Virus record (IMG/VR): IMGVR_UViG_3300027749_002876
Span: 62,001 to 126,000 of that record
Origin: a virus
Length of the DNA stretch: 64,000 nt
Direction: 5' to 3' (one strand)
Shown here: positions 1-64,000 of the stretch, in pieces
Layout of the letters: each line of letters starts with the position of its first letter
Position numbering within the stretch: position 1 is the stretch's first letter
Position numbers and translations under genes: made by a program
The notes under the pieces: model-generated
Seen by the model: only the letters and a program-made list of their open reading frames with translations
Told to the model about the DNA's origin: nothing
Database searches by the model: none

Positions 1-1
1 A

Positions 2-505
2 CATAAGTTTGGTGTAGATACAAATCGTAATCCTTTTATTGAAATAGGATTTGTATTTCATTGGAATTATAATTATATTGAATCATTAAATGAAGCACTA
101 TCTTTGTTAGAAGATGGTAGTAACGGATTGTTTAAAACAAGCCCGGGCAATGTGATAGTTATGGCCAAAGATCCAAAAGATTATGTCTTTGGAAAAAAGA
201 ATCATTATAAATTTAATGATGTATTGACAATGCATACCATTATTGATAGATTTAACAATCACATGCCTAATATACAATTGGTCATATACAATCAGAATAA
301 TACAGTTTTTTATAAACAATGCTACACACCAGAGTCATTTACAGGTAGAAAGCCTGGATTATATTCTATAGGGGATACCCTTATACTCTATGGTAATCAA
401 ACAGAAAACAATATAATAAGAATTCATCTATCAAACATCGGGGATGCATTGAAATTTATAGAACGAATTGAACTTAGTGTTGCCGGTCACGAAAGTTGTA
501 AGTGA
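2..505 (+). CDS. hypothetical protein, 5' end outside window
   Basis: The frame is open from the left edge, so the gene is truncated at its 5' end; 167 residues are visible. The visible part reads as a soluble mixed alpha/beta protein with no signal peptide and no membrane segment. I do not recognise a family or catalytic motif. It ends 24 nt before clpX and runs in the same direction, so it may be co-transcribed with the Clp and ribosomal-protein genes. A TTG at 104 could be read as a start, but the uninterrupted upstream frame makes that unlikely. Confidence 0.7.
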   Translation, partial: HKFGVDTNRNPFIEIGFVFHWNYNYIESLNEALSLLEDGSNGLFKTSPGNVIVMAKDPKDYVFGKKNHYKFNDVLTMHTIIDRFNNHMPNIQLVIYNQNNTVFYKQCYTPESFTGRKPGLYSIGDTLILYGNQTENNIIRIHLSNIGDALKFIERIELSVAGHESCK

Positions 506-529
506 ATAATAAAACAGATAAGTAAAACT

Positions 530-1732
530 ATGTCAACAGAAACAAAACTAAACCATTGCACATTTTGTGGTGCCCATAAAGAAAAAGTTAAAAAACTCAT
601 TGTCAGTGAAGAGGTGGCAATTTGCAGTGATTGCGTAGACCTATGCAATAAATTGATGATGGATGATAGCCATGAAAAAATAGAACCAACGGAACACAAT
701 GTATCCTACGATCCAGAGTCTATCAAAGAATTTTTAGACCAACACATCATAGGACAAGATAGTGCTAAGGGTGTGTTAAGTGTAGCAATTGCTAACCACT
801 ATAAACGAATCAACAAGCCACCAAAAGATTTAGAAATCTCTAAGGGTAATGTTTTGTTAGTAGGACCCACTGGATCAGGTAAAACATTGCTTGCTAAAAC
901 AGTAGCAAAATACTTAGAAGTCCCCTTTATTATAGCAGATGCTACAAGTATTACTGAAGCAGGTTATGTAGGTGATGATGTTGAATCAATGATTAGTATG
1001 CTAGTCAATGCCGCCGGCGGCGATCCTAGACTAGCAGAACGCGGTATTGTGTTTGTTGATGAGATTGACAAGATTGCTCGCAGAGGTGAGTCAGCAAGTG
1101 TTACACGTGATGTATCCGGTGAGGGTGTGCAACAAGCATTACTTAAATTAGTTGAAGGTACTATATGTCGTATTCCAGCAAGTGGTGGACGCAAACACCC
1201 CGGTGGTGATATGCTTGAGATTAATACAAAAGACATTCTGTTTATTGCAGGTGGTGCGTTTGTAGGATTAAAAGAAATTATCAACAACCGCGAGAATGGA
1301 ACAAGTATTGGCTTTGGTGCAGAGATTAAAGATAATCGCAAAGAGTCAGAATTGACAAATGTGTCGCCTGATGACTTAGTTAAATTTGGAATGATTCCTG
1401 AGTTTATTGGTCGTTTTACTACTACAGTAAGTGTGAGTGATTTAAATAAAGAAGAATTGATTAAGGTTCTTAAGGAAGTTAAGAACAACTATATCGACCA
1501 ATACAAATATTTGCTCAGTTTAGACAACATTGCAATAGACTTTAATGAAGATGCATTGGATCAACTAGCAGAGAATTGCTTAAAATTAAAGACAGGTGCT
1601 CGTGGATTACATACTGAAATTGAACGCACATTAATGCCACATATGTTTAACACTAAAAAGTACCGTGAAAACAATGTTACCGAGATAAATATAGACAGAG
1701 ATTTAGTTTTGGAGCCAAAATCATTAGCATGA
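530..1732 (+). CDS. clpX: ATP-dependent Clp protease ATP-binding subunit ClpX
   Basis: This is a full-length (400 aa) AAA+ unfoldase that feeds substrates to ClpP. Visible motifs are the N-terminal zinc-binding domain (C10, C13, C32, C35), Walker A GPTGSGKT at 112-119, the pore-loop motif GYVGDD, Walker B FVDEIDK, the RKH loop (GGRKHPGGD) and an IGF-type ClpP-docking loop (SIGFGAEI). The retained IGF loop and zinc domain suggest it still docks ClpP and adaptors. It overlaps the bS21 gene by 4 nt (ATGA). ClpP lies 4.3 kb downstream and a ClpS-like adaptor 0.8 kb downstream. Family assignment is secure; the substrate choice in infection is unknown. Confidence 0.97.
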   Translation: MSTETKLNHCTFCGAHKEKVKKLIVSEEVAICSDCVDLCNKLMMDDSHEKIEPTEHNVSYDPESIKEFLDQHIIGQDSAKGVLSVAIANHYKRINKPPKDLEISKGNVLLVGPTGSGKTLLAKTVAKYLEVPFIIADATSITEAGYVGDDVESMISMLVNAAGGDPRLAERGIVFVDEIDKIARRGESASVTRDVSGEGVQQALLKLVEGTICRIPASGGRKHPGGDMLEINTKDILFIAGGAFVGLKEIINNRENGTSIGFGAEIKDNRKESELTNVSPDDLVKFGMIPEFIGRFTTTVSVSDLNKEELIKVLKEVKNNYIDQYKYLLSLDNIAIDFNEDALDQLAENCLKLKTGARGLHTEIERTLMPHMFNTKKYRENNVTEINIDRDLVLEPKSLA

Positions 1733-1944
1733 GTGGAAGAAAAGTATTAGTGCAAGACGGCAACACAGAAAAAGCATTACGGAAATTCAAAAAGAAGATT
1801 ACTGATTCTGGGTTACTGCAGGAAGTTAGGGATAGACAAGAATTTGTCAAGCCCACTATCCGTCGTAAACTTGCAAAAAGTCAGGCAAAAAGACGCTGGC
1901 AGAAATACTTGCGTGACCAAAGTCTTCCTAAGAAAGAATTTTAA
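1729..1944 (+). CDS. rpsU: ribosomal protein bS21
   Basis: This 71-aa basic protein has the length and layout of bacterial bS21: a short N-terminal strand (VLVQDGN), the helix ALRKFKKKI, the EVRDRQEFVKPT region and a Lys/Arg-rich C-terminal helix. bS21 sits near the anti-Shine-Dalgarno end of 16S rRNA on the 30S subunit and influences mRNA selection. Phage-borne bS21 genes are known from large phages and may be swapped into host ribosomes. The gene overlaps clpX by 4 nt, so the two are probably translationally coupled. Confidence 0.95.
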   Translation: MSGRKVLVQDGNTEKALRKFKKKITDSGLLQEVRDRQEFVKPTIRRKLAKSQAKRRWQKYLRDQSLPKKEF

Positions 1945-1982
1945 GTTCCAAAATAGTAGATTTTTTACGTGTTTTTAGTTAT

Positions 1983-1990
1983 AATAAATA
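1983..1990 (+). promoter_or_regulatory. late-type promoter box upstream of hsp20
   Basis: AATAAATAC occurs about 60 nt upstream of the Hsp20 start and matches the ATAAATA box repeated before many genes here and the T4 late promoter TATAAATA. It overlaps a TATAAT (1980-1985) that lacks a convincing -35. Confidence 0.6.
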
Positions 1991-2052
1991 CGTGTGTAGA
2001 TGCTCATGGTGAGGTCTACTTATACAGTCATCTTGCTTAATAGGAGAAAAAT

Positions 2053-2502
2053 ATGACAAAAACTTTAACCCTTCGTTCCCTCGACATTCCACAACTTCAC
2101 AAATTTGGCATCGGTTTTGATAACATGTTTGATGAAATTTTACGTGTGAATGCACAACAATCCAACAACAACTATCCACCATATAACATCGTTCAAATTA
2201 ATGAAGATGAATATACGATTAGTATTGCTGTTGCAGGCTTCAGCCAAGACGAGCTATCTATTACTAAAGAGAAAAATATCTTAGTAATTGAGGGCAAACA
2301 TGCTGATACTATTGAGGAAGAAGAAATTAACTATCTACATAAAGGTATTAGCGAACGCAATTTCCGTCGTGAGTTTCGACTTGCCGAACATGTGGTGGGA
2401 ATCTATTCTACATTAGAATTGGGTATTCTAAACATTCATTTAAAACGTGAGGTTCCTGAAGAACAAAAACCCATGACTATTGCTATTAATTACATTAAGT
2501 AA
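2053..2502 (+). CDS. small heat-shock protein, Hsp20/IbpA type
   Basis: A 149-aa protein with an alpha-crystallin domain at about residues 45-140. It shows the family features A-G-F-xx-(D/E)-L-x-I, the ERNFRREFRL block and the C-terminal GxLxIxLxR-like strand GILNIHLKR. Hsp20 proteins hold unfolded proteins in a refoldable state in the cytoplasm, and phage versions are known from T4-like cyanophages. The ribosome-binding site AGGAG precedes the ATG. It lies between bS21 and ClpS, in an apparent protein-quality-control block. Confidence 0.92.
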   Translation: MTKTLTLRSLDIPQLHKFGIGFDNMFDEILRVNAQQSNNNYPPYNIVQINEDEYTISIAVAGFSQDELSITKEKNILVIEGKHADTIEEEEINYLHKGISERNFRREFRLAEHVVGIYSTLELGILNIHLKREVPEEQKPMTIAINYIK

Positions 2503-2508
2503 TATAAT
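2480..2508 (+). promoter_or_regulatory. sigma70-like promoter before clpS
   Basis: TTGCTA, 17 nt, TATAAT lies across the end of the hsp20 gene and would transcribe clpS. The -35 is imperfect. Confidence 0.45.
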
Positions 2509-2527
2509 AGAAGTTAGTTAAATACAA

Positions 2528-2549
2528 GTGTGCGGGGTAACTCGCACAC
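2528..2549 (+). terminator. stem-loop in hsp20-clpS spacer
   Basis: A perfect 7-bp stem (GTGTGCG/CGCACAC) with an 8-nt loop, followed by an A-rich rather than T-rich run. It may be a weak terminator, an mRNA-stability hairpin or a 5' leader structure for clpS. Confidence 0.45.
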
Positions 2550-2567
2550 ATTTAAAAAAGAAAAATT

Positions 2568-2873
2568 ATGTCCAAATCAGATACAAAAGTCAAGATTAAA
2601 CCAATAGTTAACTTGGTAGAACCTCCTCTTTATAAAATCATTTATATCAATGACACGGTTACAAGCATGAACTTTGTGGTTAACAGCCTGATTGGCTATT
2701 TTAATTACAATGAAGATACAGCTACTTCATTGACTCACAATATACATAACGAGGGTAGTGCAGTCGTTGCAGTTCTTCCATATGAAATTGCTGAACAAAA
2801 GGGAATTGAGGTTACACTAGATGCACGAAGCCAAGGATTTCCACTACAAGTCAAAGTAGAAGCAGAGGCTTAA
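2568..2873 (+). CDS. clpS: ClpS-like N-degron adaptor
   Basis: A 101-aa protein matching ClpS over its whole length: EPPLYKIIYIND near residues 18-29, the FVV helix, A-T-xx-TxxIHxEGSAVV, then the EIAEQK and AR-xx-GFPLQ blocks. ClpS binds proteins with N-terminal bulky residues and delivers them to the ClpA or ClpC unfoldase. No ClpA is visible in this window, so it may act with a host ClpA or have been repurposed. The key ND and His regions are retained. It converges with the minus-strand gene at 2870, overlapping by 4 nt. Confidence 0.88.
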   Translation: MSKSDTKVKIKPIVNLVEPPLYKIIYINDTVTSMNFVVNSLIGYFNYNEDTATSLTHNIHNEGSAVVAVLPYEIAEQKGIEVTLDARSQGFPLQVKVEAEA

Positions 2874-3571
2874 ACCTCTATATCTATTCGTTTGGGCCAA
2901 TAAGGTTCTTTACCAAAACAAGAATTGTTGACATAATTAATATTATCTATTGTTGTGTCAACACTCTTATCATAACTCCCGTATACCCAATTACTTACTT
3001 TGCTTTCAGTATCGCTAAGTAGTGTATCTTTTAGCGCAAAATATTCTGTTATATTATGCGGTTCTTCTCCAAAAAATAATTCTGGACTTGGGGCTGAATG
3101 TGTTACTACTAAAATCTTTTTCACATCCAAATGTAGTTGAAGTTTTGCTAAACTAAGTCCTAAATACTGAATATCTTCTAGGTGCTGGGCATGTAGATGC
3201 ATTTTTTCTAAGTCTGAAGTTAATTCTATCTTATTTACATACCATCCATTACAACCTAGTATTGCAACACCATTAATGATAACCACATATTTATGCAGGA
3301 AAGAAACTTTAGGGATAGTTTTGCACAATCTAGTTAATTCATCATTTCGGTGTTTTACAAAGTGCATAGATTCGTATTCAGACGATCCTGCAATGTAGAA
3401 CACACCTTGATAGAATCTACTAAGATGAAGTAGCGTTTGATGTATGATCCTCAATTCGTTGCTGATATTGCCGGCTATCACTAGATATAAACTGGTAGCC
3501 TTACCTTCCCAATCAAAGTGGTCCTCAGCGTCCAAATTAAGGTCGCTGATTACATCAAACCCTATATTCAT
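2870..3571 (-). CDS. degenerate metallophosphoesterase-like protein
   Basis: The 233-aa protein keeps the order and spacing of the calcineurin-like phosphoesterase fold but has lost most metal ligands. The usual DxH block reads SDLNLD, the usual GD block reads LVIAGN, GNHE is replaced by AGSSEYE, and the final GHxH is replaced by YGSYD; only THSAP retains its His. It is therefore likely a catalytically inactive relative with a binding or structural role. Intact relatives are encoded at 14329, 20180 and 51045. Its start adjoins the stop of the gene at 3571-3885. Confidence 0.7.
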   Translation of the reverse strand: MNIGFDVISDLNLDAEDHFDWEGKATSLYLVIAGNISNELRIIHQTLLHLSRFYQGVFYIAGSSEYESMHFVKHRNDELTRLCKTIPKVSFLHKYVVIINGVAILGCNGWYVNKIELTSDLEKMHLHAQHLEDIQYLGLSLAKLQLHLDVKKILVVTHSAPSPELFFGEEPHNITEYFALKDTLLSDTESKVSNWVYGSYDKSVDTTIDNINYVNNSCFGKEPYWPKRIDIEV

Positions 3572-3885
3572 TAAGCTTGTGGCTTAGCTTTTGGCTTAGC
3601 CGGAGCTTTTGCTTTAGCCGGAGCTTTTGCTTTAGCCGGAGCTTTTGCTTTAGCTGAAGTTTTTGTAGCTATTGTGGCTTCTGTTCCCAATGGGATCACT
3701 TCTACTACAGGAGCAACTTCTTCCACTTTTACAGGCTCAGCGACTACGGGTGTTGTTGAAACAGGTAATTCAACTTTGTACGGAACTTCTTCAATTGTTG
3801 ATTCTGCTTGTTTACGTTTTTGATTAACGCTATAGATCCAATAACCTACTAAACCTAAAATGATTGCTACTAAAATAATTTCCAT
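3571..3885 (-). CDS. membrane-anchored protein with Lys/Ala/Pro-rich repeats
   Basis: A 104-aa protein with an N-terminal membrane segment at residues 3-20, then a Pro/Val/Glu-rich linker and a C-terminal tail of AKAPAK repeats resembling histone H1-like tails. The tail is basic and probably disordered, and could bind nucleic acid or an acidic surface near the membrane. The 18-bp DNA repeats at 3587-3655 encode it. The start follows a purine-rich ribosome-binding site. Function is unknown. Confidence 0.7.
   Translation of the reverse strand: MEIILVAIILGLVGYWIYSVNQKRKQAESTIEEVPYKVELPVSTTPVVAEPVKVEEVAPVVEVIPLGTEATIATKTSAKAKAPAKAKAPAKAKAPAKPKAKPQA
3587..3655. repeat. tandem 18-bp repeats
   Basis: About three and a half copies of a unit resembling TTTTGCTTTAGCCGGAGC, the last ones diverged. 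They encode the AKAPAK tail of the overlapping minus-strand gene and are a likely site of copy-number change. Confidence 0.85.
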
Positions 3886-3972
3886 TTTTATCTCCTAAAC
3901 ATATATTTAATCGGGTAAGATACCTAAAGTTTTTTTCCTGAAAAGTGTGTAGTTTCCATAATAACAATGTAT

Positions 3973-3980
3973 CATAAATA
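3973..3980 (+). promoter_or_regulatory. late-type promoter box, SprT-like gene
   Basis: CATAAATA followed by 4 nt and the ATG at 3985. The box lies inside the longest possible open frame, which argues that the true start is at or after 3982. Confidence 0.6.
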
Positions 3981-3984
3981 CATG

Positions 3985-4476
3985 ATGTTCAGAACCACTA
4001 CTATCGCCAATCTTATGCTTGAGGAATTGCCACCAATTACCTATCAAAAACGGCTTTATTATAGGACCGATCATGGTGAGGTAGTAGTATTATACAAGAT
4101 GTTAAATAAATTAATTTTCAACAATAAATTAATAATGCCCGAGATTGAAGTAATGCCTCGTTGTAGAAAGTATTGGGGAATGTGTTTTGCAACCATAAAC
4201 ATGCCCACCAAGACTGAGAGTTTTTGCAAGATCAGGTTGATGGATAAATGGTATTGCAAACAATGGCTCATCACAGTGTTAGCACATGAAATGTGTCATC
4301 AATATCAATGGGATGTACAAGGGGTGCAAAGACTTAATGAGGGTAAACAACCTATTATGAGTCATGGCCCTAGTTTCTTTGTGTTTAGAGATAAGTTAGC
4401 AAAGCATGGTATTTCACTAAAAAGCGCACATAGTCGTAGACGCTGGTTCAAACATCAAAACTTATTTAAGTGTTAA
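3985..4476 (+). CDS. SprT-like zinc metallopeptidase
   Basis: The protein (163 aa from this start) contains the zincin motif HEMCHQ with aromatic residues after it and a later GHGPSF-like SHGPSFF block typical of SprT-like proteins. This family includes metalloproteases that act on DNA-protein crosslinks. The frame could begin at 3967, but that would place the late promoter box inside the coding sequence; 3982 and 3985 are the best starts, with no ribosome-binding site, suggesting a leaderless mRNA. The gene is followed at 30 nt by another late-type gene. Confidence 0.8.
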   Translation: MFRTTTIANLMLEELPPITYQKRLYYRTDHGEVVVLYKMLNKLIFNNKLIMPEIEVMPRCRKYWGMCFATINMPTKTESFCKIRLMDKWYCKQWLITVLAHEMCHQYQWDVQGVQRLNEGKQPIMSHGPSFFVFRDKLAKHGISLKSAHSRRRWFKHQNLFKC

Positions 4477-4481
4477 TTCTG

Positions 4482-4488
4482 ATAAATA
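4482..4488 (+). promoter_or_regulatory. late-type promoter box
   Basis: GATAAATAC 17 nt upstream of the ATG at 4506, in the short spacer after the SprT-like gene. Confidence 0.65.
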
Positions 4489-4505
4489 CTATATAGGTAT
4501 ATATT

Positions 4506-5930
4506 ATGAGAGCACACCAATTTTTAACTGAAGCACCACTTACCCCCGGAAGTTTGTTTGACCCCCGTCACTTAAAGTGGAGACCACAAAACTTTCTTAA
4601 AAAGTTAGAAGCAGGTACGCCATTTGTTGACAAAGATGGTGTTAAGTATTATCCGGACGATGGAGAATTTTCAAGAATTACTCCTATTGTTACTCAAACA
4701 CTAAAACAACTTGCAACACAACCCAACGCACCTTTACCAAGCATTGTAATCAATACTACTGATGCAGGACCGGTGCCAGTAAGTAAATTTCAAAAGGCTG
4801 ACTTAGAAACAGAAAAGGGTAAAAAGTCAAGTGAGGTTAATGTTCAACCATTGGGCATTGGCATTGCGGCTGATCCTATCAACAAACCGGGTACAAAGCC
4901 AAAAGACAAAATAACAATGACAACTGACGAAGAAATTAAAACTGCGTTGGACAAACATCAAGAAATTAAAGCAGGTAACTTGTATGATGTTATCATGTCA
5001 AATAAAACACTTGACTCTGCAGGTTTATTAGGCAAAGCAATTAAACAGGCTGCAACTGAAATGAATAATAGCCAAGTACCTGTTATTAAACAATACGATG
5101 AAGCTATGCAAAGAAAGATTGCTATTGATGCCGGTGAGTATTTAGGTGTGCTGGCAATGGTTAAAGATGTTGCTGAATTCCCTAAGAAGGCCGCCTTCTT
5201 AAATTTTTTGCGCTCACCTGATTTTGGTAATTTATCTCTTATTTTCCCCGGTGAACAGAATTCACCACTAGGCGATAGTTACGGAGTTCAAAATGCAGAA
5301 ACTGGCCACAACATTATTATCAGTAGTAAAGGTGGTAAAGGTAGTACTGCTTCAGGTGCGGCACCTAGTCTAGGTGGATTGCGTACATCTGTTGACAAGC
5401 GTAAAACAAAAATTAAAAAAGGCAATGCACTTGATTTCATAAATCACATTATTCAAGTTAGCCCAACATCGGCACAAGGTTTTGCTGGTATGAATTGGAT
5501 TGCAAATAATTATCCAGAAGCTGTACCAGAAAAGTATAGAAAATTAATTCCCTTTTACAGTGAAGATATTAAGGCAGTTTTGAAAAATATTCGTACTAAG
5601 AATGCAGAACCAATGCCCAAAAAATTCTTACCATTAATACAAGCACCAAGTATCCAAGCAAGTAAAGGTACTGATGGTGGTAAATTGGTATATGTAGTAA
5701 CCAAAGATTTGGTAGACGCTATTAATACCGGTATCATTAAAAACTTTAGAACAACTGTATTAGAATTACTAGATGAAAACTTTGTACAAATATTCTCACG
5801 CATTGTAGGTGGCAAACTAACTACCAAGGTATTGTGGCCTGGTAAAGTAGACGGCAATGTAGTATTACATACAAAAATTGCACCCGGTGAACCCGGTAAA
5901 GCTGGCTTGAGTTTTAAGGTTACCGATTAA
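4506..5930 (+). CDS. probable virion structural protein
   Basis: A 474-aa soluble protein starting MRAHQFLTEA, an N-terminal pattern I associate with structural proteins of T4-like marine and freshwater phages. Residues 1-150 are Pro/Lys/Thr-rich; the middle contains a Gly/Ser-rich segment (SSKGGKGSTASG), followed by a longer alpha/beta C-terminal region. No enzymatic motif is visible. It has its own late-type promoter box and sits before clpP and the tape-measure-like gene, which supports a virion or assembly role. The specific structure is not identified. Confidence 0.6.
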   Translation: MRAHQFLTEAPLTPGSLFDPRHLKWRPQNFLKKLEAGTPFVDKDGVKYYPDDGEFSRITPIVTQTLKQLATQPNAPLPSIVINTTDAGPVPVSKFQKADLETEKGKKSSEVNVQPLGIGIAADPINKPGTKPKDKITMTTDEEIKTALDKHQEIKAGNLYDVIMSNKTLDSAGLLGKAIKQAATEMNNSQVPVIKQYDEAMQRKIAIDAGEYLGVLAMVKDVAEFPKKAAFLNFLRSPDFGNLSLIFPGEQNSPLGDSYGVQNAETGHNIIISSKGGKGSTASGAAPSLGGLRTSVDKRKTKIKKGNALDFINHIIQVSPTSAQGFAGMNWIANNYPEAVPEKYRKLIPFYSEDIKAVLKNIRTKNAEPMPKKFLPLIQAPSIQASKGTDGGKLVYVVTKDLVDAINTGIIKNFRTTVLELLDENFVQIFSRIVGGKLTTKVLWPGKVDGNVVLHTKIAPGEPGKAGLSFKVTD

Positions 5931-5942
5931 TACCAAAATCAT

Positions 5943-5971
5943 TTGACTTCAACACAGACTTCTGATATAAT
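5943..5971 (+). promoter_or_regulatory. sigma70-like promoter for clpP
   Basis: TTGACT, 17 nt, TATAAT. It would start transcription about 20 nt upstream of clpP, and the leader contains an AAGGAAG ribosome-binding site. The early-cluster ATAAAT spacer signature is absent. Confidence 0.75.
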
Positions 5972-5999
5972 AGTGTAAACATTTTTATAAAGGAAGTTT

Positions 6000-6587
6000 A
6001 TGAGTCTAGTCCCAATGGTAATCGAGCAAACCGCTAAAGGTGAGCGTAGTTACGATATATACAGCCGTCTATTGCGCGACCGTGTTATTTTGCTAGAAGG
6101 CGAAGTACATGATCAAATGGCCAATCTTATTGTTGCCCAACTCTTGTTCTTAGAGTCTGAAGGTGACAAAGATATATCAATGTACATCAATAGTCCCGGT
6201 GGTTCAGTTACAGCAGGTATGGCAATCTATGATTGTATGCAGTTCATTGCTCCCGACATTCACACTATTGTTATGGGTCAAGCATGTTCAATGGGTAGCT
6301 TACTTGCACAAGCAGGTGCTAAAGATAAACGATTTATGTTGCCAAACGCACGACATATGATTCATCAACCTTCTGGTGGCGCCCGTGGTCAAGCAACTGA
6401 TATGTTGATTCAAGTGGAAGAAATGCTGGCAATGAAAAAGAACCTCACACAAATCTATGTTAACCACAACAGTGCAGGCAAGACATTCGAACAACTAACT
6501 GCTGATATGGAACGTGATAACTTTATGTCTGCACAACAAGCATTAGCATATGGTCTAATCGACAAAATCATCGATAAACGCAGTTAA
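6000..6587 (+). CDS. clpP: ATP-dependent Clp protease proteolytic subunit ClpP
   Basis: A 195-aa ClpP with an intact catalytic triad: S97 in GQACSMGS, H122 in [10 protein letters not shown] and D173 in MERDNFMSA. The INSPGG block at 64-68 is also present. ClpP forms a double-heptamer chamber that degrades polypeptides delivered by ClpX or ClpA. With phage clpX and clpS in the same window, the phage may assemble its own or a hybrid protease. The gene has a sigma70-like promoter and a strong ribosome-binding site, so it may be expressed apart from the late genes. Confidence 0.97.
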
Positions 6588-6626
6588 ATACGCTTTACCC
6601 ATCTTGTAGTCAGTAATTTACTAATC

Positions 6627-6633
6627 ATAAATA
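6627..6633 (+). promoter_or_regulatory. late-type promoter box before tape-measure-like gene
   Basis: CATAAATAC; the first ATG (6638) comes 4 nt after the box and opens a 9-codon frame that overlaps the tape-measure start. Confidence 0.65.
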
Positions 6634-6637
6634 CAAT

Positions 6638-6667
6638 ATGACTAACAGATGGGTAACCCATGGATGA
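6638..6667 (+). CDS. 9-aa leader peptide overlapping the tape-measure start
   Basis: The frame MTNRWVTHG begins 4 nt after the late promoter box and ends at 6667, overlapping the tape-measure ATG at 6660 by 8 nt in another frame. No ribosome-binding site is seen for the 6660 start, so termination of this short frame could deliver ribosomes to the large gene. This is inferred from layout only; it could be chance. Confidence 0.35.
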   Translation: MTNRWVTHG

Positions 6668-9563
6668 ATTAGATCCGCGTAAATTATACGAACTTTCGGA
6701 ATCTCTCAACGAACTTACCGGTACAGTAAAATATACCGGCACAGCCATGCAGTCCATGTTGGGACCTCAGGCTGAAGCAAACAAGAAATTAAAAAACTCA
6801 GGTAAAAAACGTGCCAAGGTTGAAGAACAGGCGGCTGAACAACAAGCAAAGCAGTTAACCAAACAGGAAGAATCTCAAGCAAAACAGAAAAAAATGCTTG
6901 ATGATGAGTTACGATATCGCGGCTACGCAATAGATGCAACAGGTAACTTAACTAAAACAACCACATCACTAAGTGGTGCTCAAAAGCAAGCACTAGAATC
7001 ATTGGATAAGCGTATTGCCAAAGAGCGTGAACTTGCTGAAGTAATTAAAGATCCAGTCAAATCATTTAGAAGCATATCAAGCAGTATAAACAGCCTCGAC
7101 GGTGTTATGGGCCAGATGCAGGAGAAGATGTTTGAGATGACTGGTAAGAGCGTGCCAATGGCAGCAGGTCTTATCGCAGCCACAGCAGTTGTCGGTGGAG
7201 TAGTTAAAGCCGCAACCGGAATGGCTGACTCACTATATAAAGGTGAACGTGGTGCTAAAGTTGGTGCTAAAGCAGTTAAAGATTTAAATGATTCAGTAAC
7301 TAAAGCCGCATATGGTATCAGTGCGGCACTGATGTTTATGCCCGGATTGGGAATTGTTGCTAAAGTATTAGGAGCCGCAATTGGGCTGTTTTCTTTGGCA
7401 ATGGAGGGTTCCACAAAACTAATAGAAATGGGTGCAGAGTATAACGATAAGGTATACGATTCATTCAATAAATTAAGCGAGACGGGGTTAATAACAGCTA
7501 AGGGCATGAGTGGTGTTAGTAACACCATGGAAAAGCTAGGAGTAACAAGTGCTGAAATAGAGAAGATGAATTCTCTATTAGCAAGCAACTCAAAAGACTT
7601 AGCATTATTTGGTGGGACTGCGGCAGGTGGATTAGAAAAATTCACAGAAGTTGCCGGAACTATTTCACATCCAGCAAGTGAATTAAACAAAAAATTAATG
7701 TTGCTTGGTATATCAAGTGACGAACAAAGAGAACATACATTAAAGTACATGGCTTTGCAAACACGCATGGGCATGACGCAAGGCAAGACACAAGCTGACC
7801 TAGTTAAAGGTTCTGTTGCCTACATGGAAGAACTAGATAGAATTGCTTCTATCACTGGAATAGGTCGTAAAGAACAAGAAGAAGCACAGAAGCAGGTAAT
7901 GGCTATTGAAGAATTACGTGCGGCAATGTTCCAAGCTGAACGTAGTAGTGATACTAAACGACAAAAAGAATTAGAAACAGCATTTAAATACTCTAGCCGA
8001 TTGATGGCTGAGGGTAGAAAGAAAGAAGCGGCCGGTGTTGCTAAGTATTATGCCGCAGGTAAAAATGTTGTTGACAGTGATTCGGCAATGGCAGCACAGA
8101 ATAGTGCAGGTGCTATTAAAGCTATTGGTGAAGGTAAAGAAGGCGAAGATGTTTATCAAGAAGGCATCAAGAGTGCTAAAGAATCTGCTATACGTACAGC
8201 AGGCACTAAGCGAATTGGCGGTGATGTGTCTAATCAAATTGGAGACTTCAATGCTACACTAGATGCTATTAAACGTAGTGAGAAGTCGCAAGAGGAAATG
8301 AAGAAACTGGGTCTAAGTCCAGAAGCATATGCTAAAAAACTTCAAAAAGAAAAAGAAGAAAAGCCTGATCCAAATTTAGCAAAGAATGTTGATGCTATGC
8401 AGATACAGCAGAAGGCTGGTTTGACAATGGATCAAGCGGCAAAGGCAATGGATGGTGCAGGTCTTGCAATGGCATCATCAGTTAAGGCATTTAATGAGGC
8501 AGTGAAATTATTTAATCAAGCTTCTGGTACTGGCCCAGCACAAGGAGCCGCAGTAGAGAAAGCTAAACAAGCAGATACAGCGGCATTGAATAAACAACAA
8601 GCCGCAATGGATGCTAATAAGAAAACGCAAAATGATCCAACTGCAACAAAAGCACAAAAAGAATCTGCACAAAAATCAGAGGATGATGCTAATAAAGAGT
8701 CAATGAAGGCAATGGCGGCTAAGAGAGAAGCCTTCCTAAAAGAACAAAATGAATTACGTGAACTAAACAAAAAACAACGTGGTTCCGGCAAAGAAGTATT
8801 CAAGACCATGGAAGATGCACGAAAGGCTGGAGCCGCACCAAAAGCTGAAACAGCTCCGACGGCGGCTGCACCAAAAGCTGAAACAGCTCCGACGCAGGCT
8901 GCTAAGCCGGCATCATCACCTACGCCATCACCCGGTGCACCTTCAGAAGGTCACAGTGAAGGGGGTACAGAAAAATCAGCACCACCGGCTGCGCCAACAT
9001 CGGCTCCACCAGTTTCATTAAAATCAAGCTCAACCAAAACTGATTTATTAATAGCAAATGAACCAGTCACTGCTGATAAGCCATTAAGTAAAACACAAAT
9101 GTCAATAATTGAGCTTGGTATTAGTCAAGGAAATAAATTCTCTGACATGGTAATGCAAAAGTTCAATTCTCAAATGTTTGGTGCCAAACCAGTAGCTCCA
9201 AATTCTAAACCTGTGGGTGATGTTGAAATTCCAATTGACAAGGCTGCGACCGGGGGAGTATTTGACGGGCCGGGTAAGAATTCAGTAATGCTAAACAATA
9301 GCACTATGGCTGCAAATGATATATTAGCTTCACTCAGAGAATCATTTGGTAGTGTTCAAAAGAAATCAGTTGAGAGTGAATTACCAAAATTAACTAAATT
9401 TAATACAATGACTTCTTCAAGTAGAGGTATTTCAACAAATAGTTCAATGGACATACTAGAAAAATTTACTGACATTATGGAACAGAAACTATCCGACGTT
9501 ATAGATGCTATATCGGATAACAATAACATTAAAGAAGAAATCTTACTTTACAGTAAAGCATAA
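6660..9563 (+). CDS. tail tape-measure-like protein
   Basis: A 967-aa protein, long and mostly helical, with an N-terminal charged coiled-coil region (about 1-140), hydrophobic segments near residues 165-260 (AAGLIAATAVVGGVV and an AALMFMPGLG stretch), further helical repeats, a Pro/Ala-rich linker near 720-790 and a C-terminal TGGVFDGPG block. The last resembles the GGxxxGP motif near the end of many tape-measure proteins. Tape-measure proteins set tail length and are ejected through the tail. If the whole chain measured length at 0.15 nm per residue, the tail would be about 145 nm. A giant baseplate or internal protein is an alternative. Confidence 0.65.
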   Translation: MDELDPRKLYELSESLNELTGTVKYTGTAMQSMLGPQAEANKKLKNSGKKRAKVEEQAAEQQAKQLTKQEESQAKQKKMLDDELRYRGYAIDATGNLTKTTTSLSGAQKQALESLDKRIAKERELAEVIKDPVKSFRSISSSINSLDGVMGQMQEKMFEMTGKSVPMAAGLIAATAVVGGVVKAATGMADSLYKGERGAKVGAKAVKDLNDSVTKAAYGISAALMFMPGLGIVAKVLGAAIGLFSLAMEGSTKLIEMGAEYNDKVYDSFNKLSETGLITAKGMSGVSNTMEKLGVTSAEIEKMNSLLASNSKDLALFGGTAAGGLEKFTEVAGTISHPASELNKKLMLLGISSDEQREHTLKYMALQTRMGMTQGKTQADLVKGSVAYMEELDRIASITGIGRKEQEEAQKQVMAIEELRAAMFQAERSSDTKRQKELETAFKYSSRLMAEGRKKEAAGVAKYYAAGKNVVDSDSAMAAQNSAGAIKAIGEGKEGEDVYQEGIKSAKESAIRTAGTKRIGGDVSNQIGDFNATLDAIKRSEKSQEEMKKLGLSPEAYAKKLQKEKEEKPDPNLAKNVDAMQIQQKAGLTMDQAAKAMDGAGLAMASSVKAFNEAVKLFNQASGTGPAQGAAVEKAKQADTAALNKQQAAMDANKKTQNDPTATKAQKESAQKSEDDANKESMKAMAAKREAFLKEQNELRELNKKQRGSGKEVFKTMEDARKAGAAPKAETAPTAAAPKAETAPTQAAKPASSPTPSPGAPSEGHSEGGTEKSAPPAAPTSAPPVSLKSSSTKTDLLIANEPVTADKPLSKTQMSIIELGISQGNKFSDMVMQKFNSQMFGAKPVAPNSKPVGDVEIPIDKAATGGVFDGPGKNSVMLNNSTMAANDILASLRESFGSVQKKSVESELPKLTKFNTMTSSSRGISTNSSMDILEKFTDIMEQKLSDVIDAISDNNNIKEEILLYSKA
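8839..8895 (+). repeat. direct repeat in the tape-measure-like gene
   Basis: Two adjacent near-identical copies encode APKAETAPT in the Pro/Ala-rich linker. This looks like a recent in-frame duplication. Confidence 0.75.
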
Positions 9564-9581
9564 TTCAAAGGTCGTATCAAA

Positions 9582-10232
9582 ATGGAAAAAACAATAGCAC
9601 TATTCATTAATCATCCCGAATGCTCTCAAGATTGTTGCGACGGTATGATACAGTCACTTGGACAAGACTATAATATCAAACTATTTAGGGTCAATGAATG
9701 TAATAGTGAAACATTATCATCAGTTGATATGGTCGCATTTCCAGGTGGTATTGGTGATGCCAGTTCATATGATAAATTTTTTAGAAGAAAAGCACAAAAT
9801 GCTGTAGCAGATTATGTGCAACAAGGTGGACGATATTTAGGAATATGTATGGGTGCGTATTGGGCTGGAAGTTATTACTTTGACATACTTGATAATGTTG
9901 ATGCTGTGCAGTACATACGACAACCAACTAGTGATATCAAACGATCCTATAGCACTATTGCGTCAATTAACTGGAACAACCAATCTGAAGATATGTTTTT
10001 TTATGACGGGTGTGCATTAGTTGGTGACACTAGTAAATTTAAAACTATTGCAACTTATGCAAACGGTGATGCGATGGCTATCATACAAAACAGAATAGGC
10101 TTGATAGGATGTCATCCTGAAAGCCAAGAGTACTGGTACAAAGAACCCAGGCAATATATTAATCAATACTGGCATCAAGGCAAACATCATTCGTTACTAT
10201 TAGAATTTGTCAATCAGTTGATGACACAATAG
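9582..10232 (+). CDS. BPL_N / class I glutamine-amidotransferase-like protein
   Basis: A 216-aa protein with the flavodoxin-like fold of class I glutamine amidotransferases. It has FPGGIGD near residues 52-58, the nucleophile elbow GICMGAYWAG with the candidate catalytic Cys, and the later block GCHPESQEYW with a candidate His/Glu pair. This combination is seen in the N-terminal domain family of biotin-protein ligase (BPL_N). There is no ligase domain. The substrate is unknown. It is the last gene before an intrinsic terminator and structured element A. Confidence 0.75.
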   Translation: MEKTIALFINHPECSQDCCDGMIQSLGQDYNIKLFRVNECNSETLSSVDMVAFPGGIGDASSYDKFFRRKAQNAVADYVQQGGRYLGICMGAYWAGSYYFDILDNVDAVQYIRQPTSDIKRSYSTIASINWNNQSEDMFFYDGCALVGDTSKFKTIATYANGDAMAIIQNRIGLIGCHPESQEYWYKEPRQYINQYWHQGKHHSLLLEFVNQLMTQ

Positions 10233-10253
10233 TTAGAGTATAGAAATCAATAG

Positions 10254-10274
10254 AGCCCCAAAAGGGGCTTTTTT
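10254..10274 (+). terminator. intrinsic terminator closing the late block
   Basis: Stem AGCCCC/GGGGCT with an AAAA loop and a run of six T. It separates the late-type genes from the early cluster. Confidence 0.9.
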
Positions 10275-10282
10275 AATGGCTA

Positions 10283-10408
10283 AAAATGAGTACTTTTGTA
10301 TCTCAAAAAGGTAAACTTTAGTACTCATTTTCACCTCCCAGGTGCTTCAAAATCGCTAGAGGTTTTAGGGACGCATACTGACACACTTCTATCGGAATTC
10401 GCCAAAAC
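10283..10408 (+). promoter_or_regulatory. structured boundary element, copy A
   Basis: Three parts occur in order: a 12-bp perfect stem (10283-10294 with 10320-10331, sequence AAAATGAGTACT), a small hairpin CACCT-CCC-AGGTG (10332-10344), and a conserved box beginning GCTTCAAAATCGCTAGAGG and ending near 10395. The first early promoter follows at once. A homologous copy lies at 41945-42057 in inverted orientation. The small hairpin has different bases but the same pairing in copy B, suggesting selection on structure. Role unknown: antiterminator, origin or regulator site are options. Confidence 0.8.
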
Positions 10409-10437
10409 TTGACAATAAATTGTTTTGGGTGTATGAT
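10409..10437 (+). promoter_or_regulatory. early promoter 1 (lysin gene)
   Basis: TTGACA, 17 nt, TATGAT, with the early-cluster signature ATAAAT just after the -35. It is directly adjacent to element A and precedes the SleB-like gene. Confidence 0.85.
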
Positions 10438-10467
10438 GCAGTTTTACACACACATGGAGTTAGTTAA

Positions 10468-10983
10468 ATGAGCAAAGTACTAATTGGCTTAGCAACTATA
10501 TCAGCGGTTGCAATTCTAGGAGTTCAACAATATCAACTTGCTACCATCTCAGAAGATGTAGCCGAAATCAAACAAGCCTTCATTGCACAAACCACCGAAC
10601 GTGTTTCATATAGTGAAAGTGATGAAGCATGTCTTGCTAAAAATATTTACTACGAAGCCGGTATTGAAAGTGACCATGGTAAGTATGCTGTAGCACAAGT
10701 TACACTAAACCGATTGAAGACAGGTCGTTGGGGTGATACAATTTGTAGCGTGGTCTATTCCAAAGCACAGTTTAGTTGGACATTAAAAAAGAAACTAGAA
10801 AAACCCAATGGTCAAGCATGGGCTGATAGTCAATGGATTGCTCATAGAGTATTGGGAGGTGAGCGTGTGCCTCCTCTCAGTGAAGCCATTTTTTACCATG
10901 CTGATTATGTAAGTCCGTATTGGAAGAGTAGTGTTGTAAAAATACAACAAGTTGGCCAGCATATCTTCTATACCAAAATTTGA
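10468..10983 (+). CDS. SleB-like cell-wall hydrolase with N-terminal membrane anchor
   Basis: A 171-aa protein with a hydrophobic N-terminal segment (residues 4-20) followed by a Hydrolase_2/SleB domain from about residue 50. The block CLAKNIYYEAG carries the candidate catalytic Glu at residue 63, and AVAQVTLNRL and the FYHADYV block fit the family. These enzymes cleave peptidoglycan glycan strands. The anchor lacks a clear cleavage site and could be a signal-anchor-release type. It is the first gene of the early cluster, unusual timing for lysis, so a role in early envelope remodelling is possible. Confidence 0.82.
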   Translation: MSKVLIGLATISAVAILGVQQYQLATISEDVAEIKQAFIAQTTERVSYSESDEACLAKNIYYEAGIESDHGKYAVAQVTLNRLKTGRWGDTICSVVYSKAQFSWTLKKKLEKPNGQAWADSQWIAHRVLGGERVPPLSEAIFYHADYVSPYWKSSVVKIQQVGQHIFYTKI

Positions 10984-11008
10984 CAATAAATCGTTTTGGG
11001 CTTATAAT
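10980..11008 (+). promoter_or_regulatory. early promoter 2
   Basis: TTGACA-N17-TATAAT with conserved flanks. The -35 overlaps the stop codon of the lysin gene. Confidence 0.92.
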
Positions 11009-11040
11009 AGAATCTTAAACAGTAAAGAAAAGGACTAGAA

Positions 11041-11313
11041 ATGACACAAGTTTATGATCGTTTGACAGAGCAGGAAAAACGTGAAGTTCGTATGTATGGC
11101 GTTACCGAAGCAGGTATGCGTGAATCTATAGAACAAAGTATTACTTTTAAATTCTCAGGTCCTGCAATGATCGCCGCTAGCCTGATGAGTGACGCCCAGG
11201 AAATGATTAATCCTGAATACGGTGATGTTGACTATATGCGAGCCGAGGATGCCCGTCAATGTCTGAATCGTGCCAAATGGGTTCTCTTTGAATATGTCAT
11301 GTCCAAAACTTGA
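11041..11313 (+). CDS. hypothetical early protein
   Basis: A 90-aa acidic, helix-rich soluble protein without recognisable motifs. It has its own early promoter and the ribosome-binding site AAGGAC. The next promoter starts inside its last codons, as is typical in this cluster. Function unknown; early phage genes of this size often modify host proteins, but nothing in the sequence shows that here. Confidence 0.75.
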   Translation: MTQVYDRLTEQEKREVRMYGVTEAGMRESIEQSITFKFSGPAMIAASLMSDAQEMINPEYGDVDYMRAEDARQCLNRAKWVLFEYVMSKT

Positions 11314-11338
11314 CAATAAATAGGTATTCTGCTATAAT
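11310..11338 (+). promoter_or_regulatory. early promoter 3
   Basis: TTGACA-N17-TATAAT; the -35 overlaps the stop codon of the preceding gene. Confidence 0.92.
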
Positions 11339-11370
11339 AGAATCTTAGACAGTCAAACAAAGGATACAAA

Positions 11371-11538
11371 ATGCAAATCGCAACAGCAATCAAAGTAATA
11401 CAAAAAGATGCAGAATTCTTGGGTATGGGTTTCTTGGAAATGATGCAGTTTATTCAAAAAGACCCATTAGCACAAACACACAAAACATTAGAAGCATACA
11501 ATGTAATTAAGTTTGCAGGTGCTAAGTTTTTTGCCTAA
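11371..11538 (+). CDS. hypothetical early small protein (55 aa)
   Basis: The frame runs from the ATG at 11371 to TAA at 11536-11538 and encodes a helical 55-aa protein ending in AGAKFFA. It sits exactly between two early promoters and has the ribosome-binding site AAAGGA. No family is recognised. Position and spacing identical to its neighbours support it as a real gene. Confidence 0.75.
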   Translation: MQIATAIKVIQKDAEFLGMGFLEMMQFIQKDPLAQTHKTLEAYNVIKFAGAKFFA

Positions 11539-11540
11539 AT

Positions 11541-11569
11541 TTGACAATAAATCAAATTGGGTATATAAT
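11541..11569 (+). promoter_or_regulatory. early promoter 4
   Basis: TTGACA-N17-TATAAT starting 2 nt after the preceding stop codon. Confidence 0.92.
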
Positions 11570-11598
11570 AGAGTCTTATTCAATCAAAAGGAAACAAA

Positions 11599-11946
11599 AT
11601 GTTAGTAGTCCATAAATTTCTCAAAACCGATGGCAAGGGTTACTGGTCACAAGTTGTTAGATCCGTTAAAGTTACAGGTTTTGACCTGGACTACGTGAAT
11701 GAAGAAGGTGACTTTGGTGAGTTGCGTGTATACTTTGATACTAAGTATTGGGACGTTAACAGTATGGGCCTGATCTATACTGACAAACAATTCCTGAAAG
11801 AATTGAAAACACTGTTGGCCGAACAACATCTCGGTACTGACGTTTCATATTCCGAGCAAGGTATGCAAGGTGATACTTTTGTATCACTGGATTGCGGATC
11901 CGAATTCATCAAATCTTTCCAAAATTTGCTTACAGTGGAACTGTGA
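11599..11946 (+). CDS. hypothetical early protein
   Basis: A 115-aa soluble protein with a probable alpha/beta fold and no cysteine motif except one DCGS near the C-terminus. It has its own early promoter and an AAAGGAA ribosome-binding site. No family recognised. A gene of 73 codons follows after 13 nt, so the two probably share a transcript. Confidence 0.72.
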   Translation: MLVVHKFLKTDGKGYWSQVVRSVKVTGFDLDYVNEEGDFGELRVYFDTKYWDVNSMGLIYTDKQFLKELKTLLAEQHLGTDVSYSEQGMQGDTFVSLDCGSEFIKSFQNLLTVEL

Positions 11947-11959
11947 AAGGTAATACTAA

Positions 11960-12181
11960 ATGACTAAATTTGAAAACCTCCAGGAACTATTGTCTTTGCT
12001 CAACGAAGCGCAGGATTTGATTGAAGAAATTTACGGTGATGCAGACGAGGCTTTTGACATGTCCATCAACCTTAGTAATGTCATCTCCGATGTAGAGGTT
12101 GAGATAGATTTTGAGGACATTAAACTTGACCAAAATTTGACAATAAATGGTGTTCCTGTTATAATAGAATCTAGACAATAA
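11960..12181 (+). CDS. hypothetical acidic early protein
   Basis: A 73-aa, very acidic protein (many Asp and Glu, few basic residues). Its 3' end contains the complete early promoter 5, so its last 15 or so codons are shaped by promoter sequence. Acidic small phage proteins are sometimes DNA mimics, but no evidence beyond charge exists here. Confidence 0.7.
   Translation: MTKFENLQELLSLLNEAQDLIEEIYGDADEAFDMSINLSNVISDVEVEIDFEDIKLDQNLTINGVPVIIESRQ
12137..12165 (+). promoter_or_regulatory. early promoter 5, inside a coding region
   Basis: TTGACA-N17-TATAAT lying wholly within the 3' end of the preceding gene. Confidence 0.9.
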
Positions 12182-12196
12182 AGAAAAGGACTCAAA

Positions 12197-12469
12197 ATGC
12201 GTACAAAAACTATCATTGACGGCTTCAATAACTCACAAAAATTCCGTGTAATTTTTAAGGGTGACGGAAGCGAAAACGATATCGGTATGTACTTGACTAT
12301 CAAGCAAATGTCCGAGCAATTTGCTACAGTTAACGCCCGCACACTTTGCTGGGATGCTATGCTTAAATTGTCTTATTTGCGTTATGAAGCCAAGCGCAAA
12401 AATGAGACAGTTCCGACAGGTCTCGGTGACACATTTAGGGGCAAACAAGTCCAAGTTGACTTGGTATAA
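12197..12469 (+). CDS. hypothetical early protein
   Basis: A 90-aa basic soluble protein of unknown family with one early promoter and an AAAGGA ribosome-binding site. The next promoter begins 5 nt after its stop. Confidence 0.72.
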   Translation: MRTKTIIDGFNNSQKFRVIFKGDGSENDIGMYLTIKQMSEQFATVNARTLCWDAMLKLSYLRYEAKRKNETVPTGLGDTFRGKQVQVDLV

Positions 12470-12473
12470 AAGG

Positions 12474-12502
12474 TTGACAATAAATCACTTTGGGTATATA
12501 AT
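12474..12502 (+). promoter_or_regulatory. early promoter 6
   Basis: TTGACA-N17-TATAAT. This promoter and its leader are identical to those at 12820 for about 57 nt. Confidence 0.93.
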
Positions 12503-12529
12503 AGAATCTTAAACAGTAAAGAAACGGAG
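12474..12529 (+). repeat. direct repeat, copy 1 (promoter plus leader)
   Basis: An identical stretch recurs at 12820-12875, flanking the gene at 12535. Homologous recombination between the two would delete or amplify that gene. Confidence 0.9.
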
Positions 12530-12534
12530 TTAAT

Positions 12535-12810
12535 ATGAAAAAATCACTAATTGCAACATTGTTATTAGTATCAGGAATTGCTCATGCTGGAATTGAGCAG
12601 CCGCTTCAACAAGCAATTAACCAAGTAGGATCATCATGTGATAAGGTAACTCAAGTTTTTCAGAGTAGCGGGACATATAATATGTACAGTGTTGCATGTT
12701 CCGGTGGACAAACATATATGGTTCTAGTTAAACCTGAAACTAATTCAGCTAAGGTTATGACATGCCGAGAAATGGCAATGATTGGTACAAAGTGTTTTGT
12801 CAAATTGTAA
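12535..12810 (+). CDS. small secreted protein with four cysteines
   Basis: A 91-aa protein with a typical Sec signal peptide: Lys-Lys start, hydrophobic core and AHA cleavage site near residue 18. The mature part of about 73 residues has four Cys (SSC, VAC, TCR, KCF), which could form two disulfides in the periplasm. An early-expressed exported protein might alter the envelope or block superinfection, but that is only a guess. The gene is flanked by identical promoter repeats. Confidence 0.75.
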   Translation: MKKSLIATLLLVSGIAHAGIEQPLQQAINQVGSSCDKVTQVFQSSGTYNMYSVACSGGQTYMVLVKPETNSAKVMTCREMAMIGTKCFVKL

Positions 12811-12819
12811 TTTAAAAGG

Positions 12820-12848
12820 TTGACAATAAATCACTTTGGGTATATAAT
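12820..12848 (+). promoter_or_regulatory. early promoter 7
   Basis: TTGACA-N17-TATAAT, identical in core and leader to promoter 6. Confidence 0.93.
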
Positions 12849-12875
12849 AGAATCTTAAACAGTAAAGAAACGGAA
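12820..12875 (+). repeat. direct repeat, copy 2 (promoter plus leader)
   Basis: Second identical copy of the stretch at 12474-12529. Confidence 0.9.
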
Positions 12876-12881
12876 CACAAA

Positions 12882-13364
12882 ATGGCAACTCGCTCAACAA
12901 TCGCTCTCGAATTCGCTGATGGTACTATTGGTCAAGTATATTGTCACTGGGATGGTTACTTGGCTCACAACGGTAAAATGTTGCAGGAGTATTATTCTAA
13001 CCCCTTTGTTTTGCGTGACTTGATTGACCTCGGTGGGTTGTCTGGCTTGCGCCCAACAATCGGTACAAAACATCCCTTCAGTATGTACGAAGCAAACATG
13101 ACACAGGATGAATACGCTAACCTGTATCGTGACATGTGTACATTCTATGGCCGTGATCGTGGCGAAGGCGAATCTGATGCAAATTACTTCAAGGACTTTG
13201 CAGACTTCAAAGACAATGGTCAAGCTGAAGAATACGATTACATCCTGCGTAACGTGAATGGCGTTGCTACTTGGTTCGTATCCGATCATGGTGGAGACTA
13301 CATGTTGTTGACTGAGGCATTTGCTAAAGAAGCCGAAGCAGAAAAAGAAGAATTGCCCTTATAA
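12882..13364 (+). CDS. conserved phage protein of unknown function
   Basis: A 160-aa acidic protein starting MATRSTIALEFADGTI and containing QVYCHWDGYLAHNG and IGTKHPF blocks. I recognise this as a family common in tailed phages, without a known function. The C-terminal half is Asp/Glu-rich. It is followed after 9 nt by the SWIM-domain gene and probably leads a run of overlapping genes to 14351. Confidence 0.82.
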   Translation: MATRSTIALEFADGTIGQVYCHWDGYLAHNGKMLQEYYSNPFVLRDLIDLGGLSGLRPTIGTKHPFSMYEANMTQDEYANLYRDMCTFYGRDRGEGESDANYFKDFADFKDNGQAEEYDYILRNVNGVATWFVSDHGGDYMLLTEAFAKEAEAEKEELPL

Positions 13365-13373
13365 GGAATAATA

Positions 13374-13703
13374 ATGGAAGCAGTAGTAGAAACAACAGTT
13401 TGGAATGATAGCAACCTTGCTAATCATACATACTTATTTGACGGAATGAAAATGGTTGCGTACATCAAGGTTGGTTCTACTACACCATTCTATTTCAAAA
13501 AGCCTATCACAATCGACAAGCGCGGCCGTAAGTTTACACCAGTTAAGCCAAATCCCTTCAAGGAAGTGAAAGAAAAGAGTACAATCATCAAAGTGTCCGG
13601 TAGTAAAGGCAATGTCTATTCTATTGACACTGAAGCTAACACCTGCTCTTGTATGGGGTTTCAGTTTAGGGCAACCTGTAAACACATAATGGAGTTAGTA
13701 TGA
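13374..13703 (+). CDS. SWIM zinc-finger protein
   Basis: A 109-aa protein whose C-terminus carries the SWIM signature C-x-C-xn-C-x-H (CSC, then TCKH). SWIM domains bind zinc and often mediate DNA or protein contacts. The N-terminal 70 residues are beta-rich and unassigned. It overlaps the next gene by 4 nt (ATGA), so translation is coupled. Confidence 0.82.
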   Translation: MEAVVETTVWNDSNLANHTYLFDGMKMVAYIKVGSTTPFYFKKPITIDKRGRKFTPVKPNPFKEVKEKSTIIKVSGSKGNVYSIDTEANTCSCMGFQFRATCKHIMELV

Positions 13704-13861
13704 ATTACAAAACAAATTGGACACAGAATTACAGTACATGGCAAGTGCCATCCAATAGTAAATCTATTGAAGAAACACAGGAACAAATTGTTGAAGCTTT
13801 TGTAGAAGCTAGTGAGCTCCGTGAAGCAAACAGTGTAATTGATTATATTAAGTCACTATGA
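13700..13861 (+). CDS. hypothetical small protein (53 aa)
   Basis: The frame from ATG 13700 to TGA 13859-13861 has ATGA overlaps with both neighbours, strong evidence for a real coupled gene. The product is acidic and helical (EETQEQIVEAFVEASELRE). No family known. Confidence 0.75.
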   Translation: MNYKTNWTQNYSTWQVPSNSKSIEETQEQIVEAFVEASELREANSVIDYIKSL

Positions 13862-14169
13862 TACCCGACAAGTTTAGGCCACAGTCAATCGGTAAACGCT
13901 ACCTCATGCGTGAACGATTGAAGGGGCAAAAAGGTAGTTTTATGTACAATTGGCAAAGCCGTGTTATGTGGAGACCAGTTGTCTACAAACTAAATAAATT
14001 AACACTTAGTAGACAATTTGGTATACTTCATTATCTTGCTTGTCATGCACCAATTCCAATTCAAAAAAAGTGGAAGAATGCATATAGTGTTTTTCACGAT
14101 AAACATTTTGGATCAGTTAAGGCAAGTATGCGTTATTTGAACCAATGGAGTTGTCACAATTGGTTATGA
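13858..14169 (+). CDS. hypothetical basic protein
   Basis: A 103-aa strongly basic protein with many Trp, Tyr and Phe residues. It overlaps the upstream gene by 4 nt. Charge would suit nucleic-acid contact, but no domain is recognised. Confidence 0.68.
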   Translation: MIPDKFRPQSIGKRYLMRERLKGQKGSFMYNWQSRVMWRPVVYKLNKLTLSRQFGILHYLACHAPIPIQKKWKNAYSVFHDKHFGSVKASMRYLNQWSCHNWL

Positions 14170-14351
14170 AAAATTCTTTACCCGTAATTGCACTTGTGTT
14201 AATTGCAGTACTCATTCTGTCTTATACAGGGCTTCCCCGTAATTCAGAAAGGGTGTATAATTGTAGTTTAGTAGAGATAAGCCCTGACTTCCCATTAGAA
14301 GTCAAACAAAAATGTAGAGAATTAAAATATGAAAATCGCACTATGCAGTGA
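14166..14351 (+). CDS. small single-pass membrane protein, Cys-pair type
   Basis: From ATG 14166 the product is 61 aa: a transmembrane segment (about residues 4-20) followed by a domain with VYNCSLVEISPDFPLEV and a second Cys in KQKCRE. A longer frame from 14145 exists, but 14166 sits at an ATGA overlap with the previous gene. A similar arrangement (membrane segment, then Cys-x10-15-Cys with Pro between) occurs in the minus-strand gene at 40681, so the two look like distant paralogs in the two early clusters. Confidence 0.72.
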   Translation: MKNSLPVIALVLIAVLILSYTGLPRNSERVYNCSLVEISPDFPLEVKQKCRELKYENRTMQ

Positions 14352-15177
14352 CCTGCACTTAGAGTTTCAGGACATCAACCTCAAAAACACAGAAAATGCT
14401 GAGGTACTCATCCTATCGGGTGATATTATGGTTGCAGAAGACCTGCACAATCATCCAGAGATGGATTATGGAATGTATAGTAATGTCAATATTGCTGACC
14501 TAGGTCGTAGACAACAAGTAGCATTACGATTCCGTGACTTCCTCAAGCGTTGCAGTTTTCAGTTTCCGCATGTTATCTACATTGCAGGCAATCACGAATT
14601 CTATCATGGAAGATGGAAGGCTAGCTTAGATCACCTTCGTGAAGAATGTGCAAAGTTTCCTAATGTTTACTTTTTGGAAAATGATATTAAGGTTATCAAT
14701 CAAGTGTCCTTTATTGGTGCTACATTGTGGACTGATTGCAACAAGGGTGATCCATTAACATTGCATGCCTTGACTGACATGATGAATGACTTTAGAATCA
14801 TTCGTAATGATGAGCATGGGTACACCAAGTTGCGACCAGCACATATAATGCATCGCCATCAACAAACACTATCATATTTGAAAGCAGTATTGCCTGATAT
14901 GAAGGACAAAAAAGTTGTGTTCGTAGGACATCATGGTCCTTCTGCAATGAGTACACATCCTAGGTATATAAATGAATACTTAATGAATGGTGGTTATCGT
15001 AGTGAATTGAGTGAGATGATTTTGGATAATCCTCAGATTGTTCTTTGGACTCACGGTCACATGCACGACCCATTTGACTACATGATTGGTACTACCAGAG
15101 TGGTATGCAATCCTCGTGGTTATGCGGGCCATGATCCTCAAGCAGATGTGTTTGAGTTAAAGTTTTTGGAAATCTAA
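14329..15177 (+). CDS. calcineurin-like metallophosphoesterase
   Basis: A 282-aa protein with all metal-ligand blocks: SDLHLEF (D8, H10), LSGDIM, IAGNHEFYHG, VGHHGPS and THGHMHD. The family hydrolyses phosphomono- or diesters, but the substrate cannot be told from sequence. It overlaps the 3' end of the membrane-protein gene by 23 nt. Four proteins of this fold occur in the window, one of them degenerate. Confidence 0.92.
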   Translation: MKIALCSDLHLEFQDINLKNTENAEVLILSGDIMVAEDLHNHPEMDYGMYSNVNIADLGRRQQVALRFRDFLKRCSFQFPHVIYIAGNHEFYHGRWKASLDHLREECAKFPNVYFLENDIKVINQVSFIGATLWTDCNKGDPLTLHALTDMMNDFRIIRNDEHGYTKLRPAHIMHRHQQTLSYLKAVLPDMKDKKVVFVGHHGPSAMSTHPRYINEYLMNGGYRSELSEMILDNPQIVLWTHGHMHDPFDYMIGTTRVVCNPRGYAGHDPQADVFELKFLEI

Positions 15178-15201
15178 TTAAAACAAGGTGTCCAGAATAT
15201 G

Positions 15202-15230
15202 TTGTATGATATAAGAAAGTATCGTATAAT
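15202..15230 (+). promoter_or_regulatory. sigma70-like promoter, HTH gene
   Basis: TTGTAT-N17-TATAAT, lacking the usual ATAAAT spacer signature. The ATG follows 42 nt after the -10 with an AAGGAA ribosome-binding site. Confidence 0.65.
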
Positions 15231-15272
15231 CATAACACGCTGTGAAAATAGCGAATTTTTAAGGAAAACAAA

Positions 15273-15533
15273 ATGAATGTAACTAAGCAAACAGCCTTAC
15301 TCAAGGCACTAAAGAACGGTGAAGAACTCACCGCAAAGCAAATCACCAGCCGTTTTGGTATTGCTAATCCAACAGCAACCGTGAGCGACCTTCGCATCCG
15401 CGGTGGTTTTGCTGTTTACGCTAACAAGCGTACAAACAAGCGTGGTGAGACCTTCACCAAGTATCGTTTGGGTACACCAACTCGTGCAGTTGTAGCCGCA
15501 GGTTACAAGGCTATGAGTATGGGTCTAGTTTAA
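15273..15533 (+). CDS. winged-helix DNA-binding protein
   Basis: An 86-aa basic protein with a predicted helix-turn-helix: ELTAKQITSRFGIANPTATVSDLR-type region at about residues 18-40, followed by a wing (GGFAVYANKRTNKRG). It resembles small phage HTH proteins with the AKQI-x-S-RFG pattern. It is a candidate transcriptional regulator of the early cluster and is monocistronic, between its own promoter and an intrinsic terminator. Confidence 0.78.
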   Translation: MNVTKQTALLKALKNGEELTAKQITSRFGIANPTATVSDLRIRGGFAVYANKRTNKRGETFTKYRLGTPTRAVVAAGYKAMSMGLV

Positions 15534-15552
15534 TCTCTTTTTGAGGTAAAAC

Positions 15553-15574
15553 AAAAGGGCATTCGTGCCCTTTT
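15553..15574 (+). terminator. intrinsic terminator after HTH gene
   Basis: A 9-bp stem AAAAGGGCA/TGCCCTTTT closed by a TTCG tetraloop. The A and T flanks make it potentially bidirectional. Confidence 0.9.
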
Positions 15575-15588
15575 CCTGCATGTATTAC

Positions 15589-15617
15589 TTGCAATTAATT
15601 CAAAAGTATGTTATAAT
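15589..15617 (+). promoter_or_regulatory. sigma70-like promoter, cupin gene
   Basis: TTGCAA-N17-TATAAT, followed by a leader with AGGAG before ATG 15649. Confidence 0.7.
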
Positions 15618-15648
15618 AGTGCATACGTAATTTCTACAGGAGCAATCA

Positions 15649-16164
15649 ATGAGTTTCTTTCACAGAGTAATGAATAAATTAGGACGATATCGTTTGATTC
15701 CTGATCGTAGAACAGGTCTTGATTATATGCATCGCTACTATTTGTTTTTGAAAGATCGCAAATGGTTCCCCTTCAATGTTACATTGCACAAAATTGTACG
15801 CAGTGATGATCCTATCATGCATGATCATCCCTGGCCTTATTTGACTATTGTGCTTAAAGGTGGTTACTGGGAACATACCCCTGTTTTTGATAATGACGGC
15901 AAAATGCTCACTGAGTTTCAAACATGGCGTGGTCCTGGTAGTTTTATCAAGCGTGGTGCTGGGGAATTTCATTGGCTTGAACTTGAAGAAGGTGCAACAG
16001 CAACTACTCTTTTCTTTATGGGCTCACAACAGCGAGAATGGGGATTCTTAACTAGTACAAAATCAGGAAAAAATCGCTGGGTAAAACATGATTACTACTT
16101 AACTGATTGGAAACCATATCACGAAAAATATGTAATGTCTAGGGGTAGCAGGAAACAAAAATGA
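15649..16164 (+). CDS. cupin-fold phage protein
   Basis: A 171-aa protein with a cupin-like core: MHDHPWPYLTIVLKGGYWE, then GPGSFIKRGAGEFHWLEL. The HDH and FHW histidines could bind a metal ion. Similar short cupin proteins occur in phages, but their function is unknown. It overlaps the next small gene at ATGA. Confidence 0.78.
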   Translation: MSFFHRVMNKLGRYRLIPDRRTGLDYMHRYYLFLKDRKWFPFNVTLHKIVRSDDPIMHDHPWPYLTIVLKGGYWEHTPVFDNDGKMLTEFQTWRGPGSFIKRGAGEFHWLELEEGATATTLFFMGSQQREWGFLTSTKSGKNRWVKHDYYLTDWKPYHEKYVMSRGSRKQK

Positions 16165-16319
16165 TAGTAAATATTTTGGTCACAGTATTTTTTGGTTATT
16201 TATTAGTGACTAACGATTACACCATTAGACCTAAATGGATATATTACATAGATGGAACTATTTTTGCAATTAACTTTGCAACTGTAGTTAAGTACTTAAC
16301 AGAAATGTTTGGATATTAA
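16161..16319 (+). CDS. small membrane protein (52 aa)
   Basis: The frame from ATG 16161 (ATGA overlap with the cupin gene) to TAA 16317-16319 gives two hydrophobic segments (NILVTVFFGYLLV and ATVVKYL regions). Function unknown. Confidence 0.65.
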   Translation: MIVNILVTVFFGYLLVTNDYTIRPKWIYYIDGTIFAINFATVVKYLTEMFGY

Positions 16320-16320
16320 T

Positions 16321-16602
16321 ATGAATGAAGATACCAGAGAAATTTTAATTATTCTGCAAGAAGAATGTGCTGAAGTTATTGTAGAGGTTAGTAAGTGTTT
16401 TAGATTTGGACCTGACCAAATGATGGAAGGTGTCGATGTTACCAATATACAACGACTACAAAAAGAATTAGGTGACCTCCAAGCAATGATTGAATTATTA
16501 GTTGATAACAAAGTAGGCGTCACTACACAGGGACTCAAAGAAGCTAAGAAAGCTAAATTTGAGAAATTAAAACAATGGTCTAGTATCATTATTAATAAAT
16601 AA
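16321..16602 (+). CDS. MazG-like nucleotide pyrophosphohydrolase
   Basis: A 93-aa helical protein with the MazG pattern ExxE12-28ExxD: EECAEVIVEVSKCFRFG, then KELGDLQAM. MazG-like enzymes hydrolyse (d)NTPs to monophosphates, and phages use them for nucleotide control or to lower alarmone levels. The start at 16321 follows the upstream TAA directly; a start at 16309 would add four residues. The gene is single-domain and short, as in many phages. Confidence 0.78.
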   Translation: MNEDTREILIILQEECAEVIVEVSKCFRFGPDQMMEGVDVTNIQRLQKELGDLQAMIELLVDNKVGVTTQGLKEAKKAKFEKLKQWSSIIINK

Positions 16603-16608
16603 GCTATT

Positions 16609-16974
16609 ATGTTTGAATCTCTTATCCTCGTAATAGTAGCTGTTATTGGTTATAATATTGGACTGTCGGTGACTGCTTATCGTTTACGATATTTAATTCA
16701 CAAAGAAGCCAAACGATTGGGTTTAGATAAAAGTGATGGCATTAATGTGTTTGAAGAAGCAGACCCAGAAGTATCTCAATTGGTTGTTGAAAAAACAAAT
16801 GACACACTATATCTTTACGATATAAATCACTCATTTATTTGTCAAGGTAAAACAATTGGTGAGTTAGCTATACTAGCAAAACAATACAAGAACATTAAAT
16901 ACGCCGCTGTCTTGTACGATGAAAATGCATATGGATTTATTGATGGTGTAGTTAAAACAGAAAAGAAGCAATAA
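16609..16974 (+). CDS. hypothetical protein with N-terminal membrane segment
   Basis: A 121-aa protein with a transmembrane helix at residues 4-22, a basic stretch, then a soluble domain of about 75 residues. It ends one nucleotide before the GTG start of the next gene. No family is recognised. Confidence 0.68.
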   Translation: MFESLILVIVAVIGYNIGLSVTAYRLRYLIHKEAKRLGLDKSDGINVFEEADPEVSQLVVEKTNDTLYLYDINHSFICQGKTIGELAILAKQYKNIKYAAVLYDENAYGFIDGVVKTEKKQ

Positions 16975-16975
16975 A

Positions 16976-17515
16976 GTGAAAGTTAAAATAGGTCCCTTTC
17001 CTAAAAAGGGCAGTCGCAGAAAAATTAATGTGCAGATAGATGATTTCGATACGTGGAGCTTTGACCACACACTTGCAAACATTATCTATCCTGCATTATT
17101 ACAACTCAAAGCAACCAAGCATGGAGTACCCGGTGGACTAGTAGAAGATGTAGGCGGGGAAGATTGGACCGATCAAACCAGCTTTGACTTCTATAAAGAA
17201 ACACATGATGAATCTTGGGAGATAGCAAGCAAACAATGGGACGAGATACTAGACAAAATGATCTGGTCATTCCATCAACTTGTAGTAGATGATTACAATG
17301 AAAAATACCATCATGGTAGTAGTGAGTATGATTGGGTTAAGAGCGACAAAACATTCCCTAATCCTATTACAGGTAAGATAGAACCAACATATCAAATGGT
17401 AGATAAAAATCCCGGTCAACACTTCTTTGACGCAACCGGATTATTCTTGCATGAAGAACGAATCCAAGAAGGTCTAGAATTGTTTGGTAAATATTATAGA
17501 AGTTTGTGGGATTAA
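16976..17515 (+). CDS. conserved T4-like phage protein of unknown function
   Basis: A 179-aa protein with a GTG start directly after the previous stop. Recognisable blocks are VKIGPFPKKG, DTWSFDHTLANII and LDKMIWSFHQL. I recognise these from proteins of T4-like phages, but the role is unknown. The C-terminal EERIQEGLELFGKYY helix is typical of the family. Confidence 0.78.
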   Translation: MKVKIGPFPKKGSRRKINVQIDDFDTWSFDHTLANIIYPALLQLKATKHGVPGGLVEDVGGEDWTDQTSFDFYKETHDESWEIASKQWDEILDKMIWSFHQLVVDDYNEKYHHGSSEYDWVKSDKTFPNPITGKIEPTYQMVDKNPGQHFFDATGLFLHEERIQEGLELFGKYYRSLWD

Positions 17516-17516
17516 T

Positions 17517-17756
17517 ATGTTTGATAAAATGACACAGCAATTAAACATACAGACACTGGGTAGGGGTAAAAAGAATTTTACTATCTCTAAACAAGAATTT
17601 GAAGATTTTTGCAAAGAGTTTCTATTTGAACAAATTAAAGGTGACTATAATATAGGTGAAGCCTTTTGTCAAAAGTATGACGAACCAAATTATGTACTAA
17701 GTATATTACCCAATCATAGTGCAAAAGCACACATTAAAAAGTTTTACGTAAAATGA
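17517..17756 (+). CDS. hypothetical protein
   Basis: A 79-aa protein from ATG 17517, one nucleotide after the upstream stop; the longer frame from 17484 would overlap that gene. It overlaps the ferredoxin start by 4 nt. No motif is recognised. Confidence 0.65.
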
Positions 17757-18073
17757 CACACTTAGTTACAGAAAATTGCATTAAATGCAAGCACACAGAC
17801 TGTGTGGACGTTTGCCCGGTAGATTGTTTTTATGAGGGGCCTAACTTTCTTGTCATCAATCCCGATGAGTGTATCGATTGTGCAGTATGCATTCCTGAAT
17901 GTCCTGTAGGAGCAATTAGTGCCCAAGAAGATGTGCCCAATGCTACTATTTGGTTTGACATTAATATGAGGTTAAGTAAGAAATGGCCCGTCATCACTAA
18001 GAAAAAATCTGCATTGCCTGATGCGGAAGAGTGGAAAGATAAACCTAACAAAATTAATTTACTAGAAGAATGA
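17753..18073 (+). CDS. fdxA: 7Fe (3Fe-4S/4Fe-4S) ferredoxin, FdxA type
   Basis: A 106-aa protein closely resembling Azotobacter/Pseudomonas 7Fe ferredoxins. The cysteines C9, C12, C17, C21 ([16 protein letters not shown]) and C40, C43, C46, C50 ([12 protein letters not shown]) are all present, as is the [11 protein letters not shown] block and the C-terminal PDAEEWKDK region. It is a low-potential electron carrier in the cytoplasm. It overlaps both neighbours by 4 nt, so it is truly part of the phage operon. Possible partners are phage or host reductases; together with the IscA-like carrier it suggests iron-sulfur metabolism is a phage target. Confidence 0.95.
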
Positions 18074-18591
18074 AACAAAAATTTATTGACTACTACATGG
18101 ATGTAGCAGAACGAACAAGCAAACTATCAAGTGCTATTCGTAGACAAGTGGGAGCAGTTATTGTGAAAGATAATCGTATTCTCAGTTATGGTTACAATGG
18201 TATGCCAACTGGATGGGATAACACTTGTGAATACAAAGACTATATGAGCGGTGATGCCGGGGGTTGGCTTGACGCAAACGAGATTGAAGAACGATGGCCC
18301 TTTGAAGAATATAGTGAACAATATGAATCTAATCGCAGATATCGGTTAGTCACTAAGGACGAAGTACTCCACGCTGAAAGTAATTCAATTGCTAAAGTGT
18401 CCGGGTCAAATGAATCTAGCGAAGATGCTACACTATTCGTAACAACTGCACCCTGCATTCATTGTGCTAAGATGATTTTTCAATCTGGTATCAAAACTGT
18501 ATTCTATCGTGATACTTACCGCGATGAAACAGGGATAGAATTTTTAACAAAAGGCGGCGTTAGTGTCACCAGATACCCAGTACAAGACTGA
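18070..18591 (+). CDS. deoxycytidylate (dCMP) deaminase
   Basis: A 173-aa zinc-dependent deaminase with the HAE motif (H101, E103) and PCxxC (C129, C132). Phage dCMP deaminases make dUMP for thymidylate synthesis and are typical of T4-like phages. The N-terminal segment [20 protein letters not shown] fits the family. It overlaps fdxA by 4 nt. Confidence 0.92.
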
Positions 18592-18763
18592 AATCTCAAT
18601 TGGCTATGGTCAATTGAAGCCAGTCATTGACTGGTGTCAGAGAAACAGCGTCTATGATTGGGGATATGATTGTAAATTCCCTGCAGGACGTGATGCAGGA
18701 CTATATGATTTTTACTTTGAAACTGAGTCAGACTATTTAAACTTTATACTGTGGAAAAAATGA
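18563..18763 (+). CDS. hypothetical protein (66 aa)
   Basis: The frame begins with GTG at 18563 inside the deaminase gene and ends at an ATGA junction with the next gene. The product is acidic and aromatic-rich. The exact start is uncertain. Confidence 0.55.
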   Translation: MSPDTQYKTEISIGYGQLKPVIDWCQRNSVYDWGYDCKFPAGRDAGLYDFYFETESDYLNFILWKK

Positions 18764-19035
18764 AATACTATACCTTTTACCGTGAGAATAATAATTTTGA
18801 TGATATCTTAAACGATGCTATGCTCAAAAAATCTATCGATGAGATCATACGATGGTCTCAATATCTAATTATTGGGTTACATGAAACTACAAAGAATAAT
18901 CAAAATAATAGTTACATCACATTAAAATATGGTGATGAAATGAAAAATAATTTAGTTAAAGATTATAGTCCTATACCCGGGGTCGATTATATCCCTAAGG
19001 AAGATTTATCTAGATATAAACAAGTAGTTGAATAA
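18760..19035 (+). CDS. hypothetical protein (91 aa)
   Basis: The ATG at 18760 overlaps the previous stop (ATGA). The product is a soluble 91-aa helical protein without recognised motifs. It is the last plus-strand gene before convergent genes at 19038, leaving only 2 nt between stops. Confidence 0.62.
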   Translation: MKYYTFYRENNNFDDILNDAMLKKSIDEIIRWSQYLIIGLHETTKNNQNNSYITLKYGDEMKNNLVKDYSPIPGVDYIPKEDLSRYKQVVE

Positions 19036-19037
19036 AC

Positions 19038-19772
19038 TCAATAAGCTAATGCAATCATTTTAGCTTCAGGAATACGAGTTTTTGTATTCTTGCTACCCAA
19101 TAAGACCACTGTTCGTATACCGCGTTCAGTGGTCAACATCATTACAATACATCCACCACTCTTAGTAATCCATCCGGTCTTACTAACAATAAACTCATAA
19201 CCATGACCGACTAAAGTGTTGGTATTGTTAAAGAATGCAGTTTTCTTTTTATTGATTGCCATTTTCATAGAATCTTTATTACTATCTTCATTGATGGTTT
19301 GATACTTGCTTGCGGCAATAACAAGCTTAACTAAATCTTCTGCGGTACTTACATTGAATACACTTAATCCAGTAGGCTCAAGATATTTTGTGTCATTCAT
19401 TTCTAATGACTTAGCCTTCTCATTCATTGCCTGTATACAGGCAAATGAGCCCATTGGGTATTTTTGACAAAGTAATGTTGCGGCTTGATTGTCTGATTTG
19501 ATGATGGCAAGACTAATTAAGTCACGCCTAGATAGTTTTTTATTATAGAGTTTTGTAGAGATAATCTCATCTAAATCTTGCTGTGCATCTAACACAACCA
19601 TAACAGTCATAAGTTTAGTAATGCTTGCAACACTACGAATATCTTTGGTGTGATTGCCATCTAATATTTTGCCATTACCGTCAGCTACTAGCCAGGACTG
19701 TGCTGTTAATGGTACTACTTGTGCATGTGCTCCAAAATGCAAGAGGCACAACAATATAAAAATTCTAAGCAT
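19038..19772 (-). CDS. D-alanyl-D-alanine endopeptidase-like protein (S11 family)
   Basis: A 244-aa exported protein with signal peptide (cleavage after GAHA, near residue 17) and all penicillin-binding active-site motifs: SITK (S50-K53), SDN (93-95) and KTG (198-200). S11 enzymes of the PbpG type cut D-Ala-meso-DAP crosslinks in the periplasm. It lacks the C-terminal membrane-anchor domain of larger carboxypeptidases. The ATG at 19772 is chosen over a TTG at 19784. In a phage it may loosen peptidoglycan or assist lysis. Confidence 0.9.
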   Translation of the reverse strand: MLRIFILLCLLHFGAHAQVVPLTAQSWLVADGNGKILDGNHTKDIRSVASITKLMTVMVVLDAQQDLDEIISTKLYNKKLSRRDLISLAIIKSDNQAATLLCQKYPMGSFACIQAMNEKAKSLEMNDTKYLEPTGLSVFNVSTAEDLVKLVIAASKYQTINEDSNKDSMKMAINKKKTAFFNNTNTLVGHGYEFIVSKTGWITKSGGCIVMMLTTERGIRTVVLLGSKNTKTRIPEAKMIALAY

Positions 19773-19791
19773 TCTTTTATCCAATCATTCA

Positions 19792-20115
19792 TTATAGGCT
19801 CAAAGATTTCTTATTTGGCATAACTTTAAAATGTGTGCCTGTACCAACCACACAACTTAAATCACCCTTAGTAGCAATTATAGTCCAATTACCATCTATA
19901 GGGTTGACCCAAAGAGACATCGTAGATTTGGCAACATCGTCTGCTTTGCCTATTAAAATCGGAGACTCTTTATAATTTTTCTTTAGTGTATTAAATAATA
20001 CAATAGTATTGTAACATGGCAATTCAATATTTACAATCTCTTCGGACACAATAGATTCTTCAGCGTATGCTAATGAAACTAAAAGTGCCATTAGTAGGGT
20101 AATAATTGTTTTCAT
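19792..20115 (-). CDS. exported hypothetical protein
   Basis: A 107-aa protein with a Sec signal peptide (hydrophobic core, cleavage near AYA at residue 18). The mature part has two Cys. Its ATG lies 4 nt after a TATAAATA box, predicting a leaderless late mRNA. It is followed by the D,D-peptidase gene after 19 nt, so they may be co-expressed. Confidence 0.7.
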   Translation of the reverse strand: MKTIITLLMALLVSLAYAEESIVSEEIVNIELPCYNTIVLFNTLKKNYKESPILIGKADDVAKSTMSLWVNPIDGNWTIIATKGDLSCVVGTGTHFKVMPNKKSLSL

Positions 20116-20119
20116 TAGT

Positions 20120-20127
20120 TATTTATA
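20120..20127 (-). promoter_or_regulatory. late-type promoter box, exported protein
   Basis: A perfect T4-like TATAAATA on the minus strand, 4 nt before the ATG at 20115. Confidence 0.75.
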
Positions 20128-20168
20128 TTATGGAATTTATCTACATAGTTTTACACCCATATTTCTAA

Positions 20169-20175
20169 ATAAATA
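20169..20175 (+). promoter_or_regulatory. late-type promoter box, LpxH-like gene
   Basis: AATAAATAC, 4 nt before the ATG at 20180; divergent from the box at 20120. Confidence 0.7.
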
Positions 20176-20179
20176 CCAT

Positions 20180-20950
20180 ATGAAAACATATCGTTCTATT
20201 TTTGTGAGTGATGTACATTTGGGTACCAAAGATAGTCAGGCTGATAAGTTAAATAATTTTTTAAAACACAATAGTTGTGACACACTGTATTTGGTAGGTG
20301 ATATTATAGATGCGTGGCGTATACAACAAAACAGGTGGCGATGGAAACAAAGCCATACCAATGTGGTTCGTAGAGTATTAGGTCATGCCAAACGTGGCAC
20401 TAGAGTTGTTTATATAGCAGGTAATCATGATGAGTTTCTTAGGCCAATGATTCCATATGGATTCAGTTTTGGTCTAGTAGAGATTCATAATCAAATAGAA
20501 CACATAGGTGCAGATGGCAAACATTATCTAGTAACCCACGGGGACTTGTTTGATGGTATCACAAGACTAGCACCGTGGATAGCATTTTTAGGAGACAAAG
20601 CATATGATATCATTTTATCGCTCAATAGTAGGTTCAATTGGATACGTCATCGTTTTGGTTTTGGGTACTTTAGTCTTAGTAAATATCTTAAATCAAAAGT
20701 AAAAAAAGCAGTAGATTTTATTTTTCATTTTGAAAAGAACCTAGCTGCCTATTGTAAAAAGCGAGGGTTTGATGGTGTAATATGTGGTCACATACACCAA
20801 GCAGAAATCAAATACATTGATGGGATTCGATATATGAACGACGGTGATTGGGTAGAATCCTGTACGGCACTAGTAGAACATCATGATGGCAAGTGGGAAA
20901 TAATTACATGGACTAAACAAAATGACAAAAACGATATTGATAATCACTGA
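20180..20950 (+). CDS. LpxH-like metallophosphoesterase (UDP-2,3-diacylglucosamine hydrolase family)
   Basis: A 256-aa protein with intact ligands: SDVHLG (D10, H12), VGDIIDAW, AGNHDEF, VTHGDLFDG and GHIHQAEI. Hydrophobic/aromatic segments between them fit the lipid-acting LpxH branch rather than general phosphoesterases. LpxH cuts UDP-diacylglucosamine in lipid A synthesis. It overlaps the glycosyltransferase gene by 29 nt. A tandem LpxH-like/GT4 pair exists in bacterial genomes, suggesting acquisition as a unit. Exact substrate is unproven. Confidence 0.82.
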   Translation: MKTYRSIFVSDVHLGTKDSQADKLNNFLKHNSCDTLYLVGDIIDAWRIQQNRWRWKQSHTNVVRRVLGHAKRGTRVVYIAGNHDEFLRPMIPYGFSFGLVEIHNQIEHIGADGKHYLVTHGDLFDGITRLAPWIAFLGDKAYDIILSLNSRFNWIRHRFGFGYFSLSKYLKSKVKKAVDFIFHFEKNLAAYCKKRGFDGVICGHIHQAEIKYIDGIRYMNDGDWVESCTALVEHHDGKWEIITWTKQNDKNDIDNH

Positions 20951-21941
20951 TAACTTACCGGAGCAAATAAATGGCGTGGTCACGACCTACACGAATATTG
21001 AGACATGTGCGGTTTTGGATGGTTATAAGTTTGTGGTGTTGCATCCCGGGTGGTTCAGCTACATTGATTGTCCTAGCTACAACGAAGTCAAGATTGCCTA
21101 TCCAAGGAACTTGGGCCAGAAGGTTAAGGAGATCGATCCGGATTATATCCATATCGCCACAGAAGGTCCTCTTGGTCTGTGGGGTAGAAAGTATCTGTCA
21201 CTATGTAATATTAGGCACAATACCGCTTATCATACTAAATTTCCTGAGGGTTTAAAGAAACTATTTGGCATACCTGAAAGTCTCACTTGGGTATTTGTTC
21301 GTTGGTTTCATAAGCACAGCGGTAAAGTATTGACTACTACAGACTCAATGGTTCAAGAATTACGTAAGCATGGATTCACCGGTGAAGTTGTTTCTTGGAC
21401 TAGAGGTGTTGACAGAACAATATTTGATCCATCTCTTAGAGAAGAATTACCTAGCAAGTATTTGCTATGTGTTAGTCGTGTTAGCAAAGAAAAAAACCTA
21501 GAAGATTTTTTTAAATTAGATTATTTCGGGTATCAAAAGATCATGGTAGGTGATGGCCCCATGTTAGAGACCTACAAAAAGAAATACCCAGATGTACACT
21601 TTACTGGATTTAAAACAGGAGTAGATTTAGCTAGGTATTATGCTAATGCTGATGTGTTTGTGTTTCCTAGTCGTTGGGAAACATTTGGTTTAGTAATGAT
21701 TGAATCAATGGCGTGTGGTACCCCTGTCGCGGCTTATCCTTGTCAAGGCCCCGTAGATGTTATAGATGAAGGTGTTACTGGTTGTATGAACAATAATTTA
21801 AAACAGGCTGTGACTGATGCATTAGCGTTAAAAAGAGAAGTAGTACTGAGTGGGAGCAACAGATGGACTTGGCAAAAGGCATGGGAAATATTTAGAGATA
21901 ATCTAGTCCCTGTCACATCATTGTCACATAATATGCGTTAA
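20922..21941 (+). CDS. glycosyltransferase family 4
   Basis: A 339-aa GT-B glycosyltransferase: N-terminal ITDNLPEQINGVVTTY, linker VSWTRGVDRTIFDP, nucleotide-binding VSRVSKEKN, then the family-4 EX7E motif in RWETFGLVMIESMACGTPV. Members transfer sugars such as mannose to lipids. With the LpxH-like enzyme it may modify host glycolipids or LPS, perhaps to block adsorption of other phages. The donor and acceptor are unknown. Confidence 0.9.
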   Translation: MTKTILIITDNLPEQINGVVTTYTNIETCAVLDGYKFVVLHPGWFSYIDCPSYNEVKIAYPRNLGQKVKEIDPDYIHIATEGPLGLWGRKYLSLCNIRHNTAYHTKFPEGLKKLFGIPESLTWVFVRWFHKHSGKVLTTTDSMVQELRKHGFTGEVVSWTRGVDRTIFDPSLREELPSKYLLCVSRVSKEKNLEDFFKLDYFGYQKIMVGDGPMLETYKKKYPDVHFTGFKTGVDLARYYANADVFVFPSRWETFGLVMIESMACGTPVAAYPCQGPVDVIDEGVTGCMNNNLKQAVTDALALKREVVLSGSNRWTWQKAWEIFRDNLVPVTSLSHNMR

Positions 21942-21991
21942 ATAATTATGTGCCATGGTGGCACACAATTAACACCCACAAGGAGAAACAC

Positions 21992-22645
21992 ATGAGATTA
22001 GATGACTTAGCCGTAAGATTAGTAGCAGTAGAAGCCAAATTAGCATCACTAACTGGAACATCAGTTAACACAGACAATGCAAAAAACATTGATGAACTAG
22101 ACGCAAGACTATCAGTAGTTGAAGCACAAATCGATCAGTTAGTAGCTGTAAAAACTCAAGAGCATGTTGACGCTATTGTTGCCGCAGCCGCACAAGCAGT
22201 TGAAAGCATACAAGCCGCAGTTGCAGAAGTAGTTGCACTTTCTCCAAGTGCTGACCACGCAGAAGCCGCTGACATCGTTACTGACGTTGTTACAGCACAA
22301 GCAGAAGCAGATGCAGTTGATCACCCAGAAGTTGCTGACATTATTTCAGCCGCAGTTCAAGCAGTTGTTGCCGCAGAGCCAGAAGTTGTTACAGATCCAG
22401 TAGCAATCACAGCCGCTATCATGGAAGCAGTTGCTGAAATGCCAGCTCCGGCCCCAGAAGTTGCAGAAGAAGTTGCAGCCGCAGTTGCTGAAGTTATTGC
22501 AGCCGCAACAGGTGAAGAAGTTGCTCCAGAAATACACGCTGACATCGTTGAAGCAGTTGCAGCTCCTTCAAATCAAGCACTAGATGATATCGAAGCACGT
22601 TTGGAAGTTGCAGAAGCTAAAGTTGATACATTATTAGGAAAATAA
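21992..22645 (+). CDS. Ala/Val/Glu-rich repetitive protein
   Basis: From ATG 21992 (AGGAG ribosome-binding site) the product is 217 aa, dominated by Ala, Val and Glu. The N-terminal (RLVAVEAKLASL, LSVVEAQIDQL) and C-terminal (IEARLEVAEAKVDTLLG) ends share a coiled-coil heptad motif flanking a repetitive region with EVA and DI(I/V)xA units. It is probably an elongated, possibly multimeric protein. An earlier in-frame ATG at 21950 lacks a ribosome-binding site. It ends at a terminator. Function unknown; a virion decoration or scaffold is possible. Confidence 0.65.
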   Translation: MRLDDLAVRLVAVEAKLASLTGTSVNTDNAKNIDELDARLSVVEAQIDQLVAVKTQEHVDAIVAAAAQAVESIQAAVAEVVALSPSADHAEAADIVTDVVTAQAEADAVDHPEVADIISAAVQAVVAAEPEVVTDPVAITAAIMEAVAEMPAPAPEVAEEVAAAVAEVIAAATGEEVAPEIHADIVEAVAAPSNQALDDIEARLEVAEAKVDTLLGK

Positions 22646-22660
22646 TAGCTAGCATTTGAT

Positions 22661-22680
22661 GTTGGTTTTCAACCTTTTTT
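22661..22680 (+). terminator. intrinsic terminator
   Basis: Short stem GTTG/CAAC followed by CTTTTTT, 15 nt after the Ala-rich gene. Confidence 0.65.
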
Positions 22681-22684
22681 AAAT

Positions 22685-22752
22685 CGGGCACAAGATAGAG
22701 TGCCGCTGGATTCTCGTAACCAGTACTAAGGGTTCGGTAGGGCTCTTTTTTA
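22685..22752 (+). ncRNA. small structured RNA candidate with terminator
   Basis: Between two T-runs lie two hairpins (GGCAC/GTGCC with an 8-nt loop; CTGG/CCAG with a 10-nt loop) and a final GC-rich segment ending in GGGCTCTTTTTT. It is not coding and has no obvious promoter of its own. It could be a processed terminator RNA or a small RNA. Confidence 0.35.
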
Positions 22753-22788
22753 TTGGATAGTAGTAAGACAATTTACCTACTACCTAGC

Positions 22789-22795
22789 ATAAATA
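22789..22795 (+). promoter_or_regulatory. late-type promoter box, uptake cassette
   Basis: CATAAATAC 7 nt before the ATG at 22803; would drive the uptake genes to 26290. Confidence 0.7.
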
Positions 22796-22802
22796 CAATA
22801 CT

Positions 22803-23621
22803 ATGAAAAAACTACTACTATTATTATTTGTATTTATTAGTTCAGTTGTCAACGCACAATTACCAACTAGTAATGTACCGCTACCCGCTGATATTGCCGC
22901 AATTAAGAAAGCAAACGTTCTTATTGTAGCAATGACCAAAAAAGATAACCCTCCCTTCTTCAGTGGTAGCGAGGATGATATCCATGGTCTTGACGTTGAA
23001 ATTGCACGAAGAATTGGAGTAATGCTTGGAGTTCCTGTACAGTTTAGACGAGATGCAGAAAGTTTTGCAGAAGTTGTAGAACAAGTTCGAGACGGGCGTG
23101 CCGATGTTGCAGTTAGCAAATTATCTGTAACCGGCCCTAGATTGCAAGTAGTTAGATTCAGTGATCCTTACATCAAACTAAGACAAAGTTTAGTTATCAA
23201 TCGATTATGGCTAAGCCAAAATAGTCAAGGTCGTGAAGTATATCAAGTCATTAGAAATTTCAATGGTAAAATAAGTTTCATTCGCAACTCAAGCTATGAC
23301 ACATTTGCACGTACTAATTTCCCTAATGCCACGTTTCTTCCGGAAGATAAATGGGATGTGATTATTGACAAAGTTACACGTGGTGATATTGCAGCCGCTT
23401 ATCGTGATGAATTTGAGATTAAGAAAATTGCTTTTGAAAAACCAGAAGCCGCAATCAGTACAAAGAGTATCACAATCAGTGACAGCGTGGATAACATTGC
23501 TGTTGCGGTAAATCCTAAATCATTACAATTGTTAAGTATTATTAATTATGTTATTAAAAATGAATACAACAATATTGACACTAAGAAGTTGATGGACCGC
23601 TACAAAGCTGAAAAGAAATAA
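22803..23621 (+). CDS. periplasmic amino-acid-binding protein (SBP family 3)
   Basis: A 272-aa exported protein with signal peptide (cleavage after VNA, residue 18) and a family-3 solute-binding fold: LDVEIARRIGVMLGVPVQF, FAEVVEQVRDGRADVAVSKLSVTGPR and FSDPYI blocks. Such receptors usually deliver polar amino acids to an ABC permease. Here the next gene is a DAACS symporter rather than an ABC permease, so it may scavenge for a host ABC system or act with the symporter in a new way. First gene of a four-gene set. Confidence 0.9.
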   Translation: MKKLLLLLFVFISSVVNAQLPTSNVPLPADIAAIKKANVLIVAMTKKDNPPFFSGSEDDIHGLDVEIARRIGVMLGVPVQFRRDAESFAEVVEQVRDGRADVAVSKLSVTGPRLQVVRFSDPYIKLRQSLVINRLWLSQNSQGREVYQVIRNFNGKISFIRNSSYDTFARTNFPNATFLPEDKWDVIIDKVTRGDIAAAYRDEFEIKKIAFEKPEAAISTKSITISDSVDNIAVAVNPKSLQLLSIINYVIKNEYNNIDTKKLMDRYKAEKK

Positions 23622-23630
23622 GGATATAAA

Positions 23631-24905
23631 ATGAAATTTAATTTAAAAAACTTCTTATCTAGTCCGTGGACTATTTTAGGATCAATTATACTTGGAGTAC
23701 TGGCAGGAATATATGCTCCTGCACAAAGTATGAACTTTGAAAGTGTTGGAGGAATTTACATTAGCTTGCTTAAAGTTGTGGTAATACCTTTCTTACTTGC
23801 AACTATTTTGGTTGGTGTTATCAGCCTACTACAAAAAGAAGGCAGTGCCGCAATGATACGCAAAATTATCATTGGCTTTGTTGGCAGTATGTTCTTGGCC
23901 GCAGTTATTGGTGTTGGTACTGTTGCACTGACCGGCAGCGAAATGACTCCTGCAAAACAAGCACAACTTGGTGCTATTGTCAACGATAAAGAATCTGGTA
24001 GTGATCTTAACATAACACTAAAAGAACCAATGCCTGCCGCACCGCACGTTGACCCAATGCAAATGGCACAGAAGTTTATTCCAGAAAATATTTTTAATAC
24101 ACTAGCCGCTGGCGAGAGTTTAAAGATTGTTATCTTTTGTTTAATCTTTGGTATTGCATTAGGTAACTTAAAAACTACTGGTCAAGAAATGCTAGTGGAT
24201 ATATTAAAGAGCGTACAACAGGCCAGTATCAGTATTTTTAAATTCTTAAACTACTTTCTACCGTTTGCACTATTGGCAATGATTAGCAGCCAAGTTGGTA
24301 AGGTTGGAGTTGGTATTTTCTTGACCATGGTTGAGTTTATCATGCAACAGGCCATTGGTGGATTGCTTGTTGTTATTGCTGGTACTATTGTTATTTGGCA
24401 ACGTTCAGGACTAAGCTTAATGACTGTTATTAAAGAAACTAAGGAAACATTAATTGTGGCTGTTAGTTCACGCAGTAGTTTAGCATGTATTCCTTATGCA
24501 CAAGAAGCACTGCACAAATTACATTTTGATAGAACTGGTGTAGAATTAACCGTGCCATTAAGTTTTACAGTTAACCGTATTGGTAGTATTGTTTATTACG
24601 CAATTGCCACAGTATTTATTGCCAACATCTACGGTGCACCTATGGGAGTAACTGGTTTGCTGGTTGTATTGTTTGGTAGTATTTTAGCTGGATTAGCAAG
24701 TGCTGGTACAACAGGTATCTTAACAGTTGCTACAGTAGCAGTCGTTTGTGATTTATTAAAACTACCAAGTGAAGCGGTATTAGTATTATTAATTGCAGTT
24801 GATCCGTTAATGGACATGATTCGCACAGCAAGTCATGTACACGGCAATGTGGCAGTAACAGCATTTGTCTGCGACAAAGAGATAACAGATAATGGACAAA
24901 CTTAA
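23631..24905 (+). CDS. dicarboxylate/amino-acid:cation symporter (DAACS)
   Basis: A 424-aa polytopic inner-membrane protein with DAACS (GltP/DctA) marks: the Ser-rich re-entrant loop VSSRSSLACIP, the NRIGS motif, SAGTTGI, and the C-terminal DPLMDMIRTASHVHGNVAVT block, where substrate and Na+/H+ are bound. Substrates of the family are glutamate, aspartate or C4-dicarboxylates. An insertion near residues 105-140 separates early membrane helices. It lies 9 nt after the receptor gene and overlaps the next by 14 nt. In the phage it could raise intake of N and C during infection. Confidence 0.93.
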   Translation: MKFNLKNFLSSPWTILGSIILGVLAGIYAPAQSMNFESVGGIYISLLKVVVIPFLLATILVGVISLLQKEGSAAMIRKIIIGFVGSMFLAAVIGVGTVALTGSEMTPAKQAQLGAIVNDKESGSDLNITLKEPMPAAPHVDPMQMAQKFIPENIFNTLAAGESLKIVIFCLIFGIALGNLKTTGQEMLVDILKSVQQASISIFKFLNYFLPFALLAMISSQVGKVGVGIFLTMVEFIMQQAIGGLLVVIAGTIVIWQRSGLSLMTVIKETKETLIVAVSSRSSLACIPYAQEALHKLHFDRTGVELTVPLSFTVNRIGSIVYYAIATVFIANIYGAPMGVTGLLVVLFGSILAGLASAGTTGILTVATVAVVCDLLKLPSEAVLVLLIAVDPLMDMIRTASHVHGNVAVTAFVCDKEITDNGQT

Positions 24906-25506
24906 AGATTTTCTTTTAAGTTTATTAACCTATATAGGCGAGAGTCCATTTCGTTTATTCACAGTTGTATTCCTTTGCATAATTGGATTTGGCGGCTGGA
25001 TTGTCTATTCAGAAAAAGATGCCTTTATGGCCAGCTATCGTGCCCAACAAGCACTGCCTCGAATGAATGGTGAGTATGAAAAAGCCACTAACTTTATACT
25101 TAAAAACAGCCAAGCAGAATTAATAGCCATATTTGAAGTCAATACTTTATTAAACACTAGAAAATTGGTATACTTTGCCACACGCAAAGGCGGACAAGAA
25201 AAGGGGATGTATGGCACTGATGTTGGCTTGTTGACCAAAAACTACGACAACAATAACGATGTGATTTCCATGATGTCAGGCAAGATACCTTGCCAAACTT
25301 ACGAGAAACCTCAAAGTATGATGGGATTCATTTATGTTGAAAAAGGCGTCAAGTGGATGTGTCGTATCAGCGTTCCAGCAGAACCTGGCATATTTATTGG
25401 ACAAATATCAGTAGGTTGGACTGAGGTACCTATAGATAAAATGCCCGTCGATACACAACAAACTGTAATGATTGTGGCTAGCGGCTTACTGTATAACAAG
25501 AAATGA
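24892..25506 (+). CDS. membrane-anchored hypothetical protein of uptake cassette
   Basis: A 204-aa protein with one transmembrane helix (about residues 20-40, TVVFLCIIGFGGWIVYS) and a soluble domain of about 160 residues with two Cys. It overlaps the symporter gene by 14 nt, so it is likely its coupled partner, for example a regulatory or sensing subunit. No known domain is recognised. Confidence 0.7.
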   Translation: MDKLKDFLLSLLTYIGESPFRLFTVVFLCIIGFGGWIVYSEKDAFMASYRAQQALPRMNGEYEKATNFILKNSQAELIAIFEVNTLLNTRKLVYFATRKGGQEKGMYGTDVGLLTKNYDNNNDVISMMSGKIPCQTYEKPQSMMGFIYVEKGVKWMCRISVPAEPGIFIGQISVGWTEVPIDKMPVDTQQTVMIVASGLLYNKK

Positions 25507-25564
25507 GACTTCCCTCTGTCATGGCTGGTTTCATTTTTTTAATTATTTTAATAATTATATTTTT

Positions 25565-26290
25565 ATGAAAAAATTAGGTGTATTGGGCGGAATGGGTCCT
25601 GCAGCCAGTGCTGAATTTATAGTTAGACTAATTCAACAAACACCTGCTAGCAAAGACCAAGATCATATTCCGTTTGTTCTTTGGAACAATCCACAAATCC
25701 CCGACCGTAGCACCAGCATGAGAAACGGTGATGACAAACCATTACCTTACTTGATAGAAGGTATACAGGCATTAAAATATTCAGGTTGCGATTTAATTGT
25801 TATACCTTGCAATACAGCACACTTTTGGTATCATGAATTAAGTAGATTGAATGTGAAAATTATTCACATTGTGGATAGTGTTGCTGACGCATTAAGTGAA
25901 ATAGATGTTACTAATACTACTATAGGGGTAATGGGTACACAAGCTACAGTTGAGTTTGGATTATATCAATACATGTTGAACAAGTCAGGATGGAATTGTA
26001 TCACCCCTACAAAAGAGGAAATGGATACATTAGTACAACCAGCTATTGATTTAATTAAAAGTGGCAATATTTCACAAGCACAACTCATGTTAATGACAGT
26101 AATAAACAGTTTGATTGATAGAGGTGCCAAAGCAGTGGTATTGGGTTGTACAGAAATACCATTGGCAATAAAGCAGACTGAAGAAAATGGTATACCTATC
26201 ATCAATAGTATTGATAGTTTGGTTAAGATAGCAATCAGGAATTTTAACCCAATGTATTTGAATAGTCATGTCGATTGTGATATAATCTAG
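25565..26290 (+). CDS. aspartate/glutamate racemase family protein
   Basis: A 241-aa cofactor-independent amino-acid racemase. The two catalytic cysteines are present: C82 in IPCNTAH and C195 in LGCTEIPL, with GVLGGMGP at the N-terminus. Family members interconvert L- and D-Asp/Glu or other amino acids. A frame opens earlier at 25472, but the conserved N-terminus starts at 25565. Following an acidic amino-acid symporter, it may process imported amino acids or supply D-residues for peptidoglycan. Both uses are inferred. Confidence 0.88.
   Translation: MKKLGVLGGMGPAASAEFIVRLIQQTPASKDQDHIPFVLWNNPQIPDRSTSMRNGDDKPLPYLIEGIQALKYSGCDLIVIPCNTAHFWYHELSRLNVKIIHIVDSVADALSEIDVTNTTIGVMGTQATVEFGLYQYMLNKSGWNCITPTKEEMDTLVQPAIDLIKSGNISQAQLMLMTVINSLIDRGAKAVVLGCTEIPLAIKQTEENGIPIINSIDSLVKIAIRNFNPMYLNSHVDCDII
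26258..26286 (+). promoter_or_regulatory. sigma70-like promoter, leaderless nucleotidase
   Basis: TTGAAT-N17-TATAAT ends 6 nt before the ATG at 26293, so transcription would start at the start codon. Confidence 0.7.
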
Positions 26291-26292
26291 GA

Positions 26293-26838
26293 ATGAAGAT
26301 AAAAGAAATCAAATCAAAAATGCCCCATCTATATCTAGATATGGATGGCGTACAAGCCGACTTCTTTGGAGCTTGGGCCGCAATGCATAATGTTGGTAAT
26401 TACAAAGAAATCCCTGATACTGAAACATCTATTAATCAATTAGCCTCAAGTAGCCCTCTAGAAGTTTATAATTTTTTTAGAGAACTAAAACCTCTAGAAG
26501 GTGGAAATAGAGTGGTACAATGGTTGAATCAGAATAACATTCCATATACTGTGTTAAGTGCTCCTTTACGAGGCCCATATGCTAGTGCTAGCGTAGAGGC
26601 TAAAAAAGATTGGTTAGACGAACATAATCCTAGTGCTACTCAAAACGCTATCTTTACACAACACAAACACAAATATGCACTAAAAAATGGTGAGCCAAAT
26701 GTCTTAGTAGATGATTATGGCAAGTATTTAAATCTTTGGAGTAATGCAGGTGGTATTGCTGTAAAACATGAAGATAGTAATACACAATATACTATCGATG
26801 AGTTAGAAAAGATTTACTCACCTTACATAAACAGATAA
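26293..26838 (+). CDS. 5'(3')-deoxyribonucleotidase-like HAD protein
   Basis: A 181-aa HAD-superfamily protein with LYLDMDGVQADF (nucleophile D16, D18), VLSAP as motif II and VLVDDYGKYLNLW as motif IV. This matches cytosolic 5' nucleotidases (NT5C type) common in phages, which remove phosphate from deoxynucleotides. Its ATG lies at the predicted transcription start, with no ribosome-binding site. Confidence 0.85.
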   Translation: MKIKEIKSKMPHLYLDMDGVQADFFGAWAAMHNVGNYKEIPDTETSINQLASSSPLEVYNFFRELKPLEGGNRVVQWLNQNNIPYTVLSAPLRGPYASASVEAKKDWLDEHNPSATQNAIFTQHKHKYALKNGEPNVLVDDYGKYLNLWSNAGGIAVKHEDSNTQYTIDELEKIYSPYINR

Positions 26839-26845
26839 GTAATAT

Positions 26846-27031
26846 ATGGCTAAAAAGAATCCAGCACAAGAAAATGTGAGATATGAAGTTATCACCCAAG
26901 AAGATCCTGAAAACGGTGATATGATTATTCCATTACCCCCACAACTCTTACGAGAGTTAGGTTGGAAAGAAGGAGATAATATTGATTTTCAGATTGATGA
27001 CAAGGGCAGAGTAATCATTAAAAAACTATGA
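26846..27031 (+). CDS. AbrB/SpoVT-domain protein
   Basis: A 61-aa swapped-hairpin AbrB-type protein with IPLPPQLLRELGWKEGDNI and a C-terminal GRVIIKKL strand. Such proteins bind DNA as dimers, as transition regulators or antitoxins. No toxin gene is adjacent, so a regulatory role is more likely. It overlaps the next gene by 4 nt. Confidence 0.82.
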   Translation: MAKKNPAQENVRYEVITQEDPENGDMIIPLPPQLLRELGWKEGDNIDFQIDDKGRVIIKKL

Positions 27032-27429
27032 CATATTCAATAAACACTACAATGAATAATACCTATATAGGTGACCCACTAACTACAGGTAGTAACGGAC
27101 AGGTTTATACAACATCTAGTACAGGCAATATTAACTGGGGTAATTTAAATGGTACATCTACCTCTTGGGCTACCCTTAGTCAAGACCCAAACTTGAGTGG
27201 TCATAGTCTTACAGTAAAAGGTACCGCTGACTTTGAAGGTGAAGTAACTATCAAGGGCAAGAGCCTAACTGGTATGATTGAAAAAATTGAAGAAAGATTG
27301 GCAATTCTTCATCCAAATGAAAAGTTAGAAGAAAAATGGGATGAGTTAAAAGAATTGGGCAAACGCTATAAAGAACTTGAAGCCGAAATAATAGAAAAAG
27401 AAAAAGTTTGGGCTATTCTTAAAAAGTAA
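27028..27429 (+). CDS. phage structural protein with coiled-coil C-terminus
   Basis: A 133-aa protein with a Ser/Thr/Gly-rich N-terminal half, a conserved block FEGEVTIKGKSLTGMIEKIEERLAILHP-like (residues 76-103) and a charged coiled coil to the end (EAEIIEKEKVWAILK). I recognise this pattern from T4-like and other phage virion proteins. The precise location in the virion is unknown. Confidence 0.75.
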   Translation: MTYSINTTMNNTYIGDPLTTGSNGQVYTTSSTGNINWGNLNGTSTSWATLSQDPNLSGHSLTVKGTADFEGEVTIKGKSLTGMIEKIEERLAILHPNEKLEEKWDELKELGKRYKELEAEIIEKEKVWAILKK

Positions 27430-27443
27430 TACTATAGTAATAC

Positions 27444-27472
27444 TTGACAAATAATCTATACCCTGCTATAAT
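27444..27472 (+). promoter_or_regulatory. early promoter 8
   Basis: TTGACA-N17-TATAAT embedded among late-type genes; the TATAATAGAA extension matches the early clusters, while the ATAAAT spacer motif is altered. Confidence 0.88.
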
Positions 27473-27504
27473 AGAAACTGTTTAACAACTATGACACACA
27501 CAAT

Positions 27505-27903
27505 ATGACCATGCATTTAGAAGGACCCTGGTTAAGTACCGATGGTAAACGTAAGGGCAAAATTAAATTTCGCAATGCTGACGAGGCACGTAAGGCACGT
27601 GAACTCGACCAATCTTGGAAAGACTTGCAAAAAAAGTGGGGAGTTGAAGCTGACGAGAAAAAGCGCAAACGTGCCATGTCTCAACCTACCCTTGACTATA
27701 AACTGTCTGCACCTCCGGGTCGTTCAACTTCTAACCATATTCACAGCCGTAATACAGGCGAAGCAGGGGCGGTCACATACAAAGCAAGTCCTCAATATAC
27801 AGGTACAAAAATTAAGGGCATTGGAACAATGCACAAGAGTAATGCAGTACCAGTGTTCAGTGACGAAGAAGCACACGATATCGCAACCATGCGCCGTGGA
27901 TAA
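27505..27903 (+). CDS. conserved phage protein of unknown function
   Basis: A 132-aa basic protein with GPWLSTDGKRKGKIKFRNADEARKARELDQSW-type N-terminus and RNTGEAGAVTYKASPQYTG later. Both blocks recur in proteins from many phages, but no function is known. It carries its own early promoter and precedes IF-1 by 21 nt, so IF-1 is probably made early. Confidence 0.75.
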   Translation: MTMHLEGPWLSTDGKRKGKIKFRNADEARKARELDQSWKDLQKKWGVEADEKKRKRAMSQPTLDYKLSAPPGRSTSNHIHSRNTGEAGAVTYKASPQYTGTKIKGIGTMHKSNAVPVFSDEEAHDIATMRRG

Positions 27904-27924
27904 TAGGAGAAAATAGAAACACAT

Positions 27925-28140
27925 ATGGCTAAAGAAGAAGGTATTAAGATGGACGGTAAGGTAATAGATGTATTACCTAATGCTGTTTTTAGGGTAACGT
28001 TACATAGTGGTCAAACTGTCAACGGTTACATCTCGGGTAAAATGCGGCAACATGATATTAAAATTCTATTAGGTGACACAGTAGAAGTTGAATTTAGTCC
28101 ATATGATTTGACAAAAGGTCGTATTGTTAGGAGACGATAA
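27925..28140 (+). CDS. infA: translation initiation factor IF-1
   Basis: A 71-aa OB-fold protein that matches bacterial IF-1 along its length: [43 protein letters not shown] and the C-terminal [15 protein letters not shown]-1 binds the ribosomal A site during initiation and works with IF-2 and IF-3. The AGGAG ribosome-binding site is strong. It lies downstream of an early promoter. With bS21 and an initiator-like tRNA it forms a likely phage translation-initiation set. Confidence 0.95.
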
Positions 28141-28907
28141 TGTTATCATTTAATAATGATTTTTTAGGGTATCATCCACTAGCACATAATGTAGATTTTT
28201 CAGGCAATGATAGTGAGGAATTGTACCAAAAAAATTTAAAGATACAATCAAATGACTGGTATTATAGAAATAATAAAGTTTCCTATGTCCGTAATAGTAA
28301 TGGACATAGATGCAAAGACCTAGAAGATATTGACCTAAACAACTACATATTGTTTACGGGGTGTAGTCATACTGAAGGTATCGGGTTAGAATTAGAAAAA
28401 ACTTATCCTTACTTAGTAAGTAAAGAATTAAATTGCGACTATTATAATCTTGCCATTGGTGGTAGTGGTATTGATACATTAAGTTATAATTTAATTACAT
28501 GGTTTTCTACTATAAAGAAAAAACCAAAATTTTTAGTATTACAATGGACTCATCATAATAGATTTATAACAGTCAAAGATAAAAACAAAAATACCTATGA
28601 GGTTTGTGGACCATGGTCAACTGATGATGACAAAAAAAACATGTTAATATACGGTGCCGAAAACGGTTTTTTTGAAACCAAAAGAAATATGACACATACC
28701 TTATTAAAAAATCTTATTGATTGTCCTATAATTGAAATAGCAAATTTAAATGCAAAATTCAATGATGATACAATAATATTAGATCCTATTAAAGAAGATT
28801 ATGCAAGAGATAAACTACATTTTGGAATTCTTTCTAATCTAAAATATGCAAGTATTATAACTGCTAGAATAAAAGATAAATATAATCATGAACTTAACTA
28901 TAACTGA
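28140..28907 (+). CDS. SGNH/GDSL-hydrolase-like protein
   Basis: A 255-aa protein with FTGCSHTEGIGL (candidate Ser in GCSHT), YNLAIGGSGIDT (Gly/Asn block) and a C-terminal RDKLHFG block with Asp and His, in the order of SGNH esterases. Substrates could be acetylated glycans on the host surface. It starts at a TAATG junction with infA. Its 3' end contains the late promoter box of the IscA-like gene. Confidence 0.72.
   Translation: MLSFNNDFLGYHPLAHNVDFSGNDSEELYQKNLKIQSNDWYYRNNKVSYVRNSNGHRCKDLEDIDLNNYILFTGCSHTEGIGLELEKTYPYLVSKELNCDYYNLAIGGSGIDTLSYNLITWFSTIKKKPKFLVLQWTHHNRFITVKDKNKNTYEVCGPWSTDDDKKNMLIYGAENGFFETKRNMTHTLLKNLIDCPIIEIANLNAKFNDDTIILDPIKEDYARDKLHFGILSNLKYASIITARIKDKYNHELNYN
28876..28882 (+). 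promoter_or_regulatory. late-type promoter box inside a gene
   Basis: GATAAATA within the 3' end of the SGNH-like gene, 5 nt before the ATG of the IscA-like gene (28888). Confidence 0.65.
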
Positions 28908-29220
28908 AAACGCACAGACAAAATTACAAGAAATCCTATCACAAGAAGCACAAGGCTCTAAAACCAAAGTTAGAGTTTTTGTTCAAGGTGGCGGATGCAG
29001 TGGTATGGAGTATGGCTTTACTATGGATGATGAACAAAATGAAGATGACTGGGAAATTCCAGCCGGTTCTCAGAGTGTTTTAGTTGATAGCATGTCTGCA
29101 CAGTACTTGATGAATGCAGAAATTGACTATGTTGATGATTTAAACGGTTCAAGATTTAAAATAAGCAACCCTCAAGCACAAACAACGTGCGGATGCGGTA
29201 GCTCTTTCAACCCATACTGA
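28888..29220 (+). CDS. A-type iron-sulfur carrier, IscA/ErpA-like
   Basis: A 110-aa HesB-domain protein with the three conserved cysteines: C37 in GGGCSGMEYGF and C101/C103 in CGCGSSF. It carries and inserts Fe-S clusters into apoproteins. Such genes are known in marine T4-like phages. Candidate client in this genome is the FdxA ferredoxin at 17753. It overlaps the upstream gene by 20 nt but has its own late promoter box and lacks a ribosome-binding site. Confidence 0.93.
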   Translation: MNLTITENAQTKLQEILSQEAQGSKTKVRVFVQGGGCSGMEYGFTMDDEQNEDDWEIPAGSQSVLVDSMSAQYLMNAEIDYVDDLNGSRFKISNPQAQTTCGCGSSFNPY

Positions 29221-29245
29221 CAATATAGCATTTAGTCCTTTTCTG

Positions 29246-29252
29246 ATAAATA
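29246..29252 (+). promoter_or_regulatory. late-type promoter box, tail fibre genes
   Basis: GATAAATAC 17 nt before ATG 29270; the leader has AAGGAC as ribosome-binding site. Confidence 0.75.
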
Positions 29253-29269
29253 CAGAATAAGGACTAAAA

Positions 29270-30397
29270 ATGACTATAGGAAACTTAGAAGTAATCGATA
29301 TTGGCTTAGCCAACGAGTCTACGGGCAGTGATTCACTTTACTTAGCATTTAACAAAACAAAAAACAACTTTGCAGTATTAGCAAATACCGCCAGTCAGTA
29401 CGTCAATTTTACAGGAAATACTGGTATAGGAGTAAATGCTAACGCCACAACGGGCACAGTTTACATAACAAATACTGGTGTTAACAGTTTAACTGCAGGA
29501 GATAGCAGTATTATTTTAACAGAACCTACCCCGGGTAATATATCAATTGTTGCTTCAGGTGTGGGTAACGGCGGTAGTGGTACAGTAACTAGTGTAGGAG
29601 TTACTTCGTCTACACTGACTATTAGTAATAGCCCTATTGTTAGTTCCGGAAATATTACATTAAATCTAACATCAATAAGTCCCACACTTGCAGGGACATA
29701 TACATACCCAACCGTAACAGTTGATCAATTTGGTAGGGTTACTACAATAGCAAACGCCGCTAGTGTAGGTACTGTAACTAGCGTAGGCATTGCCCCAGGG
29801 GCAGGTATTTCTGTTACAAATAGCCCTATTACTGCATCCGGAGACATTACAGTAATTAATACGGGTGTCACAAGAGTTAGTGCAGGATCAGGAATTCAAG
29901 TAAGTAGTGGTAATGGCAATGTTACTATTTCAACAACCCCGGTGGCGGCTGTTACTTCAGTGTCACTAGCAAGTTCGTCATTAACAGTAACCGGTAGTCC
30001 AATTACAGGATCGGGAACAATCACAGTTGAGTTACCTAGTGCAATAACTATTGCAGGTAATCTAACTGCAGGTAATATTTTATCAAATGGTAGAATGGTA
30101 CTCAATGGTAGTGAAGATTTGGCAGCATCGGCAGCGGCAAATCTATTAGTTACAGCAAGTTATTTCACAACAGTATCCGCTGAGACAGCTACATTGGCAG
30201 CCGGAGTTGACGGTCAAATTAAAACTTTTATGATGGTTGCTGACGGTGGTGATATGGTTATCACTGTCGCTAATGCAGGTTGGAAAAGTTCGGGTACAGG
30301 AACTATAACATTCAATGACATGGGTGATGGTTGCACTCTACAATATATTACAAACAAATGGTTTTGCGTTGGCAACAATGGAGTAACTTTTGCATAA
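29270..30397 (+). CDS. tail fibre / adhesin-like protein
   Basis: A 375-aa Ser/Thr/Gly/Val-rich protein with repeated beta units, such as GTVTSVGVTSSTLTISNSP, VTSVGIAPGAGISVTNSP and VTSVSLASSSLTVTGSP. This repeat is typical of phage tail fibres. The C-terminal 100 residues (DGQIKTFMMVADGGDMVI onward) look like a compact fibre tip or chaperone-dependent domain. Low-complexity repeats allow in-frame variation. Confidence 0.85.
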   Translation: MTIGNLEVIDIGLANESTGSDSLYLAFNKTKNNFAVLANTASQYVNFTGNTGIGVNANATTGTVYITNTGVNSLTAGDSSIILTEPTPGNISIVASGVGNGGSGTVTSVGVTSSTLTISNSPIVSSGNITLNLTSISPTLAGTYTYPTVTVDQFGRVTTIANAASVGTVTSVGIAPGAGISVTNSPITASGDITVINTGVTRVSAGSGIQVSSGNGNVTISTTPVAAVTSVSLASSSLTVTGSPITGSGTITVELPSAITIAGNLTAGNILSNGRMVLNGSEDLAASAAANLLVTASYFTTVSAETATLAAGVDGQIKTFMMVADGGDMVITVANAGWKSSGTGTITFNDMGDGCTLQYITNKWFCVGNNGVTFA

Positions 30398-30415
30398 AGA
30401 ATTTAGGAAATAGAT

Positions 30416-33400
30416 ATGACAATAACAGTTAAAATTACAGAATTATCAGACATAGGCGCAAACTTAGCAAGTTCTACAGTCGTGCCGGTAGTCAATATGG
30501 CGGGTATACCAATCACACAAAAAACAAATATAGGCAATATTGCTAATATTATATTAGAAGGTGCCGGTGTTGATTATCCAGAAGCTACAGTAGCATTACT
30601 TGCACAAACAGTTAGCAATGCGGCTCAACCAAACATTACAAGTGTTGGTACATTAACTAGTTTAAGTGTCACTGGTAATACTGCATTGGGCGCTGTAGGT
30701 AATGTTAAAATTACCGGTGGTAGTAGTGGACAAATATTATCTACCGACGGCGCGGGTAATTTAAGTTGGACAAACGATACAACAACATACGGTAATAGCA
30801 ATGTTGCAACATTACTAAGTGCATTTGGTTCTAATATAATTAGTACGACAGGTAATATTACCGGTGGCAATTTAGTAACCGGTGGACAAGTCGTAGCAAG
30901 CGGTAACGTATCATCGGGAACTGGACTCAGTACCGGTGGCTTTTTAAGTGTAGATGGCACTGCTGATCTGCATGATACCTCAGTGACTGGTAACTTATCG
31001 GCTACAGGTAATGTCACTGCTAATGCGTTTATCGGTGATGGTAGTCAACTTACCAATATACCATCAGCCGGAACTTCAGGAGAAGTACAAGTAAACTGGC
31101 TGGGTAGTTTTAGTAATCAAGGTGGTACTCCCGGTGATACCTATAGTACACTACAGTTTGACAGCAATGGTATGCCAACATTGAACGGCACTAATGCATA
31201 TCAGCAACGGGTTGATTACTCACCTTATTTACAAGTTCTTGCACCTAGAGTAGAGAGTACTGACTTTGGAATTGTTGCTGGGCCCGCTATTCAAATAACT
31301 GGATATGCAGACAACGTTTTTTATAACACACCCTGTAGTGCTTACTTGTCAGTACAAGATCAGGCCAATGCTACACAGCAATGGGACTTTGGTATCCTGG
31401 GCAATGGCAGCAACAATTTTAGCATACAAGACAGAACTGGCAATCAGGTCTGGAGTTTTGGCACCGACGGCAACATAAACATACCTGGACTGGCATTCAA
31501 CATCAACTATGCCAATAGCGAATCAGCCACACTGAGCCCATCAGTGGGAAACTCAGGCGCAGTACAGTTTAATTGGCAAGGATCGTTAAGCAACCAGGGT
31601 GGTACTCCAGGCGATACCTACAGTACTCTACAGTTTGACAGCAACGGAATGCCCACTCTGGATGGCACCACAGCATATCAACAGCGTATTGACTACTCAC
31701 CCTATCTGCAGGTACTGGCTCCTAGAGTAGAAAGCACAGACTTTGGTATTGTAGCTGGTCCTGGACTAACAGTAGTTGGATATGATGACAACTACAACAT
31801 ACCTCGCAGTGCTTACTTGTCAGTACAAGATCAAGCCAATGCTACACAACAATGGGACTTTGGTATTCTTGGTAACGGTAATAATAATTTTGTTGTTAGT
31901 GATAGAACTAACAGCAATCAATGGACATTTGGTACAGATGGTAACACAACATTTCCCGATGGTACTGTAATACAAGGTGATGGCAGTGGTATATACTACC
32001 CAACAAACGACGGATGGAATTTACATCGCCCTGACAATTTAGTATGGATTGGTTCAGGAACCAATGTTGCCTATATTGATACATATAGTCCTAATGTTAG
32101 TGTTAGAATAAGAACTCTCGGTGATCCAGAAGAGGGCCCAGGATATGATTGGATTTTTGATCCTACTGGTAACTTAACACTACCAACAAATACATTTAGC
32201 ATTAATTATGCTAACGGACAACAAGTTCAGTTAGGTGGTGGCGCCAATTTAGGTAATTTTGTATTCCCTAATCCAACTAGCAACACAAGTACAATAACTG
32301 TTAATGACGGTAGTGATATTGTTATTAATCCAACATACGGTGGTACTAGTCCAGCATACATCAATGTTCCGGGTAATATCAATGGCCCAACTACTGAGCC
32401 ACTACAAATTTATAATGGTTATTTTGCGGGTAATGCTAATGCAGCCGCAGTATCAATAGGTGCTGATGTACTTAAAGGTATTACTATATTTGGTGATGGT
32501 AGTGTTGTAGCATCTAATACTGTAACTGTCCCAGCTAGTGATAGTGGTAGTATCATATTCAGCAGTGACGGTACATCAAATAATGGTAGTCTAAAAGTTG
32601 ATAGTGGTTATAACATGACTGTTAGTGCCAATAGCAACTTCTATGTTAAACAAAATGGTAGTGATAGACTTGGTATAACAAATACTAATACTGATTTGAT
32701 GGCAGCTAGTAATGTTGTTATTCATGCAAACAAAGCAGGCACAGAAAAGAATTGGATATTCAGTAGTGATGGTAATTTAAGCACACCGGGAGAACTTATC
32801 ATATACGGTGGTACTACTATTGATTTCCATCAACAAGTTGGTAATATCACTTGGGGTACAAATTACATGGCATTCAGTCAGTATGGTAGAGTTGAAACCA
32901 ATATTGATTTCTTTGCTAATGCTAATACTATCGGCGCACAATACCTTAAAGGTGATGGTAGTAACATCAGCAATATCAATGCTAGTAATATCACCAATGC
33001 ATATAACGATTCAAATGTAATTAGTTTATTGAGTGATTTAGGTGGTAATGGAATTGGTAATGTAGGTAATATAGATATATCAGGCAACATCAATTTTACT
33101 AACAACTCAGCAGTACAACAAAGTTCAATTGTAGTAAACCCATTCCGTACAATAGAGACTGTAACATTATCTGCAAATTCACAGAACAATGCTACTTTAC
33201 TAACACTAGAAGATACTGGCAATGCAAATTTAAGAGCATGGCAAGATATCAATCTTAATACATATACACAAACAACCAACAACAATTTTAAATTTGATGC
33301 TAGCGGTAACTTAACTATTCCTGGCAATATCAGTGGTAGTGGTGCTAACGGGTTAATGATAAGTTCAAACGGTAATGTAACTCTTAATAGCAAAGGTGCT

Positions 33401-34039
33401 CAGTTTATATTTGATGCCCCGGCAGGTAATTTCTATCTTCCTAACCCAGGTGGTGCAATTGTTTTTGCTGATAGTTCAGTGCAAAATACAGCATACACCG
33501 GTAGTATTGCTGGTGCAAATGTAACTGGTCAAGTAGGTAATGCCTTAGTAGCAGGTACTGTATATACTAATGCACAACCAAACATCACAAGTGTTGGCAC
33601 ACTATCAAGCCTATCAGTTACTGGTAATGTCTCAGCTAACAACTTTACTGGTAACGGTAGCCAACTTACTGGCATTCCCACACAAACAACAGGTAATTGG
33701 GAACTTGTACCCGGAGTTAACACAGTGAATATTAGCGTACCTATAAACGGCACGTACTCTATATGGGTTAAAGGGAATATTCCAAATGGTATTGTTACAT
33801 ATACTGCTACCGCGGTTGTGACTAATACCAATGTACCGGTACTAGGTACTAGTTATGGTTGGTATTATGCAGCCGGCAATGCATTAGTACTTACATCGAT
33901 ACCTACACAATTTGTTGGCACATTAAACAATATCAGTAATGCTGTAGTTGCAACTACAACTGCCAATGTGTTTACATTTGGTATTACTAACAATAGCGGT
34001 GCCAACGCAGTTGTAAATTGGGGTTACACTAAATTATAA
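30416..34039 (+). CDS. large tail fibre protein
   Basis: A 1207-aa protein with fibre repeats: AQPNITSVGTLTSLSVTGN at the N-terminus and a near copy at about residues 1050-1070, GDGSQLTNIPS-type units and many FGTDGN motifs. A tandem duplication of about 159 residues (starting near residues 223 and 382) contains YSPYLQVLAPRVESTDFGIV and SAYLSVQDQANATQQWDFG in both copies. The C-terminus (about residue 1095 onward) is a separate non-repetitive head that could be the receptor-binding tip. Confidence 0.88.
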   Translation: MTITVKITELSDIGANLASSTVVPVVNMAGIPITQKTNIGNIANIILEGAGVDYPEATVALLAQTVSNAAQPNITSVGTLTSLSVTGNTALGAVGNVKITGGSSGQILSTDGAGNLSWTNDTTTYGNSNVATLLSAFGSNIISTTGNITGGNLVTGGQVVASGNVSSGTGLSTGGFLSVDGTADLHDTSVTGNLSATGNVTANAFIGDGSQLTNIPSAGTSGEVQVNWLGSFSNQGGTPGDTYSTLQFDSNGMPTLNGTNAYQQRVDYSPYLQVLAPRVESTDFGIVAGPAIQITGYADNVFYNTPCSAYLSVQDQANATQQWDFGILGNGSNNFSIQDRTGNQVWSFGTDGNINIPGLAFNINYANSESATLSPSVGNSGAVQFNWQGSLSNQGGTPGDTYSTLQFDSNGMPTLDGTTAYQQRIDYSPYLQVLAPRVESTDFGIVAGPGLTVVGYDDNYNIPRSAYLSVQDQANATQQWDFGILGNGNNNFVVSDRTNSNQWTFGTDGNTTFPDGTVIQGDGSGIYYPTNDGWNLHRPDNLVWIGSGTNVAYIDTYSPNVSVRIRTLGDPEEGPGYDWIFDPTGNLTLPTNTFSINYANGQQVQLGGGANLGNFVFPNPTSNTSTITVNDGSDIVINPTYGGTSPAYINVPGNINGPTTEPLQIYNGYFAGNANAAAVSIGADVLKGITIFGDGSVVASNTVTVPASDSGSIIFSSDGTSNNGSLKVDSGYNMTVSANSNFYVKQNGSDRLGITNTNTDLMAASNVVIHANKAGTEKNWIFSSDGNLSTPGELIIYGGTTIDFHQQVGNITWGTNYMAFSQYGRVETNIDFFANANTIGAQYLKGDGSNISNINASNITNAYNDSNVISLLSDLGGNGIGNVGNIDISGNINFTNNSAVQQSSIVVNPFRTIETVTLSANSQNNATLLTLEDTGNANLRAWQDINLNTYTQTTNNNFKFDASGNLTIPGNISGSGANGLMISSNGNVTLNSKGAQFIFDAPAGNFYLPNPGGAIVFADSSVQNTAYTGSIAGANVTGQVGNALVAGTVYTNAQPNITSVGTLSSLSVTGNVSANNFTGNGSQLTGIPTQTTGNWELVPGVNTVNISVPINGTYSIWVKGNIPNGIVTYTATAVVTNTNVPVLGTSYGWYYAAGNALVLTSIPTQFVGTLNNISNAVVATTTANVFTFGITNNSGANAVVNWGYTKL
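31083..31890 (+). repeat. tandem duplication in tail fibre gene
   Basis: Two copies are offset by 477 nt (159 codons), seen for example in GGTGGTACTCC at 31121 and 31598. The middle of the copies is nearly identical at protein level while synonymous bases differ, so the duplication is not brand new or is kept in register by selection. Confidence 0.85.
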
Positions 34040-34042
34040 ATA
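34035..34042 (+). promoter_or_regulatory. late-type promoter box, protease gene
   Basis: TATAAATA overlapping the stop codon of the fibre gene, 11 nt before ATG 34054; AAGGA in between. Confidence 0.7.
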
Positions 34043-34053
34043 AAGGATGACTA

Positions 34054-34899
34054 ATGGCATTGAAACAAGATCCACGAACAATAATAGATACAAGTCAGGA
34101 TCATACCTTCAACCCACCTGTCACCAAAAAAGTAATATCTAGGACACTTGACGACAAATTTAATTTAGTGTGGAAGGCTGATAAACTAGATACTAGAGAT
34201 TACAGATATCAATTAACACAAAAAATTAATCCTGATATAGTTGACCTAAGAAGTTATTGTAGTCCAATTGAAAATCAAGGTAATCTAGGTAGCTGTACCG
34301 GACAATCTATTGCCGGTGCAATAGAACTACTAAACAAACGCAATGGTAAACCAACTGATGTTAGTAGATTGTTTATATACTATTATGAACGAGTATTGCT
34401 AGGAACAGTTAACTATGATAGTGGTGCATACATTCGTGATGGCATTAAAGCAACTAATAAGTATGGGGTAAGTTTAGAATCATACTGGCCATATGATATT
34501 AGAAAATTTAAACAAGAACCAATCAATGAAGCAAAGAGTGACGCATTAAATCGTAAGGTAACACGATACGAAAGAGTGGAAGACTTTAATGGATGTATTG
34601 ACGCATTAAGTAATGGTTATTCAGTTATCATAGGCTTCAGTGTGTATGATAGCTTTATGTCAATGAATGTTGCCAAGACCGGTATGATGCCTTATCCAAA
34701 CACAAAGCGTGAAAAACTATTAGGTGGACATGCAGTGTTACTTGTTGGATACGACAAAAACAAAAAAGTATTCATTGCAAGAAACAGTTGGGGAACAGGT
34801 TGGGGCGACAGAGGTTACTTCTATATGCCGTTTCAAGTTATTCAGAATACAAATATGAGTAGCGACTTCTGGATTATAAAGTCAGTTTCAAACCCATAA
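34054..34899 (+). CDS. papain-like cysteine protease (C1A type)
   Basis: A 281-aa protein with the complete papain active-site set: oxyanion Q75 and catalytic C81 in ENQGNLGSCTGQS, H226 in GGHAVLLVGYD and N244 in ARNSWGTGWGDRGYF. About 60 residues precede the catalytic domain; this is too short for a classic inhibitory propeptide, and there is no signal peptide. Following the tail fibres under a late promoter, it may be packaged in the tail, process a virion protein or attack host surface proteins. Such proteases are uncommon in phages. Confidence 0.93.
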   Translation: MALKQDPRTIIDTSQDHTFNPPVTKKVISRTLDDKFNLVWKADKLDTRDYRYQLTQKINPDIVDLRSYCSPIENQGNLGSCTGQSIAGAIELLNKRNGKPTDVSRLFIYYYERVLLGTVNYDSGAYIRDGIKATNKYGVSLESYWPYDIRKFKQEPINEAKSDALNRKVTRYERVEDFNGCIDALSNGYSVIIGFSVYDSFMSMNVAKTGMMPYPNTKREKLLGGHAVLLVGYDKNKKVFIARNSWGTGWGDRGYFYMPFQVIQNTNMSSDFWIIKSVSNP

Positions 34900-34923
34900 A
34901 AAAGCCCCTTAAGGGGCTTTTTT
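34898..34923. terminator. bidirectional intrinsic terminator
   Basis: AAAGCCCCTT/AAGGGGCTTT palindrome with A-run and T-run on the two sides; it separates the plus-strand late genes from the minus-strand early cluster. Confidence 0.92.
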
Positions 34924-35134
34924 ATTTCATCTTCTCTAGCATGTAAGTTGTGAATTTGTTTTCACACATTGCCGGAATCTCAACGAACGGATCCTCTAGA
35001 AAGAATGGACAACCTGTTTTCCATTTACCATTCTTTTTAAAGAATTGTAATTCTAACAAATCTTTTTTATCTGCTGGATTGAATTCTCTACGAGGATTAA
35101 ATGATCGGCGAAAGGTAGATAGATTCATGTTCAT
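34922..35134 (-). CDS. hypothetical phage protein
   Basis: A 70-aa basic protein with RREFNPADKKDLLELQFFKKNGKW and CPFFLEDPFVEIPAM blocks that resemble a phage family of unknown function. It is the last gene of the minus-strand early cluster, ending at the bidirectional terminator. A start two codons later is possible. Confidence 0.65.
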   Translation of the reverse strand: MNMNLSTFRRSFNPRREFNPADKKDLLELQFFKKNGKWKTGCPFFLEDPFVEIPAMCENKFTTYMLEKMK

Positions 35135-35159
35135 AGTAAGAGGGCCTAAGCCCTATTAA

Positions 35160-35537
35160 TTATTCAGCAATAGCAGACAATACATCTTCTGCGGACACTT
35201 CTTTGCTTTTTTTGCCACGTGCTTTGATAGCATCAAGACTAGGCTTAGATGCTTTAACTTTAACTGTGCCTTTGTTTGCTTCTTTTGTCTTATCCTCAAG
35301 GGTATCAGCAATAGTTGCTTGGTCACTTGCACTAGCGAACTCAGGAAGTGTAGCGAGATATTTCAATGCATCAACCTTAGTCATCTCACTGGGCAACTCA
35401 ACAAATTCTACACGCGAAGCTCCACCCTTAGTGAATTGCTTGATACGGCGAACCATGTCATCTGTGAAACGAACCTTAGCATTACCATTGTGAATAGTGA
35501 TACCGGCGACTTTGAAAGTTTGATTAGAATTAGCCAT
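35160..35537 (-). CDS. conserved phage protein of unknown function
   Basis: A 125-aa basic protein with a beta-rich N-terminal half (VAGITIHNGNAKVRFTDD) and a Lys-rich linker (KVKASKPSLDAIKARGKK), ending in an acidic helix. A similar layout occurs in other large-phage proteins. It has an AAGGAA ribosome-binding site and an early-type promoter 65 nt upstream. Confidence 0.68.
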   Translation of the reverse strand: MANSNQTFKVAGITIHNGNAKVRFTDDMVRRIKQFTKGGASRVEFVELPSEMTKVDALKYLATLPEFASASDQATIADTLEDKTKEANKGTVKVKASKPSLDAIKARGKKSKEVSAEDVLSAIAE

Positions 35538-35601
35538 TGTGTTTCCTTTAAATAAAAGCTAAGTTTAAAAAATGTGCCGCTAAATTCACAGCACTGTTAT
35601 A

Positions 35602-35630
35602 ATGATAACACAGATTGGCATTATTGTCAA
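35602..35630 (-). promoter_or_regulatory. early promoter variant
   Basis: TTGACA-N17-TATCAT on the minus strand, spacer beginning ATAAT. Confidence 0.7.
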
Positions 35631-35652
35631 TCATTGTGTTACCCATTATTCG

Positions 35653-36090
35653 TTAAACGGTAACTGCTTCCCATGAACCTGTCAGTTCATAGGGCTTGTC
35701 CCATTTGCCAATATTAACGTCTACATAGTAGGCGGTGTTAAAATAATCTGTCATTGCGTCAGATTCATCATACCAATCCGCAGCCTTAAGAGCCTTGAAT
35801 GCTTCGGTCATGAATTCCTTAGCAACGCCATCATAATGATCCTGAAACCAATATGGGTTAACTTGATCGTAGCCATTAGTGTTAGGCTTGAAGCCGCGAG
35901 CCACTTGATAAAAGTCATTGCCGCAAACACGATTGCTATTGCCAATAAAGTCAATAGTGCCAGATTTGAGTGTCAACACGATGGACATGTGATTACGGAC
36001 ACTCAGTGAACCTTTGACCTTGTACTTAGCCAATATTGGCTTTAGTGCTTGGGCAATTTTTTGTTTGCGTTCTTGATTCATGTAAGCCAT
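35653..36090 (-). CDS. LPD29-like domain protein
   Basis: A 145-aa protein with VKGSLSVRNHMSIVLTLKSG and TIDFIGN followed by NPYWFQDHY and FKALKAADWYDESDAM. These blocks recall the polyvalent-protein-associated domain LPD29, which occurs in phages and conjugative elements. Function unknown. Its leader matches the plus-strand early leaders. Confidence 0.68.
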   Translation of the reverse strand: MAYMNQERKQKIAQALKPILAKYKVKGSLSVRNHMSIVLTLKSGTIDFIGNSNRVCGNDFYQVARGFKPNTNGYDQVNPYWFQDHYDGVAKEFMTEAFKALKAADWYDESDAMTDYFNTAYYVDVNIGKWDKPYELTGSWEAVTV

Positions 36091-36122
36091 TTTGTTTCCT
36101 TTTCTTTACTGTCTAAGATTCT

Positions 36123-36151
36123 ATTATAGCACCAAACCGATTTATTGTCAA
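36123..36151 (-). promoter_or_regulatory. early promoter
   Basis: TTGACA-N17-TATAAT with the ATAAATC spacer and AGAATCTTAGACAGTAAAG-type leader of the plus-strand early cluster. Confidence 0.93.
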
Positions 36152-36156
36152 CCTTT

Positions 36157-36330
36157 TTACGAATTGACTGTCCTAAAAGGGCTCAATTCCTCAGCATCAG
36201 AATGAATACTTTCTACTACATCATAGACAAAGAACACCGGAACATCAAGGACCGCGGAGATAGTTGCCGGATGTGTGCCTTTTTCAAGCATGTCCTCAAT
36301 CTCCATATATAAGTCTGCCATTTTACTCAT
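36157..36330 (-). CDS. small HTH-like phage protein (57 aa)
   Basis: The frame from ATG 36330 to TAA 36157-36159 encodes MSKMADLYMEIEDMLEKG, then HPATISAVLDVPVFFVYDVV, a pattern like the helix-turn-helix of small phage regulators. Its end overlaps the -35 spacing of the next early promoter. Recognised only by pattern. Confidence 0.68.
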   Translation of the reverse strand: MSKMADLYMEIEDMLEKGTHPATISAVLDVPVFFVYDVVESIHSDAEELSPFRTVNS

Positions 36331-36542
36331 TTTGTATTACTCACATTAGATTTAAACAAAAAACCACACAATACTGTCAAGCCCCAGGCTTGGAGCCAAG
36401 TAACCTGAGAGACACCTTGAACAGCGCCAACCAAACAACCATTCCATAGCATGTAGACAGGCCAACTCAATAGAAAACTGAGGGCTAGAATACCTACAAT
36501 ACTAACAACGATTGTACCAATAGCAAGAGAGATTGCTTTCAT
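36327..36542 (-). CDS. small membrane protein (71 aa)
   Basis: From ATG 36542 (AAGGAAC ribosome-binding site) the product has two transmembrane helices, with PVYMLWNGCLVGAVQG between them and LQAWGLTVLCGFLF in the second. I recognise this as a small-membrane-protein family in phages. A longer frame to 36632 overlaps the upstream gene and is less likely. Confidence 0.72.
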   Translation of the reverse strand: MKAISLAIGTIVVSIVGILALSFLLSWPVYMLWNGCLVGAVQGVSQVTWLQAWGLTVLCGFLFKSNVSNTK

Positions 36543-36552
36543 AATTGTTCCT

Positions 36553-36768
36553 TTAACTAATAGCATGTTCAACCGGAACCGAAGTGACCTCATGCCAAAA
36601 CTGATCCCAGTAAGTGTTACTGACATTTTCAAAACGAATAAACATAGATTTTTCTGCCATGTTAACTGAAGTTCCCTTCAGCAATTCCCTTAACAATTGA
36701 CGCCTGCATTTACTTACAGTGGGTTCCCAATTGTCTCTGTTCGGACGAACATAGAAATATTGTGCCAT
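36553..36768 (-). CDS. hypothetical early protein
   Basis: A 71-aa basic, Trp/Arg-rich soluble protein. An AAGGAAT ribosome-binding site precedes ATG. No family recognised. Confidence 0.65.
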   Translation of the reverse strand: MAQYFYVRPNRDNWEPTVSKCRRQLLRELLKGTSVNMAEKSMFIRFENVSNTYWDQFWHEVTSVPVEHAIS

Positions 36769-36778
36769 TTTAAATTCC

Positions 36779-37066
36779 TTAAATAACAGTTAACATACTA
36801 GCAGGGACGCGCCAGTTTGTAGCAATGAATCCGGGGTTGTTCTCACGTACAATTACGAACTTACGATTTACCTTTTCAACATTACCAATCACAGTCACAC
36901 CTGAGCGTGAATTAGTGAATTTTACTTTGGAACCTTTACCCATGGCCATTTTGTTTTGGGCCGCAAGTTGTGCTCGGGCAAATTTAATCGCATCACCAAT
37001 ACTATTCAATTCTTCACTAGTGAAACGACCGTGAATGATAGCAGTATTAACTTCTTTGATGTTCAT
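36779..37066 (-). CDS. hypothetical early protein with SH3-like C-terminus
   Basis: A 95-aa protein: helical N-terminus (EELNSIGDAIKFARAQL) and a beta-rich C-terminal half KGSKVKFTNSRSGVTVIGNV resembling a small KOW/SH3-like barrel. Possibly nucleic-acid or protein binding. Preceded by an early promoter and an AAGGAG site. Confidence 0.66.
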   Translation of the reverse strand: MNIKEVNTAIIHGRFTSEELNSIGDAIKFARAQLAAQNKMAMGKGSKVKFTNSRSGVTVIGNVEKVNRKFVIVRENNPGFIATNWRVPASMLTVI

Positions 37067-37095
37067 GTGAACTCCTTTTGATTGAATAAGACTCT

Positions 37096-37124
37096 ATTAT
37101 AGACCCAAACTGATTTATTGTCAA
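37096..37124 (-). promoter_or_regulatory. early promoter
   Basis: TTGACA-N17-TATAAT with conserved flanks on the minus strand. Confidence 0.93.
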
Positions 37125-37128
37125 CCTT

Positions 37129-37302
37129 TTAGTAGGTTTCTTTAATGATTTGGAATTTATCTTCTGGATACTTTTCCACAAACTCCGGTGTTTTGATGTA
37201 GTCATTCAATTCTTTTGCATTGAAAAACATTTTGGTGAAAACACTGGTATGTGATCCTTTTGGACAAACCGTGAGATACATTGATTTTGCTTTACCTGCC
37301 AT
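37129..37302 (-). CDS. hypothetical early protein (57 aa)
   Basis: The frame ATG 37302 to TAA 37129-37131 encodes a basic 57-aa protein starting MAGKAKSMYLTVCPKG. It is flanked by two early promoters. No family recognised. Confidence 0.68.
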   Translation of the reverse strand: MAGKAKSMYLTVCPKGSHTSVFTKMFFNAKELNDYIKTPEFVEKYPEDKFQIIKETY

Positions 37303-37335
37303 TTTGTAGTCCTTTAGTTAACTGTCTAAGATTGT

Positions 37336-37364
37336 ATTATATACCCAAATTAATTTATTGTCAA
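37336..37364 (-). promoter_or_regulatory. early promoter
   Basis: TTGACA-N17-TATAAT; the -35 lies inside the 3' end of the upstream gene. Confidence 0.93.
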
Positions 37365-37516
37365 ATTTCGGTGCGATTTGGATGTTTAGATTTACGTTGA
37401 TAGCCCGTTTTGGGCTTAGCAACCTTAGGTTTAAACGGGGTGTTCTCACAGAAAAGAACACGGTGAGCCCTGTGTTTGGGTTCTTTAACAGTGAAGGATA
37501 GTATTTCTCTTTTCAT
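37361..37516 (-). CDS. hypothetical early protein (51 aa), leaderless
   Basis: The open frame reaches 37552, but that start would lie in the -35. The ATG at 37516 sits 7 nt after the -10, at the expected transcription start, and no ribosome-binding site is possible. The product is a highly basic 51-aa protein. No family recognised. Confidence 0.62.
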   Translation of the reverse strand: MKREILSFTVKEPKHRAHRVLFCENTPFKPKVAKPKTGYQRKSKHPNRTEI

Positions 37517-37523
37517 AACCCAT

Positions 37524-37552
37524 ATTATAGCATGAGTCTTATTTATTGTCAA
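37524..37552 (-). promoter_or_regulatory. early promoter with immediate ATG
   Basis: TTGACA-N17-TATAAT, then 7 nt and ATG 37516. The -35 overlaps the stop region of the glycosyltransferase gene. Confidence 0.92.
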
Positions 37553-38877
37553 CCTAAATTTTTAAGTTCTGTACTGATGGATTCTAGCACATTGTCCCAT
37601 GTTCCATTTGTCTGACGGAATAGTCTCATGCAATCATAGAATGGGCTATCGTTACGATTCATAAACCAACGCCAATCACACCCGTAATCAGTTAACATCA
37701 CCCAAGTGGGAACTCCCATTGCACCACTCAGGTGAGGGATAACTGTATCAATTGATATCACCAAATCTAGTTGGCTAATTAATCCTGCTGTATTGTAAAA
37801 GCCAGTTAAGTTTTCATGGAATGTTTTGACATTATACTTTGCTAATGTCTCCAATATTTGTTCATCCACTTCATATGATAGACTAATAAATTCATAATCA
37901 TCATTTGTTATTGATAATAATTGTTCTAATTCAATTCTACGGAAGCGTGATATGAATGCAATCTTATTTGGACTAGACAATAATCCAATTCGTTTTTTAG
38001 TCTTGGGGCCTAACAATTGTTTCCACAACTGTTTCATACCTTCATCTACATCTAAATAAGGAGTAGAATAAGGGATCGTATCAATGGTTGTACTAAAACA
38101 TTTTGGTATATCCATCAATGCAACATGATAGTGATATGGTGGTATCTGTGCGTCAGCATTTAGTACAGTCAAGTCAGGCAAGTTATATTTAAACAAATCA
38201 TACAATTGTGGTTTGGTTATAACTGTTACTTCTGCACCCTTGTCTTTTAATTGTTTTGCAAAACGAATAAATTGAACACTATCACCAAATCCCTGTTCAT
38301 AGTATACGAGAACTTTCTTACCTATAATATCTTGTGATCCATCATATTCTGGCCCGGGCAAGTTAGGCTTAAGGCTTATGTCGCTTTGATAATACCAACG
38401 TGCTTCATACTTCTTCCAACCTTCAATCAAATCACCTTTCATTAAATGACTAACTGATTCGTTTAACTCATAGTTAACATTATTAGGAGTGAGACCTTGT
38501 GCTATTTGTAAAAAAGGAATAGCAAGTTCAGGTAATCCAAACTCACGCAAGGTGTTGCCGTAATTACTGTATGCTGTTGAATGTTTGGGGTCGAGAGCAA
38601 AGGTGTGTGCAAATGTAATTAATGCTTCCCTATAATGTCCCAAACTGCGTAATGCTGTTCCTCTACTTAGCCAACTTTCAACATAGTTATGACTGCATGG
38701 TAATTCAAAGCATTCTAATGCTTCTACATCTCTACCTAACTGTGATAGTGTAATGCCAAGATTATGCCACACTATATAATTCTGTGGCTCTTGTTCTAAA
38801 AATCTTCTGTAACATTCACTGGCTTCGTGATACTCTTTAGCCATGTAGTGAATGTTACCTTGTTCAAAGTCGTTCAT
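37549..38877 (-). CDS. TPR-glycosyltransferase fusion (GT9-like C-terminus)
   Basis: A 442-aa protein. Residues 1-170 contain about four tetratricopeptide repeats (for example YHEASECYRRFLEQEPQNY and YREALITFAHTFALDPKHS). The rest is a GT-B-like domain with VLVYYEQGFGDSVQFIRFA and the donor-site stretch LISQLDLVISIDTVIPHLSGAMG, characteristic of TPR-linked heptosyltransferase-like proteins. It may glycosylate phage or host proteins. It lies in the early region without a strong promoter directly upstream. Confidence 0.85.
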   Translation of the reverse strand: MNDFEQGNIHYMAKEYHEASECYRRFLEQEPQNYIVWHNLGITLSQLGRDVEALECFELPCSHNYVESWLSRGTALRSLGHYREALITFAHTFALDPKHSTAYSNYGNTLREFGLPELAIPFLQIAQGLTPNNVNYELNESVSHLMKGDLIEGWKKYEARWYYQSDISLKPNLPGPEYDGSQDIIGKKVLVYYEQGFGDSVQFIRFAKQLKDKGAEVTVITKPQLYDLFKYNLPDLTVLNADAQIPPYHYHVALMDIPKCFSTTIDTIPYSTPYLDVDEGMKQLWKQLLGPKTKKRIGLLSSPNKIAFISRFRRIELEQLLSITNDDYEFISLSYEVDEQILETLAKYNVKTFHENLTGFYNTAGLISQLDLVISIDTVIPHLSGAMGVPTWVMLTDYGCDWRWFMNRNDSPFYDCMRLFRQTNGTWDNVLESISTELKNLG

Positions 38878-39164
38878 TCTATCGTAAAATTAACTTGTTT
38901 AACTTTCTTGATAGTGAAGCTACGCCACTCTTTTTTCTCTAAATCAAATACACGCATACTTGTAGCTGATTCTTTGCGTGGTTTTGCATCCTCTTTGATT
39001 TCAACCTTAGGTAATTGGTTTGGCACTAGAGTACATTTCATTACACGCTCAGTACCATCTGATTTGGTGAATGTCACTGTACCTTCACTTACTCGCAACA
39101 TACCACTTAACCATTCAGTAAACTTGTCCCAATCTTTATCGGTCCATTCTGTGGTGATGTTCAT
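38874..39164 (-). CDS. SH3-like/DUF2693-type phage protein
   Basis: A 96-aa protein with GTVTFTKSDGTERVMKCTL and MRVFDLEKKEWRSFTIKKVK. These are the hallmarks of a small SH3-like barrel family (DUF2693/WYL-like) common in T4-like phages. The role is unknown. It overlaps both neighbouring genes by 4 nt. Confidence 0.78.
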   Translation of the reverse strand: MNITTEWTDKDWDKFTEWLSGMLRVSEGTVTFTKSDGTERVMKCTLVPNQLPKVEIKEDAKPRKESATSMRVFDLEKKEWRSFTIKKVKQVNFTIE

Positions 39165-39484
39165 TTTGTCATTCCTAAAATAGTTTTTGCTCTAGCAACG
39201 AGTTCATCATCACTATCATCAAAAGTGTAACCTTCTTCAATTAACTTAAGAGTGTAGTATTTGTTGAAGAACAATCCAAATACTACTGCGGTGATAATCC
39301 AAAAGGGCAAAGTTAACACATGAATGATTAAACATATTAGTGTGATTAGCAATTCACCTCGATATAGAGGAACTAACCATCCCATATTAAAGATACCTAA
39401 TAAAAAGTAGCTGTAACTAAAACCTATGTATCCATCTTTAGTGATACCGGTTTTCTTGTTTATCATTTTAATTGCAGTTGTCAT
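39161..39484 (-). CDS. membrane protein
   Basis: A 107-aa protein with two or three hydrophobic segments (about residues 24-75) and an acidic C-terminus. It overlaps the next downstream gene by 4 nt and abuts the upstream gene. No family assigned with confidence. Confidence 0.66.
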   Translation of the reverse strand: MTTAIKMINKKTGITKDGYIGFSYSYFLLGIFNMGWLVPLYRGELLITLICLIIHVLTLPFWIITAVVFGLFFNKYYTLKLIEEGYTFDDSDDELVARAKTILGMTK

Positions 39485-39771
39485 TATGTCATCATCCTTA
39501 TTAATCCTATACTATCAATGGACACTAGCAGTAGATAGTTAGCCAGCATGCCAAAAGATTTCCTAGTCCAACTAGCCCAAGCATACAAAGCACAACCAGT
39601 AATCCAAATGGGATAAAGAGCAAGAAGCGGAGGAGTGGGGACTGTAACCGCCATAGTAATACTGCATCCAATACTAATAGCCCATGCAAGAAGCTCAATA
39701 GCAAAGCGAATTCTGTTAGACTTAAAGTCATCTTTTATCCACGAAAAAATACCATAAAAAATATCGTTCAT
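39484..39771 (-). CDS. conserved phage membrane protein
   Basis: A 95-aa protein with three transmembrane segments. The sequence IELLAWAISIGCSITMAVTV and SWTRKSFGMLANYLLLVSID-type regions resemble a small membrane protein family in T4-like cyanophages. Function unknown. Confidence 0.75.
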   Translation of the reverse strand: MNDIFYGIFSWIKDDFKSNRIRFAIELLAWAISIGCSITMAVTVPTPPLLALYPIWITGCALYAWASWTRKSFGMLANYLLLVSIDSIGLIRMMT

Positions 39772-39777
39772 ACGTGT

Positions 39778-39806
39778 ATTATAACATAATGAACGATATT
39801 GTACAA
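39778..39806 (-). promoter_or_regulatory. sigma70-like promoter
   Basis: TTGTAC-N17-TATAAT, with ATG 39771 only 6 nt after the -10. It again predicts a leaderless mRNA. Confidence 0.65.
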
Positions 39807-39816
39807 GTTACTTTGG

Positions 39817-40134
39817 TCACTGATTACAGGTTCGTGTACGAGTAATAGTGCCATCTGAGTTTTGTGTTTCAGTCCATGGGGTACAGTTTTGATTTTGTTG
39901 AACTATAACAGGCTGTTGTTGCTGTACAACTACTGGAGGTTGCTGAACAACTACTGGTCGATTATAGATATCATAAATTACTGCTCCAGCTAGTGCGCCG
40001 CCGAGTACAGGTCCCCAGCCCCAACCACCGCCACGATAACCACCGTGACCATAATGTCCGTGATGACCATAATGCTGTGCTGATGCTGAACCAGCTAGTA
40101 AAATCAATGATATTGCTAATATAACTTTTTTCAT
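39817..40134 (-). CDS. exported Gly/His-rich protein
   Basis: A 105-aa protein with a signal peptide (cleavage after ASA, residue 19), a Gly/His/Tyr-rich segment, a Gly-zipper-like GGALAGAVIYD stretch and a Gln/Val/Pro-rich region. Two Cys are near the C-terminus. It resembles short outer-membrane glycine-zipper proteins of bacteria. Role unknown; metal binding by the HGHHGHYGH-type region is possible. Confidence 0.7.
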   Translation of the reverse strand: MKKVILAISLILLAGSASAQHYGHHGHYGHGGYRGGGWGWGPVLGGALAGAVIYDIYNRPVVVQQPPVVVQQQQPVIVQQNQNCTPWTETQNSDGTITRTRTCNQ

Positions 40135-40166
40135 AACTATCTCCTGTGTTATACTTATATAACGTG

Positions 40167-40700
40167 TCAGACCAATGATTCGTTGACACGGTGACTGTCG
40201 ATTGCCTCTTGTAAAACAAACTCTATCATCTTATTTAGTGTAATGTCACGCTTGTGCGCTTCCTTGGCTAAATGAAGTATTAGGTCATCATCCAAATCAA
40301 CTTCTATTTGTACACGGGTATCCCAATACTCACCGTTGAACATTGCTTTTGCTTTTTCTAGGAAATCTTCTTCTACATCCAGATCAATCCACTTAACATC
40401 ATCCCATGCCTGATCGGGATCGACATTGCGTTCTGTTGCTTCATTAAGGTAAGCATCTTTAAACAAAGCATTTGTCCAACGATAGGGCTTATCATAGCGT
40501 TCGTCATTGGGCCAAGCATCACGTTTAAGTGAGGCGTCAGCCTGGTATACAGTTTGATCTACAGTACTATACAATACACTAACGTGACCATAGTCACTTT
40601 CATAGTCTAAGAATCGTGCATCAGGAAAGCATTGCCATTGATATTCAGAACCACCGGTGATTTGGTGATTCATTGCTTCGTTAATCTGGTTCAATTTCAT
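40167..40700 (-). CDS. phage protein with ribbon-helix-helix-like C-terminus
   Basis: A 177-aa protein. Residues 1-120 are an unassigned phage domain (YQWQCFPDARFLDYESD). The C-terminal 45 residues (QIEVDLDDDLILHLAKEAHKRD onward, with LNKMIEFVLQEAI) resemble an Arc/CopG/HicB ribbon-helix-helix. It could be a transcription regulator. It overlaps the next upstream gene by 20 nt. Confidence 0.7.
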   Translation of the reverse strand: MKLNQINEAMNHQITGGSEYQWQCFPDARFLDYESDYGHVSVLYSTVDQTVYQADASLKRDAWPNDERYDKPYRWTNALFKDAYLNEATERNVDPDQAWDDVKWIDLDVEEDFLEKAKAMFNGEYWDTRVQIEVDLDDDLILHLAKEAHKRDITLNKMIEFVLQEAIDSHRVNESLV

Positions 40701-40908
40701 GTGTGTCTTTCAAAATTTTAATACATTGTTTTTTGATATGTTCCGGAATAGAATGTAACCGTAATAATATCTCACATTTATAACTAACAGTAATAGTTGG
40801 TTCTTCGATTTCAGGTTCTTCTAAAATCATCCAACCAAAGATCACTATTGCTATGATTATAGCAAGAATTCTCTTAACTGTCAACTCATATTTTTCCCAA
40901 AGACTCAT
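40681..40908 (-). CDS. small single-pass membrane protein, Cys-pair type
   Basis: A 75-aa protein with a transmembrane helix at about residues 12-30, then an acidic stretch and a domain with YKCEILLRLHSIPEHIKKQC. Its membrane helix, two cysteines and internal Pro echo the plus-strand gene at 14166. The ATG lies 5 nt after an ATAAATA box. Confidence 0.68.
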   Translation of the reverse strand: MSLWEKYELTVKRILAIIIAIVIFGWMILEEPEIEEPTITVSYKCEILLRLHSIPEHIKKQCIKILKDTHEIEPD

Positions 40909-40913
40909 ATCGT

Positions 40914-40920
40914 TATTTAT
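40914..40920 (-). promoter_or_regulatory. late-type promoter box
   Basis: CATAAATA on the minus strand, 5 nt before ATG 40908. Confidence 0.65.
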
Positions 40921-40942
40921 GAGTCCTCTGAGATATTGCTAA

Positions 40943-41224
40943 TTAATCACCCGAATCAATTTGATATCTGTCACCGCAATGTTTACAAGTGTAGCCGGTC
41001 AAGCATCTGCCGTCTGATTTGGTTGTGTAATGATGGTTGCACGGTGCACCTTCGGCATTCAATCGTACTTCACCCTTAGGGGATCCATACATATACTGTC
41101 CACCGCAGTTATGACAACCACGTTGTGTCTTATCTTTATTCCAAGAATAAGCTTTTTCTTGTTCCGTCAAATTGACATAACAAGTCCCGTTACATACAGG
41201 ACATACTCCATATCCATCTCTCAT
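40943..41224 (-). CDS. cysteine-rich zinc-binding phage protein
   Basis: From ATG 41224 (GGATGG ribosome-binding site) the product is 93 aa. It has CPVC near the start, CHNCGG in the middle and CNHHY...C...CKHC near the end, enough for two zinc sites, the first resembling DnaJ-type zinc knuckles. Similar small proteins are common in phages. Role unknown. Confidence 0.72.
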   Translation of the reverse strand: MRDGYGVCPVCNGTCYVNLTEQEKAYSWNKDKTQRGCHNCGGQYMYGSPKGEVRLNAEGAPCNHHYTTKSDGRCLTGYTCKHCGDRYQIDSGD

Positions 41225-41225
41225 A

Positions 41226-41309
41226 CTAAAATCCATCCTTTAAAATTATTGCCAGACCCATCACAATGACGGGTAACATTACGATAATCAAGTTAGTAAT
41301 TGCTTGCAT
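41226..41309 (-). CDS. membrane micropeptide (27 aa)
   Basis: The frame overlaps the GIY-YIG stop (TAATG) and encodes a single hydrophobic helix (LIIVMLPVIVMGLAIIL). Junction overlap and hydrophobicity support it, but it is very short. Confidence 0.5.
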   Translation of the reverse strand: MQAITNLIIVMLPVIVMGLAIILKDGF

Positions 41310-41647
41310 TATTTTACTCCAAATGTGTTCAATGCTGGTTGCAATGTGTTAATCAATAGTGTTTCACGCTCATGAGCAGGGCGCTTGCCACGCACAACTT
41401 CCAACTTACCGAACACAAAACGCTCGGCACCACGCTCACGCAAAGCACGAGACAGGCCCCAGTTTTTGTTCTCAGTCATAGCCCGTTGCATATGTTTTTG
41501 CATACGACGGCGTAGTGTCAAAAACACATTGCCTTTGTATGAAAGAGCAGTCAAACCAATGTAGTACTCAAGTGTTACAGTATCTTGGATAAAGTAGATA
41601 ACTTGATTTCTATCAGTTCTACGCTTGCGGACGATTTTCGAGTTCAT
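41309..41647 (-). CDS. GIY-YIG nuclease-like protein, leaderless
   Basis: A 112-aa protein with VIYFIQDTVTLEYYIGLT (the GIY and YIG equivalents), an Arg-rich helix, and ERETLLINTLQPALN with the candidate metal-binding Glu. It resembles free-standing GIY-YIG endonucleases in phages. The frame extends to 41722, but the ATG at 41647 lies 6 nt after the -10 of its promoter, so the mRNA is predicted to be leaderless. Confidence 0.78.
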   Translation of the reverse strand: MNSKIVRKRRTDRNQVIYFIQDTVTLEYYIGLTALSYKGNVFLTLRRRMQKHMQRAMTENKNWGLSRALRERGAERFVFGKLEVVRGKRPAHERETLLINTLQPALNTFGVK

Positions 41648-41653
41648 AAGTGT

Positions 41654-41682
41654 ATTATATACCCAAATTGATTTATTGTCAA
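41654..41682 (-). promoter_or_regulatory. early promoter with immediate ATG
   Basis: TTGACA-N17-TATAAT; ATG 41647 follows after 6 nt. Confidence 0.93.
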
Positions 41683-41684
41683 CC

Positions 41685-41909
41685 TCAGAATGCTCGGTAC
41701 AATCCAAGCATACAAATAACAACTGATACGATATTCACTACCATTTGTGCATTGTTGCGAACCCGGTAAGCCCATGTAAGAAAGAATACAGTTCCAAAAC
41801 TGAATGCTATAATGTTATATGGATCCATATTGCCCATCGAGTTCAGGATATGACCTGCTATGATGAAAACTACCCCTGTCCACTGAATGATGTCATTTGT
41901 TTTATTCAT
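41685..41909 (-). CDS. small membrane protein (74 aa), leaderless
   Basis: From ATG 41909 the product has two or three transmembrane helices (IIQWTGVVFIIAGHIL and IVSVVICMLGLY). A frame beginning at 41924 would place its start within the -10. It is the first gene downstream of structured element B on the minus strand. Confidence 0.7.
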   Translation of the reverse strand: MNKTNDIIQWTGVVFIIAGHILNSMGNMDPYNIIAFSFGTVFFLTWAYRVRNNAQMVVNIVSVVICMLGLYRAF

Positions 41910-41915
41910 AGATGA

Positions 41916-41944
41916 ATTATACACTAAAGCCCATTTATTGTCAA
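41916..41944 (-). promoter_or_regulatory. early promoter next to element B
   Basis: TTGACA-N17-TATAAT; ATG 41909 follows after 6 nt. It is directly adjacent to element B, as promoter 1 is to element A. Confidence 0.93.
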
Positions 41945-42057
41945 CTGTTGGTAAAATCGCTAGAAGTGTATCAGAGTGCGTTCCTGAATCCTCTAGCGAT
42001 TTTGAAGCCCCTGAGGGGGCAAAAGTAGTACTTTTGTTTCTTAAATATGTAGTACTA
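41945..42057 (-). promoter_or_regulatory. structured boundary element, copy B
   Basis: This is the inverted counterpart of 10283-10408. It contains a 12-bp perfect stem AAAATCGCTAGA (41953-41964 with 41992-42003), hairpin GCCCC-TGAG-GGGGC (42007-42020), and a 7-bp stem TAGTACT/AGTACTA (42026-42032 with 42051-42057). Read on the minus strand, the box from GCTTCAAAATCGCTAGAGG to the early promoter matches copy A at most positions. Confidence 0.8.
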
Positions 42058-42062
42058 AAGTA

Positions 42063-42341
42063 TTAGTGTACTACTTCACCTACCGAAGTATTCATATAAG
42101 TTCTAATTTCTTTATATAAATCCTTTTGAGTATATCCTAAATCGGCTAATTCTTGTATTAATGCTACAAATAATCCATGAGTAGCAATACCGGGAATATA
42201 TTCAGGATCATCATTATTATTTTCAAATTCTTCTAATAATGGTAATAAATTATCATATATAAAATCACACGCTAATAATGCACTATTTTCTATTTGTTCT
42301 ACTTCTTCACTAGTACTAACCATTTTAACTTCTTTTACCAT
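42063..42341 (-). CDS. hypothetical acidic protein
   Basis: A 92-aa acidic helical protein with the block YIPGIATHGLFVALIQELADLGYT. The start at 42341 lies just after the stop of the upstream gene; a longer frame to 42374 overlaps it. I associate the block with T4-like phage proteins of unknown role. Confidence 0.65.
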   Translation of the reverse strand: MVKEVKMVSTSEEVEQIENSALLACDFIYDNLLPLLEEFENNNDDPEYIPGIATHGLFVALIQELADLGYTQKDLYKEIRTYMNTSVGEVVH

Positions 42342-42345
42342 AATA

Positions 42346-42795
42346 TTACTCACTAATTGTTTTAGTATATTCATAGTTAATGGTTTCTATATTCTCACGG
42401 AATATAATAGCACCATTTTTTAAATGAAATCTTCTAGCCATTTCTGTTTTAGGACTTAATGTCACAAATCTATTTACACTAGGATATTGTTCCTGAATAC
42501 CTTTTACCGCTTGTATTAATAAATCACGACCTTTACCGGCTTTATAACTCCATATGGTATAGAATACTGCTGTAGTTGGGACCTCAGATACATGTGATAA
42601 ATCATCTACACCGGCTGGAACAAAATCATGAAAACTAACACATACCATTGCATCCGGATCATCATCATTACTAGATAATGCCGCAACCATTCTTCCATTA
42701 GTTACTCTGAAATCAGTAGATATTTCTGGTCGTACAGGATCGTCTTTAATAAATGATAATAGTTTGTGTGTTAGGTCTGTGATAAAATGTAGCAT
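42346..42795 (-). CDS. GNAT-acetyltransferase-like phage protein
   Basis: A 149-aa protein with AVFYTIWSYKAGKGRDLLIQAV (a GNAT-like acetyl-CoA loop), RFVTLSPKTEMARRFHLKNGA and a C-terminal strand, as in N-acetyltransferases. Similar proteins occur in T4-like marine phages. Substrate unknown. It has a late-type promoter and an AGAGAAC leader. Confidence 0.7.
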   Translation of the reverse strand: MLHFITDLTHKLLSFIKDDPVRPEISTDFRVTNGRMVAALSSNDDDPDAMVCVSFHDFVPAGVDDLSHVSEVPTTAVFYTIWSYKAGKGRDLLIQAVKGIQEQYPSVNRFVTLSPKTEMARRFHLKNGAIIFRENIETINYEYTKTISE

Positions 42796-42811
42796 GGTGT
42801 TCTCTTTTGTG

Positions 42812-42819
42812 TATTTATA
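42812..42819 (-). promoter_or_regulatory. late-type promoter box
   Basis: A perfect TATAAATA on the minus strand, 16 nt before ATG 42795. Confidence 0.75.
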
Positions 42820-42860
42820 CTATATCGTAAATATACGAGTATTTAGTTTACCCACTAAAT

Positions 42861-43754
42861 ATGAGTATGTCAGAAATATTGCAATGGTCTACTGGATTAA
42901 ATGGGTACAAAAAACATACCCTGCATGATAATCATTTTACTACAGAATTAACAGAATGTCAATTTGAACCGGGTAGAAGTGTGGATGATATATTCTATGA
43001 CCATTTAGTAGATTGCCCAAATAGTCCAATTGAGTTACTCTATAGCGGCGGATTGGATAGTGAACTGGTTCTTATGTCTTTATTAAAAAATAAGATACCA
43101 GTAGAAGCAATGACTATGGTTATTACTATTAAAGGTGCAATATTGAATGTAGTGGATCTGTATTACTCAGAAAAGTTTTGTAGGGAAAATAATGTCAAAC
43201 AGAATTTATTCTACTTTGATGCTATTGACTTTTATGAGAGCGGTAAGTATTTAGAGTATGCTCTGCCATTTAAAATAACAGAACCGCATGTTCCTAGTCA
43301 TTTTTGGTTAATAGAACAATGTCATAACTACCCAATCGTTGGTGGTGATTGGCCCTGGCTACAAGCAGAGAAAAATGTGTTGAGTCCATTTAAATTGGCA
43401 TTCAGTAGTTATGAACGATTCATGCAATCAAAGAGTATACCCGGTATAGGCAACATGATAAGTCACAGCTTTGAATCTAGTTATCATTTCATTGAACAGC
43501 ATTTAAAAGAACATAAGAGGGGTAATGATAAATTTCATACAGTGCCTTTCTTAAAGTACAAGATGTATGGTACAAAGGAACCTAGAATAAAAAGTTATGG
43601 TTGGGAACAATGTCCTAGAGAACTTTTTAACATTACTAAATATCAAATTGAATTATTAAAAAAACTTGGTGTCCCAAAGTCTAATATAGTTTGGGGCAAT
43701 CAAGTTGCAACTTTAATTAACTCAACTGTAACATCTAATAATCTTTTTATATGA
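42861..43754 (+). CDS. PP-loop (asparagine-synthase-like) ATP pyrophosphatase
   Basis: A 297-aa protein with the PP-loop motif LLYSGGLDSELVL at about residues 59-71 and downstream GGDWPWLQAE. PP-loop enzymes activate a carboxyl, carbonyl or thiol group by adenylation, as in Asn synthase, GMP synthase, QueC or tRNA thiolases. No glutaminase domain is present. An ACTAAATA box places a second possible start at 42867. It overlaps the next gene by 4 nt. Substrate unknown. Confidence 0.78.
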   Translation: MSMSEILQWSTGLNGYKKHTLHDNHFTTELTECQFEPGRSVDDIFYDHLVDCPNSPIELLYSGGLDSELVLMSLLKNKIPVEAMTMVITIKGAILNVVDLYYSEKFCRENNVKQNLFYFDAIDFYESGKYLEYALPFKITEPHVPSHFWLIEQCHNYPIVGGDWPWLQAEKNVLSPFKLAFSSYERFMQSKSIPGIGNMISHSFESSYHFIEQHLKEHKRGNDKFHTVPFLKYKMYGTKEPRIKSYGWEQCPRELFNITKYQIELLKKLGVPKSNIVWGNQVATLINSTVTSNNLFI

Positions 43755-44326
43755 ATATCCACGAATCATTCTCACATAGTTTAGTACAAAGCAAGTTATG
43801 GTTATGTGAAAGAATAGAACAGGTTATTGATAATGAAGGTATCAAGAATCCTGCAGTCAACATATTAGCCAGTTGGGATAGCTTATTAGCTTTTATGATG
43901 CTAACAAGACGCCCTAGATTTTATGGTATTGTTAATGCGTATGACATTGATCCAATTGCAACAGAAAATGCAAACAAGTTATGCGACCATTGGCAATTTG
44001 AATATCCTAAGGTTTACAACCACACAAGAGACATAAACACCCTTGACTTTAGTAACACCGGAAGTGAATCTATCTTTATCAATTGTAGTGTTGACCAATT
44101 AGATAACACAAGTTGGTATGATGTTATACCTGACAACAGATTGGTATGTTTTCAAAGCACAAACTTACCTATTAATACAATTGATTGGGATATAAAGCAA
44201 AGTTATGCTGATATGTCATTGTTCACTGAAACATATAAAGTTCAAAAACTAATTTACTGTGACTCAATTAACATCAACTATGAGCATTTAAGATTCAAAC
44301 GCCACATGATGATTGGTGTCAAGTAA
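43751..44326 (+). CDS. Rossmann-like methyltransferase-like protein
   Basis: A 191-aa protein whose NILASWDSLLAFM, YGIVNAYDIDPIATENA and SIFINCSVDQL blocks follow the order of SAM-binding motifs I, II and IV, with ILASWDS replacing the usual GxGxG. It may be a divergent methyltransferase or a non-catalytic partner. It overlaps the PP-loop gene by 4 nt and converges on a second PP-loop gene. Confidence 0.6.
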   Translation: MNIHESFSHSLVQSKLWLCERIEQVIDNEGIKNPAVNILASWDSLLAFMMLTRRPRFYGIVNAYDIDPIATENANKLCDHWQFEYPKVYNHTRDINTLDFSNTGSESIFINCSVDQLDNTSWYDVIPDNRLVCFQSTNLPINTIDWDIKQSYADMSLFTETYKVQKLIYCDSININYEHLRFKRHMMIGVK

Positions 44327-45509
44327 CATCTTTCATGTAGTACATTTTAGAATAGCATCCTAACGTGCCTTGATACGGATCTTCTTTGTTAAAGATATTA
44401 GCATAGTGTGTTTTCAAATAAGTCATAGCGTCACTAAAGTTGTGTGCTGACTTCCATTTATCATCTGTGGCATTTTTTAGTAGTCGCTGAAATACTTGTT
44501 CACGACCCTCAGTCTTATACTTACTCTTACCATTCTGAATACTTAGATTAATATTCCATGCCGCGCCCCTACCAGATGCAATACAAAAATCATCATAGTA
44601 TTCACTGTGACTGTTGCCGCAATAATCTTTTAAAAATTCACTTGTAATTTTATTTGATTTAATTACTTTTTCAGGTCTAGTGATAGAAAAACTCGTAGGA
44701 GCGGAGCCTAATTTAGTATTAATTAATGGATCAATTTGCTCTGGTTTGTATATTACAGTAGTACCATACATTCTCTCAATATGATTTAATGTCATCCATG
44801 ATTGTTTCAGATGAAGTTTAGGCATGTCCGGAGCATAATAAAACAACTCAATGTTTAGAATGTCAGTCATATACGTTTCCATAGTCTTATCAATGACTGT
44901 AGAATAATACTTACCATCTTCTAATACAATACGTGGTTTATCAACACCTAAGATAACACCGTGATTAGGTTCATCGGCATGCATGATGCTTTTAACATAG
45001 AAGCTAAAATTAGTTGGTTGAAAGTAACCATGTGTCAATGCACTAGCCGGTTTCTCTAGCCAATCATCTAAGAAATAATTATCAAAATCTTCTGGACCTA
45101 CATCAACTGTGGTAATCTTTGTATTTGGGTATGCTTTCAAAAACTCTTGTACTTGCGGATATATTAAACGAATCAATTCATCTTGTCGTACAGGGTTTGT
45201 TCGTAGGTTTAACAATACAATTTCATCTAATGGTATATTAAAATGATAAAAACATCTTAGAATGTGATGACTATCACGGCCTGCGCTATAGAACAAACTT
45301 AGCTTGTTATAACGCTGACGCAATTGTGTACATCTATCATAACACAATTGATCCCATGTTTCTGTTGGTTCAACTGTCCAGTCTAATGTGTCATATGCTT
45401 CTTCATAAAAGTAGAAGTGTGGTTTAGTTTTTAATTTGTATGCGGCTCTCCACGCATCAATTTGACTTGATGTTCTGTTTCCGTCTACGATCCAATGTGG
45501 TAAATACAT
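44319..45509 (-). CDS. second PP-loop ATP pyrophosphatase-like protein
   Basis: A 396-aa protein with the PP-loop variant LFYSAGRDSHHILRC at about residues 73-87 and a following DEIVLLNLRT strand. The C-terminal 150 residues are unassigned. It is the same superfamily as the gene at 42861 but diverged. The two genes converge around the methyltransferase-like gene, suggesting a shared pathway. Confidence 0.75.
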   Translation of the reverse strand: MYLPHWIVDGNRTSSQIDAWRAAYKLKTKPHFYFYEEAYDTLDWTVEPTETWDQLCYDRCTQLRQRYNKLSLFYSAGRDSHHILRCFYHFNIPLDEIVLLNLRTNPVRQDELIRLIYPQVQEFLKAYPNTKITTVDVGPEDFDNYFLDDWLEKPASALTHGYFQPTNFSFYVKSIMHADEPNHGVILGVDKPRIVLEDGKYYSTVIDKTMETYMTDILNIELFYYAPDMPKLHLKQSWMTLNHIERMYGTTVIYKPEQIDPLINTKLGSAPTSFSITRPEKVIKSNKITSEFLKDYCGNSHSEYYDDFCIASGRGAAWNINLSIQNGKSKYKTEGREQVFQRLLKNATDDKWKSAHNFSDAMTYLKTHYANIFNKEDPYQGTLGCYSKMYYMKDVT

Positions 45510-45510
45510 A

Positions 45511-46392
45511 TTATTTCTTCGCTACTGATTTTACAATGTTTCTAATTTCTTCTGTTGTATAAAACATAGGGCCCGATGACATTGATTCTAATCTGTTCAA
45601 TACATCAATATCCTTGTTGCATTCGTATATTGAATTTACTAACATACTTCTTGCTTCTTTACTAGCAGAAGGGTTTACACTTAACAGAATACCCAAAGGC
45701 ATTTTACTCAATTTTTTACTAAAAGTTTGTACGCTTTCGTGATTGTACTTGTTTGCTGTTCGTTTGTCAAACGTACTGGCAATGATTTTGACCTTTCCTG
45801 ATTCAATCATTGGCTTCGCTCCAATGTATGTGTCTAGTAGGATATCCAAACTACCATTCACTGTATCAGTTAACATGTTGACATTGTTTTTATAAGGTAT
45901 AACTTGATACGGGATGTTCAACTCAGTAAACAATGTCTCAATCATAAAGTTACCTAACACTGTGCTTGAACCTGCATTGATTGGTCTAGTCTTTGATAGT
46001 GTTCTCAACTCATCAATTGTATCAGTCTTGCCTGTCTTACCTACAAACACCATTGCAATTTGATTCATGTATACAGTTGGATTAATATCTTCTAGTAAGT
46101 CAATATTAGGAAAGCTACCCAACATGTTCAGCCCAAAATTTCCCACTAACAAGTTAGTAACCTTGTCAGTATCTTTTGCTTGCTGTAATGTGTTGATTGC
46201 TATTAAACCATTTGCACCCGGTTTGAATTCTTTTAATACATTAATCTTTTGACGTTCTAAACAACCAGTATAGGTATCCACAACTATATCAGATCCTGAT
46301 CCGGGTCCAGAACTTAGTATGAATTTATACGTGTGTATTTGAGCGTGTGCAATACCAAATAATAGTAAAAATAATGCTAATAGTTTTTTCAT
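45511..46392 (-). CDS. TctC/Bug-family periplasmic receptor
   Basis: A 293-aa exported protein with signal peptide (cleavage after AHA, residue 18), FILSSGPGSGSDIVVD at the mature N-terminus, and INAGSSTVLGNFM and NGSLDILLDTYIGA later. Bug receptors bind carboxylates for tripartite tricarboxylate transporters and are abundant in Burkholderiales. No TctA/TctB permease gene is visible. The ATG follows an ATAAATA box after 5 nt. Confidence 0.85.
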   Translation of the reverse strand: MKKLLALFLLLFGIAHAQIHTYKFILSSGPGSGSDIVVDTYTGCLERQKINVLKEFKPGANGLIAINTLQQAKDTDKVTNLLVGNFGLNMLGSFPNIDLLEDINPTVYMNQIAMVFVGKTGKTDTIDELRTLSKTRPINAGSSTVLGNFMIETLFTELNIPYQVIPYKNNVNMLTDTVNGSLDILLDTYIGAKPMIESGKVKIIASTFDKRTANKYNHESVQTFSKKLSKMPLGILLSVNPSASKEARSMLVNSIYECNKDIDVLNRLESMSSGPMFYTTEEIRNIVKSVAKK

Positions 46393-46397
46393 TCAAC

Positions 46398-46405
46398 TAT
46401 TTATA
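46398..46405 (-). promoter_or_regulatory. late-type promoter box
   Basis: TATAAATA on the minus strand, 5 nt before ATG 46392. Confidence 0.75.
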
Positions 46406-46431
46406 TAGAGATAAAGCTCACTTTAGATTTC

Positions 46432-46502
46432 CTAGTAGCGAATTAGTACGTCAAGCCAGCAGCCGGCTACACCACGGTAACGAGTACCGGTCCTAAGGTG
46501 AT
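46432..46502 (-). ncRNA. hairpin-rich spacer
   Basis: On the minus strand the spacer after the APS-kinase fusion holds CGGTA/TACCG within an outer CACC/GGTG pairing, then AGCC/GGCT. No T-run follows. It may be an mRNA 3' structure, a processing site or a small RNA. Confidence 0.35.
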
Positions 46503-46503
46503 T

Positions 46504-47307
46504 TCATTTTAAACCTAAGCTTTTACGTATATTTGTAGCACTGATATTATGTATTGCTTCGTCAAAGGTTTCTTGTTCTATTTTATAACCAACATCACGG
46601 CCATATGTAATATTCACAATGTTTGGTACTACTTGAATTTCATATTGACCTTGATAAAGCATGTCCAAATCACGCTTGATGAATGATTTTACTTTGTCAA
46701 TTTCAAAAGGATTAGAACCCTGCCAACCTTGACAATCTCTAATCTGTATAACAACTTGCCCGGTTTTTGCAATAGCACGTTCGAATAATGCACGATGTCC
46801 AGCATGCCAGGGTTGCCAACGACCCAACATCTGAACTGTAGGTTTTTGCCAATCAAACACAAGGCGCAATCTATTGTCTAGTATATGTGCGGCAATAAAC
46901 TCGCCCCACTTAACAGCATTCTGTTCAGTAATTCTAAAATCATATTGTTCGGGTGGAATAAAGGCTTTGTTGGTATCTTCGTATCTTCCTTTGTCAATTG
47001 TGTCGACCCATACAGTCCAATCTGCTTTAAAGTTGTTACGCATTTCAACTAGTGGTGCAACAAAATCACAAATAACATAATCTACATCTGTCATGCTATC
47101 AGCCAGTTCTCGCATACGTAGACTTTGACGAACTCGACCTTCTGTACTAAAGTCCCAGTCATTGTATTTTTTACGCACATCATCGGCGTTTAACCAACCT
47201 ACACGTTTTTTATCTGCTTGTAAGTGGTCTACTATATATTGTGCTAAGTAAGTTTTACCCGCTCCAGGTAGACCCATTACTAATATTCTTTTAGAACCAT
47301 GATTCAT
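46504..47307 (-). CDS. APS-kinase-like / nucleotidyltransferase fusion
   Basis: A 267-aa two-domain protein. Residues 1-145 resemble adenylylsulfate kinase (CysC): Walker A GLPGAGKT (12-19), WLNADDVRKKYNDWDFS, DFVAPLVEMR and YEDTNKAFIPPEQYDF. Residues 155-267 are a nucleotidyltransferase with GRWQPWHAGH (162-171) and ISATNIRKSLG, as in NadM-like or ATP-sulfurylase-like enzymes. One reading is a phage PAPS-forming enzyme; another is a kinase plus adenylyl/cytidylyltransferase of other specificity. Sulfotransferase-like genes nearby favour the first. Confidence 0.8.
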   Translation of the reverse strand: MNHGSKRILVMGLPGAGKTYLAQYIVDHLQADKKRVGWLNADDVRKKYNDWDFSTEGRVRQSLRMRELADSMTDVDYVICDFVAPLVEMRNNFKADWTVWVDTIDKGRYEDTNKAFIPPEQYDFRITEQNAVKWGEFIAAHILDNRLRLVFDWQKPTVQMLGRWQPWHAGHRALFERAIAKTGQVVIQIRDCQGWQGSNPFEIDKVKSFIKRDLDMLYQGQYEIQVVPNIVNITYGRDVGYKIEQETFDEAIHNISATNIRKSLGLK

Positions 47308-47983
47308 TTTTTAACTCCAATTGGTGACTGTCAAATCTCTTTAGTCTGTTTATAAATGCAGTAGTTTTCTCTGTCATAACACCTGTCAATTGAAATGTTA
47401 GTCTAGGATTATGTCCTGCATTTGCTGTACAATGAGGTATATTTTGCCAGTCAAATGTTGTTACATCGCCGGCACGCCATTGTTGATATTGATAATTACC
47501 ATATGACCAAAAGTGACCAGGCTCCCAATCATTCAATGCAATCATAACACGCATTATTTTCCATGGTTCTTCTGGTGCCCATTTTTGTAACTTATCAATA
47601 TGTAAGTTCCATACTTCGCCGGGCATTTGTACATGTATACGTTCCATACAATCATCCAATGCAAACAGTTCGCTGACTTTTTGCAATGCAGGGGTCAATT
47701 TCCAATTCAAATGAGTAATAACTATTTTTGGATCTACCCCTGCACGTGTCAGATCATATTCTTCTGCTAGCAAATCTTCTTTAGGTGGTAGTACACCTTC
47801 ACCTTTATAACCGCGTGTTTCCCATGTTGCCGGTTTTACATCTTTGATGATTTCGGCTACATCATTTTTCCAGTCGTGTGTGATTCTACCTAACTTAGTT
47901 ACTTTATCAACTTGTGAATCGTTCTTAAAATTATCAAAGTGATAATTACTTTTTGCTTTTGTTGTGTCCCAACTACTAATCAT
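47291..47983 (-). CDS. 2-oxoglutarate/Fe(II) oxygenase-like protein (Asp/Asn hydroxylase type)
   Basis: A 230-aa protein with the iron-binding facial triad and cosubstrate Arg in order: HIDKLQ, then IPHCTANAGHNPRLTFQLTG. The jelly-roll strands RIHVQMPGEVWNLHID and MRVMIALNDWEPGHFW fit. Such enzymes hydroxylate protein or small-molecule substrates. It overlaps both neighbours by a few nucleotides, inside the APS-kinase/sulfotransferase-like run. Confidence 0.82.
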   Translation of the reverse strand: MISSWDTTKAKSNYHFDNFKNDSQVDKVTKLGRITHDWKNDVAEIIKDVKPATWETRGYKGEGVLPPKEDLLAEEYDLTRAGVDPKIVITHLNWKLTPALQKVSELFALDDCMERIHVQMPGEVWNLHIDKLQKWAPEEPWKIMRVMIALNDWEPGHFWSYGNYQYQQWRAGDVTTFDWQNIPHCTANAGHNPRLTFQLTGVMTEKTTAFINRLKRFDSHQLELKNESWF

Positions 47984-48612
47984 AGTGTGTCCTTTATTCC
48001 ACTTACTTTTCTTACAAGACTATCTAACTCTTGTCTTTCGATACTTTTAAAATATTTGCTATTTGCATCTTCTTCTAATATGATATTTATTCTAGGATCG
48101 TCATACGCTATAGGAAAGTCTAACTGCTTAGATAAGCTTTGTAGATATTTACCCTTATACAAATACAGTAGTTCTTGGCTTATGAATACTGAATCTAATG
48201 TCATTAGATACTCAAGTGGTTCATCAAAGTCAGATAGACTAACTCTATCTCTTACTCTATGTTGTTGATGCTTTAAAATATTTTGGTCTCTGCCAATGAT
48301 TGCTATTTTAACTTTGATACCAAATTTCTCTAGTGTCTCAACAAACAGTTTGTATTTGGGTATAGTAACAACCCCGTTATTTGCATAAGGGCAACTGATG
48401 CTGGTTACATAATTATCACATTTTGACCAGTCAATACTATGAACAAGACTAGGTGTATTCCAGCATTCACTAAAAGGTTCATGGTCATGTGCTATCCAAT
48501 AATCAATAAGCAATTCTTTCCAACCAGATACATCTTGGTGTAGTGCTAATACTTTACTGAACACATGATTACCGGATCCTTGTGGTCCGGTAATAATTAA
48601 CAGTTGTTTCAT
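47980..48612 (-). CDS. P-loop sulfotransferase/kinase-like protein
   Basis: A 210-aa protein starting with a P-loop, LLIITGPQGSGNHVFSKVL, followed by phage-type blocks and IAIIGRDQNILKHQQHR, where the RD pair is placed like the PAPS 3'-phosphate site of sulfotransferases. A nucleotide kinase is the alternative. It overlaps adjacent genes by 4 nt on both sides. Confidence 0.62.
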   Translation of the reverse strand: MKQLLIITGPQGSGNHVFSKVLALHQDVSGWKELLIDYWIAHDHEPFSECWNTPSLVHSIDWSKCDNYVTSISCPYANNGVVTIPKYKLFVETLEKFGIKVKIAIIGRDQNILKHQQHRVRDRVSLSDFDEPLEYLMTLDSVFISQELLYLYKGKYLQSLSKQLDFPIAYDDPRINIILEEDANSKYFKSIERQELDSLVRKVSGIKDTL

Positions 48613-49229
48613 ATCACTGTAACTCTTACATCTGATGCACCGTAGTCTTGATAATAATCATTAGGAGGCAATTGTATTTTTAACATCTTGCAGAGCATGT
48701 GATTAGTTAATGGAACTTTACCGGGATATTTGTAGTTTGCTTTAACTATGCCCTGATTCTGTTGTTTAATCTTCTCTGCCATGACTTTCAAGTTCTGATA
48801 GTATTCACTGTAGTCAGGGTATGTAATGTCAAAGTGACCGCACTTGACCCACCACCCTAAACACGCATCATCAGGACGATGTACTAACACGATAGGACAA
48901 TCAGGCCATGTTTCTTTGATGTAATCAATATGATTGCTGAACACATGACTTTTAATGATACGTACACCTTCACCGGTAAATGCTTCATCAAAGTCACGCT
49001 CTAATGTTTCTCTATCATACATTGGTAATCGATGAAATAGTTTACCAAACTCCATGCCAGGGTCGTAGTATGCACCTAAATGCATCAATTCCATTTTGCC
49101 ACTGGCGTCATGGTAATATGTTCTAGTATCACTGTAATCTGATTGGTCAACGCTAGGACTATAGTAGATGTTCTTTACAACACTAGACCATTTACTGCCC
49201 GGTGCTCCTGCGACAAATATGTATTTCAT
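48609..49229 (-). CDS. sulfotransferase-like protein
   Basis: A 206-aa protein with an N-terminal PAPS-loop-like segment IFVAGAPGSKWSSVVKNI and CPIVLVHRPDDACLGWWVKCG, matching the pattern of sulfotransferases (5'-PSB then VhRxPxD). Similar proteins are found in T4-like cyanophages. It is coupled with the gene at 47980 and begins at the stop of a TctC receptor gene. Confidence 0.72.
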   Translation of the reverse strand: MKYIFVAGAPGSKWSSVVKNIYYSPSVDQSDYSDTRTYYHDASGKMELMHLGAYYDPGMEFGKLFHRLPMYDRETLERDFDEAFTGEGVRIIKSHVFSNHIDYIKETWPDCPIVLVHRPDDACLGWWVKCGHFDITYPDYSEYYQNLKVMAEKIKQQNQGIVKANYKYPGKVPLTNHMLCKMLKIQLPPNDYYQDYGASDVRVTVI

Positions 49230-50207
49230 TTAATCCTTAGATAGGTCAATCTTACTTAGCACAGGCAAGAATGCCGCGCGTAAATCGTCCATATGTTTTT
49301 TCAATCCTGCAGGCGTAAGTTCATCTTCTGCATAGAATATAACATTAGCATCAATGTATTCCTTGTATTCAGTGCTACGGACTGCTTTACTAAACTGTTG
49401 TTGATACCATGCAACAATATCTTTATCTGTGCCAGGTGGTAATTCAATACTCCATGCGGCATACACGTTAATGCCCGGGGCTACTGTGTTTAGTAAGGGA
49501 ACATCAGGAAACTGAGGCATCTTACGTGTGCCAGTAAACCCAATTGGTTTAACTTTGCCACCTTCAATCAATGGTTTAGCAACTGCAATTGGCATGATAC
49601 CAAACTCTGTGCCAGTTTTACCATCATAACTTGCTACGCTAGTAACTGCCGGTAACGGTCCGTTGAATTTAATACTTTTGACAGCATCTTTGTTTCCATT
49701 ACCCTTGTCTAGTAGATATTCAAATGCTGTTCTATGTGCTCCGCCACCAATAGCAACGTTAATGTTTCTACCTGATTGAATGTATTTGATAAACTCTTGC
49801 GGGGTGTTGATGCCACTCTTTACACTAGCAACTAATACTAGAGGGCTCTTTCCCATTGTCAATACGTCAATGAAGCTGTCGTAGTTATACTTCTTAATAT
49901 TCTTTTCCCAGATATCATTCGTTACATATGAACTCATGTGACTTGGTAAGTTGATAGTGTGTCCATCATTAGGAGCTTCTAAAAACTTGTTGTTGGCAAT
50001 GACTGAATCAGCACCAGGAATATTCTGAACTACATATGTGAACTTTGGATTAGATTTCTGTACAATCTCTGCTAGTTTACGAAATGCCATTTCGTTACCA
50101 GCACCGGGAGTGTTACCAATATAAACTTGTACTGGTTTGGTTGGTTCCCATGCAAATGATAACATAGGTAATACTGCTAATGTAAGTGTTGCTAAAATTT
50201 TTTTCAT
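49230..50207 (-). CDS. TctC/Bug-family periplasmic receptor
   Basis: A 325-aa exported protein with signal peptide (cleavage after SFA, residue 19), VQVYIGNTPGAGNEMAFRKLAE, GADSVIANNKFLEAPNDGHT, IAVAKPLIEGGKVKPIGFTG and PGTDKDIVAWYQQQF, typical of the family at normal length. It is more canonical than the receptor at 45511. No permease is visible. An AGGAGG ribosome-binding site precedes it. Confidence 0.92.
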   Translation of the reverse strand: MKKILATLTLAVLPMLSFAWEPTKPVQVYIGNTPGAGNEMAFRKLAEIVQKSNPKFTYVVQNIPGADSVIANNKFLEAPNDGHTINLPSHMSSYVTNDIWEKNIKKYNYDSFIDVLTMGKSPLVLVASVKSGINTPQEFIKYIQSGRNINVAIGGGAHRTAFEYLLDKGNGNKDAVKSIKFNGPLPAVTSVASYDGKTGTEFGIMPIAVAKPLIEGGKVKPIGFTGTRKMPQFPDVPLLNTVAPGINVYAAWSIELPPGTDKDIVAWYQQQFSKAVRSTEYKEYIDANVIFYAEDELTPAGLKKHMDDLRAAFLPVLSKIDLSKD

Positions 50208-50238
50208 CGTTCCTCCTAATATAAATATGATGACAATA

Positions 50239-50246
50239 TATTTATG
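50239..50246 (-). promoter_or_regulatory. late-type promoter box
   Basis: CATAAATA on the minus strand, about 31 nt upstream of the TctC receptor start. Confidence 0.6.
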
Positions 50247-50286
50247 CCATTCAGCATAAAAATTTACTAAATATAGAAAAAATCAG

Positions 50287-51015
50287 ATGAATACTAAAAT
50301 TTTTAAGCTATTACAAGAAAATTTACAGCTTGCGTTCAATTTACCCAAGTACAGTAAAATTTCTATAGACGAACAAACTATTGTGCAAGACTTACCTTGG
50401 ACGCCCGCACGATATAGCAAATTCAAAGATAGTGTAGAAGCTGAATTGCATTTGCCCTGCGATTATGTAGGGACACTAGGTGCTATTACTAATGACTTGT
50501 CAGAACGCTATATCCTAAGATTCTTTAGTGAGATATGGAAGCCTAGAACAGGTGACTATGAGCATACTGGATGGGAACTTGCTGATGAAATCAACAAACT
50601 AAACCCGGAGAAAGTACTTGATGTTGGTTGTGGGTATCACCCATTTAAGGGTCGTATTCAGAATATTATTGGCATTGATCCATATAACAATCAAGCTGAC
50701 TATGAGGTTGACATCTTAGAATATAAAGTAAAGCCAGAAAGTCACGATGTTATAATGGCTCTTGGATCTATTAATTTTAATTCACGTGATGAGATTGAAT
50801 CACGGTTCAGTCATTGCATCAATCTATTGAAGAAGGGTGGAAAATTCTATCTACGTGCTAACCCAGGGATCACTCACAAGACAGGGCCGTATGTTGAAAT
50901 ATTTCCTTGGACATTTGAAGTTGTAAATGAATTTGCTGAAAAATATAATCTCAAGTTAGATACTTTTAAGAAAGATAATAATGATAGATTATATTTTGTT
51001 TATACTAAATTATAG
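50287..51015 (+). CDS. class I SAM-dependent methyltransferase
   Basis: A 242-aa protein with motif I VLDVGCGYHPFKGRI, acidic motif II IGIDPYN, and ALGSINFNS and LLKKGGKFYLRANP as later motifs. About 90 extra N-terminal residues precede the domain. It resembles the shorter methyltransferase at 58321 (VIDVGCGENLFKDKI and CLGSIQY), so the two are paralogs. Substrate unknown. Confidence 0.85.
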   Translation: MNTKIFKLLQENLQLAFNLPKYSKISIDEQTIVQDLPWTPARYSKFKDSVEAELHLPCDYVGTLGAITNDLSERYILRFFSEIWKPRTGDYEHTGWELADEINKLNPEKVLDVGCGYHPFKGRIQNIIGIDPYNNQADYEVDILEYKVKPESHDVIMALGSINFNSRDEIESRFSHCINLLKKGGKFYLRANPGITHKTGPYVEIFPWTFEVVNEFAEKYNLKLDTFKKDNNDRLYFVYTKL

Positions 51016-51017
51016 CC

Positions 51018-51046
51018 AAAAAAATAGACCCCGAAAGGTCTATTTT
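51018..51046. terminator. bidirectional intrinsic terminator
   Basis: Stem AAAATAGACC/GGTCTATTTT with loop CCGAAA between convergent genes. Confidence 0.9.
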
Positions 51047-51647
51047 ACATTGTGGGGCCGTTCCCACTTTTGAATCCAACTGAACCGCCTTCTGCCTCGA
51101 TACGTTTGATAACGTCTTCAAACAGGATAGGTGTAAAATCTGTTTGTTCAACACATACACAATGATAACGAACATCGTTTTCATCACTGTATAATGTTAC
51201 ACCTGTCTTAGCGTCAATACCTCTAGCTTTTTTCACTCTATTAGAATGTAAGTGGCCATGAATGTTGACACCAAAACGTCCTAATGATGCCTCATGTAAC
51301 GGGATGTGACTTAAAATCATACCGTTCATTACATGATACGCACGTAATTCACGGAAGTATAATCTATACTCATCATCACGAAAGATATCGTGGTTACCAC
51401 GAATCAATACCTTGTCACCGTTTAAGCGACTCAACGTAATTAATGACTTGCGGTTAATAACTACGTCACCTAAGTGATATACTTTGTCATTTGGACGAAC
51501 TCGGTCGTTCCAACGCTTAATCATTTCCTCATCCATCTCATGTGGATCAGTCCATGGACGAATCTTTGTAACACCGTCTGCTTCGGTGAATCTGCACACG
51601 CCGGCATGACCAAAGTGGGTGTCACTCGTTAAAAATACTGCTGGCAT
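51045..51647 (-). CDS. calcineurin-like metallophosphoesterase
   Basis: From ATG 51647 (TAATG overlap with the upstream gene) the product is 200 aa with FLTSDTHFGH (D9, H11), HLGDVVI, IRGNHD, LSHIPLH and NIHGHLHS, all ligands intact. This is a common phage phosphoesterase family. The longer frame to 51695 is unlikely. Confidence 0.9.
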   Translation of the reverse strand: MPAVFLTSDTHFGHAGVCRFTEADGVTKIRPWTDPHEMDEEMIKRWNDRVRPNDKVYHLGDVVINRKSLITLSRLNGDKVLIRGNHDIFRDDEYRLYFRELRAYHVMNGMILSHIPLHEASLGRFGVNIHGHLHSNRVKKARGIDAKTGVTLYSDENDVRYHCVCVEQTDFTPILFEDVIKRIEAEGGSVGFKSGNGPTM

Positions 51648-51862
51648 TATACCCTCTCTTTCTTTACTCGTCCGATGCGTGACGTTTTGTTCCAATCATA
51701 AGCGATGCCATCCGGACACTTACCATCACGCACACTGTCTACACCAAACATACCGCATACTTCGAATCCGTCTCCTATGATAGAAATGAATTCGTTTAAT
51801 GACTTAGCATAATCCATTGCTGAATTTAAGTCTACAAATTCTAATTCTTTTACTTTAAACAT
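51647..51862 (-). CDS. hypothetical phage protein (71 aa)
   Basis: A 71-aa soluble protein with FEVCGMFGVDSVRDGKCPDG, a pattern found in phage proteins of unknown role. It starts after AAGGAAT and is coupled to the phosphoesterase. Confidence 0.66.
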   Translation of the reverse strand: MFKVKELEFVDLNSAMDYAKSLNEFISIIGDGFEVCGMFGVDSVRDGKCPDGIAYDWNKTSRIGRVKKERV

Positions 51863-51871
51863 TTTATTCCT

Positions 51872-52180
51872 TTACGCAACCATCCAGTGGTCGCTTTCTT
51901 TGTATTCGATGGATTCGGCACCATCATATTCATTTATTTTGAATTCTGTTCCTACCGGCATCCATTCTACTTCTAAATCTTTCATACCACCGGTGTAGAT
52001 ATCTGGATACTTCAATGCTACATATGTTGCCAATTCATCCCATTTTTCCTTTTCAACAAACTTTACGATTGCTGGATCAAAAAGAATTTCAGGACATTCA
52101 TAGTTCCATGTGTACCATCCTGCACCGAAGCCAGGACTATACAACACTGCCACCTTACCATCTTCATTTAACTTGTTCAT
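51872..52180 (-). CDS. conserved phage protein of unknown function
   Basis: A 102-aa acidic protein with VAVLYSPGFGAGWYTWN and ILFDPAIVKFVE, blocks that recur in many tailed phages. ATGA overlap with the phosphatase gene upstream. Function unknown. Confidence 0.75.
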   Translation of the reverse strand: MNKLNEDGKVAVLYSPGFGAGWYTWNYECPEILFDPAIVKFVEKEKWDELATYVALKYPDIYTGGMKDLEVEWMPVGTEFKINEYDGAESIEYKESDHWMVA

Positions 52181-52641
52181 TCTATTCTCTTAAAAGATCG
52201 CCAATCATCAATGTTTGGCTTTTCATCTTCATCATATGTCCAACCTAATGCCTTCATCATACGATGTTTGACAAGTAAGTTAGGGCTACGCCATCTTCCT
52301 ACGTCTTCAAACCCCATCATAACACCAACTTCGCATACTGCACCACTACGGCATACACCTGCAAAACAATGAACAACCACGTTCATTCTATTTTCTTTGG
52401 CATGTTGCAATAGTCTAACCAATTCGTTTGCTTGTTCTTGACTGCAACGCATTGCTTCATCTAAAGCAAAATCATTCTTCTCAATGTCCAAGAATTCAAA
52501 ATTGTGAATCTCTTTGAATTTGTGAGCAGGTGTTGGTCTCCAACTCGCAGGGTCTGTGATGCTAATCAGCATACTATTCTCTCCGGCTTCATGATGAAAT
52601 CTAGTAGGTATATCAGCGGCTGCTACATTTTCAATCCACAT
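52177..52641 (-). CDS. protein tyrosine / dual-specificity phosphatase-like
   Basis: A 154-aa protein with the signature HCFAGVCRSG (nucleophile C92, R98, S99). An Asp-rich region ahead could supply the general acid. Phage phosphatases of this type may act on host or phage phosphoproteins or RNA 5' ends. It has a sigma70-like promoter. Confidence 0.85.
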   Translation of the reverse strand: MWIENVAAADIPTRFHHEAGENSMLISITDPASWRPTPAHKFKEIHNFEFLDIEKNDFALDEAMRCSQEQANELVRLLQHAKENRMNVVVHCFAGVCRSGAVCEVGVMMGFEDVGRWRSPNLLVKHRMMKALGWTYDEDEKPNIDDWRSFKRIE

Positions 52642-52661
52642 ATCTAACTCCTTAATAATGT

Positions 52662-52690
52662 ATTATACTACACCTTGGATTATTAGTCAA
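52662..52690 (-). promoter_or_regulatory. sigma70-like promoter, phosphatase
   Basis: TTGACT-N17-TATAAT on the minus strand, with an AAGGAG ribosome-binding site before ATG 52641. Confidence 0.8.
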
Positions 52691-53249
52691 CCTTGGGCAA
52701 GGGTGCTATAATTTTATGTAACCAGTGATTGTATATATTGACGTTTAATGGAGTGTCTATCCATTGCTGTAATTTTTCTATTAGATTACCTTCTAATATA
52801 TCTTTAAAGAGTATGACTTTACGAATATGGCCATATTTTTTAGCAAATTTAACTCTTTGAATTCGTCTAGCGAGTTCTGTTTCATTAAATGGAGGATGAG
52901 ATTTAGGAAGAATTATATGACTCCGTTCCATACACCATTTGGCATATTTATAATCAGAGTCATCAATTAAAATAGTATCTATTATATGTTGTAATCCAAA
53001 ATCAAAATAATGACTACAGGTAATTGCTGTGTATTTTTTTTCTATTTCTTCTAAATATGGAGTTTTTCTAGAACCAGAATATAATACATTTTCTGCACCA
53101 TTATTTTTAATAATAGCCAACTTAAAGTGTAATCTTAATGTATTAGGCCTAGCCCGCACATCAATATTGGTTAAATCATAATCTTTACTATCTATTACTG
53201 CGGCTAACATATCTCCTGCCGCACCAGGATTATATAATACTTGATACAT
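52683..53249 (-). CDS. P-loop-like hypothetical protein, possibly sulfotransferase-related
   Basis: A 188-aa protein beginning VLYNPGAAGDMLAAVID, where the Gly-rich turn is placed like the PAPS-binding loop of phage sulfotransferase-like proteins. The rest (AITCSHYFDFGLQHII, RKVILFKDIL) is unassigned. The ATG lies 4 nt after an ATAAATA box. Function uncertain. Confidence 0.55.
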   Translation of the reverse strand: MYQVLYNPGAAGDMLAAVIDSKDYDLTNIDVRARPNTLRLHFKLAIIKNNGAENVLYSGSRKTPYLEEIEKKYTAITCSHYFDFGLQHIIDTILIDDSDYKYAKWCMERSHIILPKSHPPFNETELARRIQRVKFAKKYGHIRKVILFKDILEGNLIEKLQQWIDTPLNVNIYNHWLHKIIAPLPKVD

Positions 53250-53253
53250 AATG

Positions 53254-53260
53254 TATTTAT
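53254..53260 (-). promoter_or_regulatory. late-type promoter box
   Basis: GATAAATAC on the minus strand, 4 nt before ATG 53249. Confidence 0.72.
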
Positions 53261-53292
53261 CTAGGAAAAGGTCGTTAACGACCTTTTGTTTT

Positions 53293-53368
53293 TGGCATCC
53301 CGGGTAAGCCTCGAACTTACAACCCCTGGTTTTGGAGACCAGTGCTCTGCCAATTGAGCTACCGAGAT
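53293..53368 (-). tRNA. tRNA-Trp (CCA)
   Basis: Full cloverleaf with 7-bp acceptor ATCTCGG/CCGGGAT, anticodon loop CTCCAAA, and encoded 3' CCA. It is the last gene of the tRNA island in the direction of transcription. Confidence 0.95.
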
Positions 53369-53375
53369 ATATTCT

Positions 53376-53597
53376 TTATGCGTTTTTTCTAATACGCTTG
53401 AGGTATTCTCTACCCACAAGTCCTGCTTCAATTTCTTGAAGTGCAGTCACAATAGGACCTGCTTTAGAGACTAGTGTAGAACGATGTCCACGCTTTAACT
53501 CTCTTACTCTATGTGAAGCGATAAGAACTAAATCAAATCGATTACCAACCATATTAACGGCGTCTTCACTTGTATATCTTGCTCTGCTTTCAGTCAT
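53376..53597 (-). CDS. rpoZ: DNA-directed RNA polymerase omega subunit
   Basis: A 73-aa protein matching bacterial omega: RYTSEDAVNMVGNRFDLVLIASHRVRELKRG (the conserved core), then IVTALQEIEAGLVGREYL in place of the usual TVIALREIEEG region. Omega binds the beta' subunit and helps RNA polymerase assembly and sigma selection. It is shorter than the E. coli protein (91 aa) at the C-terminus. A ribosome-binding site AAGGAAG precedes it. A phage-encoded omega could tune host polymerase for phage promoters; that role is inferred. Confidence 0.9.
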   Translation of the reverse strand: MTESRARYTSEDAVNMVGNRFDLVLIASHRVRELKRGHRSTLVSKAGPIVTALQEIEAGLVGREYLKRIRKNA

Positions 53598-53608
53598 TTT
53601 CTTCCTTT

Positions 53609-54208
53609 TTAAAATTCAAACATTAATCTTTTCATTGTCTCAAAATAAATTTTAGGTCTTAATGCTAATGCAGGCCTTAATGTTAATACAACTCTTTCAT
53701 TATCTGATTGTGAATTATCCCAATCGTGAAATATTTCGGTATTAAACAATATTGCTTCATTGGGCTGAGCCACCATTGATTTAACCGGGGAGTGTTTAGT
53801 TTTATCAAATCCAACACATTCCCTTGATCCATTATGTTTAGGATCGATTTCATACATAGATAAATCTTCATCACTATACCAGCTGGTCACACACTTATCA
53901 TCTAATATTTTAGAAGTATAATTTATACTAACATGGTCAAATGATCCGTCTTTATGAGCCCTATATGTCATATGCGGCTTTGATATGAATAACGATACCC
54001 GATCAATTTCTAATGGTGGAAATTTTAAGGGAATCATACTCAGCATTTTTTTAGATTCATCTGGCTGTAATTTATAATGAGTAAAATCTTCATTTATCTT
54101 ATAAATATCCGGGGTGATTACATTGCAATAATCTATTATAGACTGTATACCGGCGTGAGTATATCTAATATAATAAGGACTACAATCTTCAATGATTTCG
54201 TATTTCAT
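53609..54208 (-). CDS. 2-oxoglutarate/Fe(II) oxygenase-like protein
   Basis: A 199-aa jelly-roll protein with the triad in MTYRAHKDGSFDHV (HxD) and IFHDWDNSQSDNERVVLTLR (His, then Arg). This is the Asp/Asn beta-hydroxylase-like branch found in T4-like phages. It begins 2 nt after the stop of the methyltransferase gene at 54211, in the same direction. Confidence 0.78.
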   Translation of the reverse strand: MKYEIIEDCSPYYIRYTHAGIQSIIDYCNVITPDIYKINEDFTHYKLQPDESKKMLSMIPLKFPPLEIDRVSLFISKPHMTYRAHKDGSFDHVSINYTSKILDDKCVTSWYSDEDLSMYEIDPKHNGSRECVGFDKTKHSPVKSMVAQPNEAILFNTEIFHDWDNSQSDNERVVLTLRPALALRPKIYFETMKRLMFEF

Positions 54209-54210
54209 GC

Positions 54211-54864
54211 TTACTCTAAAAATAATAGGTTGTTATTTTTAAATACATCTCTCCAGTATCCTGTGTTAGGTATCAGAGCCCATAATTTAGTATTTTCAAA
54301 AACTATCAATGTTCTATTTTTTTTTGTTTGATTTAATGCGACCGCAACCCCATTAAACCAGGGATGAAAATCATCTCCTAGTAATAATCCGGTATCGGAT
54401 TCATACTTTTCAATATCATGTTTAACATCCAATAATGTATGTGAAGCATCAATAAAGGTAAGATCGTAATGTTTTACTTTCTCAAAATCTTTGCTAGAAG
54501 TAGGGTGTACATTTATATTAGCATACATTTCTTCACCTATACAAAATCTAAATGCATCATGCCATCCTGTAGCTTTTGCAATTTCTCTTGCATCAGCATA
54601 CATAATAGGATCGCCTAGTGCAAATTGCAAATTTTCAAACTCAATATTTAATAATGATTGGCTAGAAACAATTCTAAAATTATCAACTATATCCATGCTT
54701 ACAGAAGAATTTTTACCTCTATAGAGGGCAGTAGTAGAACTACCCAAAAAACAACCTATTTCTAAAATAGAACCATTATCAGGAACATAACCAGCCAATG
54801 TTGAAAGAATTATTAATTCTTTTTCGAGCATCCAACCCGGAATGTTTACATTGTATTTTTGCAT
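54211..54864 (-). CDS. class I SAM methyltransferase (Methyltransf_24-like)
   Basis: From ATG 54864 the product is 217 aa with ILEIGCFLGSSTTALYRG (motif I), VSMDIVDNF, DLTFIDASHTLLDVKHDI and GLLLGDDFHPW. The pattern fits small-molecule O-methyltransferases of macrocin type. The open frame continues upstream, but only through the antisense of tRNA-Gly. The ATG lies 4 nt after an ATAAATA box. Confidence 0.82.
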   Translation of the reverse strand: MQKYNVNIPGWMLEKELIILSTLAGYVPDNGSILEIGCFLGSSTTALYRGKNSSVSMDIVDNFRIVSSQSLLNIEFENLQFALGDPIMYADAREIAKATGWHDAFRFCIGEEMYANINVHPTSSKDFEKVKHYDLTFIDASHTLLDVKHDIEKYESDTGLLLGDDFHPWFNGVAVALNQTKKNRTLIVFENTKLWALIPNTGYWRDVFKNNNLLFLE

Positions 54865-54868
54865 ATTG

Positions 54869-54875
54869 TATTTAT
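54869..54875 (-). promoter_or_regulatory. late-type promoter box
   Basis: CATAAATAC on the minus strand, 4 nt before ATG 54864 and just downstream of tRNA-Gly. Confidence 0.72.
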
Positions 54876-54884
54876 GTTTATATT

Positions 54885-54960
54885 TGGAGCGGGAAATCGG
54901 GTTCGAACCGACGACATTCACGTTGGCAACGTGATGCTCTACCAACTGAGCTATTCCCGC
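54885..54960 (-). tRNA. tRNA-Gly (GCC)
   Basis: Complete cloverleaf, acceptor GCGGGAA/TTCCCGC, anticodon loop TTGCCAA, encoded CCA. Confidence 0.97.
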
Positions 54961-54967
54961 ATATTCT

Positions 54968-55042
54968 TGGTACATCGACACGGTTTCGAACCGCGGACCC
55001 TCTCCGTGTAAAGGAGACGCTCTACCCCTGAGCTATCGATGC
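54968..55042 (-). tRNA. tRNA-Val (TAC)
   Basis: Complete cloverleaf with a G1-U72 acceptor pair, anticodon loop TTTACAC, encoded CCA. Confidence 0.95.
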
Positions 55043-55052
55043 ATATTTTTAT

Positions 55053-55232
55053 TTAACCCCCTTGAGAGCTGTCTTTAACTTCTGTTTCTCTAGCAATTTT
55101 TTCAAACGCTTCATCTTCATTCTTTTGATCCTCAATCATTCTTGGATCAGGCTTACGAAAGATTTTGTCATAGTTGTTTGCATATTCTTGTTGACTGACA
55201 CTGTATGGTCTTGGACTAGAACCTTTGCTCAC
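55053..55232 (-). CDS. conserved small phage protein (59 aa)
   Basis: A GTG-start frame overlapping the upstream stop by 4 nt. It encodes PRPYSVSQQEYANNYDKIFRK-type residues and an acidic C-terminus, a pattern common in tailed phages (function unknown). Confidence 0.72.
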   Translation of the reverse strand: MSKGSSPRPYSVSQQEYANNYDKIFRKPDPRMIEDQKNEDEAFEKIARETEVKDSSQGG

Positions 55233-55399
55233 TTCTTGTCCCCTTTACCCCCACTGTATGATCGCAAACCTTCTTGTGCAATCTTAGCATAGCTACGCAA
55301 AAATGAACCACGTACATGTGGATCAAGAATTTGAGCGGCTGCAATCTTTACTAGCTTACCGATTTTAACGGCTTTTGGGTCATAACCTCTGCATGTCAT
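55229..55399 (-). CDS. conserved small phage protein (56 aa)
   Basis: From ATG 55399 (AAGGAAG ribosome-binding site) the product is basic, with RGYDPKAVKIGKLVKIAA and LDPHVRGSFLRSYA blocks known from phages. A longer frame upstream is antisense of tRNA-Pro. Coupled to the next gene by GTGA overlap. Confidence 0.72.
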   Translation of the reverse strand: MTCRGYDPKAVKIGKLVKIAAAQILDPHVRGSFLRSYAKIAQEGLRSYSGGKGDKK

Positions 55400-55422
55400 A
55401 CTATCTTCCTTTGTTAAAAACT

Positions 55423-55499
55423 TGGTCGGAATAGTAGGATTCGAACCTACGACCTCTTGCTCCCAAAGCAAGCGCACTACCAGGCTGTGCTACACTCCG
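55423..55499 (-). tRNA. tRNA-Pro (TGG)
   Basis: Complete cloverleaf, anticodon loop TTTGGGA, encoded CCA; acceptor contains two wobble pairs. Confidence 0.95.
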
Positions 55500-55503
55500 T
55501 AAT

Positions 55504-55577
55504 TGGATGCGGGTGACAGATTCGAACTGCCGATGCACCTGGCTTATGAGACCGGTGTGGTGACCACCCAACCCGCG
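55504..55577 (-). tRNA. initiator-like tRNA-Met (CAT)
   Basis: The T-stem and loop fix the acceptor as CGCGGGT/ACCCGCA, leaving a C1xA72 mismatch, the hallmark of bacterial initiator tRNA. Discriminator T and CCA follow. The anticodon loop is CTCATAA, with two G-C pairs plus one U-G next to it instead of three G-C pairs. The D-arm is short and atypical and lacks an obvious GG in the loop, and one anticodon-stem pair (C-A) is mismatched. So it is initiator-like but structurally odd; it could also be damaged. Confidence 0.7.
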
Positions 55578-55581
55578 TATT

Positions 55582-56268
55582 TCACAATTCTGCATAATTA
55601 GTAATACTTGGTGGTTTAGCAAACGCATCCACATACATAATCTTACTGTTATCTTTTATTGTTAATTTATTAATGTAATTATACACTACTTCAAAAGTTT
55701 GTTTGTATATTTCGGGATTATCGTATGTAAAATGCGGAGCTATAGCTGTTGCTATTGCACCTTTGTCATTGTGTTCGGCAAATGCCCTCATCATGTGAGC
55801 TTGCATTGCTTTGCTTCCTGCATACCCCGCATAACTTGTCCATTCATTACGATTGAACTTTACTGCCATATATGATATAATAAAAATAATTTTACTATTT
55901 TCATTCATTCGTTTTAATGCTTCTACACCCAAAACATGAGGTATATGGCATGCAAGTCTTATATTCTCTTCCCATCTTTTTAAGTCAACTACACTAGTAG
56001 AAGTAAAGCAATTTTCATCATTTGGATAAGAACCTGAATTGGAATTAAAAAGAATCATATCAACAGTATCAACATCTTTGGTCACTTCATTAAATGCTTC
56101 TACTACACATTGAACACTATCAAAGTTTGCTTTGATATCATGTGGATGTCCTGTATTGTAATTCTTGTGAGATACAATATAAACGTTATGACCATCAGTA
56201 CGCATACGCAATACTAGGTCATTACCAAACTTACCGGGTTCACCTCCCCCTATTATCACTATGTTCAT
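55582..56268 (-). CDS. short-chain dehydrogenase/reductase-like protein
   Basis: From ATG 56268 the product is 228 aa with an NAD(P)-binding start VIIGGGEPGKFGNDLVLRM, VDMILFNSNSG (NNAG equivalent) and YAGYAGSKAMQ, where the YxxxK catalytic pair is present. The Ser of the catalytic triad is in IIFIISYMA. SDR enzymes reduce or oxidise sugars or lipids. Frame extension to 56319 is antisense of tRNA-Ala and is rejected. Confidence 0.8.
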   Translation of the reverse strand: MNIVIIGGGEPGKFGNDLVLRMRTDGHNVYIVSHKNYNTGHPHDIKANFDSVQCVVEAFNEVTKDVDTVDMILFNSNSGSYPNDENCFTSTSVVDLKRWEENIRLACHIPHVLGVEALKRMNENSKIIFIISYMAVKFNRNEWTSYAGYAGSKAMQAHMMRAFAEHNDKGAIATAIAPHFTYDNPEIYKQTFEVVYNYINKLTIKDNSKIMYVDAFAKPPSITNYAEL

Positions 56269-56288
56269 ATTATGAGTCCTCAAGTATT

Positions 56289-56364
56289 TGGTGGAGGATA
56301 CCAGGATCGAACTGGTCACCTACTGCTTGCAAAGCAGCCGCTCTCCCAAATGAGCTAATCCCCC
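56289..56364 (-). tRNA. tRNA-Ala (TGC)
   Basis: Complete cloverleaf with the G3-U70 pair that identifies tRNA-Ala, anticodon loop TTTGCAA, encoded CCA. Confidence 0.97.
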
Positions 56365-56438
56365 ATGTAGAAACACACTTGATATAGTAGCAAAAGCTAT
56401 CACGGATGAACCCGAGTTTAGTCAAATATGTTTTTATA

Positions 56439-56515
56439 TGGTGCCCCAGAGGAGACTCGAACTCCTAAAATTTGGCTTCTAAGACCAACACGTATACCAA
56501 TTCCGTCACCAGGGC
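56439..56515 (-). tRNA. tRNA-Leu (TAG), short variable loop
   Basis: Anticodon loop CTTAGAA, acceptor GCCCTGG/CTGGGGC, encoded CCA. At 77 nt it has only a 5-nt variable loop, whereas tRNA-Leu is normally class II with a long variable arm. Confidence 0.9.
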
Positions 56516-56517
56516 AG

Positions 56518-56604
56518 TTATAATATAACACACTACGAATCTCCTTCTAAGTTATGGACCTAGCGAGTACTCCAGTTGTGTTCATGTAATGTGTTATATT
56601 ATAA
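56518..56604. repeat. 15-bp inverted repeat around a promoter leader
   Basis: Perfect arms TTATAATATAACACA (56518-56532) and its complement (56590-56604) enclose 57 nt. The -10 of the minus-strand promoter lies in one arm; the leader RNA before tRNA-Leu would include most of the other. Confidence 0.85.
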
Positions 56605-56626
56605 CATATATCTATTTATATGTCAA
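56598..56626 (-). promoter_or_regulatory. early-type promoter for tRNAs
   Basis: TTGACA-N17-TATAAT on the minus strand, with spacer starting TATAAAT; would transcribe tRNA-Leu and genes beyond. Confidence 0.88.
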
Positions 56627-56690
56627 CTATCTTTGGATAAGAAGAACTCAGACGTATGATAACCATTTACCGGTTAGTTATTACAGAGGT

Positions 56691-57227
56691 CTAAGCCGTG
56701 TTATATATTGCTAGATCACCATAGCGTTTTAAACTACACTCTATCAATTGTTTATGTTTTTCTACATCCAAGAAACCTTTAATATAAAGTGTTTCTCTCA
56801 TAAAATCTTCCTTTACTCTATGCAAACATGCGGTAAGATTAAGCAGGTATGCTATGGGCACTTGAGGCAATATAGGAGTTATCCATTCTTTGCCATTAAA
56901 TATTTCAAGCGAGTCGCATTTACCTTTTAATACTACATGATACCCAGCCGGTTCAGCTTGTGCAATGTGTTTATATTCATTAGATAAATTATCACCGGGA
57001 TAATAATCATGGTGAGGATTAACTACTATTTGTTGAAACTTATGCGTAAATGTTGTGATATCTATTATTGGTATTTGATCTAATAAACTTCTATATTGTT
57101 GATAGTTATTTTCTTTACCAAGAACTTCTTTTGTTTCCCAAAAATTTTGATGATAGGTATGTTGATCACCTAACTCAAAACTAGTTTCAGTAACGTCTAT
57201 ATCTAGTGGAACAAATAATAATTTCAT
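56691..57227 (-). CDS. possible 2-oxoglutarate/Fe(II) oxygenase-like protein
   Basis: A 178-aa protein with VVNPHHDYYPGDNL (candidate HxD), EPAGYHVVLKG, and TACLHRVKEDFMRETLYIKG, where H and R are spaced as in 2OG oxygenases. The match is weaker than for the genes at 47291, 53609 and 63374. Function uncertain. Confidence 0.5.
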   Translation of the reverse strand: MKLLFVPLDIDVTETSFELGDQHTYHQNFWETKEVLGKENNYQQYRSLLDQIPIIDITTFTHKFQQIVVNPHHDYYPGDNLSNEYKHIAQAEPAGYHVVLKGKCDSLEIFNGKEWITPILPQVPIAYLLNLTACLHRVKEDFMRETLYIKGFLDVEKHKQLIECSLKRYGDLAIYNTA

Positions 57228-57244
57228 CTAGTATTTAATAACAT

Positions 57245-57318
57245 TGGAGCGGGGTAACAGAATCGAACTGTCAGCATTAGCTTGGAAGGCTAAGGTATTA
57301 CCACTATACGAACCCCGC
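57245..57318 (-). tRNA. tRNA-Gly (TCC)
   Basis: Complete cloverleaf, acceptor GCGGGGT/ACCCCGC, anticodon loop CTTCCAA, encoded CCA. Confidence 0.97.
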
Positions 57319-57325
57319 ATAAATA
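57319..57325 (+). promoter_or_regulatory. late-type promoter box
   Basis: CATAAATA abutting the 5' end of antisense tRNA-Gly, 5 nt before ATG 57331. Confidence 0.6.
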
Positions 57326-57330
57326 TATTT

Positions 57331-57495
57331 ATGTACATATATGACGCTATCACAAAAACAGGACTTGTTATACACTTATCAATGAGTGCTGAACATACAT
57401 TTTACATTATGGTATTTGATATTGACAACTTCACATTGACCATGAAATTCTTCAACAACATCGAAACAGCACTTGCTTTTATACAAGCACTTTAG
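57331..57495 (+). CDS. hypothetical small protein (54 aa), plus strand in tRNA island
   Basis: The frame from ATG 57331, 5 nt after a late box, encodes MYIYDAITKTGLVIHLSMSAEH and a C-terminus similar in tone to small phage proteins. It is the only plus-strand gene between the minus-strand tRNAs here. Frame extension upstream is antisense of tRNA-Gly. No ribosome-binding site. Confidence 0.55.
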   Translation: MYIYDAITKTGLVIHLSMSAEHTFYIMVFDIDNFTLTMKFFNNIETALAFIQAL

Positions 57496-57500
57496 TTAAC

Positions 57501-57578
57501 TGGAGCAACGGGTCAGATTTGAACTGACGGTTTTACGGATTTGCAATCCGTTGCATTGGGCCGCTCTGCCACCGTTGC
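57501..57578 (-). tRNA. tRNA-Cys (GCA)
   Basis: Cloverleaf with acceptor GCAACGG/CCGTTGC, anticodon loop TTGCAAA, encoded CCA; slightly long (78 nt) through the D-loop and variable loop. Confidence 0.93.
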
Positions 57579-57793
57579 ATATTGCTCCTGCATCCCCCGG
57601 CGGTAATTATACTGCATCAATCATCGGACTAGACGAATAATCCACGACAACATCACACACAGCTTCCACCCGCTTCCCGACAGGGACCGCTCTCGTGTTG
57701 CTAACGGCCTTTCGGTTCGAAGACTACCACCCGTAGTTGTCACACTACTTCTCATCCTGTGGGTCACAGTATCCGGAGACACCCGGAACGTTC
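57579..57793 (-). ncRNA. structured non-coding gap between tRNA-Cys and tRNA-Ser
   Basis: About 215 nt without a credible gene. On the minus strand it contains hairpins CTGTG/CACAG, GTAGT/ACTAC, CC-GAAA-GG and TCCC-TGTC-GGGA. It is more G+C-rich than its surroundings, as RNA genes are in AT-rich genomes. It may be part of a larger structured RNA or a precursor segment. Confidence 0.45.
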
Positions 57794-57881
57794 TGGCGGA
57801 GTATGTAGGAATCGAACCTACCCACCGGTTGCCCAGTGACAGATTAGCAATCTGTTGCCTTAACCGCTCGGCCAATACTCC
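57794..57881 (-). tRNA. tRNA-Ser (GCT)
   Basis: Class II tRNA of 88 nt with long variable arm, acceptor GGAGTAT/ATACTCC, anticodon loop TTGCTAA, encoded CCA. Confidence 0.97.
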
Positions 57882-57888
57882 TGATACT

Positions 57889-57965
57889 TGGTGCCTCGAA
57901 CTGGACTCGAACCAGTAACCTAACGATTATGAGTCGTGTGCTCTAACCAATTGAGCTATCAAGGC
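57889..57965 (-). tRNA. tRNA with CAT anticodon, probably Ile2
   Basis: Complete cloverleaf, acceptor GCCTTGA/TCGAGGC, anticodon loop CTCATAA. The stem and flanking bases (CGACTCATAATCG) match E. coli tRNA-Ile2, where the C is converted to lysidine to read AUA, better than elongator Met. A separate elongator-type Met gene is at 62912. Confidence 0.85.
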
Positions 57966-57971
57966 ATTGTT

Positions 57972-58056
57972 TGGTACGACTGGCCGGAATCGAACCGGCA
58001 CGCTGTTGGGCGAGAGATTTTAAGTCTCTTGTGTCTACCTATTTCACCACAGTCGC
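57972..58056 (-). tRNA. tRNA-Leu (TAA)
   Basis: Class II tRNA of 85 nt with variable arm, G1-U72 wobble, anticodon loop CTTAAAA, encoded CCA. It starts 7 nt after the expected transcription start of the promoter at 58070. Confidence 0.95.
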
Positions 58057-58069
58057 AAATCTTGTTACT

Positions 58070-58098
58070 ATTATATATCATAATAGATTTGTTGTCAA
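58070..58098 (-). promoter_or_regulatory. early-type promoter for tRNAs
   Basis: TTGACA-N17-TATAAT with spacer starting ACAAATC. Confidence 0.9.
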
Positions 58099-58220
58099 TG
58101 AATTTGTAAGTAGTATCACCATCGTTATTGATACCATTCACCCGTGTAATAAAGTCGACCGGGACTCGGTACGCTACTTGGGATTCATCCAGCTGATACG
58201 CCATCATGTATGCCGATCCC

Positions 58221-58262
58221 ACTCAAGCGATCAGCCGGGCATCGAACCCGCAACCTTCTACT
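58221..58262 (-). other. tRNA-like fragment (T-arm and 3' side)
   Basis: On the minus strand GCGGGTTCGATGCCCGG resembles a T-arm, but no matching 5' acceptor, D-arm or anticodon arm is found upstream. It looks like a decayed tRNA. The rest of 58100-58320 shows no credible gene. Confidence 0.5.
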
Positions 58263-58320
58263 AACTCAGTCCTTCGAAGAAACCTCATTAGCGTGACTTC
58301 ACTTGCTAACACTTACAAAA

Positions 58321-58860
58321 CTATTTTTTCCACCACCAAACCAATCGTTCAACTGTTGGAAAATTTTTATTGATATCTAAAACAATTGGTTTACAAACTG
58401 ATAAGTTCAACTTATTAGTCCATTCATAAAATGTTTTATAACTTAATCTATGTTTAGTACCAAAATTAGATATATGATCTTCATTATGACCTATATAATC
58501 TAAAAATGGTTGCATTCTTACTACAATATATCCACCGGGCTTGATCCAACTTACAATTTTTTCTACATCATAGAATTGATTTTCTACGGGTTTATATTGT
58601 ATGGAACCTAAACAAAGTGCGATATCTATTGATTCTTTTTCAAAGACGACATCATTTACTGAAGCCTGCATATCACTATTTGGATATGGATCAGCGTCAA
58701 AGCCAATCAAATTATGTATTTTGTCCTTGAAAAGATTTTCCCCACATCCCACATCAATTACTTTTTGCGGAAATAAGGAATTTACCTCTTCAATTAAATT
58801 GTAACCTGAATATGTGAATCCACGCATTCTAGTATCATTGTAAATATAAGCTTCATTCAT
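58321..58860 (-). CDS. class I SAM-dependent methyltransferase
   Basis: A 179-aa protein with VIDVGCGENLFKDKI (motif I), LIGFDADPYPNSDM (motif II), CLGSIQYKP and WIKPGGYIVVRMQPF. It is a shorter paralog of the methyltransferase at 50287. The ATG is 5 nt after an ATAAATA box. Substrate unknown. Confidence 0.85.
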   Translation of the reverse strand: MNEAYIYNDTRMRGFTYSGYNLIEEVNSLFPQKVIDVGCGENLFKDKIHNLIGFDADPYPNSDMQASVNDVVFEKESIDIALCLGSIQYKPVENQFYDVEKIVSWIKPGGYIVVRMQPFLDYIGHNEDHISNFGTKHRLSYKTFYEWTNKLNLSVCKPIVLDINKNFPTVERLVWWWKK

Positions 58861-58865
58861 GAAGA

Positions 58866-58872
58866 TATTTAT
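58866..58872 (-). promoter_or_regulatory. late-type promoter box
   Basis: GATAAATA on the minus strand, 5 nt before ATG 58860, just downstream of tRNA-Asp. Confidence 0.7.
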
Positions 58873-58875
58873 CGA

Positions 58876-58950
58876 TGGCGACTCGTGGGAGAATCGAACT
58901 CCCGTAATCGGATAGACAATCCGAAGTAATGACCATTATACGAACGAGCC
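58876..58950 (-). tRNA. tRNA-Asp (GTC)
   Basis: Cloverleaf, acceptor GGCTCGT/ACGAGTC, anticodon loop TTGTCTA, encoded CCA. Confidence 0.96.
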
Positions 58951-59034
58951 TAAATTAGTAGTAGTTTCTATATCACCCATTGAAACTAATAAACATTGAG
59001 AAAGAGCTTGCGTAGCAAGATTTCTATTTGTTCT

Positions 59035-59118
59035 TGGTGGAGACGGTTGGAGTTGAACCAACAGTGCCGAAGCGGAAGATTTACAGTCTCCTGGGGTTAC
59101 CAATTTTCCTACATCTCC
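59035..59118 (-). tRNA. tRNA-Tyr (GTA)
   Basis: Class II tRNA of 84 nt, acceptor GGAGATG/CGTCTCC, anticodon loop CTGTAAA, encoded CCA. Confidence 0.96.
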
Positions 59119-59326
59119 AAATTAGGATAAGCTACTTGTTTCCACACAAGCCCTTAATTGAGCGGTTACTCTGTCCATCTCTTTTATTCTATATGTCTGT
59201 GTGCAGAGAGATACTGCCTATCAGAGTCTGCCGGGGTAGTTTCCATCCCTGCTTTTACGGTTTTCTGCCACCGGATCTCTATCGCTAATCAAACGCTACT
59301 TTGACGAAAGTAGTAACGGGATTCTT
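59119..59326 (-). ncRNA. structured non-coding RNA candidate, 3' part
   Basis: About 208 nt without coding potential between tRNA-Tyr and tRNA-Glu. On the minus strand it has a 7-bp hairpin CTACTTT-CGTC-AAAGTAG and further stems GGG/CCC (around GATGGAAACTA) and CTTGT/ACAAG. It may continue the structured RNA that starts near 59841, with tRNA-Glu embedded. Confidence 0.5.
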
Positions 59327-59401
59327 TGGAAGAGCTACGGGGAATCGAACCCCGCTTGCCTGGATGAAAACCAGATGTCCTAACCGATAGACGATAGCTC
59401 C
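59327..59401 (-). tRNA. tRNA-Glu (TTC)
   Basis: Cloverleaf, acceptor GGAGCTA/TAGCTCT (G1-U72), anticodon loop TTTTCAT, encoded CCA. It directly abuts a long hairpin at 59404 and lies inside the large non-coding span. Confidence 0.95.
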
Positions 59402-59841
59402 ATGTTATTAGTTTTGCTGACGCACTGTTTGCTATGCTCAACGGAATTGCCAGCTGGACGTACCGTTTATATACATAGTTACTCAGGGTTGACGTTTCCC
59501 CCATGGCTTACATCAGCAAAACTAATAACACTCTATATGAAAACACATTATGGGAACTACATTCGTCTGTCCAGGACCGTCTCCTGTACCCCGGCTTGTA
59601 CACCGGGAACTCTGAACTTCGTCATTACTGCCTAACTGCCCGTCACGTTCATAACTTTCGTTATCATACGCTTCATGATGTATGTCTTGGCGTGTATCCG
59701 TCGATACCCTTATAACCTTCGTACACCCTAACGGATCAGGTAACCCTTAATATGTTTACATATAGAGCCCTGAACTTAACAGGGATATATGAATTCTAAA
59801 TTTTAAAGAACTCTTGCAACTACTCTATCGTTTGTTGCTAT
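59402..59841 (-). ncRNA. large structured non-coding RNA candidate, 5' part
   Basis: About 440 nt between a consensus promoter and tRNA-Glu with no credible gene. Minus-strand structure includes CCCTG/CAGGG, CATAC/GTATG, ATAAC-GAAA-GTTAT (GNRA loop), CCCGG/CCGGG and a perfect 17-bp stem (59404-59420 with 59513-59529). The size, complexity and place in a phage tRNA island recall the giant ornate phage RNAs GOLLD and ROOL, but I cannot confirm family membership. Confidence 0.55.
59404..59529. repeat. 17-bp perfect inverted repeat
   Basis: Arms GTTATTAGTTTTGCTGA (59404-59420) and its exact complement (59513-59529) enclose 92 nt. Confidence 0.92.
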
Positions 59842-59847
59842 GTGTCT

Positions 59848-59876
59848 ATTATAACACCTTTACCATTTATTGTCAA
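59848..59876 (-). promoter_or_regulatory. early-type promoter for structured RNA and tRNAs
   Basis: TTGACA-N17-TATAAT with spacer ATAAAT; start expected near 59841. Confidence 0.93.
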
Positions 59877-59929
59877 ATTCTTTTTTGTGTCTCTGTGTCC
59901 GAGAACTTGTTCAATCAATCTAAGTATCT

Positions 59930-59958
59930 ATTATAGCACCAACTTGATTTATTGTCAA
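59930..59958 (-). promoter_or_regulatory. early-type promoter, tandem copy
   Basis: TTGACA-N17-TATAAT with spacer ATAAATC, 82 nt upstream of the previous promoter. Confidence 0.93.
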
Positions 59959-59993
59959 ACTTTGTGTTGTTGTATTTTTACAACACCTGTTAT

Positions 59994-60068
59994 TGGTCCG
60001 GCGTAAGGGAATCGAACCCCTATAAACACTTTAGAAGAATGTTGTCCTATCCGTTGAACGAACGCCAG
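59994..60068 (-). tRNA. tRNA-Arg (TCT)
   Basis: Cloverleaf, acceptor CTGGCGT/ACGCCGG, anticodon loop CTTCTAA, encoded CCA. Confidence 0.95.
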
Positions 60069-60089
60069 ATATATTTCTTACTTGTCTCT

Positions 60090-60118
60090 ATTATAGAGGA
60101 TTGTTGATTTGTTGTCAA
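60090..60118 (-). promoter_or_regulatory. early-type promoter, tRNA-Arg
   Basis: TTGACA-N17-TATAAT with spacer ACAAATC. Confidence 0.92.
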
Positions 60119-60139
60119 GTTTGACAACAACTATTTGAA

Positions 60140-60215
60140 TGGCTCCTCAAGATGGGATCGAACCACCGACATTCTGATTAACAGTCAGACGCAACTACCG
60201 CTGTGCTATTGAGGA
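60140..60215 (-). tRNA. tRNA-Asn (GTT)
   Basis: Cloverleaf, acceptor TCCTCAA/TTGAGGA, anticodon loop CTGTTAA, encoded CCA. Confidence 0.97.
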
Positions 60216-60222
60216 ATATTTT

Positions 60223-60298
60223 TGGTGCCCACACCATGATTCGAACACGGCACCTACGCATTACAAGTGCGTTGCTCTACCAAATGAGCTATGTGGGC
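60223..60298 (-). tRNA. tRNA-Thr (TGT)
   Basis: Cloverleaf, acceptor GCCCACA/TGTGGGC, anticodon loop CTTGTAA, encoded CCA. Confidence 0.97.
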
Positions 60299-60329
60299 TT
60301 GTGTCTTACGACATGTTTATTTAACAGCT

Positions 60330-60358
60330 ATTGTATCATAGGAAAACTTTTATGTCAA
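60330..60358 (-). promoter_or_regulatory. sigma70-like promoter inside a hairpin
   Basis: TTGACA-N17-TACAAT, between TATCATAGG and CCTATGATA arms (9-bp stem) that overlap the end of the HNH gene; terminator and promoter may be combined. Confidence 0.7.
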
Positions 60359-60359
60359 C

Positions 60360-60920
60360 CTATGATAGCAATATTCTGCTGTGTTTGGGAACACCTGCAA
60401 GCAAGTATTCCATTTGGTCAGCAAGAATTGTTCTATGTTGTAGAATCATATTTTCGTAGTGGTTTGGGATATACGGAGTGTATAATAATTCCATACGGGA
60501 ATCTTTCAATGTCTTATGACCTTTTTTGCTGTTACAATCTTTACATGCCGTAACAACGTTCATCCAGGTGTTTTCGCCACCTTTACTTTTTGGATGAATA
60601 TGGTCTCTACTTAACGCATGGTAGTTAGCAAAGTATTCTCCGCAATATGCACAAACGTGTCTGTCACGACCAAACAATGTTTTATTAGTTAGTGCCACAC
60701 ATGAATGTTTATATGGATTGAATCCATGACCTTTGATAGCAATAATGCTATTAGCTTCCAAGTAACTTAATGTACCGTCATTTTGCATACCACCACGATA
60801 TTTAGCCACAATATTGCCCATACTCCATGCAATGGCATCTTTTGCTTTATAGGTAATTGCGTCATCATTTGATATCCATTGCCGGGGAACTCCCGAGATA
60901 TCTAGTGCTAGAACAGCCAT
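60360..60920 (-). CDS. HNH endonuclease
   Basis: From ATG 60920 (AGGAG ribosome-binding site) the product is 186 aa. It contains CAYCGEYF, LSRDHIHPKSKGGENTWMNVV and ACKDCNSKKGHKTL, the Cys-flanked HNH motif with two zinc knuckles. Free-standing HNH nucleases of this type are common in large phages as homing or mobile genes, and it sits alone among tRNAs as homing genes often do. Confidence 0.92.
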   Translation of the reverse strand: MAVLALDISGVPRQWISNDDAITYKAKDAIAWSMGNIVAKYRGGMQNDGTLSYLEANSIIAIKGHGFNPYKHSCVALTNKTLFGRDRHVCAYCGEYFANYHALSRDHIHPKSKGGENTWMNVVTACKDCNSKKGHKTLKDSRMELLYTPYIPNHYENMILQHRTILADQMEYLLAGVPKHSRILLS

Positions 60921-60968
60921 GTAGTACTCCTTTTCTGTTATTATCACTATATGTATTTAATATTATAT

Positions 60969-61043
60969 TGGCGGGTCCTGCAGGAATCGAACCCACATCT
61001 CCAAGTTCGAAGCATGGCATTCTATCCATTGAACTAAGGACCC
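60969..61043 (-). tRNA. tRNA-Arg (TCG)
   Basis: Cloverleaf, acceptor GGGTCCT/AGGACCC, anticodon loop CTTCGAA, one U-U mismatch in the anticodon stem, encoded CCA. Confidence 0.93.
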
Positions 61044-62030
61044 TTATTGAGATTGTACTCCCTTTACGATTTCTTGTAAAGATTGATCTAACCAATCTGT
61101 GTTAGTTAGTTTTGGGAGTAATTCCATTACTACATATGCTTGTATTAATGGATCTGAACACAAATAATCTGTTAGTTGTTTGGTTCTATTAAATTCCGTT
61201 ATCTCATTTAAAAAATTTAAATGAGGTTGTGCTTTTATATATGTTGGGTGATAATTTTTTGCATAAGAAAAATCAAATATTCCTGCATCTGATTCACTAC
61301 ATATAGATTCTAATAAATCTATAAAGTTTGATTCATATATTTTCAATAAATTAATTGAATAATAATTTTTTGGTATGTGATATGGTTCTACATACATATC
61401 ACTATTGACCTCATGAGGATTATTTGCATGTCTAATGTCATACCAATGTTTATATAAATCTAGATGATGTCTATAATCGTATTGTTTCATACTAGGACTA
61501 ATATAATCCAAAGGATAAGATGATGAAAATATATCATCATATGATACAACAAATTTATTACGATTTTCTATTGTGTTTTCGCAAGGAAAAGTTAAATTAT
61601 ATTTTGTAGTTGTTCCAACAAAATCAAAGTATAATGGCCATTTGGTAATACAATTTAAATTTCCTACTGCTTGTGAATTTAAATCAGTTGCTGTTATTTG
61701 AATAATTATTGGATCTCGGTCAAACGTAAGTATCCATGCAACCGTCTCTTGGAATTTTAAATCATTTCTAGCATTTAATAAAAATATTTTGTTTTCTGTT
61801 GGTTTGTTTAATATTAACCACATTATCAATTCTTTGATTCCACAATGTGTTGGAATTCTATGGTGCAAATGACTGGTACCGATACCACCGTATTTAAGAC
61901 TAGCTGATGTATTAAGAGGGTCATCTATTGTTAGATGTGATAAATCTATTTCACTCTTACTAATACACCAATTTATATAACTTCCAGAGTAACCCGGTGG
62001 ATATAAAATATAAATGTTTTTACGGAGCAT
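61044..62030 (-). CDS. sulfotransferase-like/P-loop hypothetical protein
   Basis: A 328-aa protein starting NIYILYPPGYSGSYINWCIS, a loop like the phosphate-binding turn of phage sulfotransferase-like proteins. KIFLLNARNDLKFQETVAW and FVVSYDDIFSS follow in places compatible with that fold. It ends one nucleotide before tRNA-Arg and overlaps the upstream gene by 11 nt. Assignment is tentative. Confidence 0.5.
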   Translation of the reverse strand: MLRKNIYILYPPGYSGSYINWCISKSEIDLSHLTIDDPLNTSASLKYGGIGTSHLHHRIPTHCGIKELIMWLILNKPTENKIFLLNARNDLKFQETVAWILTFDRDPIIIQITATDLNSQAVGNLNCITKWPLYFDFVGTTTKYNLTFPCENTIENRNKFVVSYDDIFSSSYPLDYISPSMKQYDYRHHLDLYKHWYDIRHANNPHEVNSDMYVEPYHIPKNYYSINLLKIYESNFIDLLESICSESDAGIFDFSYAKNYHPTYIKAQPHLNFLNEITEFNRTKQLTDYLCSDPLIQAYVVMELLPKLTNTDWLDQSLQEIVKGVQSQ

Positions 62031-62289
62031 CTAGTATTTGAGTACTAACAATATTACAATTATATTGAGTTGCTTTCTGCATAATAAAATCAATATATTC
62101 TTGTGCAGCCGATTGATCTATCCAATATCTATCACAGGTAACATCATCAACCATTATTCCAATTCCGTCTGTTTTGTTTGCCGCAGTCATTTCTTGAATT
62201 TTAATTTCTCTATCACTATCAAGTGCCTCATGTCCTGCCCAATCTGCAACCGTTAGCCATTTAATTTTAGTAATTTTAGTTAGTGCCAT
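62020..62289 (-). CDS. hypothetical phage protein (89 aa)
   Basis: An 89-aa protein with KITKIKWLTVADWAGHEALD, AANKTDGIGIMVDDVTCDRYW and SAAQEYIDFIMQKA. The pattern recalls small virion-associated phage proteins, but no role is known. A late box lies 20 nt upstream with an AGGAG ribosome-binding site. Confidence 0.65.
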   Translation of the reverse strand: MALTKITKIKWLTVADWAGHEALDSDREIKIQEMTAANKTDGIGIMVDDVTCDRYWIDQSAAQEYIDFIMQKATQYNCNIVSTQILDAP

Positions 62290-62309
62290 TTATGTTCTCC
62301 TGTATACTC

Positions 62310-62316
62310 TATTTAT
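62310..62316 (-). promoter_or_regulatory. late-type promoter box
   Basis: GATAAATA on the minus strand, 20 nt before ATG 62289. Confidence 0.65.
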
Positions 62317-62352
62317 CTAAAAATAACATTAATTATTACAAATGTACTTATT

Positions 62353-62428
62353 TGGTGCCAACAGCTGGACTTGAACCAGCAACACAAGAATTTTCAATCC
62401 TCTGCTCTACCATTGGAGCTATGTCGGC
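62353..62428 (-). tRNA. tRNA-Phe (GAA)
   Basis: Cloverleaf, acceptor GCCGACA/TGTTGGC, anticodon loop TTGAAAA, wobble pairs in the anticodon stem, encoded CCA. Confidence 0.94.
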
Positions 62429-62433
62429 TTGTT

Positions 62434-62508
62434 TGGTGGATGATAGTGGGGTCGAACCACTGACCTCTTTCTTGTCACGAAAGTATTCTACCGCTGAAAT
62501 AATCATCC
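62434..62508 (-). tRNA. tRNA-Val (GAC)
   Basis: Cloverleaf, acceptor GGATGAT/ATCATCC, anticodon loop GTGACAA, encoded CCA. Its 5' end touches the CCA of the next gene with no spacer. Confidence 0.92.
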
Positions 62509-62584
62509 TGGTGCTCCTAGATGGATTCGAACCATCGACTTCTCCATACCAAAGAGATATTTTACCATTGCAAACTATGGGAGC
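62509..62584 (-). tRNA. tRNA-Thr (GGT)
   Basis: Cloverleaf with one C-A acceptor mismatch, anticodon loop TTGGTAT, encoded CCA directly followed by tRNA-Val. Confidence 0.9.
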
Positions 62585-62745
62585 ATATAAAAGTGGGAGC
62601 CTAGCTATCTTATTGTTAATAAACCTCACTAGATTGTCTCGTATAGGCAAGTTTATACACCCATCAATCATACTATAGTGTCATCACAGTTAACCCCACC
62701 GTGACTAGATTGACAGGGACTCAAACCTATCGTCTATCCCTAAAC
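62585..62745 (-). other. non-coding gap with tRNA-like remnant
   Basis: About 160 nt with no gene. Near 62715-62735 a T-loop-like stretch (GGTTTGAGTCC on the minus strand) is seen, but no complete cloverleaf can be folded. Possibly a decayed tRNA. Confidence 0.4.
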
Positions 62746-62819
62746 TGGCACCCGGGGTAGGAATCGAACCTACAATAGCAGAGTCAAAGTCTGTTGTGTT
62801 ACCACTACACTACCCGGGA
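62746..62819 (-). tRNA. tRNA-Gln (TTG)
   Basis: Cloverleaf with unpaired 1-72 (U-U), consistent with tRNA-Gln, anticodon loop CTTTGAC, encoded CCA. Confidence 0.92.
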
Positions 62820-62826
62820 ATAAATT

Positions 62827-62903
62827 TGGTAGCCTCACCCTGACTCGAACAGGGGACCTTCCGCTTATCAAGCGGATGCTCTAACCAACTGAGCTATGAG
62901 GCT
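62827..62903 (-). tRNA. tRNA-Ile (GAT)
   Basis: Cloverleaf, acceptor AGCCTCA/TGAGGCT, anticodon loop TTGATAA, encoded CCA. Confidence 0.97.
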
Positions 62904-62911
62904 AAACTGTT

Positions 62912-62986
62912 TGGTGGATGTAAGTAGATTTGAACTACTGACCTATTCCGTATGAAGGAATTGCACTACCGCTGTGCTATACATCC
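62912..62986 (-). tRNA. tRNA-Met (CAT), elongator type
   Basis: Cloverleaf with fully paired acceptor GGATGTA/TACATCC, anticodon loop TTCATAC, encoded CCA. Confidence 0.92.
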
Positions 62987-62988
62987 AT

Positions 62989-63064
62989 TGGGGTGAAGGA
63001 CGAGACTTGAACTCGCAACAACTGGAATCACAATCCAGGGCTCTACCATTGAGCTACCGACACC
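62989..63064 (-). tRNA. tRNA-His (GTG)
   Basis: Cloverleaf with anticodon loop TTGTGAT, extra G-1 opposite C73 as required for His, encoded CCA. Two pyrimidine mismatches occur in the acceptor stem. Confidence 0.9.
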
Positions 63065-63070
63065 ATATGT

Positions 63071-63157
63071 TGGAGGAAGATAACAGAATCGAACTGTCAC
63101 CGTGTAAACAGTGGGACGGTTTTCAAGACCGTGTCCGCGCCATGCAGCCTATCTTCC
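63071..63157 (-). tRNA. tRNA-Ser (TGA)
   Basis: Class II tRNA of 87 nt, acceptor GGAAGAT/ATCTTCC, anticodon loop CTTGAAA, long variable arm, encoded CCA. Confidence 0.95.
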
Positions 63158-63159
63158 TA

Positions 63160-63345
63160 TTATGCTTTTTTATCTACTTGATGATTACTATGTGTAGGTT
63201 CTAATTTACCTACTTTATCATATAGATACTGTACAACTTCTAAGTATTGTTTATTAGTTGCAGGATCTTGTAATGTTTTATAAACTGTTGTACGATATTG
63301 ATGATTGGTAATATCGTTTACCGCTGATATAGTTTGAATTATCAT
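63160..63345 (-). CDS. hypothetical small protein (61 aa)
   Basis: From ATG 63345 the frame encodes a 61-aa soluble protein (TISAVNDITNHQYRTTVYKT). The ATG lies 8 nt after a minus-strand late box that shares a palindrome with the divergent gene's box. The longer frame to 63384 would overlap the promoter. Confidence 0.6.
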   Translation of the reverse strand: MIIQTISAVNDITNHQYRTTVYKTLQDPATNKQYLEVVQYLYDKVGKLEPTHSNHQVDKKA

Positions 63346-63350
63346 AATGT

Positions 63351-63370
63351 ATGTATTTATTAATAAATAC
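63351..63370. promoter_or_regulatory. palindromic divergent late promoter
   Basis: TGTATTTATTAATAAATACA (one perfect palindrome, with ATAAATAC on each strand) between the divergent genes at 63345 and 63374. Confidence 0.75.
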
Positions 63371-63373
63371 AGT

Positions 63374-63925
63374 ATGATACTCACAACAACTCCAATTAAG
63401 CAACATACTCAGTTAGTACATTTAGATATGCCATACACATATGAAGAAGTTTTAAATGAGCTAAACACATATGAGTTTAATGAAATTCATCCTTATCGTT
63501 ATAATTCTGCAATAACCACCAAAATTCTTAGTGAAATAAGACAACTAATAGTTGACTACTCTTTTATAGATAAATTTTATGAAATAAAAGATTTTCAAAA
63601 GTTGTGGAATAATGTATCTAAGGAAGAACTTAAAAAAAAATGTAAGTTCGATTGTTCTTTACATCTTGATAAACCTAAATTTTCTCTTACACCCCACCTT
63701 GATAGTAGACAAATTGTAATAGTTGGGATGATTTTCTTGAACCCAGTGAATGATATTAAACAAAACTCTGTACTATATGATACAGAAAATATGCTGAATC
63801 CACAATATGTACCTTCATCATTTGGAGAAGGATGGGTTATGGCTAATGCACATAACACATGGCACTCAGGTGGAAACTCATCTGACTATGATAGATATAG
63901 TATATTGTTCACCTATACCATATAG
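63374..63925 (+). CDS. 2-oxoglutarate/Fe(II) oxygenase-like protein
   Basis: From ATG 63374, 4 nt after the late box, the product is 183 aa. It has LTPHLDSRQIVIVGMIFLN (HxD), NAHNTWHSGGN (distal His) and DRYSILFTY (cosubstrate Arg), as in phage 2OG oxygenases. Its substrate is unknown. It is the only plus-strand gene at this end of the tRNA island. Confidence 0.75.
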   Translation: MILTTTPIKQHTQLVHLDMPYTYEEVLNELNTYEFNEIHPYRYNSAITTKILSEIRQLIVDYSFIDKFYEIKDFQKLWNNVSKEELKKKCKFDCSLHLDKPKFSLTPHLDSRQIVIVGMIFLNPVNDIKQNSVLYDTENMLNPQYVPSSFGEGWVMANAHNTWHSGGNSSDYDRYSILFTYTI

Positions 63926-63941
63926 ATATTTATACTATCAT

Positions 63942-64000
63942 GATTACAATGTAAATTGGATTTGAACCAACATTTCCAGGACAAGACGCCGGGTTTCCTA
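63942..64000 (-). tRNA. partial tRNA-like sequence at window edge
   Basis: On the minus strand a T-arm (GTTGG-TTCAAAT-CCAAT) and a possible long variable arm are visible, with the 5' half beyond the window. Unlike all other tRNAs here, no 3' CCA is encoded. It may be class II (Leu or Ser) or a decayed gene. Confidence 0.5.

Follow-up and report, generated by a model that had tools for sequence, protein, structure and literature searches.

The window (the whole stretch of viral DNA analyzed here, 64 kb) contained 27 tRNAs, and the region at 59841-59119 was found inside a tRNA island. Judged by comparison with related loci, this region is a cassette of a promoter, a boxB-like hairpin, a boxA, the RNAs alpha and beta, tRNA-Glu, which sits between beta and delta, and the RNA delta, and is not one monolithic RNA (Table 1). 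The distance from ~59841 to tRNA-Glu was 440 nt, and that from tRNA-Glu to tRNA-Tyr at 59118 was 208 nt. The two promoters were ~82 nt apart; only the proximal promoter, which was kept in 12 relatives, directly preceded boxB-boxA. Elsewhere in the window, Pfam identified ClpX (530-1732) and ClpP (6000-6587), as well as a dicarboxylate symporter (SDF; 23631-24905) and two tripartite tricarboxylate transporter receptors (TctC; 45511-46392 and 49230-50207).

Table 1. Features of the cassette and its flanks, in window coordinates
Feature	Position	Strand	Basis or remark
Distal promoter, TTGACA-17-TATAAT	59930..59958	minus	12/12 match
Proximal promoter, TTGACA-17-TATAAT, extended TG	59848..59876	minus	12/12 match; expected start ~59841
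boxB-like hairpin, GCAAC...GUUGC	59816..59838	minus	relatives and spacer hairpin comparison
Predicted boxA, GTTCTTTAAAA	59801..59811	minus	fits published consensus GYTCTTTAANA (PMC5725501)
Short hairpin, CCCTG...CAGGG, in boxA/alpha interval	59768..59784	minus	fold
RNA alpha, ~235 nt; closing helix CTCTATATGTAAACATATTA / TAATGTGTTTTCATATAGAG encloses conserved core GGTTACCT...CCGTTAGG...GTAATGA	59532..59767	minus	36-sequence alignment
RNA beta, ~130 nt; closing helix of at least 17 bp, inner helices, apical loop with palindrome	59403..59531	minus	55-sequence alignment; covariance model R1
Palindrome CCAGCTGG in beta apical loop, candidate kissing loop	59450..59457	minus	
tRNA-Glu (UUC)	59327..59401	minus	53.5 bits
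RNA delta, ~205 nt; core TGGACAGNGTAACNRCTCA	59119..59326	minus	16 close and 42 diverse homologs
tRNA-Tyr (GUA), next gene downstream	59035..59118	minus	

An earlier note, made from the sequence alone, had described the region as a structured, non-coding span behind two tandem consensus promoters. Both promoters matched the consensus in full, and the 723 nt folded at -224.6 kcal/mol (z -4.4 in comparison with shuffles), in agreement with the claim of strong structure. For the 440 nt upstream of tRNA-Glu the folding z was -5.7, with 0 shuffles as good. The GNRA-capped hairpin (AUAAC-GAAA-GUUAU) and the perfect stem beside tRNA-Glu (GUUAUUAGUUUUGCUGA/UCAGCAAAACUAAUAAC) were also recovered. The longest open stretch was 83 codons versus a shuffle mean of 81, and the frame differed among relatives, which bore out the absence of a coding signal; a protein-coding reading of 59841-59119 was rejected because its open stretches were no longer than those in shuffles. 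The comparison with related phages that the note had proposed revealed covariation among the homologs and no reading frame that they share, so that its picture of a conserved, highly structured, non-coding phage RNA region inside a tRNA island was upheld.

The record from which the window was taken has 524,565 bases, and it contained a second copy of the cassette, 88% identical overall. The leader part and the modules of copies A and B were ~94% identical, while the tRNA was strongly diverged. In this whole record (G000), the tRNA island and ClpX occurred twice, in inverted orientation, with 81% amino acid identity between the two ClpX sequences, and the ends of the record were 72-79% similar in inverted orientation. 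Of 20 whole records, the 19 other than G000 each contained no more than one beta. G000 probably combines two related huge phages that were joined in assembly; alternatively, it is a giant inverted duplication. Because of the doubled ClpX, the inverted similar ends and the single beta elsewhere, we do not claim that the two copies are paralogs in one genome.

The predicted boxB-boxA leader

The occurrence of boxA was analyzed in the collected loci, in which 103 distinct copies lay on the tRNA-sense strand versus 2 on the antisense strand (metagenomic contigs are unevenly independent, and tallies and p-values of this kind overstate independence). A promoter was present within 110 nt upstream of 80/103 sense copies, and a tRNA within 900 nt downstream of 99/103. 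Ten of 15 whole phage records contained the promoter-boxA unit, at 13 sites in total, and the reversed control pattern was absent. The spacer between promoter and boxA tended to form a hairpin, with a mean best stem of 5.96 in comparison with 4.59 after shuffling (74 spacers). Its stem varied and its GAAA loop was often kept (GUUGA-GAAA-UCAAC, GCUGA-GAAA-UCAGC, and others).

The leader was also compared with that of an E. coli rrn operon, which showed the same order of promoter, hairpin, and boxA. As in an rrn-type leader, a consensus boxA followed soon after the promoter on the transcribed strand, with a hairpin between them. The boxA of rrn operons is both required and sufficient for recruitment of antitermination factors, and active 30S subunits depend critically on a leader-trailer helix of >17 bp (PMC10250234). 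The likeness extends to a co-transcribed tRNA and to untranslated structured RNA closed by helices of at least 17 bp. However, the cassette is on a phage and its leader precedes new RNAs and tRNAs, not rRNA. The boxA reading draws on consensus, position, and strand, and the parallel suggests that the phage may use the host machinery for rRNA transcription and folding to make long untranslated RNAs. In several loci boxA was located directly before single tRNA genes, at 16-29 nt (L014:16826, L019:6023, L026:12456, and others), and thus the leader is not tied to large RNAs. A search of the openly accessible literature found no description of alpha, beta, or delta, nor of a boxA on phage tRNA transcripts.

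Alpha, beta, and delta as exchangeable RNA modules

Covariation showed the structures of alpha, beta, and delta. Because the sequences were gathered by patterns, beta helix 4 as a whole and some of the conserved 5' sides cannot vary, and positions within the search patterns were left out of the covariation support. For alpha (36 sequences, 50% mean identity), compensatory change was observed in 30/42 pairs, with 280 double-change cells versus 95 after shuffling and 33-65 in slid controls. For beta (55 distinct sequences), 94.6% of cells were paired, and 160 double-change cells were counted versus 39 after shuffling and 14-41 in slid controls; model R1 gave 156 bits on the window copy, which was itself among its training rows. 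For delta (42 diverse sequences), compensatory change was observed in 20/30 pairs, with 189 double-change cells versus a shuffled mean of 73 and maximum of 90. In the helices, G-U exceeded A-C in alpha (108 versus 24) and in beta (47 versus 24), which argues for RNA of the tRNA-sense strand. The alpha sequence GGUUACCU is complementary to the conserved 3' region of 16S rRNA to which the 1492R primer corresponds. Pairing with 16S rRNA was set aside, since a C variant breaks the complementarity and the bases sit in conserved helices.

All 4227 Rfam models (Rfam 15) were searched against the window, and 58500-60600 was searched with permissive filters up to E=10. In 58500-60600 only tRNAs and chance matches were obtained, and neither alpha, beta, nor delta matched Rfam 15. 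The three are new RNA families, here in an arrangement that is itself new. Cultured phages were matched only by the tRNA; the tRNA-free parts of the cassette gave chance matches, and beta gave none. The exact beta pattern was not found in the GTDB representatives of cellular genomes.

The comparison set comprised hundreds of IMG/VR loci. The neighboring HNH gene, used as a query, returned 80 loci, mostly tRNA islands of related phages, and many of these carried parts of the cassette RNA at the equivalent place before tRNA-Glu. The leaders in relatives had a constant start (promoter, hairpin, boxA), beyond which interchangeable folded pieces extended as far as the first tRNA. Each piece was closed by a long helix; in the window the pieces are alpha and beta, with delta after tRNA-Glu. 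A further exchangeable module, gamma, with arms ATTATTAAGTGTTATC / GATAATACTTAATAAT, was located between leader and tRNA in L023 (~12800-12935), L070 (~12380-12515), L085 (~4100-4275), and L059, and additional modules were present in L026, L033, L078, and L080.

IMG/VR was also scanned with patterns for each module. The beta scan returned ~100 stretches, a few of them false; for alpha and delta, the counts are those of the matches listed, and the totals are larger. The comparison of copies showed that each module can occur without the others, in a different order, or next to a different tRNA. Beta was found beside Glu, Tyr, Lys, Asp, Gln, and Met tRNAs, and it usually abutted the following tRNA. 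Among the matches listed, alpha also occurred as a gene of its own, with its own promoter and upstream of protein genes, and delta lay beside many tRNAs or, likewise as a separate gene, behind its own promoter. Alpha copies at a distance from any downstream tRNA were seen in L201, L202, L265, L274, L286, L296, L304, L308, and L309, mostly behind promoter-like sequence and before a protein gene, and some of these tRNA-distant copies were closed by ACAGTTAG/CTAACTGT stems.

The earlier note had proposed one large RNA of ~720 nt with an embedded tRNA, and here the relatives showed separable modules instead. A monolithic RNA in which the tRNA is an inner domain of a single particle, like GOLLD with a linker tRNA, would agree with the order alpha-beta-tRNA-Glu-delta kept in about a dozen relatives, with the tRNA inside real GOLLD in relatives, and with the few long-range pairs that the MFE fold contains. 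However, the modules were found without each other, reordered, and beside other tRNAs, the tRNA differed strongly between copies A and B, in which the modules were ~94% identical, and the consensus helices stayed within modules. This free recombination speaks against a single 720-nt particle, and we consider such a particle improbable.

Another explanation is that the modules are merely cis-acting leader or spacer structures, which aid tRNA maturation and have no later role. As this would predict, beta is almost always immediately adjacent to the next tRNA, and the copies of all modules lie mostly in tRNA islands. However, alpha and delta are also found on their own, behind separate promoters and away from tRNAs, and neither conserved loops nor a switching palindrome would be expected in spacers; this explanation is likewise unlikely. 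The long inverted repeats, the palindrome, and the shifting of beta between tRNA neighbors could also point to hairpin elements of mobile DNA that lie next to tRNA genes and end in inverted repeats, being either MITE-like or recombination sites. However, among the matches listed, every copy with a tRNA within 600 nt was on the strand of the nearest one (alpha 59/59, beta 57/57, delta 129/129; 245/245 in total), and the excess of G-U over A-C and the limit of one beta per record, outside the probably composite G000, also argue against mobile DNA, which is very unlikely.

The palindromic loop of beta and the giant phage RNAs

The search pattern placed no constraint on the apical loop of beta, where any letters were allowed. 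A palindrome of at least 6 nt was present in 19/19 distinct loops (3.9 expected), and one of at least 8 nt in 17/19 (0.9 expected). On a tree built without the loop columns, the loop switched state at least 22 times. The central bases of the loop, which are adjacent in sequence, also obeyed the palindrome rule; this innermost "pair" consists of neighboring bases and can therefore form only between molecules. Three out-of-sample copies were palindromic without selection (CGGCCG, CACGTG, and GTAGCTAC), and the copies with CGGCCG and CACGTG are distant forms of beta that were found by the covariance model, whose E-values are rough, at 74-76 bits. For OLE L9.3 and GOLLD L21a, homomeric kissing loops have been argued from palindromes that switch to other palindromes (Kretsch et al. 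2025, PMC12286853). The beta loop displays the same switching together with covariation of adjacent bases, and therefore beta likely dimerizes, though the palindrome might serve in DNA.

The earlier note had suggested that the region belongs to GOLLD or ROOL or forms a new class, and had proposed a search with the corresponding Rfam models. In that search neither model matched in 58500-60600 up to E=10, so that membership was not supported, while a likeness in mode was found in the switching palindromic loop of beta. GOLLD (RF02032; 416-position covariance model, cut-off of at least 150 bits) was absent from the window and from the whole 524-kb record, and the ROOL and OLE models gave no match in the window. 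As a positive control, GOLLD was detected at 201-206 bits in 3/9 related records. These are phages of 352-367 kb, with true GOLLD at L029:13991-14457 and in the records that hold L053 and L062; in L029 a tRNA lies inside the span of the match. In L071 a boxA leader (15066) was followed by >500 nt, an apparent GOLLD 5' sequence, and then tRNA-Ile. The tRNA islands of related phages hold both GOLLD and cassette modules.

A member or divergent variant of GOLLD or ROOL would fit a freshwater-type phage, the tRNA island, the size, and the tRNA inside. However, nothing matched up to E=10 with permissive filters, and related phages carry true GOLLD apart from the cassette modules; membership was rejected on the missing match and the positive control, and its probability is minimal. 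At the level of mode, the resemblance to giant phage RNAs is genuine. Like the cassette, GOLLD is a phage RNA of tRNA islands; it occurs in the same islands in related phages, and some copies enclose a tRNA. It is a homo-oligomer with a palindrome-switching kissing loop (L21a), and beta shares the sequence signature of such a loop. It differs in lacking any sequence or structure match and in having one conserved 3' domain, whereas the cassette consists of several small modules that recur singly. ROOL is also a large ornate phage RNA near tRNA islands and is homo-oligomeric (PMC12286853), but the cassette has no Rfam match to it. The symmetric kissing loop of the OLE dimer switches between palindromic tetranucleotides as the beta loop does, but OLE has another structure, other hosts (bacterial chromosomes), and no Rfam match here.

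Proposed production and role of the cassette RNAs

We infer, with a probability of roughly 0.7, that the phage borrows the host machinery of rRNA antitermination for the synthesis, co-folding, and processing of a polycistronic RNA/tRNA precursor, and that beta dimerizes. The region 59841-59119 would be the 5' part of a polycistronic non-coding transcript, which would start at the strong sigma-70 promoter, with the boxB-like hairpin and boxA made at once. By analogy with bacterial rrn operons, boxA would recruit NusB/S10 and the antitermination complex, which would most likely carry host RNA polymerase through the long untranslated RNA despite Rho and aid its folding. Alpha, beta, tRNA-Glu, and delta would follow in the transcript, each folding by itself, with alpha and beta closed by helices of ~17-24 bp that resemble those formed by leader and trailer around rRNAs. 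Separate RNAs would be released by cuts at the tRNA ends, made by RNase P and the enzymes of tRNA 3' processing, and probably by RNase III cuts in the long helices, the sites of both being guesses. Beta molecules would then pair through the palindromic apical loop into homodimers or larger homo-oligomers. The sequence comparisons show the structures, the modularity, the strand, and the loop signature; Nus recruitment, processing, and dimerization are inferences.

Three covariation-supported families that are absent from Rfam 15 join the very small class of large phage RNAs of tRNA islands, and RNAs of this class are shown to be modular and exchangeable. Beta gains a directly testable contact, and its ~130 nt suit quick structural work. 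A concrete hypothesis for the production of such RNAs is rRNA-type antitermination leaders on phage tRNA transcripts. More tentatively, and with less than even odds, huge freshwater phages may mimic an rRNA operon, in which the host antitermination and folding complex, taken over through boxB-boxA, would serve to make exchangeable self-assembling RNAs (alpha, beta, delta, GOLLD, and others) and tRNAs, and so to form RNA-only particles in infection.
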